DNA from: an uncultured Chlorobiota bacterium
Lineage (GTDB): Bacteria; Bacteroidota; Ignavibacteria; UBA10030; UBA6906
Direction of reading: 5' to 3'
DNA length: 64,000 nt
NCBI GenBank assembly: GCA_900696645.1
Contig: CAADGV010000009.1
Span: forward strand, 77,583 to 141,582
In this document: one piece after another, positions 1 to 64,000 of the stretch
Numbering within the stretch: position 1 is the stretch's first letter
Layout of the letters: each line of letters begins with the position of its first letter
Notes under the pieces: generated by a model
What the model saw: only the letters and a program-made list of their open reading frames with translations
The model's database searches: none
What the model was told of the DNA's origin: nothing
Position numbers and translations under genes: made by a program

Positions 1-36
1 CATTACAGACAGCTTCACCTAACAACGGAGGCGGGC

Positions 37-288
37 ATGACGCATCAGCGACATGACGACATAGATTGGAAGGAAGCGACGTTGGAGGAGATCTTCGAAT
101 TTGCCATAGCGGATGAAGAGTACGCACGCGACTATTACAGGAACGCAGCCGAACTCGCAGGCAATCCGCACACGAGAGATGTGTTGTTGAAGCTTTCTGA
201 AATGGAGCAGGGTCATGCAGACGTATTGCGGAAGGAATTGGAGGAACTCCGCATCGAACGGCAGGAAGAAGCCGGTATGGCGGACTGA
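37..288 (+). CDS. ferritin-like two-helix miniprotein
   Basis: An 83-residue soluble protein. Residues 17-70 resemble half of a rubrerythrin/ferritin-type four-helix bundle: an acidic helix with an EEYARDYY segment, then a second helix with the EMEQGH pattern that ligates iron in such proteins. Full ferritin-like domains have about 130-150 residues, so this may dimerise to make a complete di-iron site, as two-helix encapsulated ferritins do; that is inference. The ATG at 37 is preceded by GGAGG at 27-31. No encapsulin gene is visible nearby. Iron or peroxide handling is the likeliest role. Confidence 0.6.
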   Translation: MTHQRHDDIDWKEATLEEIFEFAIADEEYARDYYRNAAELAGNPHTRDVLLKLSEMEQGHADVLRKELEELRIERQEEAGMAD

Positions 289-418
289 TATTGTTTGACC
301 GGAACTCGACCATGAACTCGCAGGGTGTTAAGTTCCATCTGACAAGCGCAACCGGAGCAGACTCCGACGGTATGCGTGCAGTACATTGGAGCAATCAACT
401 CTTTCACAGGAGGCTGAT

Positions 419-994
419 ATGAAGTTAGAATTGAAACAGATTTTCAAGCTGTTCCTGATCACATTCGCCGGAACGGCCGCAAGCGTTGCGGTAGGATTGA
501 TTTTCTACGGCGGGAAAGTCATGCAACCGACTTCCGTGGCATTCGCATTCTTTTCGTTTGGACTAAGCGGCTCGTTTATTTTTGCGTTCTATCACGTGCG
601 TAACCTTTCGGAAACAGTTACAGCAGCAATTGTGGTCAGCGCAATCCAGTTTGTCATTGGGTCGGCATGGTTTCCGTGGGCGAACGCGTTGATCTGGTCG
701 TTCGGCGTCAATATGCCCGTTGTGGCGTTGGCGTTCACATTTGAACGGAAGCTTGCGCATTTCCGGCAGGCGAAGTTCACCGTTGTGGCAATTGTGTACA
801 GCATCATGTTTGTGCTGCTCACGCTGATTGTCGCGTTGTTCACCGGAGTGGAAATGCTTCCCGCAACGTTGTTTCGCGACAACTGGATTGACGGCCTGCT
901 GATCGGTCTGGGAATCGGGCTTGGCGTTGAAGGTGCCGAGTCGCTCATTCATTCGTGGCAGGAACACAAAGCAGAAAAGGCCGCAAGGTCATAG
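419..994 (+). CDS. polytopic membrane protein, unknown function
   Basis: A 191-residue hydrophobic protein with about five to six predicted membrane segments and a short basic C-terminus. I do not recognise the family. The ATG at 419 is chosen because AGGAGG lies at 408-413 with ideal spacing; the open frame extends upstream to a TTG at 386 without a better signal. It stands about 130 nt after the ferritin-like gene and 140 nt before the dehydrogenase gene, so it is probably its own unit. Confidence 0.6.
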   Translation: MKLELKQIFKLFLITFAGTAASVAVGLIFYGGKVMQPTSVAFAFFSFGLSGSFIFAFYHVRNLSETVTAAIVVSAIQFVIGSAWFPWANALIWSFGVNMPVVALAFTFERKLAHFRQAKFTVVAIVYSIMFVLLTLIVALFTGVEMLPATLFRDNWIDGLLIGLGIGLGVEGAESLIHSWQEHKAEKAARS

Positions 995-1134
995 AATCAA
1001 GCAGGTATTCTGTTCTTTTTGTCCGATTTACTTATCGCCGGGGTGGCGTGAGTTCAGCTCATTGTCCGTCTTGGCGATTGTCATACTATCAAACAAGCAG
1101 AGTCTGAACAACATTGAATTGAGAGGATTGTTAC

Positions 1135-2259
1135 ATGAGTAAATACAAAATTGCGTGGCTTCCCGGTGACGGTATCGGGCAGGATGTTATGGATGCAACG
1201 AAAATCGTGTTGGATGCGGTCAAGCTCGATGCGGACTACATTCACGGCGACATCGGATGGGAATTCTGGTGCAAGGAGGGGGACGCGTTTCCTCAACGTA
1301 CCGTTGATCTGCTTAAGAGCGTTGATGCTGCCATGTTCGGTGCGATCACGTCCAAGCCGGTGAAGGCGGCGGAAGAGGAACTCGTCCCGGAACTGAAGGG
1401 CAAGGGACTGACATACCGTTCTCCGATCGTTCGCATGCGGCAGCTGTTCGATTTGTACACTTGCTTGCGTCCCTGCAAAGCGTATGGCGGCAATCCTCTC
1501 AACTTCAAAGAGGGAATTGATATTGTTGTGTTCCGCGAGAATACCGAAGATCTCTATGCAGGCGTTGAGTTCAATCCGGTGCCGCAGGAACTGGCCGACG
1601 TTCTCGCAAAAATCTCAAAACCATTTACGCCGTTCAAAGACCTGCCCTTAACCCACTATGCAATCTCCTGCAAGGTGAACACACACAAAGGTTCGGAGCG
1701 GATCGTTCGAGCGGCGTTTGAATTTGCACGAAAACACAAACGAAAAAAGGTCACCGTTGTTCACAAGGCGAACGTCGTGCGTGCAACGGACGGACTCTTC
1801 TTCGAGGCGGCAAAGAAGGTGGCGAAGGACTTCCCCGAAATCCTGATGGATGATGCCAACGTCGATGCTATCTGCATGTGGCTGCTGAAAAACCCTTACA
1901 GTTACGATGTACTCGTCGCGCCGAACCTGTACGGCGATATCATCTCCGATCTTGCTGCTCAAATGGTTGGCGGTTTGGGGTTCGGGTGTTCGGGAAATAT
2001 CGGCCGGAACCTTGCGGTATTCGAACCCTCGCACGGCTCGGCGCCGAAATATGCCGGGCAGTACAAAGTGAATCCGATTGCCACAATTCTTGCGGCTAAG
2101 ATGATGCTCGATTGGTTAGGCGAGACGGAAAAGGCTGATCGTATCGAGAAGGCAACCGCATCGGTGATCAAGGAAGGGAAAGTCCGCACGTACGACATGG
2201 GCGGCACAAGCTCGACACTCGAGATGGCGAAAGCCATTGCGCAACATTTGCCGGACTGA
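1135..2259 (+). CDS. isocitrate/isopropylmalate dehydrogenase family protein
   Basis: A 374-residue NAD(P)-dependent beta-decarboxylating dehydrogenase, full length for the family. The N-terminal PGDGIG loop, the arginine cluster around residues 99-113 and the late PNLYGDIISDL and SHGSAPKYAG metal/cofactor segments are all present. The substrate-recognition segment reads RENTEDLYAG, which is typical of isocitrate-type enzymes rather than LeuB, whose segment usually contains RELTGG. It starts a same-strand cluster with an HMG-CoA-lyase-family enzyme, a CoA-transferase and LeuC/LeuD-like subunits, so it may oxidise isocitrate, homoisocitrate or a methylmalate; sequence alone does not decide. 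GAGAGGA precedes the ATG. Confidence 0.85.
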   Translation: MSKYKIAWLPGDGIGQDVMDATKIVLDAVKLDADYIHGDIGWEFWCKEGDAFPQRTVDLLKSVDAAMFGAITSKPVKAAEEELVPELKGKGLTYRSPIVRMRQLFDLYTCLRPCKAYGGNPLNFKEGIDIVVFRENTEDLYAGVEFNPVPQELADVLAKISKPFTPFKDLPLTHYAISCKVNTHKGSERIVRAAFEFARKHKRKKVTVVHKANVVRATDGLFFEAAKKVAKDFPEILMDDANVDAICMWLLKNPYSYDVLVAPNLYGDIISDLAAQMVGGLGFGCSGNIGRNLAVFEPSHGSAPKYAGQYKVNPIATILAAKMMLDWLGETEKADRIEKATASVIKEGKVRTYDMGGTSSTLEMAKAIAQHLPD

Positions 2260-2264
2260 GAAAT

Positions 2265-2325
2265 CTCACCGCAGAGGCGCTGAGGGCAGAGTTGAATGAA
2301 AACATCTCTGCGTCTCAGCGGTGAA
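2265..2325. repeat. imperfect inverted repeat between two genes
   Basis: The left arm at about 2266-2284 (TCACCGCAGAGGCGCTGAG) and the reverse complement of the right arm at 2306-2325 (TCACCGCTGAGACGCAGAG) match at most positions and could fold into a long hairpin. It fills the gap between the dehydrogenase stop and the lyase start and resembles the larger CACAGAG-type repeat at 28189-28306. Confidence 0.6.
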
Positions 2326-2343
2326 CAATCACAAGAGTTCATC

Positions 2344-3246
2344 ATGCACAACATCATCATACACGAAGTAGGAATGCGTGACGGCCTGCAGATGGAGAAG
2401 CAGGTTGTTCCGCTGGAGAAAAAGATCGAATGGATCGAGCGTCTCATCGAATCAGGCGTTGACATCATTCAGGTTGGCTCGTTTGTTCGTGCCGACAAAG
2501 TCCCGCAGATGGCGGATACGGATAAGCTGTTCAATCACCTCCTCCAACAGAAGCCTGCTAAAACGATACTCTCGGTCCTTGTGTTGAATGAGAAAGGATT
2601 GGAAAGGGCGCTTGAATGCGGCGTTGAGATGATCTGCATGGGAGTTTCGGCAAGCGAGACGCATAGCAGGAAAAACACCGGAATGTCTGTTGCCGACGCT
2701 ACACGCCGCATCATTGAAATGGCGAAGTTGGCGGAGGCTTCGGAGAAGAGAGTGCAGGTTTCCGTACAATCCGCATTCGGTTGCGGTTACGAGGGACATG
2801 TGCCGCAAGAACGGGTGATGAGAATCGTTGAACAATATCTCGAAGCAGGACTGCGCAACATCAGTCTTGCCGACACCGCCGGACACGCTACGCCCGAACA
2901 GGTGGAGAAGATGTTCGGGGCGATTCTGGAATTCGGCGAGAACATCGAAGCTGCCTGCCATTTTCACAATACGTACGGACTTGCCCTTGCAAACTGCTAC
3001 GCAGCAATGAAAGTCGGCGTAACATCGTTTGAATCGTCGGTGGCGGGACTCGGCGGCTGTCCGTTTACCAAAATTGCAGGCGGGAATACCTGCACGGAGG
3101 ATCTTGTGCACATGGTGCAGAGGATGGGGTTGCGGGAGGAGATTGATCTCCATATGCTCATTGCTACGGCCAACGACACAAGCCAGTTCTTCGGCAGGGA
3201 ACTGCCGGGGATGCTCTATCGGGTCGGGGCACTGGAGGTAGTCTGA
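2344..3246 (+). CDS. HMG-CoA lyase family protein (possible citramalyl-CoA lyase)
   Basis: A 300-residue TIM-barrel lyase, normal length. The N-terminal EVGMRDGLQ segment with catalytic Arg-Asp, and the C-terminal SVAGLGGCPF active-site signature of HMG-CoA lyases with the catalytic cysteine, are intact; HFHNTYGLALAN supplies metal-binding histidines. Family members cleave 3-hydroxy-3-methylglutaryl-CoA or, in Chloroflexus, R-citramalyl-CoA. The neighbouring class III CoA-transferase makes citramalyl-CoA an attractive alternative substrate (inference). The ATG at 2344 is chosen because the upstream ATG at 2296 lies within the inverted repeat and adds non-homologous residues. Confidence 0.85.
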   Translation: MHNIIIHEVGMRDGLQMEKQVVPLEKKIEWIERLIESGVDIIQVGSFVRADKVPQMADTDKLFNHLLQQKPAKTILSVLVLNEKGLERALECGVEMICMGVSASETHSRKNTGMSVADATRRIIEMAKLAEASEKRVQVSVQSAFGCGYEGHVPQERVMRIVEQYLEAGLRNISLADTAGHATPEQVEKMFGAILEFGENIEAACHFHNTYGLALANCYAAMKVGVTSFESSVAGLGGCPFTKIAGGNTCTEDLVHMVQRMGLREEIDLHMLIATANDTSQFFGRELPGMLYRVGALEVV

Positions 3247-3301
3247 GTTTCTTGCTACCATATGCACACACAGGTCGCGGGAAACACAGGAGGGCGATAC
3301 A

Positions 3302-4255
3302 ATGAAAGGCAGATTTGTACAGATCGTTCTTGCTGCTGCGTTGTTGGTCTCCTGCAACAAGAACGAAGTCGTGATTGAGGGAGGCGAGGGTTTCAACATG
3401 CCTTCGGTTGCAAGCACGCTGAATGCGTTCAGCTATAGCGTCAATGCGCAACGACTCGGCGGCTCTCAGACAATTCCGCTGACATTTAACAAGAATCGTC
3501 TCTACATCTCCGCCGCTGTTTCGCATCTCACGCAAGGGCATGCAATCTTCGCATTGCGAGATCAAGCGAACGGCTTGATTCATGCGGACACGTTTAGACT
3601 TGCGGGCATGTATCAGGTGCTCATGGTGGTAGGCCTGCCAGCGTCAATCACTGTGTCCTTTCAGAACTTCAGCGGCAACATCCAGTACGCGCTTGCCGCG
3701 GATTCTCTCGTTTCCACATTTTCAGTAAACGAATTTCCGAACACCCGCGGTACGTTCTGGCTTTATCTTCGTCACGACAGCGTTGCAAATCGTACCGATT
3801 CTGTGAGAGTACACGTTCACGATCAGGTAATCCTGCCCGGCGGCATCCGGGCAACGGTTTGGCAGCGCGTTGCCTATCCGGGCCCAACAATTGACACGCT
3901 GTATGTAATGCAATCCGAGGATACAATCCGGATTCTCCGTGAACCAGAATGGGTCCGGGTCAACACGATGTATGCCTTTCCTTTTGTACAGGGTAGGGGA
4001 TGGAGAGGCGAGTACGGATTTGACTCAAGTACCGTAATGCGTGTGGGAACCGTTTCGACTTCAGGCGGGACTTTTGCCAGCGGATTCCTTCTCGTCCGTG
4101 ATTTTGCGGAGCTCAACGAATACGGACATTCTGAAACGTGGTTGGTTCCGAACGTAGGAATCGTCAAACTCTACCGGAGAGAACATCTCTTCAGTTACAT
4201 GACAAGGGAAACTTGGGAGTTACTACAGTTTCATATAACAGCATCAAGGGAATGA
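3302..4255 (+). CDS. hypothetical lipoprotein
   Basis: A 317-residue protein beginning with a lipoprotein signal peptide whose lipobox is LLVSC at about residues 14-18, so it should be anchored to a membrane outside the cytoplasm. The mature part is rich in beta-prone, Thr/Ser-containing segments; I recognise no domain. GGAGGG precedes the ATG. Its stop overlaps the start of the following CoA-transferase gene by ATGA, so the two are probably co-translated, which is an odd pairing for a lipoprotein and a metabolic enzyme. Confidence 0.7.
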   Translation: MKGRFVQIVLAAALLVSCNKNEVVIEGGEGFNMPSVASTLNAFSYSVNAQRLGGSQTIPLTFNKNRLYISAAVSHLTQGHAIFALRDQANGLIHADTFRLAGMYQVLMVVGLPASITVSFQNFSGNIQYALAADSLVSTFSVNEFPNTRGTFWLYLRHDSVANRTDSVRVHVHDQVILPGGIRATVWQRVAYPGPTIDTLYVMQSEDTIRILREPEWVRVNTMYAFPFVQGRGWRGEYGFDSSTVMRVGTVSTSGGTFASGFLLVRDFAELNEYGHSETWLVPNVGIVKLYRREHLFSYMTRETWELLQFHITASRE

Positions 4256-5457
4256 ATATCACACAAAAACTTCTTTCAGGCATCCGCGTCCTCGACCTCA
4301 CCAACGTCCTCTCCGGGCCGTTTGCGACGCTGCATCTGTCGTTGCTCGGCGCCGAAGTCATCAAGATCGAAAATCCGAAGGAAGGCGATCTTGCGCGCAA
4401 ACTGGGCAATGTTCCCGAATTGAATGAGAAGTTGATGGGGACGAGTTTCCTTGCACAGAATGCAAACAAGAAATCTCTTACTCTCAATCTCAAAGAGAAA
4501 GAGGGCAAAGAGATTTTTCTGAAACTTGTGAAGACGGCGGATGTTGTTGTTGAGAATTTCCGTCCCGATGTGATGGATCGCCTCGGTGTCGGATACGACG
4601 TGCTGAAGAAGGAGAATCCCCGCATCATCTACTGCGGCATTTCCGGCTTTGGCAAAACGGGCCCCGATGCGATGAAGCCGGCATACGATCAGATCATTCA
4701 AGGCTTGAGCGGCGAGATGGCCATTAACGGCGACGAACGGCTGAATCCGTTGCGCGCAGGCTTTCCTGTTTGCGATACAGTCGGCGGACTGAATGCTGCG
4801 TTTGGAATCATGGCTGCGCTGTTCTATCGTGAGCGAACAGGCGAGGGACAGTTCATTGACGTAGCGCTTCTCGATTCAATTATGCCGCTGATGGGATGGG
4901 TTGCGGCCAACTGGCTCATCGGCAAGCAGCCGCCTGTGTTGATGGGAAACGACAACTTCACGGCCGCGCCGTCGGGTGTGTTTGTCACGCAAGATGGCTA
5001 CATCAACATCGCTGCAAACAAACAGGAACAGTGGGAAGCCGTTGCAGAAGAACTCGGCGTGCCGGAGTTGAAAACCGATCCTCGATTCCAGAAGCGTGAT
5101 GTTCGCAAGAAGAACAGAAAAGAGCTGACGCCACTGCTTGAAGCGAAGCTGAAAGAGCGTCCGACGAAGCATTGGGTTGAAGTGCTGAACAAACGCGGCG
5201 TGCCATCGGGAGAAATCCTGAGTTTGCAGGATGCGCTTGAGCAGCCGCAAATCAAGCATCGCGAGACGATTGCGACAATCCCCGCCGAAGGCATCGGCGA
5301 ATTGAAGCTGTTCAATTTGACGGCGAAGTTTGAGAAAACGCCGGGCAGAGTCGAATGTCCGCCGCCGACACTGGGGCAACACACAGAGGAAGTGCTTACG
5401 TCTATCGGCTATTCAGAAAAGCAGATTTCGGAACTGAAAGAACGAGGCGTAGTGTAG
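4252..5457 (+). CDS. class III (CaiB/BaiF) CoA-transferase
   Basis: A 401-residue family III CoA-transferase, usual length. Residues 1-40 hold the RVLDLTNVLSGPFATLHL entry motif and AEVIKIENPKEGD. The conserved catalytic aspartate lies in PAYDQIIQG near residue 145. These enzymes move CoA between carboxylic acids through an aspartyl-CoA intermediate. Its position between an HMG-CoA-lyase homolog and a LeuCD pair suggests activation of a C5 hydroxy-dicarboxylate such as citramalate or itaconate (inference). The ATG at 4252 overlaps the lipoprotein stop by four bases, which decides this start over an upstream extension in the same frame. Confidence 0.85.
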   Translation: MNITQKLLSGIRVLDLTNVLSGPFATLHLSLLGAEVIKIENPKEGDLARKLGNVPELNEKLMGTSFLAQNANKKSLTLNLKEKEGKEIFLKLVKTADVVVENFRPDVMDRLGVGYDVLKKENPRIIYCGISGFGKTGPDAMKPAYDQIIQGLSGEMAINGDERLNPLRAGFPVCDTVGGLNAAFGIMAALFYRERTGEGQFIDVALLDSIMPLMGWVAANWLIGKQPPVLMGNDNFTAAPSGVFVTQDGYINIAANKQEQWEAVAEELGVPELKTDPRFQKRDVRKKNRKELTPLLEAKLKERPTKHWVEVLNKRGVPSGEILSLQDALEQPQIKHRETIATIPAEGIGELKLFNLTAKFEKTPGRVECPPPTLGQHTEEVLTSIGYSEKQISELKERGVV

Positions 5458-5483
5458 CAAGGTAATCTATTGATGTTTGTTCG

Positions 5484-5531
5484 AGCGTCGTTCACGACGC
5501 TTCGTTTGACCGGCGTCGTCCTTCAGGACGA
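5484..5531. repeat. paired REP-like hairpins
   Basis: Two adjacent perfect stem-loops: AGCGTCGT-TC-ACGACGCT at 5484-5501 (8-bp stem) and TCGTCCT-TC-AGGACGA at 5516-5531 (7-bp stem). Both have a TC loop and a GTCGT/CGTCC core. The pair lies in the gap between the CoA-transferase and leuC-like genes. A similar hairpin pair occurs at 18419-18480, which suggests a dispersed extragenic palindrome family. Confidence 0.6.
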
Positions 5532-5564
5532 TACGAGATAACAAGGGAAAAAGGAGAACACGCA

Positions 5565-6851
5565 ATGGGAATGACTGTAGTAGAAAAAATCCTGGCAAAG
5601 GCAACGGGCCAATCATCGCTGAAAGCCGGAGAGGTTGTCGAGCCGAAAGTTGATCTGGCGATGTCGCACGAAAATGCCGCGCTGGTCATCAACCAATTCT
5701 TGGAAATCTACAAAGGAACTGATCTCCAACCGAAAGTCTGGGACCACGACAAGGTTGCCATCATTTTCGATCATCGTGTTCCCGCTGAATCTCCCAAAAC
5801 GGCAACGAACCAGAAAAAGATACGTGACTTTGTTACATCTTACGCCATCCGCAAGTTCCACGATATCCGGGGCGATGTCGGCGGCATTTGTCATCAAATA
5901 CTTCCGGAAAACGGCTACGTTCGTCCGGGCTATGTTGTTGTCGGAACGGATTCCCACACAACAAGTCACGGCGCGCTTGGGGCCTTTGCCTTCGGCATCG
6001 GTGCGACGGAAATGGCAAGTGTGTGGGCGCTCGGCACGGTGCTGAATGTTGAAGTGCCTGCAACGATACGCGTAAACGTCACAGGGCATTTTCCCGAATT
6101 CGTCGGTCCGAAGGATCTTATTCTCCACTTGATCGGTAAGATCGGTGCAGAAGGGGCGAACTACAAAGTGATTGAGTTTGGCGGAGAGACGGTCGACGCG
6201 ATGCCGACATCCGGGCGGCTGGTGTTGTGCAACATGTCTGTTGAAGCGGGGGCAACTTCGGGGATTGTACCGGGTGACGATGAAACACTGCGTTACTTGC
6301 GCCACGAAGCAGGTGTAACAAACAATCTCGATCTCGTACAACCGGATGCCGATGCGCGCTATGAGAAAATCATCAACATTGATGTGTCGGATTTGAAACC
6401 GCAGATTGCATGCCCGCATACGGTTGACAATGTGAAGCCCATCGATAAAATCAATCACGTGAAAGTGAATCAGATCGTGATCGGTTCGTGCACCAATGGC
6501 CGCCTCGACGATCTCGAAGTTGCAGCCAAGATCCTTCACGGCAAGAAGGTCGCAAAAAATGTTCGCATGCTTGTCTTCCCTGCCTCTGCAAAAATCTATC
6601 GTCAAGCGCTCGGCAAAGGCTACATTGCAGAGTTCATGAATGCAGGGGCTGTTGTGATGAATCCGGGCTGCGGACCATGTCTCGGCGTGCATGAAGGCGC
6701 ATTGGGTGACAATGAGATCGCACTTTCTACAACAAACAGAAATTTCAAGGGTAGAATGGGGAATCCGACAGGTGAGGTGTATCTCTGTTCGCCGGCGGTT
6801 GCGGCAGCATCGGCGATTACAGGAACAATCACTGATCCGCGGTCCGTTTGA
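5565..6851 (+). CDS. leuC: 3-isopropylmalate dehydratase/homoaconitase-type large subunit
   Basis: A 428-residue aconitase-superfamily large subunit of the short, archaeal-type LeuC/homoaconitase class. The three [4Fe-4S] cysteines are visible: one in IGSCTNGR and two in NPGCGPCLG. VVVGTDSHTTSHGALGAFAFGIG is the family signature region. With the small subunit at 7007-7501 it should dehydrate and rehydrate a 2-hydroxy acid, moving the hydroxyl group. Citramalate, isopropylmalate, homocitrate or dimethylmalate are possible substrates; the neighbouring genes hint at C5 acids. AAAGGAG precedes the ATG. Confidence 0.85.
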   Translation: MGMTVVEKILAKATGQSSLKAGEVVEPKVDLAMSHENAALVINQFLEIYKGTDLQPKVWDHDKVAIIFDHRVPAESPKTATNQKKIRDFVTSYAIRKFHDIRGDVGGICHQILPENGYVRPGYVVVGTDSHTTSHGALGAFAFGIGATEMASVWALGTVLNVEVPATIRVNVTGHFPEFVGPKDLILHLIGKIGAEGANYKVIEFGGETVDAMPTSGRLVLCNMSVEAGATSGIVPGDDETLRYLRHEAGVTNNLDLVQPDADARYEKIINIDVSDLKPQIACPHTVDNVKPIDKINHVKVNQIVIGSCTNGRLDDLEVAAKILHGKKVAKNVRMLVFPASAKIYRQALGKGYIAEFMNAGAVVMNPGCGPCLGVHEGALGDNEIALSTTNRNFKGRMGNPTGEVYLCSPAVAAASAITGTITDPRSV

Positions 6852-6852
6852 A

Positions 6853-6960
6853 GGTGAAATCCGAAGCACGAATACCGAAATCCGAAACAAATACAAATGG
6901 CGAAAAATGGGACCAGGGATTTGATATTTTGAACTTCGATATTGTTTAGGGTGTAGAAAT
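6853..6960. repeat. degenerate ATCCGAA-type intergenic repeat
   Basis: The gap between the large- and small-subunit genes contains direct repeats of AAATCCGAA and CGAATACCGAAATCC at 6854-6885, followed by AT-rich sequence. It looks like a decayed copy of a short intergenic repeat and separates two genes that are usually adjacent. No promoter or gene is evident. Confidence 0.35.
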
Positions 6961-7006
6961 TAGTATGTCGCATTTGATACAGGGATTTTCCAAAGGAGAA
7001 CACATT

Positions 7007-7501
7007 ATGCCACATGTTGTGTTGAAACTTGGCGCTGATATTTCTACTGACGTCATCTATCCGGGCCGCCACATGGCGACCGTGTTACCTACTGAGACGC
7101 CGCAGTTTGCTTTTTCGGACATGACGGAGTTCAATGCAAAGTTGAAAGCAAAACAGATTCCGCCGGGCAGTGTGATTGTTGCGGACAAAAACTTCGGCTG
7201 CGGCTCGTCACGTGAGCAAGCCGTCTCGACGTTGAAAGGTCACGAGCTTATCATTGTGGCGAAGAGTTTTGCCCGTATCTTCCTGCAGAACTCGGTGAAT
7301 CTCGGTCTTCGCTTGGTTGAAGTCCCCGACATCGAAGCGAACGAGGGCGATGAGTTGAACATCGGGCACGACTTCGTTTTGAACAAAACGACGGGAAAGA
7401 CATTCAAGATCACGCCTCTGCCCAAATCCCGTCAGGCGATCATTGATGCGGGAGGATTGATTGCGTACACGAGAATACGGCTCGTCGAGCAGCCAACCTG
7501 A
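7007..7501 (+). CDS. leuD: 3-isopropylmalate dehydratase/homoaconitase-type small subunit
   Basis: A 164-residue swivelling-domain subunit with the conserved NFGCGSSREQA motif near residues 59-69. The specificity loop near the N-terminus reads STDVIYPGRHM instead of the usual PARYL/PGRYL form, so its substrate may differ from isopropylmalate. The start at 7007 is chosen because AAAGGAG lies just upstream; an in-frame ATG at 6965 lacks one. It completes the dehydratase with the large subunit 155 nt upstream. Confidence 0.85.
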   Translation: MPHVVLKLGADISTDVIYPGRHMATVLPTETPQFAFSDMTEFNAKLKAKQIPPGSVIVADKNFGCGSSREQAVSTLKGHELIIVAKSFARIFLQNSVNLGLRLVEVPDIEANEGDELNIGHDFVLNKTTGKTFKITPLPKSRQAIIDAGGLIAYTRIRLVEQPT

Positions 7502-7673
7502 TCGCATTTCCCAAAGCTGGGAAAAAGGTGACAGATCTTCTCACATTTTGCAGGGAGCATCTCCTTCCGACCAAGAATCGCTGAGTTTCAGCCGGAAATG
7601 GCTATATTGAAAGCAGTTCCTTGGCATCGGGTTTGCAAAAACCTGTGCGTAACCAATGAAGGAGTTCTGTTCG

Positions 7674-9065
7674 ATGCAAGCCCTGTTCTCTCAAGTTGAT
7701 CTCGGATTACTCAAGAAGTACGACACCCCCGGTCCGCGCTATACCAGTTACCCTACCGCGCCGTTGTTCAGCACGGCATTTACCGCAGAAGATTACAAAC
7801 AGGAAATACTCGACACCAACGCTGCCGATGCGACATCTGATCTCTCGTTGTATTTCCATTTTCCCTTTTGCGATACGCTTTGTTACTTCTGCGGCTGCAC
7901 GATGATGGTGACGCGGGATCGGAACCGCATTGCCGAGTATCTTCGCTATCTCAAAAAAGAAATCGATATGATTGCGCCGCTGCTTGGCCGCAACAGGAAA
8001 GTGACGCAAATCCATTGGGGCGGCGGCACTCCGACACATCTATCGCCGGAAGAACTTCTTGACATCGGGGAGTATATCAAGTCGAAATTCAACGTAGATC
8101 CCGAAGTAGAGATGAGTGTTGAGATTGATCCGCGGGAGCTGACACAAAAGCATCTTGGTACGTTGCGCCATGTCGGCTTCAACCGGATGAGTATGGGGAT
8201 TCAGGATTTTGATGAGCGGGTGCAGAAGGCCGTCAACCGGATACAGCCCGAAGAACTCTCGTTGCAGGTTCTGAAATGGGCTGAAGCGTTGGATTTCCAC
8301 TCGATTAATCTAGACTTGATCTACGGACTTCCGTTTCAAACGGTCGAATCGTTTGAGAAGACGGTGAGGAAGGTTCTGCACTTCTCGCCTGAACGGATTG
8401 CCGTGTTCAATTATGCTCATGTTCCGTGGATGAAGAAACATCAGCAGCTCATTCATCCTGAAGATTTACCGACGCCGGAGCAGAAGCTGGATATTCTCAA
8501 AATGACTATCGAGTTGCTTGCGTCGCACGGCTACGAGTATATCGGGATGGATCATTTCGCTAAACCGACGGACGAGCTGGCAATTTCGCAGAAGGAGAAG
8601 ACTCTCTACAGAAACTTCCAAGGCTACTCGACGAAATCAGGAGCCGACCTGTACGGTTTCGGCATGTCGTCGATCAGTCATTTTCAGAACGTCTACGCGC
8701 AAAACGAAAAGAACCTGCAGGATTACTATAAAGCCATCGACGCCGGCCGGCTCGCTACACACGTCGGTTACAGGATGACGGAGGATGACCACATCCGCAA
8801 GTACGTCATCATGCGGCTGATGTGTGACCTTGAATTGGATCTCGCAACGGTAAACGAACGGTTTGGCATTGACTTCAAACGGTATTTCGAATCATCATTG
8901 CATCAACTGCAGCGGTTCGTCGACGATGGTCTTGTCGAAATTTCTCCTGACAAAATCTCCATCATCGGAGCGGGACGGCTGTTGCTGCGGAACATCGCCA
9001 TGTGCTTCGATGCGTACATTGACACAATAGGCAAGACGAAGCCTGTTTTCTCGCGTACCGTGTGA
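7674..9065 (+). CDS. hemN: oxygen-independent coproporphyrinogen III oxidase
   Basis: A 463-residue radical SAM enzyme that decarboxylates coproporphyrinogen III to protoporphyrinogen IX anaerobically in heme synthesis. The FCDTLCYFCGC motif carries the SAM-cluster cysteines and the extra cysteine typical of true HemN; PRYTSYPTAP near the N-terminus and HWGGGTPTHL follow the family. The C-terminal HemN domain is present. Length agrees with bacterial HemN. The ATG at 7674 is preferred to 7656 because AAGGAG at 7659-7664 is correctly placed for it. Confidence 0.93.
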   Translation: MQALFSQVDLGLLKKYDTPGPRYTSYPTAPLFSTAFTAEDYKQEILDTNAADATSDLSLYFHFPFCDTLCYFCGCTMMVTRDRNRIAEYLRYLKKEIDMIAPLLGRNRKVTQIHWGGGTPTHLSPEELLDIGEYIKSKFNVDPEVEMSVEIDPRELTQKHLGTLRHVGFNRMSMGIQDFDERVQKAVNRIQPEELSLQVLKWAEALDFHSINLDLIYGLPFQTVESFEKTVRKVLHFSPERIAVFNYAHVPWMKKHQQLIHPEDLPTPEQKLDILKMTIELLASHGYEYIGMDHFAKPTDELAISQKEKTLYRNFQGYSTKSGADLYGFGMSSISHFQNVYAQNEKNLQDYYKAIDAGRLATHVGYRMTEDDHIRKYVIMRLMCDLELDLATVNERFGIDFKRYFESSLHQLQRFVDDGLVEISPDKISIIGAGRLLLRNIAMCFDAYIDTIGKTKPVFSRTV

Positions 9066-9116
9066 CTATTCACCGGTAACGATCCGGAAATATTTTTCCG
9101 AAATGTGACGCGGGCC

Positions 9117-9147
9117 TTGTTTTCTGAAGTCCCGCGCTATATATTTG
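9117..9147 (+). promoter_or_regulatory. Bacteroidetes-type promoter
   Basis: TTG at 9117-9119, a 20-nt spacer and TATATTTG at 9140-9147 fit the Bacteroidetes housekeeping promoter (TTG, N17-23, TAnnTTTG). It would drive the small gene at 9212. Confidence 0.55.
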
Positions 9148-9211
9148 TATCAGCAACACATCTCACCCTCTGCTTTTTCACAGTTCAACAACAACATTTC
9201 TTAACAATGTC

Positions 9212-9442
9212 ATGCGATTCATTCGCGTGCATATGTCTTCACGCAAGACGGTGATCTACCATCCGTCATTCGGAGATATCTGGAAGCGGCTCCGCTGTGT
9301 TTTCGGCGTCCATTCTTACGAGACTGTTCTCGAATACCCGAGTGCCGGAGCGAAGGAAGAAATGTGCGTTCATTGCCTCAAAGAACGCTATACCGTCAAT
9401 CTTCAAGCCGCCGCTTCGTACAAAGCTTCCCACGCCGCATAG
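9212..9442 (+). CDS. small hypothetical protein
   Basis: A 76-residue basic protein with a CVHC pair near residues 52-55 and several aromatic residues. I do not recognise it. A promoter-like sequence lies about 65 nt upstream, which supports transcription, but there is no strong ribosome-binding site before the ATG, so coding status is uncertain. Confidence 0.4.
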   Translation: MRFIRVHMSSRKTVIYHPSFGDIWKRLRCVFGVHSYETVLEYPSAGAKEEMCVHCLKERYTVNLQAAASYKASHAA

Positions 9443-9513
9443 TTTTCTTGCTTTCCTGACGTATTTCTCCTATTCTTAACAAGAACTTTCCCAACAATTT
9501 CCCTTTTGAGGTT

Positions 9514-10848
9514 ATGAGAACATTGATTGTTCTTCTTTTTGTATTGCTCGCAGCAATGCCGGCTTATACACAGGATACGTTTTCCATTGTTGCTGTTGAT
9601 ACGGCAACGGGAGAGATCGGAAGCGCCGGGGCGTCGTGTGTCGGGGCGATTAATGGAGTCGGCGCATTTATTTTGAGCGACGTACTGGAGGGGATCGGCG
9701 CAATCCACACGCAAGCATCCTACCTTGAAACAAACCAGTTAGCGGCCCGTCAGCGCATGTTGGCAGGCGATTCACCGCAGCAGATCGTCAACTACATGGT
9801 GGCGAACGACGCGCAGGGAAATCCTACCATCCGACAATACGGAGTTGTTGACCTTCGCAGGCGAGGGGAAAGCGCTGCATATACCGGCGTGAATTGCACG
9901 AACTACAAAAATCACGCAACGGGACCCGGTTATGCTGTTCAGGGGAATATCCTCTCCGGCCAGGTCATCATCGATACGATGAGGAACACGTTTCTGCGTA
10001 CGCCGGGCTCTCTTGCAGACCGGTTGATGGCAACGCTGGAAGCGGCGAAAATTATCGGGGCTGATACACGATGCGCAGTCCGTAACACGTCGTCACAGTC
10101 GGGATTCATCAAAGTTGTCCGCATTGGCGACGGTAGCGTTCCGTATTTGCAGAAGGTCGTTCCGACCACGTCCATCGGCGTCGATCCCATCAATCTGCTT
10201 CGTACTCAATTCAACCAGTGGAAAGATTCGTTGCGGATGAAGGTTGATCCTTTTCTCTCTCAACTTACCATTAGCCCTGAGACATTGATTGCCAACGGCA
10301 CATCAACGGCATCAATAACAATCATTCCTAAAAATAACTCCGATACGTTGCTGTCCGGCGGAAAGATAATTCTTCTCCGCCAAACAGGAATCGGCGCGTT
10401 GAGTGCGGTGACCGACCTTGGTAATGGAACGTACTCTGCAATAATTACAGCACCGTTGACTGTCGGCACTGACACGATTTCTGCCCGCGTTGTCTCCGGT
10501 ACAGATTCCGTGGACATCTTCTGGAAACGTGTGGTTCACTATTTGAGTCCGACGTCAGTTGCGAATGAAAACCATCTGGTACCCGGCGAGATTATCTTGC
10601 TGCAGAACTATCCCAATCCCTTCAATCCGACAACAATCATTGAATACGGCCTGCCTCGCGATATGAACGTGAGGCTGATAATATATGATGTTCTCGGCCG
10701 GACGATTCAGAACATTGTGAACGGACACCAGCAGTCTGGTTTTCACCGCGTTGCAGTTGACATGACGGGGATTTCCGCCGGAATCTATGTCTATCGCCTC
10801 GAAGCGGAAGGTGTTTCCCGCAGCCGGAAGCTCGTCGTGCTGCAATAG
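9514..10848 (+). CDS. secreted DUF1028 protein with Ig-like and T9SS sorting domains
   Basis: A 444-residue exported protein. Residues 1-19 form a signal peptide ending near AYT. Residues 20-220 match DUF1028, an Ntn-hydrolase-like fold, from FSIVAVDTATGEIG through the characteristic GYAVQGNIL. Residues 250-335 look like a bacterial Ig (invasin-like) domain. The last 80 residues are a T9SS sorting domain starting NYPNPFNPTTIIEYGLP and ending in a basic KLVVL tail. It is probably surface-displayed or released. DUF1028 is of unknown activity. The gene precedes the pyrimidine operon, which has its own promoter. Confidence 0.8.
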   Translation: MRTLIVLLFVLLAAMPAYTQDTFSIVAVDTATGEIGSAGASCVGAINGVGAFILSDVLEGIGAIHTQASYLETNQLAARQRMLAGDSPQQIVNYMVANDAQGNPTIRQYGVVDLRRRGESAAYTGVNCTNYKNHATGPGYAVQGNILSGQVIIDTMRNTFLRTPGSLADRLMATLEAAKIIGADTRCAVRNTSSQSGFIKVVRIGDGSVPYLQKVVPTTSIGVDPINLLRTQFNQWKDSLRMKVDPFLSQLTISPETLIANGTSTASITIIPKNNSDTLLSGGKIILLRQTGIGALSAVTDLGNGTYSAIITAPLTVGTDTISARVVSGTDSVDIFWKRVVHYLSPTSVANENHLVPGEIILLQNYPNPFNPTTIIEYGLPRDMNVRLIIYDVLGRTIQNIVNGHQQSGFHRVAVDMTGISAGIYVYRLEAEGVSRSRKLVVLQ

Positions 10849-10851
10849 CTA

Positions 10852-10880
10852 TTGACATAAATGAGAATTGTGCCTACTAT
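10852..10880 (+). promoter_or_regulatory. sigma70-like promoter of the pyrimidine operon
   Basis: TTGACA at 10852-10857 and TACTAT at 10875-10880 are separated by exactly 17 nt, upstream of the beta-ureidopropionase start at 10939. The -10 region continues as TATTTTC, so it partly fits a Bacteroidetes promoter too. Confidence 0.65.
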
Positions 10881-10938
10881 TTTCAGCACGCATACGCCTT
10901 CTTCCCACTGAACTCAACAACTATTAGCAGGAGCAGTA

Positions 10939-11808
10939 ATGTCGCGCATCGTGAAATGCGGTCTCATTCAATGTTCCATCGCAACCTCTAACGACCAGCC
11001 GCTTGATGTTATCAAGAAGACGATGATTGACAAGCATATTCCGTTCATTGAAGATGCTGGCAAGAAGGGTGTGCAGATTCTTTGCCTGCAGGAAATATTC
11101 TACGGTCCCTATTTCTGCGCCGAGCAGAAAACAAAATGGTACAACTCCACCGAACACATTCCCGACGGCCCGACCGTAAAGCTGATGCAGGAATTTGCAA
11201 AGAAGTATCAGATGGTGATGATCGTCCCGATTTATGAAGAAGAGATGGCGGGCGTGTACTACAATACCGCCGCTGTGATTGATGCTGACGGTTCGTATCT
11301 CGGCAAGTATCGCAAGACGCATATTCCGCAGGTAGACCCGGGATTCTGGGAGAAATTCTATTTCCGGCCCGGCAATCTTGGCTACCCCGTATTCAACACG
11401 CGCTACGCAAAAGTTGGTGTTTACATTTGTTATGACAGGCATTTCCCCGAAGGGGCACGATGTCTCGGATTGAACGGCGCGGAGATAGTCTTCAACCCGT
11501 CGGCGACGGTTGCTGGACTTTCGGAGTACTTATGGGAACTCGAGCAGCCTGCGCATGCAGTTGCGAATGGCTATTTCGTTGGCGCAATCAATCGTGTAGG
11601 CGTCGAAGCACCGTGGAACATCGGCGAGTTTTACGGCAAGAGTTATTTTTGCACTCCTCGCGGCAAGATTATTGCGCAGGCAAGCCGGGACAAGTCCGAG
11701 CTTGTTGTTGCCGATTTGGATCTGGATATGATAAAGGAAGTGCGCGAAACGTGGCAGTTCTTCCGCGACCGGCGGCCTGATGCGTACAAGCCTCTCGTGG
11801 AAGGATAA
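10939..11808 (+). CDS. beta-ureidopropionase (N-carbamoyl-beta-alanine amidohydrolase)
   Basis: A 289-residue nitrilase-superfamily amidase, usual length for the prokaryotic form. The Glu-Lys-Cys triad is visible in LQEIFYGPYF, KYRKTHIP and VYICYDRHFPE. It should hydrolyse N-carbamoyl-beta-alanine to beta-alanine, CO2 and ammonia, the third step of reductive uracil breakdown. N-carbamoylputrescine amidase is the main alternative, but the downstream dihydropyrimidine dehydrogenase and dihydropyrimidinase genes favour this role. GCAGGAG precedes the ATG. Confidence 0.87.
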   Translation: MSRIVKCGLIQCSIATSNDQPLDVIKKTMIDKHIPFIEDAGKKGVQILCLQEIFYGPYFCAEQKTKWYNSTEHIPDGPTVKLMQEFAKKYQMVMIVPIYEEEMAGVYYNTAAVIDADGSYLGKYRKTHIPQVDPGFWEKFYFRPGNLGYPVFNTRYAKVGVYICYDRHFPEGARCLGLNGAEIVFNPSATVAGLSEYLWELEQPAHAVANGYFVGAINRVGVEAPWNIGEFYGKSYFCTPRGKIIAQASRDKSELVVADLDLDMIKEVRETWQFFRDRRPDAYKPLVEG

Positions 11809-11823
11809 CGGAGCAACGGGTTG

Positions 11824-11836
11824 TCACAATTTGTGA
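11824..11836 (+). promoter_or_regulatory. palindromic operator-like site upstream of the first ORF6N gene
   Basis: TCACAA-T-TTGTGA is a perfect 6-bp-arm palindrome located 33 nt before the ORF6N ATG and 16 nt after the preceding stop. The same core occurs inside the ORF6N coding sequence at 12063-12087. It may be an autoregulatory binding site (inference). Confidence 0.6.
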
Positions 11837-11869
11837 TTACCCCACGAGCATATTCCTGACCAGACCATC

Positions 11870-12403
11870 ATGGCAAACATAGTTCCGACGGAAATCATTG
11901 AGCAACGCATCTTTCTCATTCGGGGTGAGAAAGTGATGGTTGACCGTGACCTTGCTGAATTGTATCAGGTACAAACCAAGGTTCTCAATCAGAGCGTGAA
12001 GCGAAACCTTGATCGTTTTCCCCCCAACTTCATGTTTCAATTGTCCGAGAAAGAGCGGGATGAACTGGTCACAAATTGTGACCGGTTCGAGCGGTTGAAG
12101 CATTCAACTTCGTTGCCGTTTGTGTTTACAGAACAGGGCGACAGCGTTTTGCGCAGCAAGCGCGCCATTCAGGTCAACATTCAGATCATGAATACATTTG
12201 TGCAGTTGCGCCGTATGCTGGCGGACAACAAAGCGCTTGCCCAGCGGCTCGACGAACTTGAGCGAAAGTATGACGCCCAGTTCAAAGTCGTTTTTGATGC
12301 GTTACGAAAGCTCATTTCGCCGCCGGATCCGCCGAAACGACGCATCGGCTTTGGTGTTCGCGAAGGGAAAGCCCCGTACATAGTCATCAAAAGGAAATCA
12401 TGA
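11870..12403 (+). CDS. ORF6N domain DNA-binding protein
   Basis: A 177-residue protein. Residues 7-95 match the ORF6N domain, known from phage antirepressors and common in Bacteroidota: EIIEQRIFLIRGEKVMVDRDLAELY, then RNLDRFPPNFMFQL and PFVFTEQG. A helical segment (about 130-148) and a PPDPPKRRIGF tail follow, shared with the paralog at 19960. The stop overlaps the aminotransferase start by ATGA, so it is built into the pyrimidine operon. A regulatory role is likely but untested. A 25-bp palindrome lies within its codons 65-73. Confidence 0.8.
   Translation: MANIVPTEIIEQRIFLIRGEKVMVDRDLAELYQVQTKVLNQSVKRNLDRFPPNFMFQLSEKERDELVTNCDRFERLKHSTSLPFVFTEQGDSVLRSKRAIQVNIQIMNTFVQLRRMLADNKALAQRLDELERKYDAQFKVVFDALRKLISPPDPPKRRIGFGVREGKAPYIVIKRKS
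12063..12087 (+). promoter_or_regulatory. palindrome inside the first ORF6N gene
   Basis: Arms AACTGGTCACAA and TTGTGACCGGTT flank a single central A; 11 of 12 positions pair. The core GGTCACAA-TTGTGACC carries the same TCACAA/TTGTGA half-sites as the upstream palindrome at 11824-11836. It encodes residues 65-73 of the ORF6N protein. Confidence 0.75.
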
Positions 12404-13743
12404 GCACGAATCTCACATCGCAAAAAATCACCGAACTCACCGCCCGCTACACGTACGGCACATGGCGCTTTCAGAAAGGGTGGAAGCCGCTGCATGTTGC
12501 AGACGCAGAAGGTTGCTACTTCACGGATGGCAGCGGAAAGAAGTATCTCGACTTCTCTTCACAACTCATGTGTTCGAACCTCGGACACAAGAATCCCGCC
12601 GTGATCAAAGCGATTGAAGAACAAGCGCGTCATCTTCCGTTTATTGCTCCGGGCTTTGCCACGGATGTGCGGGCCGAGTTGAGCAAGATGCTGCTGGAGG
12701 TGTTGCCGGAAGGACTGGAGAAGTTCTTCTTCACGACATCAGGAACAGAAGCGAACGAGGCGGCGTTCAAGATTGCACGGATGTACACGGGAAAGACCAA
12801 AATCATTGCGCGCTATCGAAGCTATCACGGTTCAACAATGGGATCGATTGCGGCAACGAGTGACCCGCGCCGTTGGGCAATGGAGCCCGCGGGCAAAATT
12901 CCCGGCGTCATTTTTGCGCCCGAAGTGAATTGCTACAAATGTCCAATGATGCACACCTATCCCGGTTGCGGCATTGCGTGCGTCGAGTACATTGAACACA
13001 TGATAGAGAATGAAAGCGATGTTGCCGCAGTACTCGTAGAGCCGGTAGTCGGAACCAACGGCGTTCTCATTCCCCCCAAAGAGTATCTCCCGCGTCTTCG
13101 CCAGATTTGCGACAAGTACAACGTGATGCTGATTGCCGATGAAGTAATGAGCGGATGGGGACGAACGGGCGAATGGTTTGCTGTGGATCATTGGGGAGTG
13201 AAGCCCGACATTCTTACAACGGCAAAAGGAATTACCGCCGCCTACGTTCCGCTCGGACTCTGTGCAACCACGAAGAAGATTGCCGACTACTTCGACGATC
13301 ATTACTTCTCTCATGGACATACATACGAAGCGCATCCGATCACGCTAGCGCCCGCAATTACCGCCATCAACGAGATGAAGCGGCTGAATACCAATCAGCG
13401 GGCAAGGGAACTTGGCATGTATCTCGGCGAGAAGTTGCATGCCTTGAAACCGAAGCACCCCTCAATCGGTGAGGTCCGCGGCATGGGGCTCTTCTGGGCA
13501 GTCGAACTCGTGAAGAATCAAGAGTCGAAAGAGCCGTTCAACACGAAATCAGACAAAGTCTCAGGCAAGCCGCTGGTCGTCGACAAGGTCGCCGCAGAAA
13601 TGATGAAGAACGGTGTGTTCGTTCAGGCGTGGATCAGTCATTTTGTTGTCGCGCCGCCGTTGATTGTGTCGAAGGATGAAATTGATGAAGGGGTGAAAGC
13701 TCTGGACGAGGCGTTGAGAATCGCGGATGCGGAGGTACAATGA
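12400..13743 (+). CDS. class III aminotransferase (probable beta-alanine aminotransferase)
   Basis: A 447-residue PLP enzyme of aminotransferase class III. The PLP lysine is in LTTAKGITAAYVPLG and the cofactor aspartate in LIADEVMSGWGRTG. In this operon it most likely removes the amino group of beta-alanine to give malonate semialdehyde; gene context rather than sequence assigns the substrate. Start and stop overlap both neighbours by four bases (ATGA at 12400 and at 13740), so its expression is coupled to both ORF6N and PreT. Confidence 0.85.
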   Translation: MSTNLTSQKITELTARYTYGTWRFQKGWKPLHVADAEGCYFTDGSGKKYLDFSSQLMCSNLGHKNPAVIKAIEEQARHLPFIAPGFATDVRAELSKMLLEVLPEGLEKFFFTTSGTEANEAAFKIARMYTGKTKIIARYRSYHGSTMGSIAATSDPRRWAMEPAGKIPGVIFAPEVNCYKCPMMHTYPGCGIACVEYIEHMIENESDVAAVLVEPVVGTNGVLIPPKEYLPRLRQICDKYNVMLIADEVMSGWGRTGEWFAVDHWGVKPDILTTAKGITAAYVPLGLCATTKKIADYFDDHYFSHGHTYEAHPITLAPAITAINEMKRLNTNQRARELGMYLGEKLHALKPKHPSIGEVRGMGLFWAVELVKNQESKEPFNTKSDKVSGKPLVVDKVAAEMMKNGVFVQAWISHFVVAPPLIVSKDEIDEGVKALDEALRIADAEVQ

Positions 13744-15086
13744 AAAACCTCGCTCCAAAACTGACGCACGAGCAATACGAAGCCAATTTTGCCGAACTTC
13801 ATCCGCCGTTCACGCCTAACTCCGCCGTTGCAGAAGCCAACAGATGCCTCTATTGCTATGACTCGCCCTGTATGAAAGCGTGTCCCACGCACATTGACAT
13901 CTCAACCTTTATTAAAAAGATTGCAACGGGAAATATCAAAGGTTCAGCGAAGACGATTCTCAAATCGAACTGGGTCGCGCTTACGTGCGCAAAGGCGTGT
14001 CCGGTGGATGTGCTGTGTGAAGGTGCATGCGTGTACAACGAGCGCGGCGAAGAGCCGATTCAGATAGGCAGGCTGCAACGCTATGCAATTGATTGGTACT
14101 TTGAGCACGGGATGCCGCCGTTGTTTGCACCGGCACCGAAGAACGGCAAAAGTGTCGGCGTGATTGGTGCGGGGGCTGCGGGACTTTCATGCGCAGCCGA
14201 GGCGGCGTTGCTCGGCTTCGATGTGACAATCTATGATGCCAACGAGAAACCGGGCGGGCTCAACACATGGGGCATCGCTCCCTACAAGATGATGCAGGAA
14301 GATGCCTTCAAGGAAGTGAGGCTCGTGCAGAGTTTCGGCGTGAAGATTCAATCGGGCGTGTGCGCGGGGAAGGATATTGCGCTTGGCGATCTCGAAAAGA
14401 AACATGACGCGATCTTTCTCGGTGTCGGCCTCGGTTCGGCATCACGGCTTAACATTCCAGGCGAGAATCTGCCGGGCGTTGTGGATGCGCTTGATTTCAT
14501 CGGGAAGGTTACGACGCGCAATTGGCATTCAGTTGATGTCGGCAAACGCGTTGCTGTTATCGGAGCGGGGAATACGGCAATTGATGCAGTGACGGAAGCG
14601 CGACGCCTCGGCGCCGAACAGGTGATGATCATTTACCGGCGAAGCCGTGAAGAAATGCCCGCGTACGACTTCGAGTACGAACTTGCCAAAAGCGAAGGCG
14701 TGCAGTTTCAGTTCCTTACCGCTCCGAGTCGCATTATCGGCAATGCGCATGTGGAGGCACTCGAGTGCATTCAGATGCAACTCGGCGAGCCTGATGAAGA
14801 AGGGCGGCGGCGACCGATTCCTGTACCGCATTCCGAATTCCGGATTCCTGTTGATATGATCATCAAGTCTGTCGGACAAAACATTGAACAGACATTTCTC
14901 GCTCAGATTCCGAATCTCAAAATTGAAGGAGGAAAAGTCTGGGTTAATCCCTACACGTTGCAAACATCCAACCCGAAGTACTTTGCCGGCGGCGATTGCA
15001 TCAACGGCGGAAAGGAAGTAGTGAACGCCGCGGCGGATGGGAAGAGGGCGGCGCATGGAATTCACGAGTTCTGTTTTGGCAAATAG
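13740..15086 (+). CDS. preT: NAD(P)-dependent dihydropyrimidine dehydrogenase subunit PreT
   Basis: A 448-residue flavoprotein resembling the glutamate synthase small subunit. The N-terminal third carries cysteine clusters CLYCYDSPCMKACP and CAKACPVDVLCEGAC for two Fe-S centres. An FAD-binding GVIGAGAAGLSCA lies near residue 140 and an NAD(P)-binding VAVIGAGNTAIDA near residue 270. It passes electrons from NAD(P)H to PreA for uracil/thymine reduction. It overlaps the aminotransferase stop by ATGA and is followed by preA after 10 nt. Confidence 0.9.
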   Translation: MKNLAPKLTHEQYEANFAELHPPFTPNSAVAEANRCLYCYDSPCMKACPTHIDISTFIKKIATGNIKGSAKTILKSNWVALTCAKACPVDVLCEGACVYNERGEEPIQIGRLQRYAIDWYFEHGMPPLFAPAPKNGKSVGVIGAGAAGLSCAAEAALLGFDVTIYDANEKPGGLNTWGIAPYKMMQEDAFKEVRLVQSFGVKIQSGVCAGKDIALGDLEKKHDAIFLGVGLGSASRLNIPGENLPGVVDALDFIGKVTTRNWHSVDVGKRVAVIGAGNTAIDAVTEARRLGAEQVMIIYRRSREEMPAYDFEYELAKSEGVQFQFLTAPSRIIGNAHVEALECIQMQLGEPDEEGRRRPIPVPHSEFRIPVDMIIKSVGQNIEQTFLAQIPNLKIEGGKVWVNPYTLQTSNPKYFAGGDCINGGKEVVNAAADGKRAAHGIHEFCFGK

Positions 15087-15096
15087 CGGAGATCCT

Positions 15097-16431
15097 ATGG
15101 CTGATTTATCGATCAATTGCGGTGGCATCAAGTCGCCGAATCCCTTCTGGCTCGCGTCGGCACCTCCGACGAACTCCGGTTACCAAGTCTGTAAAGCCTT
15201 CGAAGTAGGGTGGGGCGGTGCCGTCTGGAAAACCATCGGCGAGCCGGTGATGAATGTCTGCAACCGCTATGGCGCGGTTGACTACAACGGACAGAAAATT
15301 CTCGGCCTCAACAACATCGAGCTTATCAGCGACAGGCCGATTGAAACAAACCTGCGTGAGATTGCCGAAACGAAAAAGCTCTGGCCCGATCGTGCCGTGG
15401 TTGTTTCGTTGATGGTGGAATCGAAAAGGGAAACGTGGCACGATATCGTGAAGCGAACGATTGATACAGGGGCGGACGGCATCGAACTGAACTACGGTTG
15501 TCCGCACGGCATGAGCGAGCGGGGGATGGGCTCCGCCGTCGGACAAGTGCCGGAGTATTGCCAGATGATCACCGAATGGGTAATGGAAGCTTCGACAATT
15601 CCGGTGCTCGTCAAACTCACCCCCAACGTGACGGATGTACGTTTTCCCGGCAGAGCAGCGAAGCGAGCAGGCGCCAACGGCATCTCCCTCATTAATACTA
15701 TCAACACCATCATGGGCGTCGATCTTGATACATTCGAGTTGCAGCCCTCCGTTGGAGGAAAAGGAGGTCACGGCGGATATGCCGGACCCGCGGTCAAGCC
15801 GATCGCCCTCAACATGGTCTCGCAAATTGCACTCGATCCTGAAATCGACCTTCCTATCTCCGGCATCGGCGGTATTTCGACGTGGCGCGATGCACTTGAG
15901 TTTATCCTGCTGGGAGCTTCAAGCGTTCAGGTATGTACCGCGGCAATGCACTATGGCTTCCGCATCGTAGAAGACATGATTGAGGGGATGGAGAATTGGA
16001 TGGAGGAGAAAGGCTACACATCGCTTGACCAAGTTCGCGGCAAAGCATTGCAGCGCATTGACGATTTCGGCAATCTGAATCTATTGTTCAAAGCTGTTGC
16101 ACGGATTGACGAATCGAAGTGTATTCAATGCAATCTCTGTTATATTGCATGTGAAGACACTGCTCATCAGTGCATTGATCTTGTTGACAAGGTCGTAGGA
16201 TCGAACGGCTCGACGGAAATCAGGAAACAGCCGAAAGTCCGCGAAAGCGATTGCGTCGGATGCAGGCTCTGCTACATCGTGTGCCCGGTAGAGAAGTGCA
16301 TTTCCATGGTTCGTTTCGACGATGGCACACAATCGAAAACATGGAACGAGTTGGTGAAAGAACTGCCGCAACCAATGACCTGGGAGGATTTGCGGGCGTT
16401 TCAGAAAAAACACGGAATTGAAATTCATTAG
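15097..16431 (+). CDS. preA: dihydropyrimidine dehydrogenase catalytic subunit PreA
   Basis: A 444-residue dihydroorotate-dehydrogenase-like FMN barrel (about 1-330) followed by two ferredoxin-type [4Fe-4S] sites, CIQCNLCYIACEDTAHQC and CVGCRLCYIVCPVEKC. This is the domain order of PreA, which reduces uracil or thymine to the 5,6-dihydro form. NPFWLASAPPTNSGYQ at the N-terminus is typical. The ATG at 15097 is chosen because it lies just after preT and gives the standard N-terminus; an in-frame ATG at 15037 would overlap preT by 50 nt. Confidence 0.92.
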   Translation: MADLSINCGGIKSPNPFWLASAPPTNSGYQVCKAFEVGWGGAVWKTIGEPVMNVCNRYGAVDYNGQKILGLNNIELISDRPIETNLREIAETKKLWPDRAVVVSLMVESKRETWHDIVKRTIDTGADGIELNYGCPHGMSERGMGSAVGQVPEYCQMITEWVMEASTIPVLVKLTPNVTDVRFPGRAAKRAGANGISLINTINTIMGVDLDTFELQPSVGGKGGHGGYAGPAVKPIALNMVSQIALDPEIDLPISGIGGISTWRDALEFILLGASSVQVCTAAMHYGFRIVEDMIEGMENWMEEKGYTSLDQVRGKALQRIDDFGNLNLLFKAVARIDESKCIQCNLCYIACEDTAHQCIDLVDKVVGSNGSTEIRKQPKVRESDCVGCRLCYIVCPVEKCISMVRFDDGTQSKTWNELVKELPQPMTWEDLRAFQKKHGIEIH

Positions 16432-16489
16432 CCGCAGCCTCCGCGGCATCACATCCCCCAATCATTTTTTTGTTGAAAGGAGTTGTTCA

Positions 16490-16978
16490 ATGAGCGAGCG
16501 AGATCAATTCATACAGACGTGGGAACGCGAGTTCCAGACAACACTGAAAGTGTTGAAGGCGTATCCTGCTGACAAGCTCGATTTGAAGCCTGCGGAAAAG
16601 TCTAAGTCTGCGCGTGATTTGTTGTTTGTGTTCGCCGCGGAACAACATTTCTTCTCTCAAATTCTCGATGGCGCGCTCGACTTCACCTCGTCTGCTCCCA
16701 AGCCACCCGCCACTCTCGATGAGATTGTCAGTGCAACGGAGAAAGGCAATGCTGCTCTCGTGGCAAAAATCAAAGCAATGCCCGATGCAAGCTTCGACGA
16801 AAAGGTCGTATTCCCAGTGGCGCCAAAAACAATGCAGCCGGTTCGGAAGATGGATCTTTCCTGGATGATGTTGATGGATTCGATTCATCATCGCGGGCAG
16901 CTTTCTGTTTACATCAGACTCGCCGGAGGCAAAGTGCCGTCCATCTACGGCCCGACGGCGGATGAGCCGTGGATGTAG
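16490..16978 (+). CDS. DinB-like family protein
   Basis: A 162-residue four-helix protein of the DinB/YfiT-like superfamily. The early and late histidines expected for the metal site are seen at AAEQHFFSQ and DSIHHRGQLSVY. Such proteins are metal-dependent thiol S-transferases or have no known function. It lies between preA and the dihydropyrimidinase gene and probably shares their transcript, though it has no known part in pyrimidine breakdown. The ATG at 16490 follows AAAGGAG. Confidence 0.75.
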   Translation: MSERDQFIQTWEREFQTTLKVLKAYPADKLDLKPAEKSKSARDLLFVFAAEQHFFSQILDGALDFTSSAPKPPATLDEIVSATEKGNAALVAKIKAMPDASFDEKVVFPVAPKTMQPVRKMDLSWMMLMDSIHHRGQLSVYIRLAGGKVPSIYGPTADEPWM

Positions 16979-17007
16979 GATGTAAAGCTCACTACAAGGA
17001 GAAACAG

Positions 17008-18396
17008 ATGTCAATCCTCATCAAAAACGGCCGCATCATTACTGCTGAGCAAGACTATTCGGCCGATATTTATTGCGAAGATGAACATATCACGCGTATC
17101 GGCAAACAACTGGATGCTCCGCCGAACGCCACAGTCGTAGATGCTACGGGAAAGTATGTGTTTCCCGGCTTCATTGATCCGCACGTCCACATCTATCTCC
17201 CCTTCATGGGCACGTTCGCCAAAGACACACATGAATCGGCGAGCAAAGCGGCGCTCGTCGGTGGCACGACGACGTTCATCGAAATGATTTGCCAGTCGTG
17301 TTCAGAGCAGCCGCTCGCAGACGGATTCGAATTGTGGCGGGGCAAAGCTGAAGGCAACAGTGCATGTGATTTTACATTCCATCAGGCCGTGACTCGTCTC
17401 GACAAAGAGACGGAAGGCCAGCTGACGGAAATCGTCCGGAGCGGCATTACCAGTTTCAAAGTATTTCTTGCGTACAAAGGCGCGTTCGGCATTTCTGACG
17501 AGGAGTTGTATCATACGATGCGTTTGGCGAAGAAGCTTGGGGTGATCGTTACAGCGCATTGCGAGAATGCAGACGCGGTACTCGCGTTACAGCAGAAGCT
17601 TCTTGCCGAAGGAAAGACGGGCCCTGAATGGCATTATTGGAGTCGTCCCCCCCGCGTCGAAGCAGAAGGTGTGCATCACCTCCTGACGTTTGCAGAAATA
17701 CATGGCACGCACTGTTACCTCGTCCACACGAGCTGCGAGGAAGCGTTGCAGGAAGCATTGCTTGCGATGCAACGCGGTGTCAATGTGCGGGTCGAGACGC
17801 TGATTCAGTATTTGCTGCTGGATAAGAGTCACGCCGAACTTCCGAATTTTGAAGGGTCAAAGTATGTCATGTCGCCGCCGTTGCGCGACAAGCGGAATCA
17901 AGAGATTTTCTGGAACGCGTTGCGGCAAGGGTTCGTCTCGACGGTGGCTACCGATCACGCACCGTTTGATTTCAAGGGACAGAAAGAAATGGGACGCGGC
18001 GATTTTACGAAAATCCCCAACGGCATCCCGTCACTCGAAGATCGCATCAACCTGTTGTACACTCACGGCGTCTGCGAAGGCCGTCTCGATTTGAATACGT
18101 TCGTTGATTGCGCCAGCACGCAAGCGGCGAAGTTGTTCGGTTTGTATCCGCGCAAAGGTACGATCGCTATTGGCAGCGATGCCGATCTGGTCGTGTACGA
18201 TCCGACGTATCGCGGAACGATTTCAGCCCGTACACATCACCTCAATCTTGACTATAGCGCCTTTGAAGGTTGGGAGATCAAAGGAAGGCCGCATGTCGTG
18301 ACCGTGCGCGGCGAAGTTGCGGCACGTGACGGAAAGTTTGTCGGTACGGTCGGGCGCGGCAAGTTGCTCAAACGGGACACTCATGCCAGCAGATAG
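17008..18396 (+). CDS. dihydropyrimidinase
   Basis: A 462-residue cyclic amidohydrolase that opens dihydrouracil to N-carbamoyl-beta-alanine. Metal ligands are visible: HVH in FIDPHVHIYL, the carboxylated lysine in TSFKVFLAYKG, histidines in TAHCEN and YLVHTS, and the aspartate in VATDHAPF. Length matches D-hydantoinase/dihydropyrimidinase. It supplies the second catabolic step between PreTA and beta-ureidopropionase. CAAGGAG precedes the ATG at 17008, which decides it over an upstream in-frame ATG at 16969 inside the DinB gene. Confidence 0.9.
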   Translation: MSILIKNGRIITAEQDYSADIYCEDEHITRIGKQLDAPPNATVVDATGKYVFPGFIDPHVHIYLPFMGTFAKDTHESASKAALVGGTTTFIEMICQSCSEQPLADGFELWRGKAEGNSACDFTFHQAVTRLDKETEGQLTEIVRSGITSFKVFLAYKGAFGISDEELYHTMRLAKKLGVIVTAHCENADAVLALQQKLLAEGKTGPEWHYWSRPPRVEAEGVHHLLTFAEIHGTHCYLVHTSCEEALQEALLAMQRGVNVRVETLIQYLLLDKSHAELPNFEGSKYVMSPPLRDKRNQEIFWNALRQGFVSTVATDHAPFDFKGQKEMGRGDFTKIPNGIPSLEDRINLLYTHGVCEGRLDLNTFVDCASTQAAKLFGLYPRKGTIAIGSDADLVVYDPTYRGTISARTHHLNLDYSAFEGWEIKGRPHVVTVRGEVAARDGKFVGTVGRGKLLKRDTHASR

Positions 18397-18418
18397 AATG
18401 ACATTCTATTTTTGCCAG

Positions 18419-18480
18419 CCCACGACTTAAGTCGTGGGATCAAAAAGCACCTTGACGTTTGCAAGTCGTTTCAACGACTT
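18419..18480. repeat. paired REP-like palindromes
   Basis: CCCACGACTTAAGTCGTGGG at 18419-18438 is a perfect 20-bp palindrome. AAGTCGTT-TC-AACGACTT at 18463-18480 is a second hairpin with an 8-bp stem and a TC loop. Both share the ACGACTT/AAGTCGT unit, and the second resembles the hairpin at 5484-5501. Located between dihydropyrimidinase and the transporter, it may terminate or stabilise the upstream transcript. Confidence 0.65.
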
Positions 18481-18538
18481 CCTCTAAAGCGGCTACACCG
18501 AGTAAGTAAGATCATAATATCATCAACCGCTCCTGATT

Positions 18539-19963
18539 ATGACATCGCTTATGAATTCCGAACTGGTCGAAGTCGACCTCTCCTCCGTCAAACACAGTCC
18601 CCTCATCAACGACGACATCGCCCCGACAAAACTCTCCCAACGCACGTGGAGTACGTACAACATTGCTGCATTGTGGATCGGCATGAGCGTCTGCATTCCC
18701 ACCTACATGCTTGCCAGTGGATTGATTGCGAGCGGCATGAATTGGTGGCAAGCCTTGATGACCGTGACGCTCGGGAATGTGATCGTCCTGATTCCGATGA
18801 TCCTCAATGCACACGCCGGAACGAAATATGGCATTCCTTTTCCGGTGCTCGCCCGTGCGTCGTTCGGTACGCTCGGCTCGAATGTGCCGGCACTGCTGCG
18901 CGCTGTCGTTGCATGCGGCTGGTTCGGCATTCAAACGTGGATCGGCGGACAGGCATTTAACTCGATGATTATTCTTCTCTTGCCGCAGTGGGCAATCTTC
19001 GAGTGGGGGCCGGCAATCGGATTTCTCATTTTCTGGTCGATGAATGTGTACTTCATCGTGAAGGGAACGGAATCCATCAAATGGCTGGAGTCGTATGCCG
19101 CGCCGTTTCTGATTGCAATGGGATTGGGCTTGCTTGCATGGGCATATTTTGCTATTGGCAGCTTCGGGCCGATGTTCTCACAGCCGAGCCAGTTCGAGAC
19201 TGTCGGCGAGTTCTGGAAGGTGTTTGTTCCATCGCTGACCGGAATGGTGGGATTCTGGGCGACATTGTCTCTGAACATTCCCGACTTTACGCGCTACGCT
19301 CGAAGTCAGCGTGATCAGATGATAGGACAGGCGATCGGACTTCCGCCAACGATGGCGTTATTCTCATTTATTGGAGTTGCTGTAACATCTGCAACGGTTG
19401 TGATTTTCGGAGAGGCGATTTGGGATCCGGTTGTTCTTCTTTCGAAGTTCGAGAGTCCCGTTGTTATTTTGCTCGCACTCTTCTCACTTTCTGTCGCCAC
19501 ACTCACAACGAACATTGCAGCGAACGTCGTCTCGCCGGCAAACGACTTTGCCAATCTTTTCCCGAAAAAAATCAGCTTCAAAACCGGCGGCTTGATTACA
19601 GCCGTTCTCGGCATTGTGATGATGCCATGGAAATTGCTTGCCGACTACGGCACGTACATTTTCGGGTGGCTTGTCGGCTATTCGAGTTTCCTCGGTCCGA
19701 TTGCGGGCGTGTTGATTGCAGATTACTTTATTGTGCGAAAGCAGAGACTCAACGTCGCTGATTTGTATGTGCGGGGAGGCGAATACGAGTTTACCGGCGG
19801 GTTCAACATGAAAGCAGTGTACGCGCTTCTTGCCGGCGTTGTTCTTGCCCTCATCGGCTTGGTTGTGCCGGAGGTGCGCTTCTTGTATGATTACGCGTGG
19901 TTTGTCGGGTTTGCTGTTGCGTTTGGTATGTACGTGCTTTTGATGAAGCGCCGAACGCCTTAG
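18539..19963 (+). CDS. NCS1-family nucleobase permease
   Basis: A 474-residue inner-membrane transporter with about 12 predicted membrane segments. The N-terminal half holds WIGMSVCIPTYMLASGLI and the helix ending VACGWFGIQTWIGG, and later SLNIPDFTRYARSQRDQ, all typical of cytosine/uracil/allantoin permeases of the NCS1 family. With the catabolic enzymes upstream, uracil or thymine uptake is likely. The ribosome-binding site is weak; an alternative ATG lies four codons further in. Its stop overlaps by four bases the stop of the convergent ORF6N gene. Confidence 0.87.
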   Translation: MTSLMNSELVEVDLSSVKHSPLINDDIAPTKLSQRTWSTYNIAALWIGMSVCIPTYMLASGLIASGMNWWQALMTVTLGNVIVLIPMILNAHAGTKYGIPFPVLARASFGTLGSNVPALLRAVVACGWFGIQTWIGGQAFNSMIILLLPQWAIFEWGPAIGFLIFWSMNVYFIVKGTESIKWLESYAAPFLIAMGLGLLAWAYFAIGSFGPMFSQPSQFETVGEFWKVFVPSLTGMVGFWATLSLNIPDFTRYARSQRDQMIGQAIGLPPTMALFSFIGVAVTSATVVIFGEAIWDPVVLLSKFESPVVILLALFSLSVATLTTNIAANVVSPANDFANLFPKKISFKTGGLITAVLGIVMMPWKLLADYGTYIFGWLVGYSSFLGPIAGVLIADYFIVRKQRLNVADLYVRGGEYEFTGGFNMKAVYALLAGVVLALIGLVVPEVRFLYDYAWFVGFAVAFGMYVLLMKRRTP

Positions 19964-20520
19964 CGATCATTTGCTTCCGGTGGCCGGAACCCGATGGGTC
20001 GCCGCTTCGGCGGCTCGGGAGGTTCCATCAGTTGGCGTATTGCCTGAATGATTGAGGTGATGGTTTCGTCGTGCGTTGCAATTTTGCGTTCAAGCTCTTC
20101 CAACTTATGGGCAATTTGTGTGTGAGAGGAGAGAACCTCGCGTAATTGCACAAAGGCTCGCACAATAAGGATGCTCACCTCTGTTGCTATCGGGCTGTTG
20201 AGGACGCTGGCAAGTTGCAGAGCCCCATGTTCAGTAAGGACGTATGGCGGTCTTCGCAAGCCCATTTTTGCCGACGGTTTGGTGGTCGCAAAATGCGACC
20301 TCCAATTCTCCAACTCCGCTTTGTTCAGGCGGAACATAAAATCCCCCGGAAACCGCTCCTTATTGCGCTTCACTTGTTCGTTAAGGCGTTTCGTACTCAC
20401 GCCATAAAGACGGGCAAGGTCCGAGTCGAACATTACGCGCTTCCCGCGAATCAGCATAATTGAACTTTGGACACGCTCAAGCGGGACAATGGAAGATGAT
20501 TTCAATTGCGAAGTCTTCAT
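19960..20520 (-). CDS. ORF6N domain DNA-binding protein (second copy)
   Basis: A 186-residue paralog of the protein at 11870. The ORF6N domain spans about residues 14-105: IMLIRGKRVMFDSDLARLYGVS, then RFPGDFMFRL and PPYVLTEHGALQLASVL. A helical stretch and a PPEPPKRRPIGF tail follow, as in the first copy. Upstream on its strand is mmsA. A palindrome 46-64 nt before the ATG recurs inside its codons 72-80, the position equivalent to the internal palindrome of the first copy. Confidence 0.8.
   Translation of the reverse strand: MKTSQLKSSSIVPLERVQSSIMLIRGKRVMFDSDLARLYGVSTKRLNEQVKRNKERFPGDFMFRLNKAELENWRSHFATTKPSAKMGLRRPPYVLTEHGALQLASVLNSPIATEVSILIVRAFVQLREVLSSHTQIAHKLEELERKIATHDETITSIIQAIRQLMEPPEPPKRRPIGFRPPEANDR
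20279..20305 (-). promoter_or_regulatory. palindrome inside the second ORF6N gene
   Basis: Core GGTCGCA-AAA-TGCGACC at 20284-20300, extended by further pairing outward to 20279 and 20305 with one mismatch. On the coding strand it encodes residues NWRSHFATT (72-80). It shares TGGAGGTCGCA-NN-TTGCGACC with the palindrome upstream of the same gene. Confidence 0.75.
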
Positions 20521-20565
20521 TCAGGATCGTGTTCTTGATTTTCCGTGTTTCACCGTCAACGTAGT

Positions 20566-20584
20566 AGGTCGCAACTTGCGACCT
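20566..20584 (-). promoter_or_regulatory. palindromic operator-like site upstream of the second ORF6N gene
   Basis: AGGTCGCAA-C-TTGCGACCT is a perfect palindrome with 9-bp arms in the 71-nt gap between the mmsA stop and the ORF6N start. It nearly repeats the palindrome inside the gene at 20279-20305. Confidence 0.7.
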
Positions 20585-20591
20585 CCATTTT

Positions 20592-22100
20592 TCAGCTCAT
20601 CCAATTCACCTTCGATTCCGGATTCCACTTTATTGTCGTCTTTTTCGGTTTGGTGAGGAACTCAATGGAGCTTTTTCCAGTAATATCTCCCGCGCCAAAC
20701 TTTGAGTCATTCCATCCTCCAAACGAAAACGGCTCACGCGGAACAGGCACGCCGATATTCACGCCGATCATTCCCGCGCTTGCATGCTCGATCACGTGGC
20801 GCGCAGCGCCGCCGCTTTGCGTAAAGACGCTTGCCGCGTTGCCGTACGGATTGGCATTTTCGATCTTCAACGCATCATCGACTGTATCTGCGCGCATGAT
20901 GGCGAGGACGGGGCCGAACACTTCTTCCCGCGCAATACGCATTTCCGGTTTGACAAAATCGATGACCGTCGGTCCGACGTAAAAGCCCTCTTCCTTTCCC
21001 TCAACAACACAATTGCGCCCGTCGACAAGCACCTTTGCTCCCTGTTTCTCCGCCTCGGTGATGTATCCCTCGATACGTTCCTTTGCCTTCTTCGAAATGA
21101 CGGCGCCGAGATTCTTACCGGGTATGATCTTGCGGGACTCGTCACATAACTTTTTGATGATATGATCGACGTTGCCGACCGCGACCATTGCCGACGCGGC
21201 CATGCAGCGTTGTCCCGCGCAGCCGCTCATGCTTGCGGCAACGTTCGATGCCGTCATGTCCTCGTGTGCATCGGGGAGAACGATAAGATGGTTCTTCGCT
21301 CCGCCGAGACACAACGCCCGTTTGAGATTTGCTGTTGAGCGTTGGTAGACAAGCTTTGCAACTTTGGTCGAGCCGACGAACGTCACAGCATCAATGCCGG
21401 GATGATCGCAAATCGCCTCGACAGCTTCCTGTCCGCCGTGAACGATGTTGAAAACGCCGTCAGGAAGCCCCGCCTCCTTCAATAATTCCGCGATGCGAAT
21501 GGAACTCAACGGCACAAGTTCCGACGGCTTCAGAATCATCGTGTTGCCGAGAACAAGCGCGTTCGGTATTGTCCAGTTCGGCACCATGTTCGGGAAGTTG
21601 AACGGCGTAATTGAGGCGACAACTCCGACAGGGTAACGGTCGATTCTGCATTCGACGCCCTTGCTTACTTCAAGAACTTCGCCGCTCAGGAGTTGCGGCA
21701 TCGAGCAGGCGAACTCGGTGACTTCAATTGCTTTCTCCACTTCGGCAATCGATTCGCCGATCGTCTTGCCGTTTTCTTCATGCACCAGCGCCGCAAGTTC
21801 CTGCATGTGTTTTTCCATTAATGCTTTATATCGGAAGAAGACCTGCACGCGTTCCTTAACGGGTGTGTTCGACCACACCGGAAACGTCTTCCGTGCCGAG
21901 GCAACCGCATCGTCAACATCTTGCGGTACGGAAAGTGGAACCTTTGCAATTGTCTGTCCCACTGAAGGGTTCATGACAGGTTGGAGATTCGTGCTGCGGG
22001 AATCAATCCATCTTCCGTTCACGTAGTTCATCAGTACGCGAATGCCGTTGGAGGGTTTTGTTGCGGATACAATTGAAGGTACTTCAGCCACGAGGGACAT
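20592..22100 (-). CDS. mmsA: CoA-acylating methylmalonate/malonate semialdehyde dehydrogenase
   Basis: A 502-residue aldehyde dehydrogenase of the MmsA/IolA type. The catalytic cysteine sits in GCAGQRCMAAS, the form specific to these CoA-dependent enzymes, and the NAD-binding GSTKVAKLVY is present. Here it probably converts malonate semialdehyde from beta-alanine deamination to acetyl-CoA and CO2, closing the pyrimidine pathway. It is transcribed towards the other pathway genes from the minus strand, with GGAGGCAG before the ATG. Confidence 0.9.
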   Translation of the reverse strand: MSLVAEVPSIVSATKPSNGIRVLMNYVNGRWIDSRSTNLQPVMNPSVGQTIAKVPLSVPQDVDDAVASARKTFPVWSNTPVKERVQVFFRYKALMEKHMQELAALVHEENGKTIGESIAEVEKAIEVTEFACSMPQLLSGEVLEVSKGVECRIDRYPVGVVASITPFNFPNMVPNWTIPNALVLGNTMILKPSELVPLSSIRIAELLKEAGLPDGVFNIVHGGQEAVEAICDHPGIDAVTFVGSTKVAKLVYQRSTANLKRALCLGGAKNHLIVLPDAHEDMTASNVAASMSGCAGQRCMAASAMVAVGNVDHIIKKLCDESRKIIPGKNLGAVISKKAKERIEGYITEAEKQGAKVLVDGRNCVVEGKEEGFYVGPTVIDFVKPEMRIAREEVFGPVLAIMRADTVDDALKIENANPYGNAASVFTQSGGAARHVIEHASAGMIGVNIGVPVPREPFSFGGWNDSKFGAGDITGKSSIEFLTKPKKTTIKWNPESKVNWMS

Positions 22101-22132
22101 GACTCTGCCTCCTTGCTTGATGAGAGAATGGA

Positions 22133-22687
22133 TTACTCGAATTCGAAAACAATGTCGGTGGGAAATGAGAGCCCGGTGAGCAACGCTGAGCGGACAAGAT
22201 CGGTAGTAGTAAATCGTATCCCTTGAACATAACGAACTTCCTCAAGGACAACGACTTCTATTGATCGGTCAAACGGATTGACAATCCAGTATTCCGTCAC
22301 TCCGTATTTCTCATACAGCGTCTTTTTTGTTGTGCGGTCTGTTTTCTCGGTTCCTTCAGAGAGGATTGCAACAATGAAATCGGGTGCCGCAATGCTGTTC
22401 TTCTTCGTGATAATGTGGTCGCGGGTCCTGGAGATAAGCATCAAGTCCGGCTGCGCAACATCCGTCATGGAGAAGACTACATCCGTTGGGGCGAGAAGGA
22501 GTTTCCCCCATTTGTTCTCATGAATGAAAGGGGTGAAGATGTTGGTGAGTTGCCAGAGAATAAGTTGATGTTCGGGAATCGGCGAGGGTGACATGTGCAG
22601 GTCTCCGTCAATGATCTCGTACCTCTTCCCGTCGTTGGGAAGAGTCAGGTAGTCGTCGTATGTAAAGATGATGCCTTGTGCTTGCAT
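22133..22687 (-). CDS. Uma2 family putative endonuclease
   Basis: A 184-residue PD-(D/E)XK-like protein of the Uma2/DUF820 family. FTYDDYLTLPNDGKRYEIIDGDL at the N-terminus and QPDLMLIS, ILSEGTEKTDRTTKK and KYGVTEYWIVNP match the family and its nuclease core. Function is unknown; such genes are scattered in multiple copies and are often mobile. The ATG at 22687 is preferred because AAGGAG lies just upstream on the minus strand; a longer frame reaches 22744. Confidence 0.8.
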   Translation of the reverse strand: MQAQGIIFTYDDYLTLPNDGKRYEIIDGDLHMSPSPIPEHQLILWQLTNIFTPFIHENKWGKLLLAPTDVVFSMTDVAQPDLMLISRTRDHIITKKNSIAAPDFIVAILSEGTEKTDRTTKKTLYEKYGVTEYWIVNPFDRSIEVVVLEEVRYVQGIRFTTTDLVRSALLTGLSFPTDIVFEFE

Positions 22688-22805
22688 GGTGCTCCTTGTG
22701 CCGAACTGCAAGCATAATCTCACTGAATCGCGCAAGAAAGTCAAGGCCTTCTTGACTAAGCAAGTCTCCTGTTGGATGTTGATTCAGTTTATCACAATCA
22801 CGAGA

Positions 22806-23238
22806 ATGAAATCTCTTTCTCCAGCAATCACCACCATTGGCGAGGTGTTGGTTGATCTTGTGGCTACTGCGGCGGGACCGTTAGCCGGTGTGCTGGGATT
22901 TGTCAAAGCTCTCGGCGTTGAAGGGGCAAACGGAAGAGGGAGAGCGGGATTTTGAGTTTTGGGAGGAGACGTCCGCCGGCGAATGGATTTGTTCGGGGTT
23001 TCACAACAACGCCTGTCGATACGACCGGTTGCGGCATGCTTTCTTCGCGGCGCTTCTACATCGGCTTGCGCACACCAACATCCCGGTTGGTGATTTATCC
23101 GCGGAAGAGTTAACTTCAATATGTCGGTTTGCGAATGCCGTGGGCGCGTTGACCTCGCTCAAACGGGGCGGGGCTGCGGCGATTCCCTTTCCAGCCGATG
23201 TCGTAAGATTGTTGAAGAGGAAGAATCGGGATAACTGA
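22806..23238 (+). pseudogene. fructokinase (PfkB family) pseudogene
   Basis: The first 40 codons read TTIGEVLVDLVATAAGPLAG, the start of a PfkB-type sugar kinase. The frame then breaks, and the sequence resumes with the C-terminal end: VDTTGCG, a one-base deletion, then AFFAALLHRLAHTNIP and AAAIPFP. About 200 central codons are missing. VDTTGCGD would be the catalytic-aspartate motif, now frameshifted. This is a clear remnant, with no function expected. Confidence 0.8.
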
Positions 23239-23331
23239 TTGTAGATTGCGGTTATGTTAGTATTCTCCCCTGCAATCTCGAATCGACAGTCCGTAATCCG
23301 TAATCCGTAAATTACCAACCAACGAACACTC

Positions 23332-24819
23332 TTGACCATTTCTCAGCCAATCAACTTCGAACCCCGGCTCCGGTTTCTCGAGGACAAGCCTCTCGCTATT
23401 GTTGATGTCGAGACAACGGGCGGGAATGCTATGTATGGCCGGATCATCGACGTGGCGGTCATTCGTATCGAGAAGGGGAGAGTTGTCAAGGAATTTCAAT
23501 CGCTTGTCAATCCCGACCGGTTCGTGCCGCATGAAATTGAGTTGCTTACCGGTATCTCCTCGGAAAGTCTGTCACATGCTCCGATGTTTTATTCGATTGC
23601 ACGGGAATTGTTCAAGATGCTCGATGGCGTAATCTTCGTCGCACACAACGCCCGGTTCGATTACGGGTTTATTAAGAACGAGTTCAGACGGCTTGGACGG
23701 GAATTCAGCGCGAAATGTTTGTGCACGGTGAAGCTCTCACGCAAACTTTTCCCGATGCATCGCAACCACAATCTTGACAGCGTCATGACGCGTCACGGGA
23801 TTGAATGCCCGGCACGCCATCGCGCTATGGGAGATGCCCGTGTCGTGATGGATTTTCTCTGCAAAGTGCAGGACGAAGTAACGCCCGAACTGTTGACACG
23901 TGCCGTCAATGCAATTCTGAAAACAAGCAGTCTCCCACCACAACTTGACAAAGAGACAATTGACGCAGTGCCCGAAACGCCCGGCGTGTATTTGTTCTAC
24001 GGGAAGAACGGCGAATTGCTCTATGTCGGGAAAAGCGTCTCTCTCCGCGATCGCGTGATGTCGCATTTCTCCGGCGATCATCGTTCTGCAAAAGAGATGG
24101 AGGTGGCACATCAGGTGGCACGCATCGAGACGAGGCAGACGACGGGTGAACTTGGCGCGTTGCTGCTTGAATCGCAGCTCATCAAAGAACTCCGCCCGAT
24201 GTACAACGTTGCCTCGCGCCGCCATCGCGATCTCGTTCTCGCCCGGCGTGTCACGACGTCGACCGGGTATTCGAGCATTGTTCTTGAAAAGACTCATGAA
24301 ATAGAAATTGACCTTGAAGCGCCGATCATGGGCATCTTCAAGAACATGCCGCAGGCAAAGGAATATCTCGCGCAGATCACACGGGAATTCCGTCTCTGTC
24401 AGAGACTTCTCGGCATTCATCAAACCAACTCCTATTGCTTTGCATATCACTTGCATCAATGCGATGGCGCTTGCATGGGTGAAGAACCGGCCGAAGCCTA
24501 CAACGCCCGCGTGGAAGAAGCGTTTGCCGAAAGACGCGTGAAGGCGTGGCCGTTCAACGGAGGCATTGTTATCGAAGAGCGGAATCCTGTGACGAACGAA
24601 GGCGAGGCATTTCTGATTGACAACTGGTGTTTGCTGTCGTGTTTCAGGTTTACCGAATTCGGTCAGACGGAATTGTTCAAGAGCGTGAGCAGGTTCGATT
24701 TTGACGCATACAAGATTCTTGCGCGCTACATCCTTAATCCGCACAACCTCCGGAACATCAAGCACGTGAACATAAACGAGCTGTATAGAGCTTCGGACGA
24801 TTTTACGAGATTAGATTAG
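23332..24819 (+). CDS. DnaQ-type exonuclease fused to a GIY-YIG (UvrC N-terminal) nuclease
   Basis: A 495-residue protein. Residues 20-190 form a DEDDh 3'-5' exonuclease with VDVETTG, HNARFDYGF and HRAMGDARVV. Residues 205-300 are a GIY-YIG nuclease: PGVYLFYGKNGELLYVGKS with the glutamate in GALLLESQLIKEL. The remainder resembles the UvrC/Cho region after the nuclease. This fusion is known and is usually annotated as a polymerase III epsilon-like/UvrC-like repair protein. It starts at a TTG; no stronger start is visible. A DUF493 gene follows after 8 nt. Confidence 0.85.
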   Translation: MTISQPINFEPRLRFLEDKPLAIVDVETTGGNAMYGRIIDVAVIRIEKGRVVKEFQSLVNPDRFVPHEIELLTGISSESLSHAPMFYSIARELFKMLDGVIFVAHNARFDYGFIKNEFRRLGREFSAKCLCTVKLSRKLFPMHRNHNLDSVMTRHGIECPARHRAMGDARVVMDFLCKVQDEVTPELLTRAVNAILKTSSLPPQLDKETIDAVPETPGVYLFYGKNGELLYVGKSVSLRDRVMSHFSGDHRSAKEMEVAHQVARIETRQTTGELGALLLESQLIKELRPMYNVASRRHRDLVLARRVTTSTGYSSIVLEKTHEIEIDLEAPIMGIFKNMPQAKEYLAQITREFRLCQRLLGIHQTNSYCFAYHLHQCDGACMGEEPAEAYNARVEEAFAERRVKAWPFNGGIVIEERNPVTNEGEAFLIDNWCLLSCFRFTEFGQTELFKSVSRFDFDAYKILARYILNPHNLRNIKHVNINELYRASDDFTRLD

Positions 24820-24827
24820 AGGGAAGG

Positions 24828-25088
24828 TTGGAGAACAGAAACGAGGAACTGAAGATCATCTATCCCCATCAATGGACGTACGTTGTGATCGGATTGAACG
24901 AGCACGACGTACGAACTGCTATCGGGGAAGTGTTGCATGAGCGGGCCTATGAGATTGTGTTTTCCAAATCAAGCGCGCAGGGGAAGTATGTATCGCTTCG
25001 AGTGACCATGATCGTGAGCGACGAAGATGATCGCGGGCGGATCTATCAATCGTTGAACGATCACCCCTCTACCAAAATCGTTATTTGA
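24828..25088 (+). CDS. DUF493/YbeD-like protein
   Basis: An 86-residue protein resembling YbeD: YPHQWTYVVIGL near the start, then SAQGKYVSLRVTMIVSDEDDRGRIYQ and a final HPSTKIVI, the pattern of this ACT-like fold. A regulatory ligand-binding role is supposed for the family. It begins at a TTG eight bases after the nuclease stop with GGGAAGG before it, suggesting co-transcription. Confidence 0.7.
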   Translation: MENRNEELKIIYPHQWTYVVIGLNEHDVRTAIGEVLHERAYEIVFSKSSAQGKYVSLRVTMIVSDEDDRGRIYQSLNDHPSTKIVI

Positions 25089-25130
25089 TATTCCCGGAAC
25101 GCACACACTATTTAGTTCAGGAGGTACCTT

Positions 25131-25892
25131 GTGATACTACCTATCGGCGATGACAATTCCGACCGCCGGATACTTCCGGTCGTCAATATTGCTTTCATTG
25201 TTGTGAACATTGTTGTCTTTGTTTTCCTGCAGGGATTGGGTGGGAACGAAGAATTTACAATGGCCTATGCCGCAGTTCCGGCTGAAATCATTTCCGGGCA
25301 AGATATTACAACACAGAACAGTGCCGTTCAGGATCCAAGTACGGGTGAAACGGTCAGGGTCCTGGGCTTGCAACTGACGCCTATACCCGTCTACCTCACG
25401 CTGCTGACGTCGATGTTCATGCACGGCGGGTTCATGCACATTGCGGGCAACATGCTGTACCTCTGGATTTTCGGCGACAATATCGAGGATCGTCTCGGGC
25501 ATGCACGATATTTCCTGTTTTACATTGTCGTCGGCGTGCTCGCTGCTCTTGCGCATGTTTTCTCGACTGTTGCTTTCGGCGGCAATCCCTATATTCCGAT
25601 GGTTGGAGCATCAGGGGCTATATCGGGCGTGTTGGGCGGGTATCTCCTTTTGTTTCCGCGTAAGCGTGTTCGCGTTCTCATGTTCAACATGCTGACGGAG
25701 GTTCCGGCTATTGCAGCGATCGGCCTTTGGTTTGTGCTTCAGCTTCTCAGCGGGGCGGGCTCTATCGGGTCGGAGGGGGGCGGCGTTGCGTATGCGGCAC
25801 ATATCGGCGGTTTCATCGCGGGATTGATTCTCGTAAAAATGTTTGCAGCAAGCCGCCGCGAGCCGGATGTATTTGTGGGAAGAATCAGATAA
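25131..25892 (+). CDS. rhomboid family intramembrane serine protease
   Basis: A 253-residue membrane protease with about six to seven membrane segments. The catalytic serine is in GASGAISGVLGGY and the histidine in AAHIGGFIAGL; HIAGNMLYLWIFGDNIEDRLGH carries the conserved asparagine of the oxyanion region. An extracytoplasmic loop lies between segments 1 and 2. It starts at a GTG after TCAGGAGG. Substrates are unknown. Confidence 0.9.
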   Translation: MILPIGDDNSDRRILPVVNIAFIVVNIVVFVFLQGLGGNEEFTMAYAAVPAEIISGQDITTQNSAVQDPSTGETVRVLGLQLTPIPVYLTLLTSMFMHGGFMHIAGNMLYLWIFGDNIEDRLGHARYFLFYIVVGVLAALAHVFSTVAFGGNPYIPMVGASGAISGVLGGYLLLFPRKRVRVLMFNMLTEVPAIAAIGLWFVLQLLSGAGSIGSEGGGVAYAAHIGGFIAGLILVKMFAASRREPDVFVGRIR

Positions 25893-25944
25893 GCGTGAAC
25901 GATTTGTGATGTTTGTTTGTTAGATTGTGGCGGAAGGAGGATGT

Positions 25945-26520
25945 ATGCATACATTGTTGATTGCGTTGATGCTTCTCGGAGGAGGAGGTCAGAAAGGAAA
26001 GGAGTCACGTCATTTGGAAAAGGCAACGTTGGGTGCCGGATGTTTCTGGTGTGTTGAGGCAGTGTTTCAACGAATCGACGGGGTGACGTCCGTTCTGCCC
26101 GGATATGCGGGCGGGCAGAAGGAAAACCCGACGTACAAGGAAGTCACAACCGGCAAAACCGGCCACGCTGAAGTTGCGCAGATTACGTTCGATCCTGCCA
26201 AAGTGGGTTACGAAAGAATTCTCGATATCTTCTGGCAGGCTCACGATCCTACAACACTGAACCGGCAGGGCGCCGATGTCGGCACGCAGTACCGTTCTGT
26301 CATCTTCTATCACGATGAAAAACAGAAGGCGGCGGCGGAGAAATCAAAGAAGGAAGCGCAGAAGGATTTCAACGATCCCATTGTGACGGAGATCCAGCCG
26401 CTGACAAAATTCTACGAGGCGGAAGATTATCACAAGAACTACTACAACGACAACAAGTTCCAGCCGTATTGCCAGTTTGTGATCAAGCCCAAGCTCAAGA
26501 AACTGAAGCTGTCGGATTGA
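25945..26520 (+). CDS. msrA: peptide methionine sulfoxide reductase A, exported
   Basis: A 191-residue MsrA that reduces methionine-S-sulfoxide in oxidised proteins. The catalytic cysteine is in GAGCFWCVEAVF; GYAGG and GHAEVAQITFDP are family signatures. The N-terminus is hydrophobic, HTLLIALMLLGGGG, so an extracytoplasmic location is likely. The ATG at 25945 follows GGAGG; a GTG at 25927 is an alternative. A strong terminator follows. Confidence 0.92.
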   Translation: MHTLLIALMLLGGGGQKGKESRHLEKATLGAGCFWCVEAVFQRIDGVTSVLPGYAGGQKENPTYKEVTTGKTGHAEVAQITFDPAKVGYERILDIFWQAHDPTTLNRQGADVGTQYRSVIFYHDEKQKAAAEKSKKEAQKDFNDPIVTEIQPLTKFYEAEDYHKNYYNDNKFQPYCQFVIKPKLKKLKLSD

Positions 26521-26540
26521 AGTTCATCTCTCGAGTTCAG

Positions 26541-26566
26541 GAAAGCTCCCTATCCGGGAGCTTTTC
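26541..26566 (+). terminator. intrinsic terminator after msrA
   Basis: AAAGCTCCC-TATCC-GGGAGCTTTT forms a 9-bp stem with a 5-nt loop and a short T run. It also lies at the end of the convergent minus-strand gene and may serve both. Confidence 0.8.
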
Positions 26567-26589
26567 CATTTCAACGAAAGTTCTCCGCT

Positions 26590-27222
26590 TCACCGGATCG
26601 TCGTCTTCAACAGATTCTGCTCGAACCGCTTATAGATGACGTACCGTTCGCCGATCCGGATCGGTTTGGTAAAATCATGCACGCGCAGTTTGCGTACCTC
26701 GTCCCTCACTTTTCGGGGGAACTGTGCAATGTTTACCGGCACCGGCTCAACGGGTTTCCCCGTTCCCTCCGCGTTCCGTGCAAGAGTTTCGAACGGAGTT
26801 CCTTGTTCCAGAAGGGCATACAACGAATCAGCTTCCCGTTCACTCTGCACAGTCAGTCCGGCAAGCGCCATCACAATCTGTTCTTCAGCCTGAACTACAA
26901 TAGCATTGCGAACCCAGATGCCGTCGGGCGGGCACTCTCCTGCAAGATGATTGAATCGCCAATGCCTCATCGAATCAATGGCGACGGCGTCCCATTGCGG
27001 ATCACCGCTCGAGCCAAGCATTCTCACTTCCGCAATCGTTCCATCCTCAAGTACACGGAACAGCACACTCAGCGTGATCTTATCCTTGCGTGTAAACGAT
27101 GAGAAAGACGGAAGGGAAGATATGCGTACAAGTTCAGGGTGCGGCATTTCAGGAGGGCGTGTGTGTGTGCATCCCCACAACATCCCCGCACACACAAGTA
27201 CTGCATATTCGAGGCGTTTCAT
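26590..27222 (-). CDS. lipoprotein with TonB-C-like and parvulin-like segments
   Basis: A 210-residue protein with a lipoprotein signal ending in GMLWGC. Residues 35-105 resemble the TonB C-terminal domain: SVLFRVLEDGTIAEVRMLGSSGDPQWDAVAIDSMRHWRF is the usual pattern (split here by position, not by domain). Residues 130-200 resemble a PpiC-type prolyl isomerase: EADSLYALLEQGTPFETLA and later IGERYVIYK. The combination is unusual. GGAGG precedes the ATG at 27222, which decides this start. Confidence 0.65.
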   Translation of the reverse strand: MKRLEYAVLVCAGMLWGCTHTRPPEMPHPELVRISSLPSFSSFTRKDKITLSVLFRVLEDGTIAEVRMLGSSGDPQWDAVAIDSMRHWRFNHLAGECPPDGIWVRNAIVVQAEEQIVMALAGLTVQSEREADSLYALLEQGTPFETLARNAEGTGKPVEPVPVNIAQFPRKVRDEVRKLRVHDFTKPIRIGERYVIYKRFEQNLLKTTIR

Positions 27223-27471
27223 AATAAGCCTCCATTCACATGTCACTCTAAATATACCATACTTCCTTGAGGTCTGTCAACAAAGAACATTCAACAGCAT
27301 ATCTCTTCAGCGGCAGTATTCTTTCCCCCCCCATTTCCATGTAGGAATCTTTTTGCCGCCGGATACGTATGAATACGAGACTTTGCTGTTTTCGTTTCGA
27401 TTGTGTTGAGCTGCGATATTTCCAGCGAGTGTTTTTATTTTTTCCCATTCACTAATTTGAGGATTGAGTTT

Positions 27472-28179
27472 ATGAAGAGAGTACTTCTTTCAGTCAGTTT
27501 GTTTTTGTTGTTCGGGATAGCGGCGCGGCCCGGGGCGTACGCACAAAATGCGCTCGGTGGGCTGAATTTTCTCGTCGGCGTTCCGATGGGCGATTTCAAA
27601 TCGAATGTTGACAAAAACGGCTACGGAATCTCGGCGAGCATTGGCTTTGCGCCCGTCAGCTCGATTTTCATGGTGGGCGTCGAAGCTGGATTTATGCGAT
27701 ACGGTACCGAACGCCGGCGGGAACCGTTCAGCACAACTATTCCGGATGTGATGGTTGATGTGGAAACGTCGAATAATTTCGCACTCTTTCACGGCGTGTT
27801 CAGACTTCAACCGAATCAGGGAAGCATCCGTCCGTACCTCGAAGGCCTTGCCGGCATCAACTATCTGTACACGCAAACCGAAATCCAGAATCGCGGACGG
27901 GGCGGCGAAGAAGTCGCCAGCTCCAACAACAAGGATGATATAGCGTTCAGCTACGGCGGCGGCGGAGGCTTGATGATCCAGCTGTATTCGTCAGAGGTTG
28001 AAGGTTCGGGACTTAACGAAGTGCTGCTCGATATTCGCGGGCGCTACATCAAGGGAGGCGAGGCCGAGTACTTGAAGCAGGGTTCCATCCGGCGTGAAAA
28101 CGGCCAGGTCAAGTACGATGTTCTGAAATCCAATACTGATATCATGACGATTCAGGTAGGGGTTGCGCTCCGGTTCTAG
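27472..28179 (+). CDS. outer-membrane beta-barrel protein
   Basis: A 235-residue protein with a signal peptide (about residues 1-24, ending AYAQ). The mature part alternates hydrophobic and polar residues, is glycine-rich, and ends in GVALRF with a terminal phenylalanine, as is typical of outer-membrane barrels of the OmpA/OprF-like opacity type. I do not recognise a specific family. The ATG at 27472 is chosen for the signal peptide; the frame extends upstream without support. Confidence 0.75.
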   Translation: MKRVLLSVSLFLLFGIAARPGAYAQNALGGLNFLVGVPMGDFKSNVDKNGYGISASIGFAPVSSIFMVGVEAGFMRYGTERRREPFSTTIPDVMVDVETSNNFALFHGVFRLQPNQGSIRPYLEGLAGINYLYTQTEIQNRGRGGEEVASSNNKDDIAFSYGGGGGLMIQLYSSEVEGSGLNEVLLDIRGRYIKGGEAEYLKQGSIRRENGQVKYDVLKSNTDIMTIQVGVALRF

Positions 28180-28188
28180 CATTTGATA

Positions 28189-28306
28189 GCCACAGAGACA
28201 CAAAGACACAGAGTTTTATTCAGAGAACTACGGCAAAGGACGTGATTACAGAGGAGTGGTTACCTCTCTCGCCCCAAAAATCTCTGTATCTCCGTGCCTC
28301 TGTGGC
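28189..28306. repeat. CACAGAG-type inverted repeat
   Basis: A 25-nt left arm at 28189-28213 and a right arm at 28282-28306 are 21/25 complementary, and every mismatch is a transition, so the RNA could pair fully with G-U wobbles. The arms begin GCCACAGAG and enclose about 68 nt. The element occupies much of the 336-nt gap before the sigma-factor gene; nothing else is seen there. Confidence 0.7.
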
Positions 28307-28515
28307 GAGCCATTCTAGGTTTTTACCAGCGGCTTGTTTTTCCATCCGATATTTCCGTTTTTGTTTTCCATCTCTGTTGCACAAGATAATAAGCATCCGC
28401 CTGACATGCGCAAGCACATTTCCTCCATTCCCTTCTTACTGTGTGTACTCTTCCCTCCAAGGTGTTCCTGGAGAATCTGCACTACGCGTGTGACAGAGGG
28501 AGTGAGGGTTGAGTG

Positions 28516-29790
28516 ATGAATGATGCCGCTGACATCAAAGTTCGCGAAACCATTGACGGACTCTATCGAACCGAATCGCGCCGCATTCTCTCAACGCTGA
28601 TTCGCCTTCTCGGCGATTTTGATCTTGCCGAGGAGGCAATGCATGATGCCTTCGCCGCTGCAATGGAGAAATGGGCCGAAGAAGGCATACCCGCGAACCC
28701 ATGGGCGTGGCTTGTTTCCGCAGGGCGTTTCAAAGGAATTGACGTCATGCGGCGGCAGTCGCGGAAAGACGAATCGAGCGCGGATACGATTGAACAGCTC
28801 GAAGCCGAAAGCAACGATCCCGCAGAGATTGCCGATCGCGCCGTCAAAGACGACGAGTTGCGATTGATCTTCACATGCTGCCATCCCGCCCTTGCGCCGG
28901 ATGCCCGCATTGCATTGACGCTTCGCGAAGTGTGCGGACTTACCACGGAAGAGATTGCCCGGGCGTTTCTTACAACTCCATCAACTCTTGCACAACGCAT
29001 TGTCCGCGCAAAGGCGAAAATCCGTGATGCGGGTATTCCGTACAAAGTTCCTTCACAGGAAGATCTCCCCGAACGTCTCGAAGCCGTTCTGCATGTTATC
29101 TACCTTGTGTTCAATGAAGGCTATTCGGCATCATCGGGCGACTCGCTGACGCGGGCTGATTTGTCGGGCGAGGCGATCAGGCTTGGCAGGCTGCTGCTGG
29201 AGTTACTGCCTGCGAATCCGCAAGCGGCCGCGTTCGAGCCGGAAGTGACAGGACTTGTCGCATTGATGCTGTTGCAGGAGTCGCGAAGAGCCGCCCGTTC
29301 GTCTGCCGAAGGCGATCTTGTTTTGCTGGAGGATCAGAATCGTTCCCTCTGGAATCAGGAGACGATTCGGGAGGGAACGCAGCTTGTGCGTCGAGCCCTT
29401 GCCTCGCAGAGGTTCGGAACGTACACACTGCAGGCGGCAATTGCCGCCGTTCATGCGGAGGCGCCCACCGCCGCAGCAACGGATTGGGCACAGATTGTTG
29501 CATTGTACGATGTGTTGCTGCAAATGGCCCCTTCGCCCGTTGTCGAGTTGAACCGCGCCGTTGCCGTGGCGCTGAGCAGCAGTCCCGAAGCCGGGTTGCA
29601 GATTATTGACGGCATCCTTGCCCGCGGCGATCTATCCGACTACCATCTTGCACACTCCGCCCGCGCAGATTTGTGCCGAAGATTGGGCAGACACGCTGAG
29701 GCGAGGGAGTCATATAAGCGTGCGCTTGCGCTCACACGTCTCGAGCCGGAGCGGAGGTTCTTGGAGAGAAGGCTGAATGAAGTGGTGTAG
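28516..29790 (+). CDS. ECF42-type RNA polymerase sigma factor with C-terminal extension
   Basis: A 424-residue extracytoplasmic-function sigma factor. Region 2 lies at about 15-85 (LLGDFDLAEEAMHDAFAAA), region 4 at about 115-170 (TLREVCGLTTEEIARAF). The long C-terminal part has YLVFNEGYSAS, the DUF6596 hallmark, and TPR-like repeats to the end. This layout is that of ECF42, whose genes are known to neighbour DGPF/YCII proteins and lack a classical anti-sigma factor; five DGPF genes lie downstream. The ATG at 28516 directly follows an in-frame GTG. Confidence 0.88.
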   Translation: MNDAADIKVRETIDGLYRTESRRILSTLIRLLGDFDLAEEAMHDAFAAAMEKWAEEGIPANPWAWLVSAGRFKGIDVMRRQSRKDESSADTIEQLEAESNDPAEIADRAVKDDELRLIFTCCHPALAPDARIALTLREVCGLTTEEIARAFLTTPSTLAQRIVRAKAKIRDAGIPYKVPSQEDLPERLEAVLHVIYLVFNEGYSASSGDSLTRADLSGEAIRLGRLLLELLPANPQAAAFEPEVTGLVALMLLQESRRAARSSAEGDLVLLEDQNRSLWNQETIREGTQLVRRALASQRFGTYTLQAAIAAVHAEAPTAAATDWAQIVALYDVLLQMAPSPVVELNRAVAVALSSSPEAGLQIIDGILARGDLSDYHLAHSARADLCRRLGRHAEARESYKRALALTRLEPERRFLERRLNEVV

Positions 29791-29818
29791 AAGATGTCGG
29801 AAATTCCCTGTATCCGGC

Positions 29819-29877
29819 TGAAAATCGTCCATCAGGTGGATGAAAATCGTCCACTTAATGGTTGATTATCATCCACC
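29819..29877. promoter_or_regulatory. iterated operator-like repeats before the DUF4143 ATPase gene
   Basis: TGAAAATCGTCCA occurs twice, at 29819-29831 and 29841-29853. GGTGGATGA at 29835-29843 is the exact reverse complement of TCATCCACC at 29869-29877. All three TCCA-containing half-sites lie within 80 nt of the ATG, so binding of an autoregulator is plausible. Confidence 0.55.
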
Positions 29878-29896
29878 GAATTGCTATTATCTTGTC

Positions 29897-31132
29897 ATGA
29901 TTCACCGCCTCGTCACTCCCAAAATCCTTGCTGCGCTTCAAGACACTCCGGTTGTTACGTTGGTCGGCGCACGGCAGACAGGAAAGAGCACGCTGACAAA
30001 ATGGTTGGCTTCAGAGAAGTATTCCGCCCGCTATCTCACACTTGACGATGCAGCCGTACTTGCAGCGGCCACCTCAAATCCGCACGGGTTTGTAGATGCC
30101 TTGGAAGGCCCTGTCATTCTCGATGAAGTACAGCGCGCACCTGATCTTTTTCTTGCAATCAAATCGTCGGTGGACAGAAACCGCAAGCCGGGCAGGTTTC
30201 TCCTGACAGGATCGGCAAACGTCCTGCTGCTTCCCCGCATCGCTGATTCGCTGGCTGGCAGGATGGAGATTCTCACGCTTTGGCCTTTTTCGCAGAGGGA
30301 GTTGGAGGGAAAAGACGGGTCAGTCATTGACATGCTCTTTGCAAACCGGCTTGAACTTCGGAGCCCCGCCGACAAAACCGGAAAGGTAAAACTGGTTGAG
30401 AGAATTATTGCCGGTGGATTTCCTGAAGCTGTACAACGAACAGAGCATGGACGTCGAGCATCGTGGTTCGGCTCGTTTGTTACGACAATACTTCAGCGTG
30501 ACATTCGTGAGTTGGCCAACATCGAAGGCTTGACGACATTGCCCCGCCTTCTCAATTTGCTTGCCACCCGCATCGGTTCGTTGCTGAACTTCGCAGAGCT
30601 TTCGAACACAGCTTCGATTCCCCAGACCACGCTGAAGCGCTACATGACATTGCTTGAAACAACATACCTGACACGACTTCTTCCGGCTTGGTCGTCCCAT
30701 TTTGGGAAACGTCTGGTCAAGACTCCCAAGCTCTATCTTGCAGACACAGGCCTTGGCGCATACCTGCTGGGAATGAATAGCTCGCAACTGCAAGCCAATC
30801 CAACAGTGTTCGGACATCTCCTTGAGGCGTTCGTTCTTGCAGAACTTGTAAAACAATCCGGCTGGTCTGACACAGGTTGTCGACTGTATCATTTCCGTAC
30901 CCACAACGGCCAGGAAGTGGACTTTGTGCTGGAACGGGATGATGGTGCTGTTGTCGGCGTAGAAGTGAAATCATCCGCAAGTGTGGATAGCGGGACATTT
31001 TCCGGACTCAAAATTCTCTCAGAAGCTTGCGGGGCCAAATTCAAGCGGGGTATCGTACTCTACACCGGACGTGAAGTCGTTGGATTTGAAAAGAACATGC
31101 ATGCAGTTCCCGTGGAAACACTTTGGGGCTGA
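29897..31132 (+). CDS. AAA ATPase with DUF4143 domain
   Basis: A 411-residue ATPase. The Walker A motif is GARQTGKSTL near residue 23 and Walker B ends PVILDEVQRAPD near residue 80; LTGSANVLLL is the sensor-like segment of AAA_14 ATPases. Residues 190-370 form DUF4143, with the nuclease-like HNGQEVDFVLER and VEVKSS near the C-terminus. Function is unknown; these genes are widespread and mobile. The ATG at 29897 gives the usual N-terminus MIHRLVTPKIL. It interrupts the sigma-factor/DGPF gene island and has its own operator-like repeats. Confidence 0.87.
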   Translation: MIHRLVTPKILAALQDTPVVTLVGARQTGKSTLTKWLASEKYSARYLTLDDAAVLAAATSNPHGFVDALEGPVILDEVQRAPDLFLAIKSSVDRNRKPGRFLLTGSANVLLLPRIADSLAGRMEILTLWPFSQRELEGKDGSVIDMLFANRLELRSPADKTGKVKLVERIIAGGFPEAVQRTEHGRRASWFGSFVTTILQRDIRELANIEGLTTLPRLLNLLATRIGSLLNFAELSNTASIPQTTLKRYMTLLETTYLTRLLPAWSSHFGKRLVKTPKLYLADTGLGAYLLGMNSSQLQANPTVFGHLLEAFVLAELVKQSGWSDTGCRLYHFRTHNGQEVDFVLERDDGAVVGVEVKSSASVDSGTFSGLKILSEACGAKFKRGIVLYTGREVVGFEKNMHAVPVETLWG

Positions 31133-31277
31133 GCATTGTTAGTCGCTTATCTATTTGGTCCGAGCCTTCCTGTCATATGCGCAAAACCATTCTCATATAC
31201 GGCGTTGCTCTTCAGGTTCTTCCAGCCCTGTTCAAGTTTATCGAAGTTCTTCCTGCCTAACTTTGAAAGAGACGCAA

Positions 31278-31652
31278 ATGAAAGCCACAACATTGAAAGA
31301 AAAAGCCGCAGACTGCCTGCGGCTTGTTGCCTCGGGAAACATCAGCGACGCGTACACATACGTCGGCCCCGGGTTTCTTCATCACAATCCTTACTTCCGA
31401 GGCGACGCCGCGTCGTTGCGAACCGCAATGGAGGAGAATGCCGCGGAACACCCCGACAAAATCCTGGACATCAAGCTGACGCTGCAGGAGGGCGAGTACG
31501 TTGCCGTCTTCTCGCATATCAGGCAAAATCGTGAAGACAGGGGAGCGGCCGTTGTTCACATCTTCCGGTTCAAGGATGGCCTCATTGCCGAGATGTGGGA
31601 TATAGGCCAGGCTGTTCCCGAGCAATCTCCAAACGAAAACGGGATGTTTTGA
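31278..31652 (+). CDS. SnoaL-like (NTF2-fold) protein
   Basis: A 124-residue protein of the SnoaL/NTF2-like superfamily: FLHHNPYFRGDAASLRTAMEE and later HIFRFKDGLIAEMWDIGQ match the common lyase/isomerase-like form. The activity cannot be predicted. The ATG at 31278 has a GAAAGAGA upstream and gives a standard N-terminus. It opens the run of small stress-related proteins after the ATPase. Confidence 0.75.
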   Translation: MKATTLKEKAADCLRLVASGNISDAYTYVGPGFLHHNPYFRGDAASLRTAMEENAAEHPDKILDIKLTLQEGEYVAVFSHIRQNREDRGAAVVHIFRFKDGLIAEMWDIGQAVPEQSPNENGMF

Positions 31653-31701
31653 GGCGGACATTGTATAGGGAATTCTGTAACCAGATTTACTGTCTTCCCC
31701 C

Positions 31702-31728
31702 TGTCGATTTCAGCCTTCGCCAATCGAC
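31702..31728 (+). promoter_or_regulatory. candidate ECF42 promoter 1
   Basis: TGTCGA at 31702-31707, a 17-nt spacer and CGAC at 31725-31728, 46 nt before the first DGPF gene. The same pattern with the same spacer recurs at 32671 and 33118. From memory it resembles the TGTCGA-containing promoters reported for ECF42. Confidence 0.6.
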
Positions 31729-31774
31729 TACAAGGTGGAAGGTCGAATCAATAACAAGACACACGGGAGTAGAC

Positions 31775-32191
31775 ATGCGGTTCATGATTATAGTCAAAGC
31801 AAACAAGGACTCCGAAAAGGGAGTTATGCCCGAGCCGGAACGGATGGGTGAAATGGCCACTTATCACGAGCAATTGGCAAAAGCCGGTGTGCTGGTCGAT
31901 GCCTCAGGACTTCAGGCAAGCTCGAAGGGCTGGCGCATCAGGTACTCGGGCGGCAACCGCATCGTCACCGACGGCCCGTTCGCTGAGACGAAGGAACTGA
32001 TTGCCGGCTACACCATCATCAAAGTCAGATCCAGGGACGAGGCGTTGGATTGGGCTAAACGCTTCCCCAACCTCGCCGGGTCGGGTAAAGAATGTGAGAT
32101 TGAAGTGAGGCAGATGTTCGAACTGGAAGATTTCGAGCCGAATCCGGCGATTGAACGCTTTCGTGAGATTGGTGTGGGTACACAGGAGTAA
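31775..32191 (+). CDS. YCII-related DGPF protein 1
   Basis: A 138-residue protein with a dimeric alpha/beta-barrel (YCII) fold. The family signature appears as [15 protein letters not shown] near residue 65. MRFMIIVKANKDSEKG at the start is typical. The family's biochemical role is unknown, but its genes neighbour ECF42 sigma factors in many phyla. The ATG at 31775 follows GGGAGT; the longer open frame lacks homology. Confidence 0.85.
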   Translation: MRFMIIVKANKDSEKGVMPEPERMGEMATYHEQLAKAGVLVDASGLQASSKGWRIRYSGGNRIVTDGPFAETKELIAGYTIIKVRSRDEALDWAKRFPNLAGSGKECEIEVRQMFELEDFEPNPAIERFREIGVGTQE

Positions 32192-32232
32192 ACTCATTTG
32201 AATTTTCGCTTTGAATAGCTAAGGGCTCTGCG

Positions 32233-32595
32233 ATGAAATACATGCTGCTGGTCTATTACAACGAAAAGGAAATGAGCGACGCCGAGCGGGATCGATGCTA
32301 TGTTGATTCCGCCCGGCTCTCGCGTGACCTTGCAGCCGAAGGCAAGTTCGTTGATGCGAGTCCGCTGCAATTGATTGACACGGCAACAAGTGTCCGGGTA
32401 CGCAACGGCAAAAAGCTTGTAACCGATGGCCCGTTTGCGGAAACGCACGAACAACTCGGCGGCTATTATCTCGTAGATGCCAACGACTTGGACGAGGCAA
32501 TCGGGATTGCAACGCGAATTCCTGTGGCAACTCTCGGCACTATCGAAATTCGCCCTGTTTTGGAGATTCCGGGCTTGCCCACTGGAGGGACGTAG
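32233..32595 (+). CDS. YCII-related DGPF protein 2
   Basis: A 120-residue protein with MKYMLLVYYNEKE at the start and [20 protein letters not shown] in the centre, the classic DGPF arrangement. It follows DGPF protein 1 by 41 nt, probably on the same transcript. The product may be a small ligand-binding or oxidative-stress protein; no activity is established. Confidence 0.85.
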   Translation: MKYMLLVYYNEKEMSDAERDRCYVDSARLSRDLAAEGKFVDASPLQLIDTATSVRVRNGKKLVTDGPFAETHEQLGGYYLVDANDLDEAIGIATRIPVATLGTIEIRPVLEIPGLPTGGT

Positions 32596-32670
32596 TTTGT
32601 CCCGCAGGTGGGCTTGCCCCACCGTAGTTAGTGACGCCACTGTTTTTCATTCAGGAGTATTCCCCCTGAA

Positions 32671-32697
32671 GGTCGATTCCGCCCTCCGCAAATCGGC
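32671..32697 (+). promoter_or_regulatory. candidate ECF42 promoter 2
   Basis: GGTCGA at 32671-32676, a 17-nt spacer and CGGC at 32694-32697, 39 nt before the third DGPF gene. Flanking bases (CCCCCTG before, CGGCTAACTG after) also align with promoter 1. Confidence 0.5.
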
Positions 32698-32736
32698 TAA
32701 CTGATGCAAGCGGTTTTCAATTCTGTAGGAGAATAC

Positions 32737-33108
32737 ATGAAATACCTCTGTCTCGCATACGAAGAGGAAAGCATTCTCAACTCCCTCACCAAAAGTGAGT
32801 GGGAGGTATTGAGAAAGGAAACGCTCGACTACGTGAACGATCTGAAGAACAACGGCCGTCTTATCGCCGCCGAACCGCTGCAAAGTGTGAAGCTTGCCTC
32901 GACGGTTCGAGTCCGTGGCGGCAAGGTCTCGATTACCGACGGCCCCTTCGCCGAAACGAAAGAGACCCTCGGGGGATTTTTTCTGATTAATGCGAGGGAT
33001 TTGAATGAGGCGATCCAGGTTGCATCGAAATGGCCCTCGGCCCGGTTGGGGAGTATCGAGGTGAGGCCAATCGAAGAGAGGTTGCCCGAAGAACGGCGGT
33101 ACAGTTGA
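32737..33108 (+). CDS. YCII-related DGPF protein 3
   Basis: A 123-residue family member with MKYLCLAYEEESIL at the start and [25 protein letters not shown] precedes the ATG at 32737, which is preferred over an in-frame ATG at 32704. It has its own promoter-like site, so the cluster may be transcribed from several ECF-dependent promoters. Confidence 0.85.
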   Translation: MKYLCLAYEEESILNSLTKSEWEVLRKETLDYVNDLKNNGRLIAAEPLQSVKLASTVRVRGGKVSITDGPFAETKETLGGFFLINARDLNEAIQVASKWPSARLGSIEVRPIEERLPEERRYS

Positions 33109-33117
33109 GTAAGCGGG

Positions 33118-33144
33118 TGTCGAATCCCAGCCTTATCAATCGAC
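33118..33144 (+). promoter_or_regulatory. candidate ECF42 promoter 3
   Basis: TGTCGA at 33118-33123, a 17-nt spacer and CGAC at 33141-33144, 62 nt before the fourth DGPF gene. It matches promoter 1 in both hexamer and spacer length. Confidence 0.6.
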
Positions 33145-33206
33145 CATTTAATGAACTGAACAAGAAATTTCACACTTCAACATAAGACGGTAAAGGAGAT
33201 ACGCTA

Positions 33207-33659
33207 ATGCGCTTCATGATGATGATGATTCCGAGAATTTATCAACCCGGTATTCCGGATTCGGAGAAGCCTGGACCGGGATTTGCCCCTCCTGCAGATG
33301 CCGTTGAACGCATGATGAAGTATAATGAGGCACTGGCAAAAGCCGGAGTGTTGCTTGCTCTCGATGGACTTCACCCGGTAGCCAACGGTTTCCGCGTTTC
33401 GTTTGCCGACGGAAAGCCGAAGGTAACCGACGGCCCCTTCATTGAAACAAAGGAAGTGGTCGGCGGCTACTGGCTTATTGACGTGAAATCGAAAGAAGAG
33501 GCAATCGAATGGGCGAAGCAGATTCCTGCCGACCGCGGCGACGTCATCGAAGTCCGGCAGATTTTTGAGATGGAGGATTTCCCGGAAGATGTGCAGCAAG
33601 CGGCCAACAATCCAACAGTCGAAGCTCAGCTCGAAAAACAGAAGGAGAAGAAATTATGA
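33207..33659 (+). CDS. YCII-related DGPF protein 4
   Basis: A 150-residue member, the longest of the five. It starts [15 protein letters not shown] and contains [20 protein letters not shown]. The C-terminal 25 residues are charged and helical. GGAG precedes the ATG. Its stop overlaps the next DGPF gene by ATGA. Confidence 0.85.
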
Positions 33660-34048
33660 AATTCATTTACCTCGGCTACATCGACCAGCATGGCTGGGAA
33701 GCAACTTCGCGATCGGAACAACACAGCATGATGGATGAATGTTTTGCCTACGACGATATCCTTAGGAGTAAGGGCCATTTTGCCGGCGGAGAAGCGCTTG
33801 ACAATGCCTGCAAAGCCAAAACGCTGCGGTTCCGGAATGGCAAGGTCTCTGTTACGGACGGCCCGTTCGCCGAGACGAAAGAACAGTTGGGCGGTATCCT
33901 GATTCTCGAAGCGAGAGACATGAATCACGCCGTCGAACTTATGTCGAAGCATCCGGGCGTGAAGGCGGGTCCGTTCGAGATTCGGCCTGCTGTTGATCTG
34001 TCCGAAATGGTGGCCGGGAGCGAGCGCCGCCGATCAACGTCGAAGTAA
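33656..34048 (+). CDS. YCII-related DGPF protein 5
   Basis: A 130-residue member with [15 protein letters not shown] and [21 protein letters not shown]. Translation is coupled to protein 4 through a four-base overlap, suggesting the two are made in similar amounts and might form a heteromer (inference). Confidence 0.85.
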
Positions 34049-34118
34049 CGTAACCAATGGAAACAGTGAGCGCATGTTGTCGTAGATTCCACTTACAGAA
34101 TCCAGGAGTATGAAAAAC

Positions 34119-34676
<558 letters not shown>

Positions 34677-34766
34677 GTGAGTGTGCCGGAATGTGAAACA
34701 ACGTTGAACGAGTGTTCGAGAGGAAGAAATTGCGTATTCATAGATCAATCATAAGGAGTTCCAGCC

Positions 34767-35201
34767 ATGCCTTCACTCAACCCCTATCTCAATTTTGCCG
34801 GAAACACCGAAGAGGCTTTCAATTTCTACAAGTCGGTATTCGGCGGTGAGTTTCAATCCCTGCAGCGTTTCAGAGATGTGCCGCCTGAGGGAGGTAACAT
34901 CCCTGAAAATGAAAAAGACAAAATCATGCATATAGCGCTACCGATCGGCAAGGGCAATATGTTGATGGCCACAGATGCACTGGAGTGCATGGGACAGAAA
35001 TTGACTGTCGGCGACAATTTCTATATCACTATACAGCCAGACAGCAGGGAGGAAGCGGATAAGCTTTTCAACGGACTCTCGGCCGGAGGCAAAGTCGAAA
35101 TGCCGATGCAGGATATGTTCTGGGGAGCTTACTATGGCTCGTTACGGGACAAGTTCGGCATCCAGTGGATGATTAATTACGATACCAACCAGAAGAAGTA
35201 G
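34767..35201 (+). CDS. VOC family PhnB-like protein
   Basis: A 144-residue glyoxalase-fold protein. PYLNFAGNTEEAFNFYKSVFGG at the start is the PhnB/3-demethylubiquinone-methyltransferase-like signature. Metal-ligand positions are not all preserved, so catalysis is uncertain. TAAGGAG precedes the ATG. It sits in the run of small stress-domain genes and precedes an SRPBCC gene by 9 nt. Confidence 0.83.
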   Translation: MPSLNPYLNFAGNTEEAFNFYKSVFGGEFQSLQRFRDVPPEGGNIPENEKDKIMHIALPIGKGNMLMATDALECMGQKLTVGDNFYITIQPDSREEADKLFNGLSAGGKVEMPMQDMFWGAYYGSLRDKFGIQWMINYDTNQKK

Positions 35202-35210
35202 GAGGATATA

Positions 35211-35675
35211 ATGGACACGCTGAATTTCTCAATCACCATCAACGCCCCGAAAGAAAAAGTCTGGAACACATTGCTCGGCGATGAATCGTACAGGGCGTGG
35301 ACGGAGGTATTCTCGCCCGGTTCCCACTACGTCGGTAACTGGGACAAGGGAAGCAAAATTCTCTTTCTTGCTCCCGTCCAAAACGGCGGCATGTCCGGCA
35401 TGGTCAGCAGAATCAAAGAAAACCGTCTCCACGAATTCATCTCCATCGAACATCTTGGAATGGTTGAGAACGGAAAAGAAGATACCTCGAGCGAGGCTGT
35501 AAAAGTTTGGGCAGGCGTCCATGAGAACTATACGTTCAAGGAGTCGGGAGGGACAACGGAAGTGTCTGTGGAAATGGATTCAGTGAAGGAATATGAGGAG
35601 ATGTTCATGAATATGTGGCCGCAAGCCTTGCAGAAACTTAAGACGATAGCGGAAAAGCAATCGGGAAACAGGTGA
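35211..35675 (+). CDS. SRPBCC (AHSA1-like) domain protein
   Basis: A 154-residue START/SRPBCC-fold protein: INAPKEKVWNTLLGDESYRAWTEVFSPGSH is the entry motif and a long C-terminal helix covers the hydrophobic pocket. Such proteins bind lipids or other hydrophobic ligands. GGAGG precedes the ATG and the stop overlaps the next gene's GTG start. Confidence 0.83.
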   Translation: MDTLNFSITINAPKEKVWNTLLGDESYRAWTEVFSPGSHYVGNWDKGSKILFLAPVQNGGMSGMVSRIKENRLHEFISIEHLGMVENGKEDTSSEAVKVWAGVHENYTFKESGGTTEVSVEMDSVKEYEEMFMNMWPQALQKLKTIAEKQSGNR

Positions 35676-36082
35676 AGAAAGACAACACGAGTATGCAAAG
35701 AGACATTCAAACGTACAACAGGTCTTTGGCTCCCGCGGACAGGGAGATCTGCGAAACGCTAGCCGGAAAAATCGATCGAGGCTTGCCCGAAGCGGAGAGC
35801 AAAATCTGGCACGCACATCCGGTATGGTTCCTGGACGGGAACCCCATCGTTGGGTACAGCAAGCTGAAAGATGCTGTGCGTCTCCTTTTCTGGAGCGGGC
35901 AATCGTTTGATGAGAAAGGCCTGAACCCCGAAGGAAGTTTCAAAGCAGCCGAAGCCCGCTACACTTCCTCCGCCGAAATCCGAATGAAAGACTTGCGTCG
36001 CTGGCTCAAGAAAGCGAAAGCAATCCAATGGGACTATAAAAACATCGTCAAACGGAAAGGGAAATTGGTCAGGTTGAAGTAG
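35672..36082 (+). CDS. DUF1801 family protein
   Basis: A 136-residue protein of the DUF1801/YdhG-like fold, with KIWHAHPVWFLDGNPIVGYS and a conserved WSGQSF segment; the basic C-terminus ends KRKGKLVRLK. The GTG start overlaps the SRPBCC stop by four bases (GTGA); an ATG seven codons later is an alternative. It belongs to the same operon. Confidence 0.75.
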   Translation: MKKDNTSMQRDIQTYNRSLAPADREICETLAGKIDRGLPEAESKIWHAHPVWFLDGNPIVGYSKLKDAVRLLFWSGQSFDEKGLNPEGSFKAAEARYTSSAEIRMKDLRRWLKKAKAIQWDYKNIVKRKGKLVRLK

Positions 36083-36121
36083 CGACGGGGGGGACAACTT
36101 TGTTGAGGTGATGAGAACGAT

Positions 36122-36700
36122 ATGTCCGAGACCAAATACCTTGCCCTGCTCCGCGGCATAAATGTCGGCGGCCACAATATCATCAAAATGGCGGACTTGA
36201 AATCATGCTTTGAGGAGATGGAGTTCGCCGATGTAGTGACGTACATTCAAAGCGGCAACGTGATATTCGGTTCGAGCGAGAAGAACGAGACAACACTGAC
36301 AAGCAAGATCGAACGAGGCTTGTCCGCCAGATTGCGGTACAACTCCCGCGTCCTGATCGTGTCGCATAAACAACTCCGTAGCGCTGTACAGGATGCTCCG
36401 ACCGGATTCGGCAGTGATCCCGCCCGGTACAGGTATGATGTGATCTTTCTGATGAAGCCGTTAGCGGCAAACAAGGCGATGGAGAGCATTACCGTTAAAG
36501 AAGGAGTTGACAAGGCGTATGAAGGCCGGGGGCATTCTCTATTTCTCACGACTCATAGCAAAGGCATCACAAAGCCGGTTGACAAGAGTGATCTCACTTC
36601 CAATCTATCAAAACATGACGATTCGAAATTGGAACACAACGACGAAACTGTTTGTCTTGATGGAAAACCGAACGGCAAAGTGAAGGCGTTCCATTTCTAA
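36122..36700 (+). CDS. DUF1697 family protein
   Basis: A 192-residue protein matching DUF1697: KYLALLRGINVGGHNIIKM at the start and VTYIQSGNVIF near residue 40. The fold is ferredoxin-like; the function is unknown. It lies 39 nt after the DUF1801 gene and 21 nt before the PhnB tandem gene, presumably in the same operon. Confidence 0.83.
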   Translation: MSETKYLALLRGINVGGHNIIKMADLKSCFEEMEFADVVTYIQSGNVIFGSSEKNETTLTSKIERGLSARLRYNSRVLIVSHKQLRSAVQDAPTGFGSDPARYRYDVIFLMKPLAANKAMESITVKEGVDKAYEGRGHSLFLTTHSKGITKPVDKSDLTSNLSKHDDSKLEHNDETVCLDGKPNGKVKAFHF

Positions 36701-36721
36701 AAAGTAGAAGGAGCCACACAA

Positions 36722-37726
36722 ATGAAAACATCGCTTTTGCTGACAGCAGTAGTCCTCTTCCTCGGCACATCAGCAACATCTACAAGGTCGCAAACATCAA
36801 CGTTGAAAGGAGATTCCATGACAAGAATTACTCCGTTCTTGTGGTTTGACACGCAGGCGGAAGAGGCCGCGACGTTCTACACATCCATCTTCAAGAATTC
36901 CAAACTCGGCAAGATTTCCCGCTATGGCAAGGAAGGCTATGAAATACACAAAAGGCCTGAAGGTTCGGCAATGACCGTGGAGTTTCAGCTTGAGGGACAA
37001 TCATTCACCGCGCTGAACGGCGGACCGCATTTCAAAATCAATCCTTCGATCTCCTTCTTTGTGATTCACGAATCAGAAGCAGAACTTGAAATCTTGTGGA
37101 AGAACCTTGCAGAGGGCGGAACTGTGTTGATGGAACTTCAGAAGTATGATTGGAGCGAGAAATACGGATGGGTGCAGGACAGGTTCGGAGTATCATGGCA
37201 GGTAAGTCTGGGAAAGAAAGCGGATGTCGGTCAGACGATCACGCCGTCGCTGTTGTTCGTCGGCACACAGCACGGCTGTGCTGAGGAAGCGGTGAAGCTG
37301 TACTCTTCCATCTTCAAGAATTCGAGCATTGCGGGGATGCTTCGCTACGGAGCGAGCGAGGGGGAAAAAGAGGGCACAGTCAAACACGCACAGTTCACGC
37401 TCGACGGCAACGTCTTTATGGCGATGGAGAGCGGATTGGAACATGCATTTGCATTCAATGAGGCGATTTCGTTTGTTGTGCATTGTGAATCGCAGGAGCA
37501 GGTGGATTACTTCTGGGAGAACCTTTCCAGAGGCGGGGATGAAAAAGCCCAACAATGCGGTTGGTTGAAGGACAGGTTTGGCGTATCATGGCAGATTGTG
37601 CCAACGATTCTTCAAAAGATGTTGCAGGATCCGGACAAATCAAAAGTCGGTCGAGTAACCAATGCGTTTCTTCAGATGAAGAAATTCGATATTGCAGCCC
37701 TTCAGAAAGCGTTCGAAGGGAAATAG
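36722..37726 (+). CDS. tandem PhnB-like (VOC) protein with optional signal peptide
   Basis: A 334-residue protein: a signal-peptide-like N-terminus (1-24), then two 3-demethylubiquinone-methyltransferase-like VOC domains starting RITPFLWFDTQAEEAATFY and TPSLLFVGTQHGCAEEAVKLY. Each ends with a WVQDRFGVSWQ or WLKDRFGVSWQ motif. AAGGAG precedes the ATG at 36722, but AAAGGAG also precedes an in-frame ATG at 36818 that begins the first VOC domain exactly. Both exported and cytosolic forms are therefore possible. Confidence 0.8.
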   Translation: MKTSLLLTAVVLFLGTSATSTRSQTSTLKGDSMTRITPFLWFDTQAEEAATFYTSIFKNSKLGKISRYGKEGYEIHKRPEGSAMTVEFQLEGQSFTALNGGPHFKINPSISFFVIHESEAELEILWKNLAEGGTVLMELQKYDWSEKYGWVQDRFGVSWQVSLGKKADVGQTITPSLLFVGTQHGCAEEAVKLYSSIFKNSSIAGMLRYGASEGEKEGTVKHAQFTLDGNVFMAMESGLEHAFAFNEAISFVVHCESQEQVDYFWENLSRGGDEKAQQCGWLKDRFGVSWQIVPTILQKMLQDPDKSKVGRVTNAFLQMKKFDIAALQKAFEGK

Positions 37727-37753
37727 TTCATCATAACAGAAGGAGGTTGACAT

Positions 37754-38056
37754 ATGCTTATCATTCGTGAAGTGTTCACCGCAAAGCCCGGACAGGCATC
37801 GAAACTGGCGAAGTTGTTCAAGAAGGCATTCGCTGCCGACTCTAACATACGGGTCATGACAGACATGATTGGAGACTACAACACAGTCGTGATGGAAATG
37901 CAGGTGAAGAGTCTTGCCGACTTCGAAAAGATGATGGAAGAGTACAAGTCCGGCAAGCCCGACCCGAACATGGATCCCAAAGTGGCGGAAGAACTGTCGA
38001 AGTACACAGAATTGTACTTGACCGGACGTCGGGAGATTTTTCAGCTCGTAGAATGA
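37754..38056 (+). CDS. Dabb/NIPSNAP-like small protein
   Basis: A 100-residue ferredoxin-fold protein: MLIIREVFTAKPGQASKLAKLF and a central MIGDYNTVVMEMQVKS resemble dimeric alpha/beta-barrel (NIPSNAP or antibiotic-biosynthesis monooxygenase-like) proteins. The activity is unknown. GGAGG precedes the ATG and the stop overlaps the DUF1905 gene by ATGA. Confidence 0.65.
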   Translation: MLIIREVFTAKPGQASKLAKLFKKAFAADSNIRVMTDMIGDYNTVVMEMQVKSLADFEKMMEEYKSGKPDPNMDPKVAEELSKYTELYLTGRREIFQLVE

Positions 38057-38361
38057 GCCAAACCCGTTTGACTCTGAAATTCAGATCCATGCTTTGGCGG
38101 TATCACGGGCCGGGGGCGTGGCATTTCATCACGCTTCCGGCCAGGCACGCGAAAGCAATAAAGCTCTCATCACAAGCAACGAGGCGGGGATGGGGTTCGT
38201 TGCGGGTGGTGGCGACTATCGGTCAGACGATATGGAAAACGTCCATTTTTCCCGACCGAAAGTCAAACTCCTACGTTCTGCCTGTTAAGGCCGATATTCG
38301 AAACAAAGAAGACATAGAGGATGGTGATATGGTGATGTTGACTCTTGAGGTCACATTATGA
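38053..38361 (+). CDS. DUF1905 family protein
   Basis: A 102-residue beta-rich protein matching DUF1905: KFRSMLWRYHGPGAWHFITLP, then GWGSLRVVATIGQTIWKTSIFP and YVLPVKADIRNKEDIEDGD. The function is unknown. It closes the operon and is followed by a strong hairpin. Confidence 0.8.
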   Translation: MSQTRLTLKFRSMLWRYHGPGAWHFITLPARHAKAIKLSSQATRRGWGSLRVVATIGQTIWKTSIFPDRKSNSYVLPVKADIRNKEDIEDGDMVMLTLEVTL

Positions 38362-38402
38362 AGAAAAGACCCTCTCTTTGTTGATGAACGAAGTCTGACC
38401 GA

Positions 38403-38431
38403 CGAGGCCGAGCCGTCTGCGCTCGGCCTCG
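38403..38431 (+). terminator. terminator hairpin of the small-protein operon
   Basis: CGAGGCCGAGC at 38403-38413 pairs perfectly with GCTCGGCCTCG at 38421-38431 (11 bp, 7-nt loop). ATTTATT follows rather than a clean T run. The gap to the next gene (38362-38612) shows nothing else. Confidence 0.7.
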
Positions 38432-38612
38432 ATTTATTGATGTCTGCATCCAATCTGCTCTGCTCCACAAATCTTCCTTTCCGCACCGAAAATGGGGTAT
38501 TCCTCGCTTGACACTCACAACAAACTTTCGTAGCATTGCGGCGGTTGCTGCCCGGCAATCGGGCGAGGGGACAGCCAGTCCACTTCATTTTTAACTACCT
38601 TTGGAGGTTGTT

Positions 38613-39035
38613 ATGAACAAAAAAGTCCTTACAGGATTTGCGGTGGTATTTGTGCTGTCGGAGATTATGATGTTTCTCATTCACGGTGTGCTTCTTGCAT
38701 CCACGTATGAAGCGGCAAAGGCGGCGTTCCGTCCGGACATGCAATCCCTCATGTGGATTTACCACGTACTTGCCGTCGTTGGCGCCTTCTTCTTCACGTT
38801 TGTCTTCTCGAAGGGGTATGAAGGGAAGGGGATTGCGGAAGGTGTTCGCTACGGACTCTATATCGGTATTTGGATGGGTACAGGAATGGCATACGGTTCC
38901 TATTCCATGATTGACATTCCGTACTCGCTTGCGCTGCAATGGTTCTTCTATAGCATTGTTGAGTGCGTCGTTTATGGAATTGCCGTTGCGATGGTATTCG
39001 GCAAGCAGGCAATGGTCACAAAAGTCGCGTCGTAG
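38613..39035 (+). CDS. four-helix membrane protein, unknown function
   Basis: A 140-residue membrane protein with four hydrophobic segments (about 5-27, 48-66, 78-100, 108-132). I recognise no family with certainty. GGAGG stands just before the ATG at 38613, which decides it over 38601. It lies alone between two hairpins in the sigma-factor island. Confidence 0.6.
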   Translation: MNKKVLTGFAVVFVLSEIMMFLIHGVLLASTYEAAKAAFRPDMQSLMWIYHVLAVVGAFFFTFVFSKGYEGKGIAEGVRYGLYIGIWMGTGMAYGSYSMIDIPYSLALQWFFYSIVECVVYGIAVAMVFGKQAMVTKVAS

Positions 39036-39239
39036 CGAATCGGATTGTGGAGGTCGTATCAGAGCCCGTTCTCGCCTTAATTGGAGGAGACGGGCTTCTG
39101 ATTTAGCGCTATTGTTTCAGACGGCCGCAGGCGGAATACAATCCCGCTTGCTGAATCTTACCGATTGGTTGAACGCTGCCGCACCTTCATTCGATGTCAA
39201 CTCCCCTATGACGCCCGCGTTTAAGTTTAAAAGCATAAC

Positions 39240-39268
39240 TTGACAGTACGACAAATATGTCGTATGTT
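39240..39268 (+). promoter_or_regulatory. promoter with a palindromic operator in its spacer
   Basis: TTGACA (39240-39245), a 17-nt spacer and TATGTT (39263-39268) form a good promoter for the cupin gene. TACGACAAATATGTCGTA at 39247-39264, a palindrome with 7-bp arms, fills the spacer, so a bound protein would block polymerase. Confidence 0.7.
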
Positions 39269-39318
39269 GCTTTGCGCATAGGCAACAATTCCGACTCACT
39301 TTGAGGTAATCAGCCGCA

Positions 39319-39660
39319 ATGAGCAAGCAAATCACGAACACCGCTAAACTGGAATGGTCGCCGTTGACTGAAGCAGGCGTAAAGACGGACGGTATCTACG
39401 TGAAGCCGCTTCGTTATGACGACGCGACACAGCGGTCGTCAACCTTTCTGCTGAAATTTGAGGCGGGAGCCTCTTACCCGAATCACAACCATCCTGCAGG
39501 TGAAGAGGTATACGTTCTTGAAGGTGACGTACGCTTTGGCCCGGATCATCTTGTTGCGGGCGACTATCTCTACACGCCTCCCGGCGCGACACATTCCGTC
39601 TTCTCAAGAACCGGATGCGTAATGTTGTTTGTGGTACCTCAGGAAGTTGAAATTCTGTAA
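39319..39660 (+). CDS. cupin (ChrR-like) domain protein
   Basis: A 113-residue single-domain cupin. Metal ligands appear in YPNHNHPAGEEVYVLEG and the second motif in PPGATHSVFS. Close relatives are ChrR-type cupins associated with ECF sigma regulation and quercetinase-like proteins. The product could be a redox or metal sensor of the neighbouring island; that is inference. Its promoter has an embedded palindrome. Confidence 0.82.
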   Translation: MSKQITNTAKLEWSPLTEAGVKTDGIYVKPLRYDDATQRSSTFLLKFEAGASYPNHNHPAGEEVYVLEGDVRFGPDHLVAGDYLYTPPGATHSVFSRTGCVMLFVVPQEVEIL

Positions 39661-39679
39661 CACATTATTTTGTACAGGC

Positions 39680-39880
39680 ATGTTTCACGCACCATATGGC
39701 GGGCACGCTCCGCGCCAATCGAAGGTGTTGCAATACTGGGCGGTGTTTCTCGAAGACGGGAAGAAGCCAGTTGCTTTCTTCGAAAAGTATGATGTTGCTG
39801 TTATGTTCAAGGAGACGATGGTCGGAGGGGAATGCACAATAAAGCCCTATGCCTTCAGGCCCGAAGATGTTCGTTCGTGA
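39680..39880 (+). CDS. small hypothetical protein
   Basis: A 66-residue frame with no recognisable family, starting 19 nt after the cupin stop without a clear ribosome-binding site. It contains VLQYWAVFLEDGKKPVAFFEK. It may be a real short gene or chance; codon use does not separate these. Confidence 0.3.
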   Translation: MFHAPYGGHAPRQSKVLQYWAVFLEDGKKPVAFFEKYDVAVMFKETMVGGECTIKPYAFRPEDVRS

Positions 39881-39931
39881 GAATCATGACGTAAGGGAAA
39901 GGGTTCCACGCGCAAGTTGCTCTCACGGGCT

Positions 39932-41581
39932 CTACGATCCCGACAGGTTCCGTGTAATTACCCCGATGAAATCCGGATTCCGGTTGATGTCGATGTAGTC
40001 GATACCATTGTATGCCTCAGGCACTGCCTTGAAGGAGAAGGCAAGGGCCTGTATCGACAGCAACTTTTCCACCCAGCGTTTCATGGCACAGTCCAGTTCA
40101 TTCCGGCAGTGATTTTTTGCGTAATAATCCTCCGAGATAACCGGAACGAAGCACTTTGTATCGACAATGGCCCACATATACTTGGCCGTGAACGCCTCAC
40201 CGATACCGATGCTTTTCTGATCAAAGAAGATGCTCAGCTTGTCGCCATTCGGTTTCCGGAATGCAGCCAATGGTTCATACACATTCTTCTTCACCCATTC
40301 GGTTTGTGAATGGGAATAGCTGATAAAGACGTCGTATTTCTGCGAACCCTCTGCCACTCCGGTTACGAGAAACTTGTGTGTGAATTTCGAGGAGAGTAGT
40401 ACCGCCACCAACATGGCGGCAAGGGTTTGTCCAACGGGAATGACGTTGCCTGAACCCAACAAGATGAATCCGAACAGCGCCAACAATACAACACCGGCAG
40501 TGAACGCGAGGATCGAAATTGCAGCCGGTTTGGTTTGCAGAGCTTTGACATACCTGAACAGCAGGGCAAAAATCAGCACGCTGAAAAGAGAGAAGAACAG
40601 CAATTGCCCGACTATCCCGTAGCGGTTCTCTATCGGCAGTTTCAGCCGCGTACTTCCTTCCAGGTTGTCGCTTAGCGCCCACGTCACAATGTACGGGCCC
40701 GGCACTTTCCGGTTACCAACTTTGATAATATCGTGTACTACATCTCCGACGACAATGATCTTATTCGAGAGATTCACCCGGCCGTTGGTTTCTTGAGTAC
40801 GATGAAGGCGACCTGCCTCCGGCGAGTCGGGAACGAATGTGTAGGTGATTCTTTCCATCTCTTCCACTGAACCAAATGGAATGATCGAACCTTCCCGTTT
40901 AGGTTCATGTCTCAGGTGTCTTGAATCCCCAAGATCCATGGCAACCCTTCGGGCAAGTGATTCAATCCATACAGTATCAAACATGGCCGACTGAAGGTAG
41001 ATGTCATTCTCATACGTGGCCATATTTCCTTCGTTGCTCGGATAGATATAGGTATGATACCGTCCGCTGCCGGGTTGTTGCCCGTCTGATCCTGCGAGGT
41101 AGGCGTTGTAGATGTCGATAGCGTGCTGCTCTTCAATCTCACCAAAATCAATCTGTGTCAGATCCGCTTCCTCGTGCTCTGCCCGGATATTGTACGATGC
41201 GTACACGGGGATATTCAGGTCTTTCAGTTCGTGCAGAGCAGACTTGAGGTTTTCAAGTTCGGTAGTGTCCCTGCTGAACCAGATATCCAGCACCACGCCT
41301 GCGGGATTGTTGTTCGAACGGCTTTCCCGCGCAACAGTGTTCAGTAATTGCACAACACGTTGCCGGAAAAGCCGGAACGACTCTCCTTCGCTGCCGGTTG
41401 CAGGCTTTTCCAGATTGACGAACACCAGTTTGTTGTTGACGACCTCTCCTGATTCACCCGCCGTATTGGCTTTGTGTACCAGCCATGTATCCACCCATTT
41501 CCAGTTGATCAGCCCGATTACAACAACAACGGTCAGCAGGTAGGTGATCAGGTAAACTGCAAGGCGTTTGAGCGTAAACAT
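39932..41581 (-). CDS. CHASE2-like transmembrane sensor with cytoplasmic TIR domain
   Basis: A 549-residue protein. One N-terminal membrane helix (about 10-28) is followed by an extracytoplasmic domain of roughly 290 residues resembling CHASE2 (GVVLDIWFSRD and NKIIVVGDV), three membrane helices (about 320-400), and a C-terminal TIR domain starting YDVFISYSHSQTEWV. CRNELDCA contains the glutamate in the position of the NADase catalytic residue. CHASE2 normally drives cyclases or kinases; a TIR output is unusual. It follows the FecR/TPR gene by 8 nt. The ATG at 41581 is chosen over a TTG at 41599. Confidence 0.82.
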   Translation of the reverse strand: MFTLKRLAVYLITYLLTVVVVIGLINWKWVDTWLVHKANTAGESGEVVNNKLVFVNLEKPATGSEGESFRLFRQRVVQLLNTVARESRSNNNPAGVVLDIWFSRDTTELENLKSALHELKDLNIPVYASYNIRAEHEEADLTQIDFGEIEEQHAIDIYNAYLAGSDGQQPGSGRYHTYIYPSNEGNMATYENDIYLQSAMFDTVWIESLARRVAMDLGDSRHLRHEPKREGSIIPFGSVEEMERITYTFVPDSPEAGRLHRTQETNGRVNLSNKIIVVGDVVHDIIKVGNRKVPGPYIVTWALSDNLEGSTRLKLPIENRYGIVGQLLFFSLFSVLIFALLFRYVKALQTKPAAISILAFTAGVVLLALFGFILLGSGNVIPVGQTLAAMLVAVLLSSKFTHKFLVTGVAEGSQKYDVFISYSHSQTEWVKKNVYEPLAAFRKPNGDKLSIFFDQKSIGIGEAFTAKYMWAIVDTKCFVPVISEDYYAKNHCRNELDCAMKRWVEKLLSIQALAFSFKAVPEAYNGIDYIDINRNPDFIGVITRNLSGS

Positions 41582-41589
41582 ACGGGTAA

Positions 41590-42753
41590 CTACCGGCAAT
41601 CTTTTTCAGACTTTGCGTAATACATCTCGCTTCTGCCTTCATCGCCGGCCATATCGTACGCCCATCCCAGAAATGCATAGACTTTCTCCAGGTCTTCGCA
41701 AAGCAGACTCACGGTTTCGCGGTCACCCTCCTGACGGGCAAAGGCAAGGTCGCCTTCTTGCATCTCCAGTTCTTCCAAAAGAATCTGAATCGAGTTCGCC
41801 AACAGAGTTTTCCCTTCCTGTTCATCGTTCGCCTTCTCAGTACTCAGCAAAGCCCTGGCAAGTGACAAAGCGGATTCGAGGGTGTTCAGATCGTCGGAAC
41901 CATATTCATTCTCAAAATACTGCATAGCGGCGCGGAAGGCCGGTACCGCGTCAACAGGCATGTCCATTTCCATGAACAATTCTCCCAATCCCATATAATC
42001 CTCCGCCAATTCATCCGGCGCAGATTCATCGGCGAGTTCCTGCTGCAACGCAGCAATCGCTTCCTGGTAATTGTCATATTCAACGGCAGCATTGCTGGAG
42101 GTGAATGCCCCTTGACCGGCTGACTGCACTACGGAATTGGATTTGGACAACTCGTCCCCATGTCGTTTGGGTTTCAGCGTTACTCCCTGAATGTGGATAG
42201 GAACCTTGTCGATGATCTGTATGCTTCCTTCTTCGGTGCTGATAACAGCTTTCCCGGATTTTCCTTCAGACAAGTCGGTGAACGTGAACCTGGTTCCCTT
42301 GCTGGCAGCCGTTGTTCCTTTTTCGTTCGTGTTTCTGTAGTTGTAGCCGACTGCTTTGTGAACGGTATTAGCTATTTGCGCGCCGAGGCCTTTGGTAACG
42401 TGGTTTTCACTTTTCGCGGTGAACTCGACGGTGTATTGCATTGCATTCCCCGGCGTTGTCGACTTCACCACCTGCGTTCCTCCGGGACTCTTCAATTGAA
42501 TGATGGTGCTGGGAGGAATGGTTAACCGTGTGCCAGAAACGTAGCGATCACCAACGGCGGCTTCTGTTTTGTTGCCTGTATTCCCCGGTGGCAAAACGGT
42601 CACTCGGGCGCTGCGGACTGTTTTGCCTTGAAAGGCCAGTCCGGTTACCTCGCTGTATTTCTGGGCCATGAGAGGCTGGAGCCCGGAAGCAACCTGAAGA
42701 AACACGGCTCCAACAAAAATGGATGTAATTCGGTACGAACTGAGCGTTTTCAT
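41590..42753 (-). CDS. exported FecR-domain protein with TPR repeats
   Basis: A 387-residue protein with a signal peptide (about 1-30, ending LMAQ). Residues 45-195 resemble a FecR domain: VGDRYVSGTRLTIPPSTIIQL, then a central KGTRFTF and STEEGSIQI. Residues 220-385 are TPR-like helices, with EDYMGLGELFMEMDMPVDAV. FecR domains paired with CHASE2 proteins are known elsewhere; here the partner is CHASE2-TIR. The start at 42753 gives the signal peptide; the frame extends to 42819. Confidence 0.75.
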   Translation of the reverse strand: MKTLSSYRITSIFVGAVFLQVASGLQPLMAQKYSEVTGLAFQGKTVRSARVTVLPPGNTGNKTEAAVGDRYVSGTRLTIPPSTIIQLKSPGGTQVVKSTTPGNAMQYTVEFTAKSENHVTKGLGAQIANTVHKAVGYNYRNTNEKGTTAASKGTRFTFTDLSEGKSGKAVISTEEGSIQIIDKVPIHIQGVTLKPKRHGDELSKSNSVVQSAGQGAFTSSNAAVEYDNYQEAIAALQQELADESAPDELAEDYMGLGELFMEMDMPVDAVPAFRAAMQYFENEYGSDDLNTLESALSLARALLSTEKANDEQEGKTLLANSIQILLEELEMQEGDLAFARQEGDRETVSLLCEDLEKVYAFLGWAYDMAGDEGRSEMYYAKSEKDCR

Positions 42754-42996
42754 GGGGGATGCACATTTTGTGATGAAGAATAGTTTCGGCAATGTACTTG
42801 ATTGCATGCTGAAATCCAAACAGGTGGGCGAAGAAACACTTCTGGCTATTCATTCGACGTCGCTGTAACTGAGAGAGACCTTGCAAGTCAGCGACCCTTT
42901 TCCTACTCTCTATGCAAACGAACTTCATAGTTCCTCTATCATGTTTGCGCCAATGACAAAGCCCTCTGTGTATTCTCCCACTCGAAGCAACTATTC

Positions 42997-44445
42997 ATGA
43001 ACGGACGATCCACTGTTGCAGACTTGCGTTTCACGACCATCGTTGCGGCCGCGATTGCAATTGCCGGCATAACGGGCATTCTGTATTGGCGGACCGTGTC
43101 GCAGCCCTTCGTGTACGACGACTGGCTCTTTCTCTACCCGATTCACACCGGCGGCGCAACCGGAGCTATCCGTGATGCGTTCCTCCGATTCGACGGGCTA
43201 ACATACCGGCCGCTGGCAATGATGTACTATACATTTGTTTACAAGACATTCGGAGTCGACGCGACCGGCTCCCATATCATAGCCCTCATCCTTCACGCCT
43301 GCAACGGATGCCTTGTTATGTATATTGTTGCGAATGTTACAGCAATGAAACCTTTGGCCGTTACCGTGGGGATGATCTACACGGCGTCGGCGTCCATTCA
43401 TCTTGATCCGCTTCTTTGGCTGGTTGGCTTTTATGATGTGGGAGGGATGCTTTTTGTTCTGGCTTCGCTCGCATTCTTTCTTGCGAAAAGAAACAGCATG
43501 TCGGTTGCGTTCTTTGTGTTGGCCTTGCTGACGAAGGAGGCGACTGTGTTCCTTGTTATTGTTCTCGCCTCTTATGTCTTGTTGTTCGATACATCGTTGT
43601 TGAAACGATTGCGGCCTTTCGCTATTGTGATCTTTCTCTACATCATTGTGAAACTGTCAGGGATGTCTCCCTTTCAGGTCGATCCGTCACATCCACACAG
43701 AATGGACATTGCGGGCAGTCATGTTCTCTTCAACCTTAGTTCCTACTCTCGCTGGCTTGCGGAATCACTCTTCCCGTCCCTGCGGATTCCGGGTGTTGCA
43801 CTTGCCGGCATGATCACAATGCTTGTTCTCGGCGCGGTTCTGCAAGGTGTGAGACTCAGAGAGCCTCTGACTTCGGCGGAGAAGAAGCAGATTGTCTTTT
43901 TCGGCGTATGGATGATGGCCGGGATTCTTTCAGTGATCTTGTTGCGGAACCAGGCGGCACGATACTACGCGACCTACTCGCTTGTGCCGTTCCTGATCTT
44001 GCTCGTTATGATGATCGGGAGAATAGTGCCGCCCAGCCGGACTGTCTATCGGACAATTCTGTTTTCAACTATGGTGATTGCAGTTATTCTCTCGAACGTG
44101 ATCTACGTTGAGCGCCTCTTTACGCAAGAGCGACGGGGTGCTGCGACAACGGACGGGACATTCCATCTCATTCAGAAAGCCGGGGAGTTGAATAGATTCC
44201 ACGGCGCGCTCCTTGTCCGCCACCCGACGCTTCCCCCGCACACAACCATTGTCCTGTCGGGGATGTCGTTGATTCCGTCCGGCAACGGCATTGCGGCAAG
44301 ACTCTGGTACAACGATACAACATTGAACGTGATTACCCTTACAGAGTATTGCCGGCTGAAAGAAGCACTCCCGCCCGATTCCACATTGGCGGGCGAGTTC
44401 GTTTTTGTTGATTGTGAGGAGAACGAAGATCTTCTTGTTCCGTAG
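42997..44445 (+). CDS. GT-C-type glycosyltransferase-like membrane protein
   Basis: A 482-residue membrane protein with about 10-11 membrane helices. FVYDDWLFLYP in the first extracytoplasmic loop carries the acidic pair of GT-C (PMT/ArnT-like) transferases that use lipid-linked sugar donors, and RPLAMMYYTFVYKTFG follows as in O-mannosyltransferase-like proteins. Substrate is unknown. No strong ribosome-binding site precedes the ATG. Confidence 0.7.
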   Translation: MNGRSTVADLRFTTIVAAAIAIAGITGILYWRTVSQPFVYDDWLFLYPIHTGGATGAIRDAFLRFDGLTYRPLAMMYYTFVYKTFGVDATGSHIIALILHACNGCLVMYIVANVTAMKPLAVTVGMIYTASASIHLDPLLWLVGFYDVGGMLFVLASLAFFLAKRNSMSVAFFVLALLTKEATVFLVIVLASYVLLFDTSLLKRLRPFAIVIFLYIIVKLSGMSPFQVDPSHPHRMDIAGSHVLFNLSSYSRWLAESLFPSLRIPGVALAGMITMLVLGAVLQGVRLREPLTSAEKKQIVFFGVWMMAGILSVILLRNQAARYYATYSLVPFLILLVMMIGRIVPPSRTVYRTILFSTMVIAVILSNVIYVERLFTQERRGAATTDGTFHLIQKAGELNRFHGALLVRHPTLPPHTTIVLSGMSLIPSGNGIAARLWYNDTTLNVITLTEYCRLKEALPPDSTLAGEFVFVDCEENEDLLVP

Positions 44446-45132
44446 TCATGTTGCGATGGCCCTGTCGCGTCATGCCTCACAAGTGCAAACGAATTGCCCG
44501 ATTCGTTCGTCTCTGTATAACATGAACAATACAATGCAAAGAACAAAATGAAATGCTCCGCTGACGTGCGGGGCGTTGCTGTTTCATCACGTAAAGCGAA
44601 TCTCTGATTCGTTATCCGTTGCCGGCAGGTTGCACACGGTGACGGCTGAGCTTGTCGAAGCCGATCGAGTTCCACAAGCCGGCCGGCCCGATTAGCTCAC
44701 TTATGTTTGTCGGAAGCACAAAAGTGCCGCTTGGTCTCGCAGGGGGAACCGTCTCGGAAGCAAAAAGCCTTGGCAAACACGTGATGGTAAGGAATAGTCT
44801 GACCGTCTCGCTGGACCCGCATCCGTTGAGTGCATAAAATATAGAATATTTTCCGTGGTGAAGTGATCCCGCACATTCTCGTCCGTAACGCGATTGTCCC
44901 CATTGTTTGCTTTTCCTGCGGGGGATTGTGAAAGCCGTGAGTCTCCGGTGACAATCTCGTGATAGATGATTGGTATCATGAAACAGCGTGTTTACGTTTC
45001 CCTGTGTGATTCATTCGGTAATTCATTGTGATTTGTTCTGATGCCATTTCTGAAACAATGCGTTAAGGAAACCCTCTTCTCCCATCAGCGGGTTGCCCGG
45101 CTTCTTGTTAGCGCCATATTCGTGACCAATCT
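44446..45132. other. intergenic region without a recognisable gene
   Basis: No supported coding frame. GCTCCGC-TGACGT-GCGGGGC at about 44553-44572 is a possible terminator for the GT-C gene. CTGAGCTTGTCGAAG near 44647 resembles short repeats common in intergenic DNA. The right-hand 100 nt may be decayed sequence of the adjacent transposase. Confidence 0.5.
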
Positions 45133-45669
45133 ATGCAGTGCCCGGCACGATCCGTCACATGCGCTGTTCACCGAAGTCCTCAAGGATCATGTTACAAACG
45201 GAGAAGTGATGTCATTGATTACTTTTCCAAATACACCCTTGTGACGCTCTGGTCAGACCGACACAATGCACAGACACTCATCGATGCCTGCAACGCAGCG
45301 CTGCGGGAAGCGCAGAACCTCGGCATCACCATTCCCGATCGCATCAAGCTCTTGACCGATAACGGCCCGGCGATGATCTCGCAACGCTTTGCCCGGTACA
45401 TCAAAAGTTCGCCGTTCATTCATCTGCGCACCGGCAATCATCATCCCGAGACGAATGGCTGTATTGAGCGCTTTCACCACACCTTGAAATACGAAGAAGT
45501 CTGGGGTGCCATGTACGAGAATCCTCTCGTTGCCAAAGAACGTATCGAGAAGTTCAGAACCTTTTACAACACTGAGCGCATTCATCAAGCGCTCCACTAC
45601 AAAACGCCCATGGAAGTCATCAATGACCATAAGCAGCAATCACAAATCACCTACTCAAATGTCGCTTAG
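45133..45669 (+). pseudogene. truncated IS3-type transposase (integrase core)
   Basis: The frame carries the C-terminal part of an rve integrase core: VIDYFSKYTLVTLWSD, LLTDNGPAMISQRF with the second catalytic aspartate, ETNGCIERFHHTLK with the glutamate, and FYNTERIHQALHYKTPMEV. The N-terminal helix-turn-helix and first catalytic aspartate are missing, so it is a remnant. GTTCC-TAA-GGAAC just after the stop may be part of the element end. It lies beside tRNA-Leu. Confidence 0.8.
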
Positions 45670-45712
45670 ACTGTTCCTAAGGAACCAAACATCACAGTTC
45701 TACGTAAGAAAA

Positions 45713-45763
45713 ATCCCGCTCGTGAATACTTCTGTTGAAGGATTGTACACGTTCGAGCGGGAT
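45713..45763. repeat. inverted repeat between transposase remnant and tRNA-Leu
   Basis: ATCCCGCTCG at 45713-45722 and CGAGCGGGAT at 45754-45763 are exact reverse complements around a 31-nt spacer. It could end tRNA-Leu transcription on the minus strand or mark a mobile-element boundary. Confidence 0.5.
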
Positions 45764-45780
45764 GTTATCAGTTTATATTG

Positions 45781-45864
45781 TGCCCGGAACAGGACTTGAA
45801 CCTGCACGACCTTGCGGCCACTAGCTCCTGAAGCTAGCGCGTCTGCCAGTTTCGCCATCCGGGC
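45781..45864 (-). tRNA. tRNA-Leu (CAG)
   Basis: An 84-nt tRNA with a long variable arm. The acceptor stem GCCCGGA/TCCGGGC is perfect, the anticodon stem CTAGC/GCTAG encloses TTCAGGA with anticodon CAG, and the T-arm loop reads TTCAAGT. The 3' CCA is not encoded. Confidence 0.95.
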
Positions 45865-46248
45865 CAACCAGCACAAGAATGTTAAGGAAAAGGGAGGTCA
45901 TCTTCAAGGTGATTTATTGCTCTTGATTGTGCTACACAGGTCTAATGGTTGGCTATGATCATGAGAACACTCTAAGAGGTCGAATCCGAAGGAGGCTGAT
46001 CGAACTGGAAAGCGGTTGGGCGGACTTCCCGATGTGCAACGGTGGAATCCGAAACCGGTCCGCTTGATTCGCTTCCCCAGAAGGATGTGGACGTGACTAT
46101 CAGAATGCTGAAAGACATGAATATTCAAGTGATAGCGTCGGGGGTCAAGACAGCAGCGATGAGATTATCGAGCTATTGAATGAACGAATTCGGTGACACA
46201 CACAGATTATGTGAAGGTCGGGATGCGGATTGATATTTGAAAAGAAGA
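45865..46248. other. intergenic region, no gene seen
   Basis: About 380 nt between tRNA-Leu and the terminator of the large secreted protein. Short frames on both strands show no family. It may contain decayed mobile DNA, but nothing can be identified. Confidence 0.4.
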
Positions 46249-46273
46249 AGGGTCGGAAGATTCTTCCGACCCT
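46249..46273 (-). terminator. intrinsic terminator of the T9SS protein gene
   Basis: AGGGTCGGAAGA and TCTTCCGACCCT pair perfectly around one central base. On the minus strand it lies 24 nt after the stop at 46297 and is followed by TCTTCTTTTC. Confidence 0.85.
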
Positions 46274-46296
46274 CAACTTCAGCTCTTTACGGCAGG

Positions 46297-48354
46297 TTAT
46301 CTTACAAGCACAAGCCTCTTCGAATCGACAAACCCCCCGGTGCTTAGTCTGTACACATACACGCCACTTGCCAGTGAACCGGCATCAAATGTGACCTCAT
46401 GGTATCCTGCCCCGCGGCTTCCGTTTACCAGCGAAGCAACCCGCTGGCCGAGAGCGTTAAACACTTCAAGACGAACATGAGTCTGCTCAGGCAGACCATA
46501 TCGTATTACAGTTTCAGGATTAAACGGATTGGGATAGTTCTGCTGAAGCACATATTCTGCCGGCGCGAATCCGCCGCTAACACGTGTCACGATTGACACA
46601 AACACGGGCTCGAAATAATGGATCGTTCCATCCAAATCAATCTGCTTGAGTCGATAATAAGGAAGGCGACGGCTCGGCGTCATATCCGTCCACGTGTAAT
46701 GCCGCGGTTCCAGCGTTGTGCCGTGGCCCGGGACGAAACTGCCGGCGATTGTCTCGAACGGCCCGCCATGATGTTCTCCCCGCTGAACCTCAAAGCCGTA
46801 GTTGTTGATTTCGCTCAATGTCATCCACTCCAGTTGCACGGTGCCGGAGGTTGTCAGTGTTCCTGTGAAACTTGCAAGTTGGACGGGAACGGGGCTCAGC
46901 GCAACGTTGCCCCACCACGTACTCCAGTTGTGCGATGCCGTTGTCTTGGCCCATTCGTGTGTCAGCCAAAACGTGTTATCAACCGGGTCCGCTGTTACCG
47001 ACGCATAATCTCCCCATCTGTCGCTGTTTGAAAACCCCGGGCTTGCTTTCAGCAGTTGGGGTGCATCAAAGCTCGATGCAGAGTTCAATCGGGTTGTGAA
47101 CATGATAGTGGGAAATGTTGATGAAGAGGACTGTGTATAGACCAGTGCAACGTCGCCGTTCACATTTCCGCCGATCGATCCCTGATATGTCCAAACCCCG
47201 GTTCCTCCGTTGATGAATCCGGATTCTGTAAGCGTGGGAGTTCCGCCGGGAAAGTTGTTCGTTGCCACTTTGTAGTAGTATACGCTCGACTTGCCCGATC
47301 CACCCCCGGCCGTATGGCAGAACCAAAGCGAACCATTGTGCCAAAACGCGTTCCCCTGAGTCCGGGGAGTGAGCGTAGCGATTGTTGTTGATGTCCCCGA
47401 TTGCGGAGCGCTGAATACTCCGGTGCTTCCGCCATGATTGGGCACCGTCACTGTGGAGAACGACAGGGAAGGAGTGCCAAGCGGATCGCTGACCGCCCAG
47501 ACTCTAACCGAGGTTGTGTTGGCGAACGAAATATCTCCGAAATACACCTTGTTTCCCGGCGTGGTCGGGCTGAGAACCGTTGCGGGCTGTAGCGTGAACG
47601 CATTGGTAAAATCGTCCGGTGTGTACAGTAGAGAGTACGTGCCCGTTCCTGCAATAATATCCGCCTTCTTCAGAATGATGATCTGGCAATTTTTGAACAC
47701 TCCTGTTGAAAAAGGAAGACTGTACATGTTGAACGTGACATATACCGCCTGGCTGTCGATTCCCATCCCGGGATAGTCGGCGCCGTAGTTCGTCGCACCG
47801 ACAGTCTGTGTGATATTCAATCTGTAGAAATGCCAGTTGCTTGTATCGCTCGTTGTAGGGTGGGAGTTTTTGGAGACGGCAAGATTAAGAAACGCTTGGT
47901 TGAGAGACGTATTCTCCTGCATGATAACAAAGAACCTGCCCGTTGCAGGATCGTACAGCGCCCGCGGATCGGAATTGCCGCTGCCCGTGTTGCCAACTCC
48001 GCCCCAGAATCCGCCCGCTCCGGAAAGACTAAAGGGGCCCCAAACAATCGAACCGGTTTTTGTATGGTATGTAATTCTCAAGTTTACTGTAGCGATGACG
48101 CCGCTCGGTCCTGCAGCTCCATGAGGGTCAGGAGGACGGATAGTACCGACCTGAGCCATTCCCTCCCACGACTGAACAATGTCGGCAGCGGGGGAGAAAG
48201 GTGAAAACAACGCTTGTGCCGATTGATCGGCAGGCTCGATGCTTCTCGGGTGGGGAGGCTCCGGAGGCCGGATGATCTCCTGCGCCAATACTGCTGATCC
48301 CAAAAATAGGATCGAAACAGGAATGAGCGTGTGCAACAACAATACTCTTAGCAC
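46297..48354 (-). CDS. large secreted protein with T9SS sorting domain
   Basis: A 685-residue exported protein. VLRVLLLHTLIPVSILFLGS is the signal peptide. The long central part (about 60-480) is beta-rich with repeated Gly/Ser/Thr segments such as DPRALYDPATGRFFVIMQE; it may be a propeller-like fold, but I recognise no enzyme motif. An Ig-like segment (about 490-590) follows, then the T9SS domain NYPNPFNPETVIRYGLPEQT ending KRLVLVR. A GTG at 48354 after GGGGG is chosen because it gives the signal peptide; an upstream ATG would add 60 residues. Confidence 0.75.
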   Translation of the reverse strand: MLRVLLLHTLIPVSILFLGSAVLAQEIIRPPEPPHPRSIEPADQSAQALFSPFSPAADIVQSWEGMAQVGTIRPPDPHGAAGPSGVIATVNLRITYHTKTGSIVWGPFSLSGAGGFWGGVGNTGSGNSDPRALYDPATGRFFVIMQENTSLNQAFLNLAVSKNSHPTTSDTSNWHFYRLNITQTVGATNYGADYPGMGIDSQAVYVTFNMYSLPFSTGVFKNCQIIILKKADIIAGTGTYSLLYTPDDFTNAFTLQPATVLSPTTPGNKVYFGDISFANTTSVRVWAVSDPLGTPSLSFSTVTVPNHGGSTGVFSAPQSGTSTTIATLTPRTQGNAFWHNGSLWFCHTAGGGSGKSSVYYYKVATNNFPGGTPTLTESGFINGGTGVWTYQGSIGGNVNGDVALVYTQSSSSTFPTIMFTTRLNSASSFDAPQLLKASPGFSNSDRWGDYASVTADPVDNTFWLTHEWAKTTASHNWSTWWGNVALSPVPVQLASFTGTLTTSGTVQLEWMTLSEINNYGFEVQRGEHHGGPFETIAGSFVPGHGTTLEPRHYTWTDMTPSRRLPYYRLKQIDLDGTIHYFEPVFVSIVTRVSGGFAPAEYVLQQNYPNPFNPETVIRYGLPEQTHVRLEVFNALGQRVASLVNGSRGAGYHEVTFDAGSLASGVYVYRLSTGGFVDSKRLVLVR

Positions 48355-48552
48355 GGTTCTACCCCCTTTGGAAATTAGTGATGGTGTCTTGAATTGTTTT
48401 TCGCGAGCGGATGCAACGGAAGGAAGATTGTAGCGTACTGTCCATCGAAGCGGTCGGTTCAGATGGAATGTGAAGAGAGGGGCTTTGCCTCGCATGAAGA
48501 ACGCATGGGATATATTTGTTGTAGAGCAATGCACTCCCTTTCAGAGGACCGG

Positions 48553-48704
48553 TAGAGCGGCGGGATTTTCAGCCGGTGGTTGATCCGCTTTTGGCGGGGA
48601 ACCCACGACCCCATGCACCCCAAGTCCCGCCCTTCAGGGATTCCGCACAGGAGCGGGATTCTGAGAAGCGGAACAAGTGCGCTACCGGGCTGTGCCACGC
48701 TCTG
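48553..48704 (-). pseudogene. tRNA-Pro copy interrupted by two insertions
   Basis: Removing 48569-48598 (30 nt) and 48625-48673 (49 nt) leaves a 73-nt sequence nearly identical to the intact tRNA-Pro at 48722-48795. The first insertion falls in the T-loop, the second in the 5' strand of the anticodon stem, flanked by CAAG on both sides. The acceptor stem has changed by a compensated pair (second pair G-C to A-T) and now has a C-A first pair. Anticodon GGG is retained. The second insert contains TCCCGC and GCGGGA arms. It is probably non-functional. Confidence 0.7.
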
Positions 48705-48721
48705 TCGGAATCCATCTTTTG

Positions 48722-48795
48722 TCGGAGCGGCGGGATTTGAACCCACGACCCCTTGCACCCCAAGCAAGTGCGCTACCGGGCTGCGCCACGCTCCG
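48722..48795 (-). tRNA. tRNA-Pro (GGG)
   Basis: A 74-nt tRNA. The acceptor stem CGGAGCG/CGCTCCG is perfect, the anticodon arm is CTTGC-TTGGGGT-GCAAG with anticodon GGG, and the T-loop is TTCAAAT. The 3' CCA is not encoded. A degenerate copy lies just downstream on the same strand. Confidence 0.95.
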
Positions 48796-48945
48796 AATTT
48801 GGTTTCTTAAGACTCAAGCCATCCTGTTGGCGATTTGGGAATTGCTCTCGCCGGATGGCCTTGCCTTACGTATTAAGTACTGGGTCAAAACAACAACATG
48901 ATAATAATAAACTTCCATCGTGAAAACAAGCAGAAACCCGAAGAC

Positions 48946-50280
48946 CTATTTTATCAACGCCATCGCTTTGGTGTGAACAGAAACCGGCGTAATGACCTGG
49001 TAGAAATACACTCCGCTCGCCGCCTCGGCGCCCGATTGCGTTGTGCCATCCCATTGATATGAGTGAACGCCCGCCTTGAGTCGCTCGCCGAAAATGAGTG
49101 TCTTCACGGATTGTCCGAGAGGATTCACAATTTGAAGTTTGAGAGGTGACTCTTCATTCAGTCGGAACCTGATGGTTGTAGACGCGTTGAAAGGATTGGG
49201 GTAGTTCTGCATAAGAACAATAGCGGAAGGCATGTTGTTCGACTGTTCGCGGACTGCGGTCGGCGCTGGCACATATCTCAAGATCGTTCCCGAATCTCCC
49301 ACTGCGTACCCCGTTGCCGAGTCAACAAAAACAAGATCATGAATGACCTTCCCGGACGGAGAAGGAACCTCATGCCAGGTGGCACCCGTGTTTGAAGTAA
49401 AGAGAAGTTTGGGATCTATTTCGGTTGCGACCCAGCCTTCGTTTGCTGTGCGAAACTTGAGAGTTGATGGTCTGCCGAAAATTCCAAGCCACTCGTATTC
49501 CCAATGCACTCCCGCATCGCTCGAACGGACAACACCCACTCCGTACTCGAAATCTCCCGAAACCCCGATGAGGTTCAACGAATCGATGCGGTGAAGATCA
49601 TACACCGGTTCGGGACTAACGCCGTATTCAACCCAACGAAGTCCGCCATTCGTCGTTCTTCGAACAACTCCCGCGATATCGAACAAGCCACCTGTTGCAA
49701 AAGCCGTGCTTTCGGAAAAGAACATGATATTGACAATGGACACTTGCCCGAACTCAGTGGAATCCACGGTGGCAGGATTCCACGTTGTGCCACCGTCGGT
49801 TGTGTTGAGAAGATCTCCGAATTCGCCGCCTATCCAGCCGTTAAGCGTATCCAGAAACATGATCGTGTGAAAGTATCTTCCTTCAGGCTGGAACCGTTCG
49901 TGCGTCCATGCGTCCCCGCCGTTCCGTGTTTGCAAAATTGTCGCTCCCCACCACGTCACAGTATCAACCCAGTTCGTGAAGCTCAGTGCCCACCCGCGTT
50001 GTTCATCGAGCATGAAGATGTCGATGATGTCGGTTGGTATGCCCGACTGCTGTTGATTCCAGGAGGTCCCCGCGTTTGTTGTTTTGAGTATCAGACCTTC
50101 CCTCCCGGCAATCCAGCCGGTGGTGCTATTCAGAAAGAAGCATTTCTTCAGATCGATAGAAGTGGGATTCGGGAGTTGCTGCCACCGGGTGTGGAGTTGC
50201 GCAAAGGATTGCGTCGAGAACAGAAATGCAATCACGAGGAAGCGGACAGAGCTGTGTCGTGCAAACATCAGAACCGGCAT
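48946..50280 (-). CDS. secreted Ycf48/BNR-repeat protein with T9SS sorting domain
   Basis: A 444-residue exported protein. A signal peptide (about residues 5-27, ending SFAQ) precedes repeated Asp/Thr-box segments such as TTNAGTSWN, TRNGGDAWTHE, TTDGGTTWNPA and TSNTGATWHEV, typical of Ycf48-like or sialidase-type beta-propellers. The last 90 residues form a T9SS domain with NYPNPFNASTTIRFRLNEE. ATG at 50268 is an equally good start. It is probably a surface protein with a binding rather than enzymatic role. Confidence 0.8.
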   Translation of the reverse strand: MPVLMFARHSSVRFLVIAFLFSTQSFAQLHTRWQQLPNPTSIDLKKCFFLNSTTGWIAGREGLILKTTNAGTSWNQQQSGIPTDIIDIFMLDEQRGWALSFTNWVDTVTWWGATILQTRNGGDAWTHERFQPEGRYFHTIMFLDTLNGWIGGEFGDLLNTTDGGTTWNPATVDSTEFGQVSIVNIMFFSESTAFATGGLFDIAGVVRRTTNGGLRWVEYGVSPEPVYDLHRIDSLNLIGVSGDFEYGVGVVRSSDAGVHWEYEWLGIFGRPSTLKFRTANEGWVATEIDPKLLFTSNTGATWHEVPSPSGKVIHDLVFVDSATGYAVGDSGTILRYVPAPTAVREQSNNMPSAIVLMQNYPNPFNASTTIRFRLNEESPLKLQIVNPLGQSVKTLIFGERLKAGVHSYQWDGTTQSGAEAASGVYFYQVITPVSVHTKAMALIK

Positions 50281-50393
50281 CAGTTCATTTCAACCGTTAT
50301 CACATACACACATGAAGAGATGGACTTCAACTCGACAACATACTCTGCAAGAACTCTGTCGTATAGGGGAAGAGGCGAGTGGCCGGGCTTGTG

Positions 50394-50777
50394 TCAATTC
50401 AACTTCTGAAGCAGTGTTTCAAGAAACTTCTTCACTTCAATAACATCACTGCGCAATTGCTCGTCCTTGATTTTTGTTCTCGGTTTTGGCGCATCGATCA
50501 GTTCGAGTTGTTCTCCTGCATCGATATCGGGAGTGTACGATTTCAGAACTTGCTTTGCTCCCTCAATCGTGTAGCGTTCATCCCGAAGAAGCTTCTTGAT
50601 ATAGAGAATGAGCTTGATGTCGCGGTTTGTGTAGATGCGGTTGCCGGCACGGTTTTTTTGCGGCTTCAACTCGTCGAATTCCGATTCCCAGTAACGAAGA
50701 ACATACTGCTCAAGGTCGGTGATTTTGCTGACCTCGCTGATCGAGTAGTAGAGTTTCTTGATGCCGGTTGCTTTCAT
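50394..50777 (-). CDS. MerR family transcriptional regulator
   Basis: A 127-residue regulator. The winged helix-turn-helix at about 8-75 reads YYSISEVSKITDLEQYVLRYWESEF and NRAGNRIYTNRDIKLIL. The C-terminal half is a short coiled coil without effector-binding cysteines, so its signal is unknown. Similar short MerR proteins occur widely in Bacteroidota next to cell-envelope genes. Confidence 0.87.
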   Translation of the reverse strand: MKATGIKKLYYSISEVSKITDLEQYVLRYWESEFDELKPQKNRAGNRIYTNRDIKLILYIKKLLRDERYTIEGAKQVLKSYTPDIDAGEQLELIDAPKPRTKIKDEQLRSDVIEVKKFLETLLQKLN

Positions 50778-50858
50778 ATCTCAAACCTTGTTCTTCTGAC
50801 AGAGTTCTTGGTCGAATACTAACGATTTGTGCTTAGAATTGCAAAGGAATTGATCCGC

Positions 50859-51428
50859 CTACTTGCCGCTCTTTCGTCTGCTGATTCTGACATCAACCTC
50901 ACGCAATTTCTGCAATTCGACCGTTGACTGCTTCAATTCTGCCTCCAACTCTTGAATTCGCTTGTTTCGTGCAGCGAGATCGCCCGACTGTTTCCGGCTT
51001 GTGTTCTGCAGGCTGTCGAGAGCATGGGTTTTCCGGTTCAATTCTTTGCGTAACGCAGTCAAACGGGCAAGCATGGTTACATAGATTTCCGCCTTCACTC
51101 GCTCTTCCCGCGGAATTGAAAGAGTCAGGTACTTTTGAAACCACGTCAGAGAGAGGCTGTCATCAAGAACCGGGTTGGCGGGATTGCTGTAGAGAAGCGC
51201 CGTGTTGCGTACGGCATTGGGAAAATGACTTGTGTTCGGGTAGAGTTCGGCGACGAGTTTGTATTCAAATGCCGCATCGCCCAGCAAGTTTGCAGCTTCA
51301 AGGCTGTCGGCCCGCTGCATGTGATATCCAGCCAGAGTTTCGGAATCATAGTCGGATGCCGATTTGTACGAACATCCGCCTAGCAGGAACACCGATGAAA
51401 GAAACAGCACTATCCCCCAACGCATCAT
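50859..51428 (-). CDS. lipoprotein with TPR-like and coiled-coil segments
   Basis: A 189-residue lipoprotein with lipobox LLGGC near residue 19. Residues 40-120 resemble helical TPR-type repeats ([19 protein letters not shown]) and the C-terminal 60 residues form a coiled coil. AAGGAGG precedes the ATG, which overlaps the stop of the sensor kinase gene by ATGA. The pairing suggests an envelope partner of that kinase (inference). Confidence 0.7.
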
Positions 51429-52909
51429 GCCGCCTCCTCCTTAATTCGTGATTGCGTGGTGTGCGGTTTTGCCGCGGAAGTCATGGCCGGCAAATCAACT
51501 GTAAATGTTGTGCCTTTGCCGAGTTCGCTCTCAACAGAAATCTTCCCCTTGTGTGCTTCGACGAGGTGTTTTACAAGAGCCAGTCCGATTCCTGTTCCCT
51601 TCTTTGCATTCTTTGCCTGATAGAATTTCGTGAAGATGCGCGGCAAATCTTCCTGTGAGATGCCTGCGCCGGAGTCCGACACAGTTGTGCGAACTCCCTT
51701 TTTGTGTTTTGCGACGTGAACGCGAATCGTTCCGCCGGCTTCAGTATACTTGATTGCATTACTCAGCAGGTTGCTGAACACCTGCGGAATCTTCTCCGCA
51801 TCTCCTTTGATGTCGGGCAGATCGGCTTCGTGTGTGAACGAAACGGTGATCTCCTTTTCCGCCCCGATTAACGTTGCGTCTTCCACCGTCGGCGTTATTG
51901 TTTCCAAGAAGTTCAAACGGTCGAATGCGTACTCCATGGCGCCGTGCTCGATTTTCTGAATATCCAGAAATTGGTTGCTGAACACTGTCAACTTTCTGAT
52001 TCCCTCTTTGATTGAGGAAACAAGTCGTTGCTGCTCTTCGTTCAACGGACCGCGTTTCTGTTCGGCAAGAAGGTACTGTGCGGAGAGCATCGTTTGCAAC
52101 GGAGTCCGCAACTCGTGCGAGATATGATGAAGCATCTCGGTCTTCAGGTCGTTGATTTGCTTCAAGCGGGAACTCATTTCGTTGACAGCCCGCGCAAGCC
52201 AAGCCATTTCGTCCCGCGATTTCACTTCGATGGGATCGAAAATGCCTCTGGCAATATTCTCTGTTCCCTTGATCAGAGTACGAATAGGCCGCACAAGAGT
52301 TCTGGTGATGACTAACGCAACGGTCAGAGCCACAAGCAAGGCACCCACGGTGATGAGCCATGCAACGTTTGAAGAACGTACCATCGCCTCGCTAATGCCC
52401 GAAACGGAATTGCTCACTTCAAGTTCGTTCAGCCGGATGATCTTGTCCACCAATCCATGCATTACGCCAAGACTGTCCAGATGCGCGTTGCCGAGGCTGA
52501 CAATTCCCGTTCCCCCCCGTGCATGTTTGGCGATTTCGCTTTCCATATTCTCAACGAACCACCTGTGTCCTGTGCGCAACCGAAACAACAAATCGATCTC
52601 GGCTGAACTTGGCATAGCATCGTACATCGAATCGGCGAGCTGGTTGAATACCCTGACCTGCTGTGCGAAAAGAGGCAAGTAGGAACTATCACGTCGGATC
52701 AGGTATTTCTCGGCGTACTGCTCCTCGTCATCCAATACCACCTGGAGTTGTTTTGCAAGATTGATTGAGCGTACGTCGTTGCGGAATGTGAGGCTGGTTG
52801 TTGTGGTGACTTCGTGCAACTGCCATAAGACATACACATTTGCGGCGACCATCAAAACGATGATCAGCACAAAGCTGGACAGCAGTTTTCTATAGATGGA
52901 AAATTTCAC
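51425..52909 (-). CDS. membrane sensor histidine kinase with HAMP domain
   Basis: A 494-residue kinase. Two membrane helices (about 8-30 and 185-207) enclose a sensor region of about 150 residues, probably a four-helix bundle. HAMP follows (about 208-260), then HisKA with [11 protein letters not shown] carrying the phosphorylated histidine, and an HATPase domain with [21 protein letters not shown] and [12 protein letters not shown] at 52909 overlaps the acpS stop by GTGA. No cognate response regulator is adjacent, so partner and signal are unknown. Confidence 0.87.
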
Positions 52910-53283
52910 GGTGACAATTCCTCGATAACAACCATAGCGACAACATGCGATGCCGAATGGGAAAGCGACACCAACACCGAACAACGCTCAAGCGAATGCT
53001 TCAGCGAACCATGCAACTCGATACGCGGCTGCCCTGACATCTCGTTTGTTACTTCAACATCCTTCCACCGGAACTCGCCCGCCCAGCCGGTCGAGAGTGC
53101 CTTGCTCAGTGCTTCTTTTGCTGCGAATCGTGCCGCGTAGTGCTGGGCGGCGGTCGTTTTTGCCGAACAGTACGCGATTTCACCGGAAGTGAACACCTTG
53201 TGCAAGAAGGAGTCTCCCAGTTGGGCAATACTCTTTTCTATGCGGTCGATTTCTATGATATCGACGCCGATTCCTTTGACCAT
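52906..53283 (-). CDS. acpS: holo-[acyl-carrier-protein] synthase
   Basis: A 125-residue phosphopantetheinyl transferase that activates ACP for fatty-acid synthesis. IGVDIIEIDRIEKSI carries the Mg-binding aspartate, and RFAAKEALSKALSTG the second signature. Length is as in other AcpS proteins. Start and stop overlap the HAD gene (TGATG) and the kinase gene (GTGA), so the three are co-translated. Confidence 0.92.
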   Translation of the reverse strand: MVKGIGVDIIEIDRIEKSIAQLGDSFLHKVFTSGEIAYCSAKTTAAQHYAARFAAKEALSKALSTGWAGEFRWKDVEVTNEMSGQPRIELHGSLKHSLERCSVLVSLSHSASHVVAMVVIEELSP

Positions 53284-53969
53284 CAAGCGCGAGTGTTTTC
53301 TTGTTCAACAATGTCCAGCAACTCCGACACGTCGTTAATATCATACCGGGCGTTGGTATCAACTGTTCCGAAGGTGTCGCCGTATCGCGCAAAGACTGTT
53401 GTTATGCCGACTTGTGCAGCGCCCACCATATCACGTTCGGCCCAATCGCCCACCATAATTGCTTCGTGAGGCTGAACCTGCAACAGTTCCAGCGCCTTCA
53501 AGAATGGTACCGGACTCGGTTTGCGCTCCCCGGTATCGTCGAATGTAATCACATGATCGAACATGTGATGAAGGTTCAAATAGCAAAGACGCAGCCATGC
53601 TTCCCGGCTCGGGGCGTCGGAAATGACTGCAAGTTTCAAACCGCGCTTCACCAACGAAACAAGCGTCAAGTTCACATGCGGATACGGGACAAGGGCCGCT
53701 TCCCGCGCCCGACGATAGGCAATAATTCCCGCCGAAAGAATTTTATAATCAACCTTCTGAAAAATATCATACAGCAATTGATCGAATACATTCTGAAATT
53801 CAATGCCCCGTTCATCGTAAATGGCATCGATCCGTGTCTGAACTTCGTCGCGGGAGAGTTTCAGGCCTGCATCGATCATCGAGTCGATTGCGGCGGTGAT
53901 GGCTTGCCTTTTCATCGCCATGAAATCGACGAGCGTATTGTCAAGGTCGAAAATAACAGCTTTGATCAT
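53283..53969 (-). CDS. HAD superfamily hydrolase
   Basis: A 228-residue phosphatase-like enzyme with the catalytic motif FDLDNTLVD, motif II VISDAPS, a lysine in ERKPSPVPF and the acidic motif IV in VGDWAERDM. An alpha-helical cap lies between residues 16 and 85. Phosphoglycolate phosphatase or a nucleotidase are possible substrates classes; the sequence does not decide. It is the first gene of the acpS-kinase operon. Confidence 0.85.
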   Translation of the reverse strand: MIKAVIFDLDNTLVDFMAMKRQAITAAIDSMIDAGLKLSRDEVQTRIDAIYDERGIEFQNVFDQLLYDIFQKVDYKILSAGIIAYRRAREAALVPYPHVNLTLVSLVKRGLKLAVISDAPSREAWLRLCYLNLHHMFDHVITFDDTGERKPSPVPFLKALELLQVQPHEAIMVGDWAERDMVGAAQVGITTVFARYGDTFGTVDTNARYDINDVSELLDIVEQENTRA

Positions 53970-54005
53970 CGGGGTTGTTCAGGAAGAGAATCGTTTTCCG
54001 GATTA

Positions 54006-54299
54006 CTATCGTGCAGAAACCTGCCCCTGCTTTGTGGTTCTCGAAGCCCGTGCAACTTCATCTTCAATGTACTCGCGTAATGCAGGCTTCAGGAAAACGT
54101 TTTCCAATCCTATTTCCTGCATTGCGACCGCGAGGACTGCTGCTTTTCTGTTGGGCGCCAGCTTCTTGTTGATGAGAAGAATTCTGTTGTCCTTCAGAAT
54201 ACAAAATCCCCCTTCAAAATCACCTTTTTCGTAGCGGACTGTTACGTCGAGTTGCCGTGCAACATCTTCGAGTTCCATGATGATATGTTCATGTTTCAT
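54006..54299 (-). CDS. small hypothetical protein
   Basis: A 97-residue soluble protein: YEKGDFEGGFCILKDNRILLINKKL then a helix and REYIEDEVARAS. I do not recognise it with confidence. The ATG at 54299 overlaps the stop of the membrane-protein gene by ATGA, so the pair is probably one functional unit. Confidence 0.55.
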   Translation of the reverse strand: MKHEHIIMELEDVARQLDVTVRYEKGDFEGGFCILKDNRILLINKKLAPNRKAAVLAVAMQEIGLENVFLKPALREYIEDEVARASRTTKQGQVSAR

Positions 54300-54883
54300 G
54301 CGGGCTGCTCCCGTTGCACGGAAGAGAGAACCAATCTGTTCTTCATCGGCTGAAACACAGCAAGTCCGATAACCGTGTAGTAGCATAACATCGCGATCAA
54401 TGGAATGCCCTGCAATGCACGAATCCGTTCCATGAATATCTCGCGAAACATATCATTGTCGGTAGTCGTGAAGAATTCCAGATAAATCATCTTCCAATCC
54501 AAATAGAGCGTGTATATTTCAACAGGGACGAACATATAAAAAAGTATTGCACTCATCAACAACCAGCCGTGTTCCTTGACACGTAAAGGCGAGAATACAA
54601 GAAAGATGATACTGCTTGTGAATGCTATCGTGTAGCCGCCTATCACCGCAATCGACATCAAGGAAAGAAGTCTGTACACCTCACGTTCCGCATCCGGATT
54701 GATATACTCCAGAAATTCCGCAGTGCCCGTCTTGAGAATATCGTTCCCGATCAACAGGCGTGCATTCACCGCCCCCAGCCAAATGATTGACGCAACAACG
54801 AACGCAAACAGGGAAAAGCGCCACAGCGCCGAATTCGTGCCTGAAGAACCGGAAAGGGAAGCGGATTGTTGTCTCGCTGGCAT
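54296..54883 (-). CDS. four-helix membrane protein
   Basis: A 195-residue protein with four hydrophobic segments (about 22-44, 75-97, 105-128, 160-180) and a polar loop between the first two and the last two. I recognise no family. It is coupled to the small protein downstream and precedes the acpS region. Confidence 0.6.
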   Translation of the reverse strand: MPARQQSASLSGSSGTNSALWRFSLFAFVVASIIWLGAVNARLLIGNDILKTGTAEFLEYINPDAEREVYRLLSLMSIAVIGGYTIAFTSSIIFLVFSPLRVKEHGWLLMSAILFYMFVPVEIYTLYLDWKMIYLEFFTTTDNDMFREIFMERIRALQGIPLIAMLCYYTVIGLAVFQPMKNRLVLSSVQREQPA

Positions 54884-54926
54884 AGTTCAATGTACAGTTT
54901 TTATCATGGGTTTTCAATACGACTTT

Positions 54927-55355
54927 CTAACCGCTTTTCCCTTCACGGGAGTCGATGAGGTAGTTTTTGTACCAACTGAGATCTGCCAGAAGCGAAAGAA
55001 GTTGTTCAAAGGACGCAGGCGAGGCGATGAGGTACTTCTCCGTGAAGCGCTTTCTCGCGGCTTCAGGGGCGAAATCGAGTATTCGGGCGATCAGATGCTG
55101 TGATCGTATAATGCTCTCGCCGAATTCCGTCGACATCTTGTCGTAGCCATCGGCATCTTTACCTATACGCTTCATGATGCCGAATGCCTTGTGCGCGAAC
55201 TTGGCGATGAAGCTCAGTTCATCCAGAATGTGAATACACTGGTTCTTCCCGGCAATCTCAAGGAGAGTACCGACATCATTCCTGTTGACCAGGTTCTTGT
55301 TTGCCAGTTGCTCAACCTGCCGGAGCAGGATTTCCGTCTGTTCACTGAATTGCAT
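54927..55355 (-). CDS. helical hypothetical protein
   Basis: A 142-residue, wholly helical soluble protein without cysteine motifs or a signal peptide. I do not recognise it. The ATG at 55355 has only a weak AAGGGCAAAGGA upstream. It is transcribed divergently from the heme-sensor kinase gene, 170 nt away, and might be linked to it. Confidence 0.55.
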   Translation of the reverse strand: MQFSEQTEILLRQVEQLANKNLVNRNDVGTLLEIAGKNQCIHILDELSFIAKFAHKAFGIMKRIGKDADGYDKMSTEFGESIIRSQHLIARILDFAPEAARKRFTEKYLIASPASFEQLLSLLADLSWYKNYLIDSREGKSG

Positions 55356-55525
55356 GTGGAGTCCTTTGCCCTTTCATTAAATATATATGAGAGAAGAGGG
55401 AGAAACAATTGTATTGGAACTTTCATCGCCCGTTACCTCTTTACTGGTATGGATGGAGGCGAGATGAGAACATTCGTTGATTCTCAAGGCTCTATTCGGT
55501 ACAATAATCCATCCCGAAACATCAC

Positions 55526-57109
55526 ATGAAGAACACGTTCGCATTCCGGCACTGGTCTGTGTCAAGAAAGATCCTTCTTGGCATTCTACCGTTGTTCCTG
55601 GCATTCATTGCGTTAAGCGTTGCCGCGAACAACTACTATCAGGAACGACAGATGATGGAACAGGCACAGGTGGCTGCTCATACATACGCCGACATCATCC
55701 GGGAATCTCTTGTGAGCATGATGGTCAACAACCTGGAAGTGGACAAGAATTTCCTTGCACGCACGACTCTTCTTCAACCGTTCGACACGTTGCACATCAC
55801 AGTGAACAACCTGAAACTCCGCCCTGAAGTGCTTGCCGAAAAGGGAATCTTATACAACGAGAGCCGGTATCGTACGTCAATTGCACACGATGATATGGAG
55901 GTTGAAGTGCTGAAAACCGGCGAGCCGATGTTTGTCCGTGTGGGAGATCAATTCAGAGGTGTGGTGCCGTTTAACGCAACCGATGTATGCCAGAAATGCC
56001 ACGCTGTTCCGGTGGGGTATACGCTGGGTGCCGTGGATCTGCACATTTCGTTCTCACAAATTTCAAGTGCGGCAAAGGACAACTGGAATCGTTCGTTCAT
56101 GATCTTTGTCGGATTCACGATTGTTGCAACCGTGTTTGCGAGTCTGATGTTCCGGCGATTTGTATCACAACCCGTTGACAAACTTGTGAAGGCAACGGCG
56201 GAAATCAGCAGCGGCAATCTTGACTATGCGATTGACCATGACAAGACTCACCATACAGGATCACGCGATGAACTTGAGTATCTCTCGTCGCAATTTGACG
56301 CGATGCGTGAATCACTGAAAGAGAAAATCCGCCAGCTTGATGAAGTGAACAAGGATTTGGCGGAGCGCAATGAGCAACTGGAGCAGGCGCTTGCGCGGTT
56401 GAAAGAGGCGCAAAAGGAACTTCTGAAAAGCGAGCGTCTTGCAGCTACCGGTAAGATGACGGCACAGCTGTCGCACGAAATCAACAATCCCATTCACAAT
56501 ATCCAGAGTTTGCTGCAATCGTCGCTCCGCAAGATCGATGGACCTGCCCAAGAGCTGGTCGCATTAGCCCTCGAAGAAGTGACGCGGATGTCCAAGTTGA
56601 CGCGACAAATGCTGGACTTCTACCGCGGTTCGATGCTGGAGTTTGAAAAAGGCCCGGTTGATCTTGCGGATCTGCTTGACCATCTTCTCAAAGAGAATCG
56701 GGAGACACTGGCGGAGTTCGGTATCAACACGGCAGTGGAGGCTGCCCCCGGGCTTCCGTCTGTTCTTGGTTCACGCGACAAGTTGAAGCAAGTTTTCCTG
56801 AATCTGATTCTGAATGCCCGTGATGCAATGCCGGATGGGGGTACCCTGACAGTGCGACTGGCAGATCACGACAACGCCATACAGGTCACTGTGTCCGATA
56901 CAGGAATTGGAATCCCGCCGGAAAACCTCGGACGAATTTTTGATGCATTCTTCACTACCAAGAAAGAAGTAAGCGGTGTCGGGCTTGGTCTTTCCGTCAC
57001 GTACGGAATCATCCAGCAGCACGGAGGAGCAATTCGTGTAGCCAGCACGCCCGGCAGGGGCACAACATTTACCATAGAACTTCCTACTGCGAGAACATTT
57101 CATGACTAA
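55526..57109 (+). CDS. sensor histidine kinase with extracytoplasmic c-type heme motif
   Basis: A 527-residue kinase. A membrane helix (about 15-35) is followed by an extracytoplasmic sensor domain of about 155 residues with CQKCH near residue 154, a covalent heme c site, then a second helix (about 192-212) and HAMP. A coiled coil precedes HisKA (QLSHEINNPIHNIQSLL) and an HATPase with NLILNARDAMPDGG and GVGLGLS. It probably senses redox state or NO/oxygen through heme. Its stop overlaps the regulator start by 8 nt. Confidence 0.87.
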   Translation: MKNTFAFRHWSVSRKILLGILPLFLAFIALSVAANNYYQERQMMEQAQVAAHTYADIIRESLVSMMVNNLEVDKNFLARTTLLQPFDTLHITVNNLKLRPEVLAEKGILYNESRYRTSIAHDDMEVEVLKTGEPMFVRVGDQFRGVVPFNATDVCQKCHAVPVGYTLGAVDLHISFSQISSAAKDNWNRSFMIFVGFTIVATVFASLMFRRFVSQPVDKLVKATAEISSGNLDYAIDHDKTHHTGSRDELEYLSSQFDAMRESLKEKIRQLDEVNKDLAERNEQLEQALARLKEAQKELLKSERLAATGKMTAQLSHEINNPIHNIQSLLQSSLRKIDGPAQELVALALEEVTRMSKLTRQMLDFYRGSMLEFEKGPVDLADLLDHLLKENRETLAEFGINTAVEAAPGLPSVLGSRDKLKQVFLNLILNARDAMPDGGTLTVRLADHDNAIQVTVSDTGIGIPPENLGRIFDAFFTTKKEVSGVGLGLSVTYGIIQQHGGAIRVASTPGRGTTFTIELPTARTFHD

Positions 57110-58529
57110 AGAGCCAACATCGACGATACAACGCGAGCGGGTACTGGTTGTTGATGACGACAAAGCGTTTCGAGTTGCGACCAAGACACTGCTGGAGGAT
57201 GAAGGGTACGGCGTTGTGCTTGCGACAAGCGGAGAAGAGGCGCTCTCCGCGCTACGGGCGAATAATGTAGACATTATGCTATCGGATCTCGTGATGACGA
57301 AGATGACAGGAATTCAGTTGCTGGAGAAAGTGAAAGCCATCCATCCTCATCTCATGGTCATTATGGTGACGGGGTTCGGCTCCATTTCCACCGCTGTCGA
57401 GGCAATGCACCTGGGCGCAACCGACTACCTGACGAAGCCCTGCAATAACACGGAGCTTCTGCTGAAGATTCGCAGGGCTCTCGATGCACAACAGAAGGAT
57501 CGTGAGTTGCGGCAACTGCGTGAACAACTTCACGCGACGTACAGTTTCGGCAATATGCTGTCGCGCAGCGAGAAGATGAAGAATGTCATGCAAAGCATCC
57601 GGCAGGTTGCTGACACCGACGTAACAATACTGATTCAAGGGGAAAGCGGAACGGGAAAAGAACTTGTTGCGCGGGCACTGCATTACAACAGTAACCGGAG
57701 CGAGAAGCCGTTCGTGGCGGTCAACTGCTCGGCAATTCCCGAGAATCTTCTCGAAAGCGAGCTTTTCGGACATGAAAAAGGTGCGTTCACGGGGGCCATG
57801 AAGCAGAAAGCTGGCAAGTTCGAAGAAGGAAACGGCGGCACGCTGTTTCTTGATGAAATTGGCGATCTTGCCCCAACCGTGCAAACGAAGTTACTGCGTG
57901 TACTTCAGGAGAAGATCTTCGAGCGTGTCGGAGGGAACACTCCGATCAAGGTGGATACACGCATCGTTGCCGCGACAAACAGGAATCTTGAAATGATGAC
58001 GCGTGACGGGGATTTCCGGGAAGACTTGTTTTTCCGGTTGAATGTGTTTCCCATTCATCTTCCGCCGCTGCGCGAAAGGCTGGAAGACATTCCGATGCTC
58101 GCAGAGCATTTCCTGACGCGTCACGCCGACCTTTCCGGGGGACGCGTCAAGTCTATTTCGCCGTTGGTTATTACCGACATGATGAACTACAATTGGCGCG
58201 GCAATATTCGTGAACTGGAGAATTTGATGAAACGGGCTATCATTAAAACAACGGGAGAGACGATCATGACAATCGAGCTGCCGACGAATGAACACGCGCC
58301 ATCCACTGCAAAAGAACCTATCGCCGAGGTCGACCTCAACACTCCTTACAAAGACTATATCAGCGCGATTGTAAGGGATGCAGAGGAAAAGTATCTGACG
58401 CGGATGCTCCGGTTATACAAGGGCAACATCAACCAGATAGCAAAGTTGATGGAGATCGACAGGAAAACTGTCTACCGGAAAATGGCGGAATACTCAATAG
58501 ATCCGGCCACGTTCCGGGAAGCGAACTGA
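57102..58529 (+). CDS. sigma54-dependent NtrC-family response regulator
   Basis: A 475-residue regulator: receiver domain (about 14-125) with VVDDD and the phosphorylated aspartate in MLSDLVM; AAA domain with GESGTGKE, the sigma54-contacting GAFTGA and LFLDEIGDL; and a C-terminal Fis-type helix-turn-helix with NINQIAKLMEIDRKTVYRKM. It pairs with the heme-sensor kinase upstream. Target genes are not visible here, but a sigma54 promoter search around 58-60 kb would test local control. Confidence 0.92.
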   Translation: MTKEPTSTIQRERVLVVDDDKAFRVATKTLLEDEGYGVVLATSGEEALSALRANNVDIMLSDLVMTKMTGIQLLEKVKAIHPHLMVIMVTGFGSISTAVEAMHLGATDYLTKPCNNTELLLKIRRALDAQQKDRELRQLREQLHATYSFGNMLSRSEKMKNVMQSIRQVADTDVTILIQGESGTGKELVARALHYNSNRSEKPFVAVNCSAIPENLLESELFGHEKGAFTGAMKQKAGKFEEGNGGTLFLDEIGDLAPTVQTKLLRVLQEKIFERVGGNTPIKVDTRIVAATNRNLEMMTRDGDFREDLFFRLNVFPIHLPPLRERLEDIPMLAEHFLTRHADLSGGRVKSISPLVITDMMNYNWRGNIRELENLMKRAIIKTTGETIMTIELPTNEHAPSTAKEPIAEVDLNTPYKDYISAIVRDAEEKYLTRMLRLYKGNINQIAKLMEIDRKTVYRKMAEYSIDPATFREAN

Positions 58530-58540
58530 GGGCTTCGAGT

Positions 58541-58771
58541 CTATTGTGCCTTTAATTCTCCTGAAAACTGAATTTCTATATCAATTCCGTCAATTGATCG
58601 GGGAATCTGTTCCCGTATCTTTCCCGGATCGTCCTTGACCGAGACTATCAATCCCGCTTTTCCTGTCGAGGTTGTTCCGATGCCTACCGCCGTCACAGAA
58701 TCCAATGCAAGCCACAACTTCTCGTGCGCATGCTTGATTCTTCGTATGCGTTCCAGTTCGTCCGCGCTCAC
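58541..58771 (-). CDS. small protein resembling the protease N-terminal domain
   Basis: A 76-residue protein. SVTAVGIGTTSTGKAGLIVSVKDD and IPRSIDGIDIEI align by eye with NVVAVGVGYKTVAGKRTEQ and IPESIQGIPTDV in the first 75 residues of the upstream protease. It overlaps that gene by ATGA. It may act as a separate copy of a prodomain, chaperone or inhibitor (inference). Confidence 0.6.
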   Translation of the reverse strand: MSADELERIRRIKHAHEKLWLALDSVTAVGIGTTSTGKAGLIVSVKDDPGKIREQIPRSIDGIDIEIQFSGELKAQ

Positions 58772-59775
58772 GGCAATGTCACCTGCAAGAGTTGAAATAC
58801 GTTTTGAATTCTGTTGATGATGGTCGACGTATTGCTTCCTGCAAACAGCAATCCGACAATCTGATTTTGATTGTTCAGTACTGCGGAGCCGCTGTCGCCG
58901 CCCTGACTCATTGCCCCTGCCATCAGCTGATCAACGAAGGTTCCCACTTTGTTTGAACCGTAACTCACATTCGCCGTTACGTCAATCTGTGTAATTGTTC
59001 CGGTAGTCAATCCTGTTGTACGCCCGCTCTTTTTCAGCGCCATGCCGAGTGTTCCTTCGGCTACTCCCGTTATCTGACCGATGCCGAGGATGTTGTTCAC
59101 AACATCGTTCGGATTGATGGGCTGGGCAATGGCGCAGTCCACGAGATTGTCTGCCGCCGCTGCGGTTGGTGCAGCCGCCTGCAGTCGGGTCTTGCTTCCG
59201 ATTGCCGCCGCGACACCGTTCAGTGTCGAAGCAACGGCATTGCCGATAGGGCACGGGATTGTTGTTGTTGTGAATTGGATGGGGATGAATTCCGTCAACG
59301 TGGCGATCGTGTCGGAAGCTTGCTGGCCGCCGTCATACGGGCCCGGTTGCAGTATTGCATCACCCGAAGATGCATCGTTGCTATTTGCCAAAACGTGATT
59401 GTTTGAGAGAATGTAGGTTGTGTTGTTCTTCCGTACGAGACATCCGAGCGTACCTGCCGTGATAAGATAATGCCCGATACTTACGCCGCCGGGTGCAGGC
59501 CTGTGTCTTCCGGTGGGACTTTGTTGTGCATACAGAATTCCCGAGGCGTACACATCCGTCGGTATGCCTTGAATGCTTTCGGGGATGATTTCAGCGGGAG
59601 AAAGGCTTCCCTTCGATTTCTTCACTTCAACCGAACATATCAGAGAGAGTTGCTCCGTCCTCTTTCCTGCCACTGTCTTGTACCCCACTCCGACTGCAAC
59701 AACATTGGGTTTGTGAAATAACTCACGACGAACGTCGCGCAAGACGCGTCTGCAATCTTCCAACTGTGCTGCCAT
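58768..59775 (-). CDS. trypsin-like serine protease-fold protein
   Basis: A 335-residue protein. Residues 1-75 form a small alpha/beta domain; from about residue 95 it has a chymotrypsin-like fold with SNNHVLA (histidine), LVDCAIAQP (candidate aspartate) and GGDSGSAVLN (serine). These match the plant Nal1/bacterial trypsin-like peptidase group. No signal peptide is visible, so it may be cytoplasmic or exported otherwise. A GGAGGCAG precedes the ATG. Confidence 0.75.
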   Translation of the reverse strand: MAAQLEDCRRVLRDVRRELFHKPNVVAVGVGYKTVAGKRTEQLSLICSVEVKKSKGSLSPAEIIPESIQGIPTDVYASGILYAQQSPTGRHRPAPGGVSIGHYLITAGTLGCLVRKNNTTYILSNNHVLANSNDASSGDAILQPGPYDGGQQASDTIATLTEFIPIQFTTTTIPCPIGNAVASTLNGVAAAIGSKTRLQAAAPTAAAADNLVDCAIAQPINPNDVVNNILGIGQITGVAEGTLGMALKKSGRTTGLTTGTITQIDVTANVSYGSNKVGTFVDQLMAGAMSQGGDSGSAVLNNQNQIVGLLFAGSNTSTIINRIQNVFQLLQVTLP

Positions 59776-59829
59776 ACCTGCCTCCTTGCAAAGTGTGGAT
59801 GGTTGATTTGTTGAGAGTAACGAACAGTG

Positions 59830-60216
59830 TTACTGCACAACGACTGATTTTTCGAGAATAGAGTTTTCTCCTTGATTGAACCTGAATGTGTACGTTCCCG
59901 GCTCCTGAACAACAATGGATGTATCCGCGTTGAATGAGCCAAGTACTTGAATACATGGCCGCCCGTCGTACCGGGCGAGAACCGTAGTGGTAAACTGCTT
60001 GTCGTGATGAAAGATTTCGAATCGCTCGAATTCCCAACAAGGCGTCGGCGTCCCGCAAGTTGCCTTCAGCGTTATTGGCGAACCAAGCCGGACAGTATCC
60101 GGAACAACCACGGAAAGAACGCTGACGGGGGAAACGGAAACCGAATCGGATGGCTTGTCGCTGCAGCGGCCCAAGAAGATGAGCGTCGGAATGATGAGGG
60201 CGTGAAGGAATCTCAT
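59830..60216 (-). CDS. hypothetical lipoprotein
   Basis: A 128-residue lipoprotein with lipobox FLGRC near residue 18. The mature part is beta-rich with CGTPTPCWEF and a later cysteine, suggesting an Ig-like domain stabilised by a disulfide. No family is recognised. It lies 54 nt upstream of the protease gene on the same strand. Confidence 0.65.
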   Translation of the reverse strand: MRFLHALIIPTLIFLGRCSDKPSDSVSVSPVSVLSVVVPDTVRLGSPITLKATCGTPTPCWEFERFEIFHHDKQFTTTVLARYDGRPCIQVLGSFNADTSIVVQEPGTYTFRFNQGENSILEKSVVVQ

Positions 60217-60309
60217 ACCACTCTCACGCCGGATAGAATTTGTGAAGACTGAAACAACATGACACTCTCCTCGTCCTCCCCCGATAAACGGGCCGTGGCC
60301 CGGTTTACA

Positions 60310-60936
60310 TCAGCGTTGAAGGTCTTTCACGCGTTGCAGATTTTCCAGGAGATCGTCGGCTTTGCTGCCTTCCTCTTTTGACGCCAACGACTTATACTTT
60401 TCCAGAGCTTTCAGAGCGGAAACAACATCATTATTCATTGCATGAACCAACCCGAGATTAAAATATGTACCCGCATGATCCGGTACCACTTCGGCGGCAA
60501 GTTCGTAGTGCATTCTTGCCAGCCGCAAATCGCCCGCCTCAAAGTACAGATTTCCCAGATTGTAATGGGATTCGAAATGCCGCGGGTCAAGCTCAAGCGA
60601 TTTTGTGAAGCAATCGAAGGCCTTTGCTGTCATGCCCCGCTTCGACATGATGATGCCGACGTTGCAATAGGCATCGGCAACATCATCGCCTTCCTCAATG
60701 GCACGCAAGTACGCTTCTTCGGCGCGTGCATCTTCGCGTTCATCCAGAAGCAACGCTTCCTCAAAAGGCCCGATGTTTGTCGGCAGTTTCAGGAGTTGAG
60801 CCGCCGCAGGCGAAAACAAATTCAACTGACCCTTGTTCGGGAATCGTGCTTTCTTGCGCTTTCTGACACGCTCGAAACCGAATTTGTCGGGTTGCTTCGG
60901 TATGAAGTCGAGAATTTTTCCCACTGCCCTACTCAA
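60310..60936 (-). CDS. TPR repeat protein
   Basis: A 208-residue protein with at least three TPR units (about 70-180): AYLRAIEEGDDVADAYCNVG, DCFTKSLELDPRHFESHYN and LGLVHAMNNDVVSALKALEK. The N-terminal 60 residues are basic and unordered. It starts at a TTG; a GTG at 60924 is an alternative. It likely scaffolds protein interactions. Confidence 0.75.
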   Translation of the reverse strand: MSRAVGKILDFIPKQPDKFGFERVRKRKKARFPNKGQLNLFSPAAAQLLKLPTNIGPFEEALLLDEREDARAEEAYLRAIEEGDDVADAYCNVGIIMSKRGMTAKAFDCFTKSLELDPRHFESHYNLGNLYFEAGDLRLARMHYELAAEVVPDHAGTYFNLGLVHAMNNDVVSALKALEKYKSLASKEEGSKADDLLENLQRVKDLQR

Positions 60937-60989
60937 TTAGCATCCTTGCGTTGGTTCACATACGTTGGAGGCTGCATCACGGATATCAT

Positions 60990-61862
60990 TCATGCGGCTT
61001 TCACTTTCTTTGTCTTGGCCTGTTTTCCGTTAGCGGAGGCCTTTGCCGCAACTTTCTTCTTCTCTCCTTTTGCTTTTTCCATCGGCTTGCGTTGTGTCTT
61101 TGCCTGCTCGATACTTTGCTTCAACGCCGTCATAATGTCCACGATCGGCTTCTCTTCCTCCTCGACGGTCACAATCTGCTTGCCCTCGATTTTGGCTTCG
61201 ATCATTTCTCTCAATGCGTCATTGTACTTGTCGGTCAGATCGAGCTTGTTGAGCGATGTCTTCATAGATTCAACAAGATTCTTTGCAAGCTCCAACTGTT
61301 TCTTGTCAACGCCCTTGTTGTCGAGTTGCGGCACTTCGCCGATCTTGCGGACTTCCTTTGGCGAGCGGAGCTTGTACAGGCAAATGCCGTTCTCCTGCGG
61401 CGCAATCATCACAACATCTTCGCGGTCGCGCAGCACCACTTTTCCGATTCCCATCTTACCCGTTTCCTTCAACGTTGCTGCAAGAAGGGAATAGGCCTTT
61501 ACGGCAACCGGGCCGTCGGGTCCGGCATAGTACGGGGCCTCGTAGAGTGTCGGGTGCACTTCCTTCGCGTCGATGAATCCTTCAATCTCAATGATCTTGG
61601 TACTCTTCAGTTTCAGTTTATCGAGATCGTCCTTCTCAACAATTACGAACCGATCCGGCTCGTACGGATAGCCCTTCACAATATCCTCGGAGGTGACGAC
61701 TTTGCTGCATTTCTTGCATTTCTTGTCGTACCCGATCGGTCCGTGGTCTTCTTTGTGGAGTTGATTGAAACGGATTGTCTGATCCGTATCCACCGCATTG
61801 TAAATACGAACGGGAATCGTGACAAGCGAGAAGCGAATATGGCCTTTCCAGATTGCTCTCAT
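60990..61862 (-). CDS. ku: non-homologous end-joining protein Ku
   Basis: A 290-residue bacterial Ku: MRAIWKGHIRFSLVTIPVRIY, then a CKKCSKVV pair, VVLRDREDVVMIAPQ and the final bridge region. The last 50 residues are a Lys/Ala-rich tail that extends beyond the core and may bind DNA. Ku recruits the ligase LigD at double-strand breaks. No ligD is present in the window. GGAGG precedes the ATG at 61862. Confidence 0.93.
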   Translation of the reverse strand: MRAIWKGHIRFSLVTIPVRIYNAVDTDQTIRFNQLHKEDHGPIGYDKKCKKCSKVVTSEDIVKGYPYEPDRFVIVEKDDLDKLKLKSTKIIEIEGFIDAKEVHPTLYEAPYYAGPDGPVAVKAYSLLAATLKETGKMGIGKVVLRDREDVVMIAPQENGICLYKLRSPKEVRKIGEVPQLDNKGVDKKQLELAKNLVESMKTSLNKLDLTDKYNDALREMIEAKIEGKQIVTVEEEEKPIVDIMTALKQSIEQAKTQRKPMEKAKGEKKKVAAKASANGKQAKTKKVKAA

Positions 61863-62001
61863 GTGTACCTCCGAAACTTGTGAAAGAACAGCAAATGTGC
61901 GGATACTAAAAAATTGCTCGAAATAAGCACAGCAAAATATACGGCAGCCAGATGCCAAGTGCAAACATCATGAAGCCGCCGGGGGCATCTTCTTTAGCTG
62001 C

Positions 62002-62030
62002 TTGACAAAATCTAAACCCTCTGCTTATAT
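62002..62030 (+). promoter_or_regulatory. sigma70-like promoter
   Basis: TTGACA at 62002-62007 and TTATAT at 62025-62030, separated by 17 nt, 82 nt before the TPR lipoprotein ATG. Confidence 0.7.
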
Positions 62031-62112
62031 TCCTACGTCTGCTTCGGCTGCTCTTTTGATACAAAGGGCGGGAATTCTTCCCAAGAGACCTTCATTACCC
62101 AAAGGAGGTTAC

Positions 62113-63750
62113 ATGCGTAAGTCCCTCGTCGCCAATCTGCTTCTCTCTCTCATGTTTGTGTCATGCGGACCGCCTGAACCCCTCCTCATCCCGCTGTATG
62201 AGAATCTTTCGCACTACAACCGCACCGTGACGACAAAAAACGAGGAAGCGCAGAAGTACTTTGATCAGGGATTCACGTTGTACTACGGATTCAATCATGA
62301 GGCGGCGATTACATCGTTCCGACAGGCGTCATTGTTGGACTCACTGTGCGCGATGGCATGGTGGGGACAAGCAATTTCGGCAGGTCCCAACATCAATAAT
62401 CCGGCAATGGATAGTAGCGCGGCAGTTGCGGCTTGGGAGGCTCTGCAGAAGGCAAAGGGTGTTGCCGTATATGCTTCGCCGGTTGAGCAGGATCTGATCT
62501 TTGCTCTTGCCGCCCGTTACACGTGGCCCCCTCCGGAAGATCGGAAAAATCTTGATATCGAGTATGCAAATGCAATGCGTCGTGTGTGGGAGAACTATCC
62601 GGATGACGCGGATGTCGGCGCATTGTTTGCAGATGCGATGATGAATCTTCGTCCGTGGGATTTGTGGACTCCGGCGGGCGCGCCACAACCCGGAACGCCC
62701 GAAATTGTTGCTACACTCGAGCGTGTGCTTGAATTGCAGCCGAATCATCCCGGAGCGTGTCATTTCTATATTCATACCATGGAAGCATCGCCAACTCCGG
62801 GAAAAGCTCTCGCAGCCGCGGACTCGCTGCGATTCCGGGTTCCGGGTGCAGGACATCTCGTTCACATGCCGTCGCATATCGATATTCGCGTTGGACACTA
62901 TGACGAGGCAGTGAAAGCAAACCAGCGTGCCATCATTGCCGATACGGCGTGGATCAAGCGCGGGGGATTCTACACATTCTATCGGGCACATAACTATCAT
63001 TTTCTTGCTTACGCGGCGATGTTTGAGGGAAGAAGAGAACTGGCCATGAAGGCTGCTCGCGATATGGTCGAGCAAATTCCCCTTGAGGTGGTACGCGAGT
63101 ATGCCGACTATCTCGATGGATTCGTTGCTGTACCGGTACATGTGATGGTTCGGTTCGGGATGTGGGAAGAATTGCTGAACGAGTCGAAACCGCCGGAAGA
63201 TCTTGTCGCAACAAGCGCGTTCTGGCATTATGGCCGTACGGTAACTTACGCAGCCCTGGGTCGTGTGCCGGAAGCCGCGGTCGAGTTTGAAACGTTTAAG
63301 AAAGCTGCAGCCGCAGTACCGGAGAGTCGTTTGATTGGCAACAATCCCGTCCGCACCGTTCTACAGATCGGACTTCGAATGGCAGAGGGTGAACTCGAAT
63401 ACCGACGCAGAAATTACACGAAAGCTTTTGCTCTTTTGCGCCAAGCGGTTCAGTTTGACGACTCTTTGCGCTATGATGAGCCGTGGGGGTGGATGATGCC
63501 TGTACGCCATTCTCTCGGCGCGTTGCTTCTGGAACAGGGCCGGGTGAAAGAGGCAGAGGAAGTCTATCGAAAGGATTTGGAGCGGCATCCGAACAACGGC
63601 TGGGCGCTGAAAGGGCTTGCAACATGTCTGCACCGAAGCGGCAAACATGAAGAAGCTGCTGCCACTGATGAGAAGTTCAAAGCCGCCTGGGCACGATCGG
63701 ATATTACGCTGAAGACTTCCTGTTTCTGCAGTACGGGGGCAGAAATGTAG
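62113..63750 (+). CDS. TPR-repeat lipoprotein
   Basis: A 545-residue lipoprotein with lipobox FVSCG near residue 18. The first repeat reads AQKYFDQGFTLYYGFNHEAAITSF, the form of a widespread family of TPR proteins with a conserved AWWGQAISAGPNIN motif; more TPR units lie near the C-terminus (EAEEVYRKDLERHPNNGWAL). AAAGGAGG precedes the ATG. The family is usually described as hypothetical tetratricopeptide proteins of the outer membrane. Confidence 0.82.
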   Translation: MRKSLVANLLLSLMFVSCGPPEPLLIPLYENLSHYNRTVTTKNEEAQKYFDQGFTLYYGFNHEAAITSFRQASLLDSLCAMAWWGQAISAGPNINNPAMDSSAAVAAWEALQKAKGVAVYASPVEQDLIFALAARYTWPPPEDRKNLDIEYANAMRRVWENYPDDADVGALFADAMMNLRPWDLWTPAGAPQPGTPEIVATLERVLELQPNHPGACHFYIHTMEASPTPGKALAAADSLRFRVPGAGHLVHMPSHIDIRVGHYDEAVKANQRAIIADTAWIKRGGFYTFYRAHNYHFLAYAAMFEGRRELAMKAARDMVEQIPLEVVREYADYLDGFVAVPVHVMVRFGMWEELLNESKPPEDLVATSAFWHYGRTVTYAALGRVPEAAVEFETFKKAAAAVPESRLIGNNPVRTVLQIGLRMAEGELEYRRRNYTKAFALLRQAVQFDDSLRYDEPWGWMMPVRHSLGALLLEQGRVKEAEEVYRKDLERHPNNGWALKGLATCLHRSGKHEEAAATDEKFKAAWARSDITLKTSCFCSTGAEM

Positions 63751-63792
63751 CTCCTGCGCTGTACAGGTAGCGGTACAAAGCGAAAAGGCATC

Positions 63793-63820
63793 GGGAGGTG
63801 GTTCAAGAGAACCATCTCCC
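63793..63820 (+). terminator. terminator-like hairpin
   Basis: GGGAGGTGGTTC and GAACCATCTCCC pair with one G-T wobble around AAGA, 43 nt after the TPR lipoprotein stop. A T run is lacking. Confidence 0.65.
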
Positions 63821-63940
63821 TCCGCTTTGATGAGAAGGCTACGTTCTCCTGATGTTGCTTTCGTTCTTTCATCTGTAGAAGCCCAATAGAAATGTCATGG
63901 TTTTACGCTCAGTAGGAATGTCAGGGTGAAGCATCGTGTT

Positions 63941-63981
63941 CAGTGGAGGCGGAGTGAGCGTAGCGAACGGAGCCTTCACTG
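63941..63981. repeat. inverted repeat near the window end
   Basis: CAGTGGAGGC at 63941-63950 pairs with GCCTTCACTG at 63972-63981; the loop contains GAGTGAGCGTAGCGAAC. This resembles a common dispersed palindrome of environmental genomes. The remaining 3' bases show nothing else. Confidence 0.5.
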
Positions 63982-64000
63982 CGGCGTTTTTGGGTGTTGG

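Follow-up and report, generated by a model that had tools for sequence, protein, structure and literature searches.

The window, a stretch of 64,000 nucleotides from an uncultured Chlorobiota bacterium, contains two genes of the ORF6N family (Table 1). ORF6N is the only Pfam domain in both proteins; the C-terminal ANT/KilAC domain that marks phage antirepressors of the Ant type is absent from them. Gene 1 follows a nitrilase-family gene and ends in an overlap (ATGA) of its stop codon with the start of an aminotransferase gene; gene 2 has an mmsA-type aldehyde dehydrogenase gene on one side and, on the other, a convergent NCS1-type permease gene. The two differently typed ORF6N genes sit within one cluster (10939-22100) that resembles pyrimidine/beta-alanine catabolism and comprises, besides the genes just named, two oxidoreductase subunits and a dihydropyrimidinase-like gene. 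In two other lineages (L364, L365), differently typed ORF6N genes occupy the position of gene 1 between the nitrilase-family and aminotransferase genes, and in some relatives (L351, L354) this junction holds a different short orphan gene.

Table 1. ORF6N genes, predicted DNA-reading segments and palindromes in the window
Feature	Positions	Strand	Remarks
ORF6N gene 1, 177 aa	11870-12403	+	Pfam PF10543, 96.0 bits (cut-off 27.8)
ORF6N gene 2, 186 aa	19960-20520	-	Pfam PF10543, 107.6 bits (cut-off 27.8)
Gene 1 recognition-helix codons (TKVLNQSVKR)	11975-12004	+	Gln class, predicts TCACA/TGTGA; placed by alignment; the homologous gene 2 residues are helical in the model
Gene 2 recognition-helix codons (TKRLNEQVKR), residues 43-52	20365-20394	-	Glu class, predicts TCGCA/TGCGA
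Gene 1 internal palindrome AACTGGTCACAAATTGTGACCGGTT	12063-12087		Core GGTCACAAATTGTGACC at 12067-12083; one pair imperfect; in the second reading frame (VTNCD)
Gene 2 internal palindrome	20280-20304		Core GGTCGCAAAATGCGACC at 20284-20300; encodes RSHFAT
Gene 1 upstream palindrome TCACAATTTGTGA	11824-11836		Helix-matched; imperfect extension 11818-11842
Gene 2 upstream palindrome GGTCGCAACTTGCGACC	20567-20583		Helix-matched; centre 55 nt 5' of ATG
Gene 2 wing-loop codons (KMGLRR), residues 85-90	20251-20268	-	Class paired with outer arm TGGA

A preliminary description of this DNA had located one palindrome inside and one upstream of each gene, and had pointed out that the genes differ by the same symmetric change, TCACA/TGTGA versus TCGCA/TGCGA, in both copies; all four palindromes and the change itself were confirmed. 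It had also placed the internal sites at equivalent protein positions. They do lie in the same linker but are read in different frames, GTC-ACA-AAT-TGT-GAC (VTNCD) in gene 1 and TCG-CAT-TTT-GCG-ACC (SHFAT) in gene 2, which strengthens the case, since protein homology is unable to yield both internal sites when one linker reads VTNCD and the other RSHFAT. That the coordination exceeds chance, as had been argued, is borne out by the pattern GGTCRCANNNTGYGACC, which has three exact matches in all 46 contigs (4.2 Mb) of the genome, namely the internal site of gene 1 and the internal and upstream sites of gene 2, while the reversed-pattern control has none in the same 4.2 Mb. A chance origin is ruled out by this whole-genome count and by the synonymous-codon null described below. 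The third ORF6N gene of this genome (L001) carries a site of its own class, GGTGACAAATTGGCACC.

The internal palindrome across the ORF6N family

Two gene sets were assembled, with duplicates removed from each. The Pfam model supplied the first, 135 ORF6N genes from the class and phylum to which the window belongs. The second, assembled independently and used as a test set, comprised 120 genes from genome and viral collections, found with scan motifs that flank but exclude the palindrome; in viral contigs ORF6N was found by an alignment-based scan, single-sequence scans having given nothing. The best palindrome per gene was sought in the linker that joins the RFPxxFMF motif to the FTE motif, and nearly every gene has one. 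The mean score of the best palindrome was 11.1 in the first set and 10.6 in the second, as against 4.3 after synonymous recoding in either, and it beat synonymous recoding at the 0.05 level in 134 of 135 and 112 of 120 genes, respectively. In the first set, complementarity was 87-100% at positions 2-12 from the centre and fell to background by position 16; in both sets many palindromes were perfect across 25-27 bp. The outer arms change in a compensatory way, and next to the centre the bases are frequently unpaired. Across 252 genes from many phyla and viral contigs, the internal palindrome matched the gene's own recognition helix in both arms in 217 and in at least one arm in 244. Judged from these comparisons of sequence, ORF6N genes appear to contain the binding site of their own product.

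Eight linkers seem to hold two palindrome units; in some of these the second unit is of the helix's class and the other of a different class, as if sites turned over by insertion.

Correspondence between protein residues and bases

Mutual information (residues numbered as in gene 2) links positions 4 and 5 from the centre to residue 48 and then to residue 45, position 7 to residue 44, and positions 10-13 to residues 85-89, whose codons come after the palindrome and form no part of it. The linker residues that the palindrome does encode also have high mutual information, trivially so. The suggestion in the preliminary description that these encoded residues help to read the site was thus not upheld; the residues that track the site are those of helix 43-52 and of the wing after the palindrome.

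The inner dinucleotide goes with residue 48, Glu being paired with TCGCA, Gln with TCACA, Lys with TTCCA, Arg with TGCCA and Leu with TTTCA. In the first set CG accompanied Glu48 in 43/43 genes, TC Lys48 in 10/10, CA Gln48 in 50/53 and TT Leu48 in 4/5, two TG cases among the Gln48 genes representing a Gln-Gln subclass. The second set gave 34/34 for Glu, 4/4 for Lys, 54/58 for Gln and, for GC in the right arm of Arg genes, 15/17. Lys44 went together with G:C at position 7 in 140 of 141 genes of both sets, and in the second set the outer arms followed the wing class (MGLR with TGGA, 30/31; GGxR with TTGA, 42/47). The earlier proposal that each protein recognises its own palindrome is well supported by the way in which the arms follow the recognition-helix and wing residues across the 252 genes, so that such recognition is probable. 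A Ser-Gln-x-Ala-Thr motif, which the preliminary description gave as common at this place, does occur in the Glu-48 class and is limited to it.

One and the same code operates in two reading frames (69/69 and 8/8 genes for Glu, 96/102 and 13/13 for Gln). On a tree built without the trait columns, on which residue 48 changed about 79 times, the inner bases changed as expected in 9 of 9 supported independent Glu/Gln pairs (p 0.004) and in about 7 of 7 independent Arg/Gln pairs. That the palindromes stem from protein-level coevolution or shared ancestry alone is therefore scarcely credible: linker residues (RSQxAT and others) are indeed partly conserved, but synonymous recoding destroys the palindromes, the DNA code is unchanged where a second reading frame encodes other amino acids, the switches on the tree are repeated, and KilA-N genes are negative in a like search (see below). 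Constraint on the protein alone, which had earlier been held insufficient, is ruled out by the occurrence of one DNA code in two frames. An RNA or DNA hairpin, conserved for its structure and not as a protein site, would agree with the compensatory changes of the outer arms and with the pair beside the centre being often unpaired. We nevertheless regard it as very improbable, since protein residues encoded elsewhere predict base identity position by position, and since upstream copies match the helix. Moreover, mismatches in the stem are mainly A-C, A-G and A-A with few G-T, at odds with the G-U intermediates by which an RNA stem would be recognised, and these mismatch types rule out an RNA stem.

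Genes with Arg48 keep the right arm TGGCACC and usually have one imperfect arm. Their left arm is perfect with the linker RCQxGT and is one or two bases off when Cys is replaced by Tyr, Ser or Phe, which indicates that protein and DNA demands compete. In three plasmid genes whose helix ends in KNN, not KRN, the core is AAAnTTT, not CAAnTTG, as expected if residue 52, here Asn, reads the core. Two cryptic plasmids of Segatella copri (L396, NZ_CP152486.1, 4140 bp; L397, NZ_CP152354.1, 2955 bp) are annotated with only a Rep protein and an ORF6N gene, and each of these ORF6N genes has an internal palindrome of the new core type AAAnTTT. The Butyrivibrio plasmid pCY186 (L401) carries an Arg-class ORF6N gene with a perfect site near the start codon, ATCGAGATGCCAATTTGGCATCTCGAT, and a degenerate copy within the gene.

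Upstream copies and confinement of the sites to ORF6N loci

Palindromes were present within 250 nt upstream of 45 of the 252 genes (60 sites, versus 0.35 expected by shuffling). The upstream palindrome fully matched the gene's own helix in 25 genes, compared with 14.6 under permuted labels, and none of 5000 permutations reached 25. Of those lying within 65 nt, 19 of 33 matched fully (p 0.0002). The notion that coding and promoter sites evolve together is accordingly retained in a weaker form, and a general promoter-site model is rejected, given that upstream sites accompany so few of the genes. A helix-matched upstream site is present in both genes that have an intact domain but lack a detectable internal site (L139, L175) and also in two genes whose internal sites are broken (L180, L237); the overall proportions are 4/12 versus 21/206 (p 0.036). 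Internal and upstream sites thus seem interchangeable.

Upstream palindromes may also be relics of decayed ORF6N copies. That of gene 1 is possibly the relic of an older copy, and next to the upstream site of gene 2 the sequence is, judged by eye, similar to ORF6N coding sequence. At the gene 1 locus of one genome of the same genus, decay has left no more than the palindrome and the last codons; at L348, directly after the nitrilase stop codon, the ORF6N relic consists of the palindrome GAACTGGTCACAATTTGTGATCTGTTC and the final codons, a hint either that the site persists longer than its gene or that it survived by chance. Such relics, together with the placement of ORF6N as single genes in variable places and the existence of tandem ORF6N genes and duplicated linkers, are what might be expected if the palindrome were a recombination or insertion site through which the gene spreads, binding being in the service of mobility. 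We consider this rather unlikely, as a Pfam search found no recombinase or nuclease domain in either of the two proteins of the window, the genome has no dispersed copies of the sites, and most genes have a single internal site.

A count over 149 genomes of the class gave 52 occurrences of the exact inner pattern and one of the reversed control. When compared with the listed ORF6N places, 44 of the 52 occurrences lay inside or just upstream of an ORF6N gene; of the remaining eight, two were at an unlisted ORF6N gene or pseudogene, four were solitary full-length sites, one was chance-like and one lay at a contig end. The sites are nearly exclusive to ORF6N loci, follow a residue-to-base code and are maintained by a DNA-level constraint inside the coding sequence, and their near exclusivity leaves no obvious regulon beyond the gene itself. 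At L371 (1480-1530), a solitary palindrome, AGGTGGTCGCATTTTGCGACCACCT, is followed by a T run and resembles an intrinsic terminator.

A self-recognition model and its relatives

In the AlphaFold model of the gene 2 protein (mean pLDDT 86.6), a helix at 32-39 is followed after a short turn by the helix at 43-52, and a long helix spans 110-148; the region of about 71-90, which holds the palindrome-encoded linker and a possible wing, is of lower confidence. The nearest folds by VIA-align, with modest scores, were Ski-like (Z 7.1), Dachshund (6.1) and RacA-DNA 5i44, a MerR-type winged helix (5.3). Foldseek gave no match below E 0.001, and a sequence search of the PDB found no relative. The open-access papers that our search brought up describe no DNA site or specificity code for ORF6N, Bro-N or RhuM, and a search of the same literature for intragenic operators yielded nothing relevant.

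The model that we favour, and consider likely, is that an operator within the coding sequence of each ORF6N gene is bound by the gene's own product, which thereby regulates the gene. From the covariation of helix, wing and arms we strongly infer physical binding of the protein to its own site, and we infer, with less force, a dimer and autorepression. The proteins would be winged-helix DNA-binding dimers whose main high-affinity site would be the 25-27 bp palindrome about 200 bp downstream of the start codon of their own gene. In each half-site, helix residues 44, 45 and 48 would be responsible for reading positions 4, 5 and 7 (counted from the centre), the near-invariant Arg52 probably for the CA core, and residues 85-89 of the wing loop for positions 9-12. 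The bound protein would most likely limit its own transcription, either as a roadblock or by looping to the upstream copy where one is present. With upstream copies absent in most genes, classical promoter autorepression is not the rule; an operator carried within the gene would let autorepression work whichever promoter the gene comes to lie behind, as befits a single gene that is mobile. A roadblock inside the gene would bear on the downstream genes of a host operon as well, and gene 1 is located in one.

Individual autorepressors with operators inside their own gene are known, and ORF6N resembles these in that a DNA-binding protein has its site in or beside the gene encoding it and probably governs the expression of that gene. 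The ORF6N site differs from them, however, in being nearly universal in the family, in lying within the coding sequence of the DNA-binding domain, and in changing in register with the recognition residues across phyla. Palindromes tied to a protein family or lying within genes are also familiar from REP/RAYT and Rickettsia palindromic elements, but those of ORF6N are not dispersed, the three exact copies in 4.2 Mb all being at ORF6N genes.

Tentatively, the sites could serve exclusion or incompatibility instead of, or beyond, homeostasis: a resident ORF6N protein would silence or block an incoming gene, plasmid or phage with the same embedded site, and specificities would diversify like immunity groups. 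Among the 22 genomes with at least two sampled genes, none of 108 within-genome pairs had an identical half-site, versus 4.1 expected (P 0.011), and 7 pairs shared a half-site with up to one mismatch, versus 13.3 expected (P 0.028); this test is small, and identical pairs could have been depleted by assembly collapse of near-identical repeats and by the exclusion of identical proteins. Where 5-7 ORF6N genes were sampled from one genome, they had 5-7 different sites. The many changes of residue 48 on the tree, and the presence of ORF6N in viral contigs and on minimal plasmids that carry Rep and ORF6N (2.9 and 4.1 kb), would also be in keeping with exclusion. The statistics are modest, however, and insulation of paralogous autoregulators would give an identical pattern. 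Temperate-phage repressors and plasmids likewise form immunity and incompatibility groups in which operator specificities are diversified and different types coexist, as is the case for ORF6N; in contrast to them, one ORF6N gene holds both protein and operator, and exclusion is but a candidate role.

Related families were searched for the best palindrome anywhere in the gene, compared with codon shuffling. Only 1 of 22 KilA-N (PF04383) genes had an internal palindrome, which argues against an artefact of the method. Unlike KilA-N, RhuM (PF13310) was positive in 22 of 30 genes, with sites following the helix, and Bro-N (PF02498) in a subset of genes; a Bro-N gene of the window's own genome (L269) has a palindrome that is not significant alone. 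PF09669 (pRha) yielded weak matches only, several coinciding with ORF6N genes. It is conceivable, though we would not yet favour it, that ORF6N, RhuM and Bro-N form a new class of self-recognising single-gene elements, with the address in the gene and a specificity-switching code that keeps copies orthogonal; beyond autorepression, they would then serve mobile genes, small plasmids and phages as a device of genetic identity or incompatibility.

The DNA site becomes predictable from sequence alone for nearly every member of a large family that is widely annotated but functionally unexplained, and the code is testable: Glu48 with CG, Gln48 with CA, Lys48 with TC, Arg48 with GC, Leu48 with TT, Lys44 with GG, and wing classes for the outer arms. 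A coding sequence that has to remain the target of its own product is under a constraint at the DNA level, and the coevolution signals thereby created, such as that of residue 48 with linker residues 75 and 78, need not be contacts. For synthetic biology, these genes are potentially orthogonal, self-contained regulators, and orphan phage-type DNA-binding genes in chromosomes and mini-plasmids may be seen afresh.

In RhuM, the correspondence of helix and site, read by eye in few genes, is SEH or NEH with CGG, NYH with CGAA, SLH with CAAG and SMH with TAAG. The RhuM loci (L287-L316) include perfect palindromes of up to 27 bp, and their sites appear to follow the residue before the helix His as well as residues some positions ahead of it (SKKT with TCC, SKAT or SKST with TTC).
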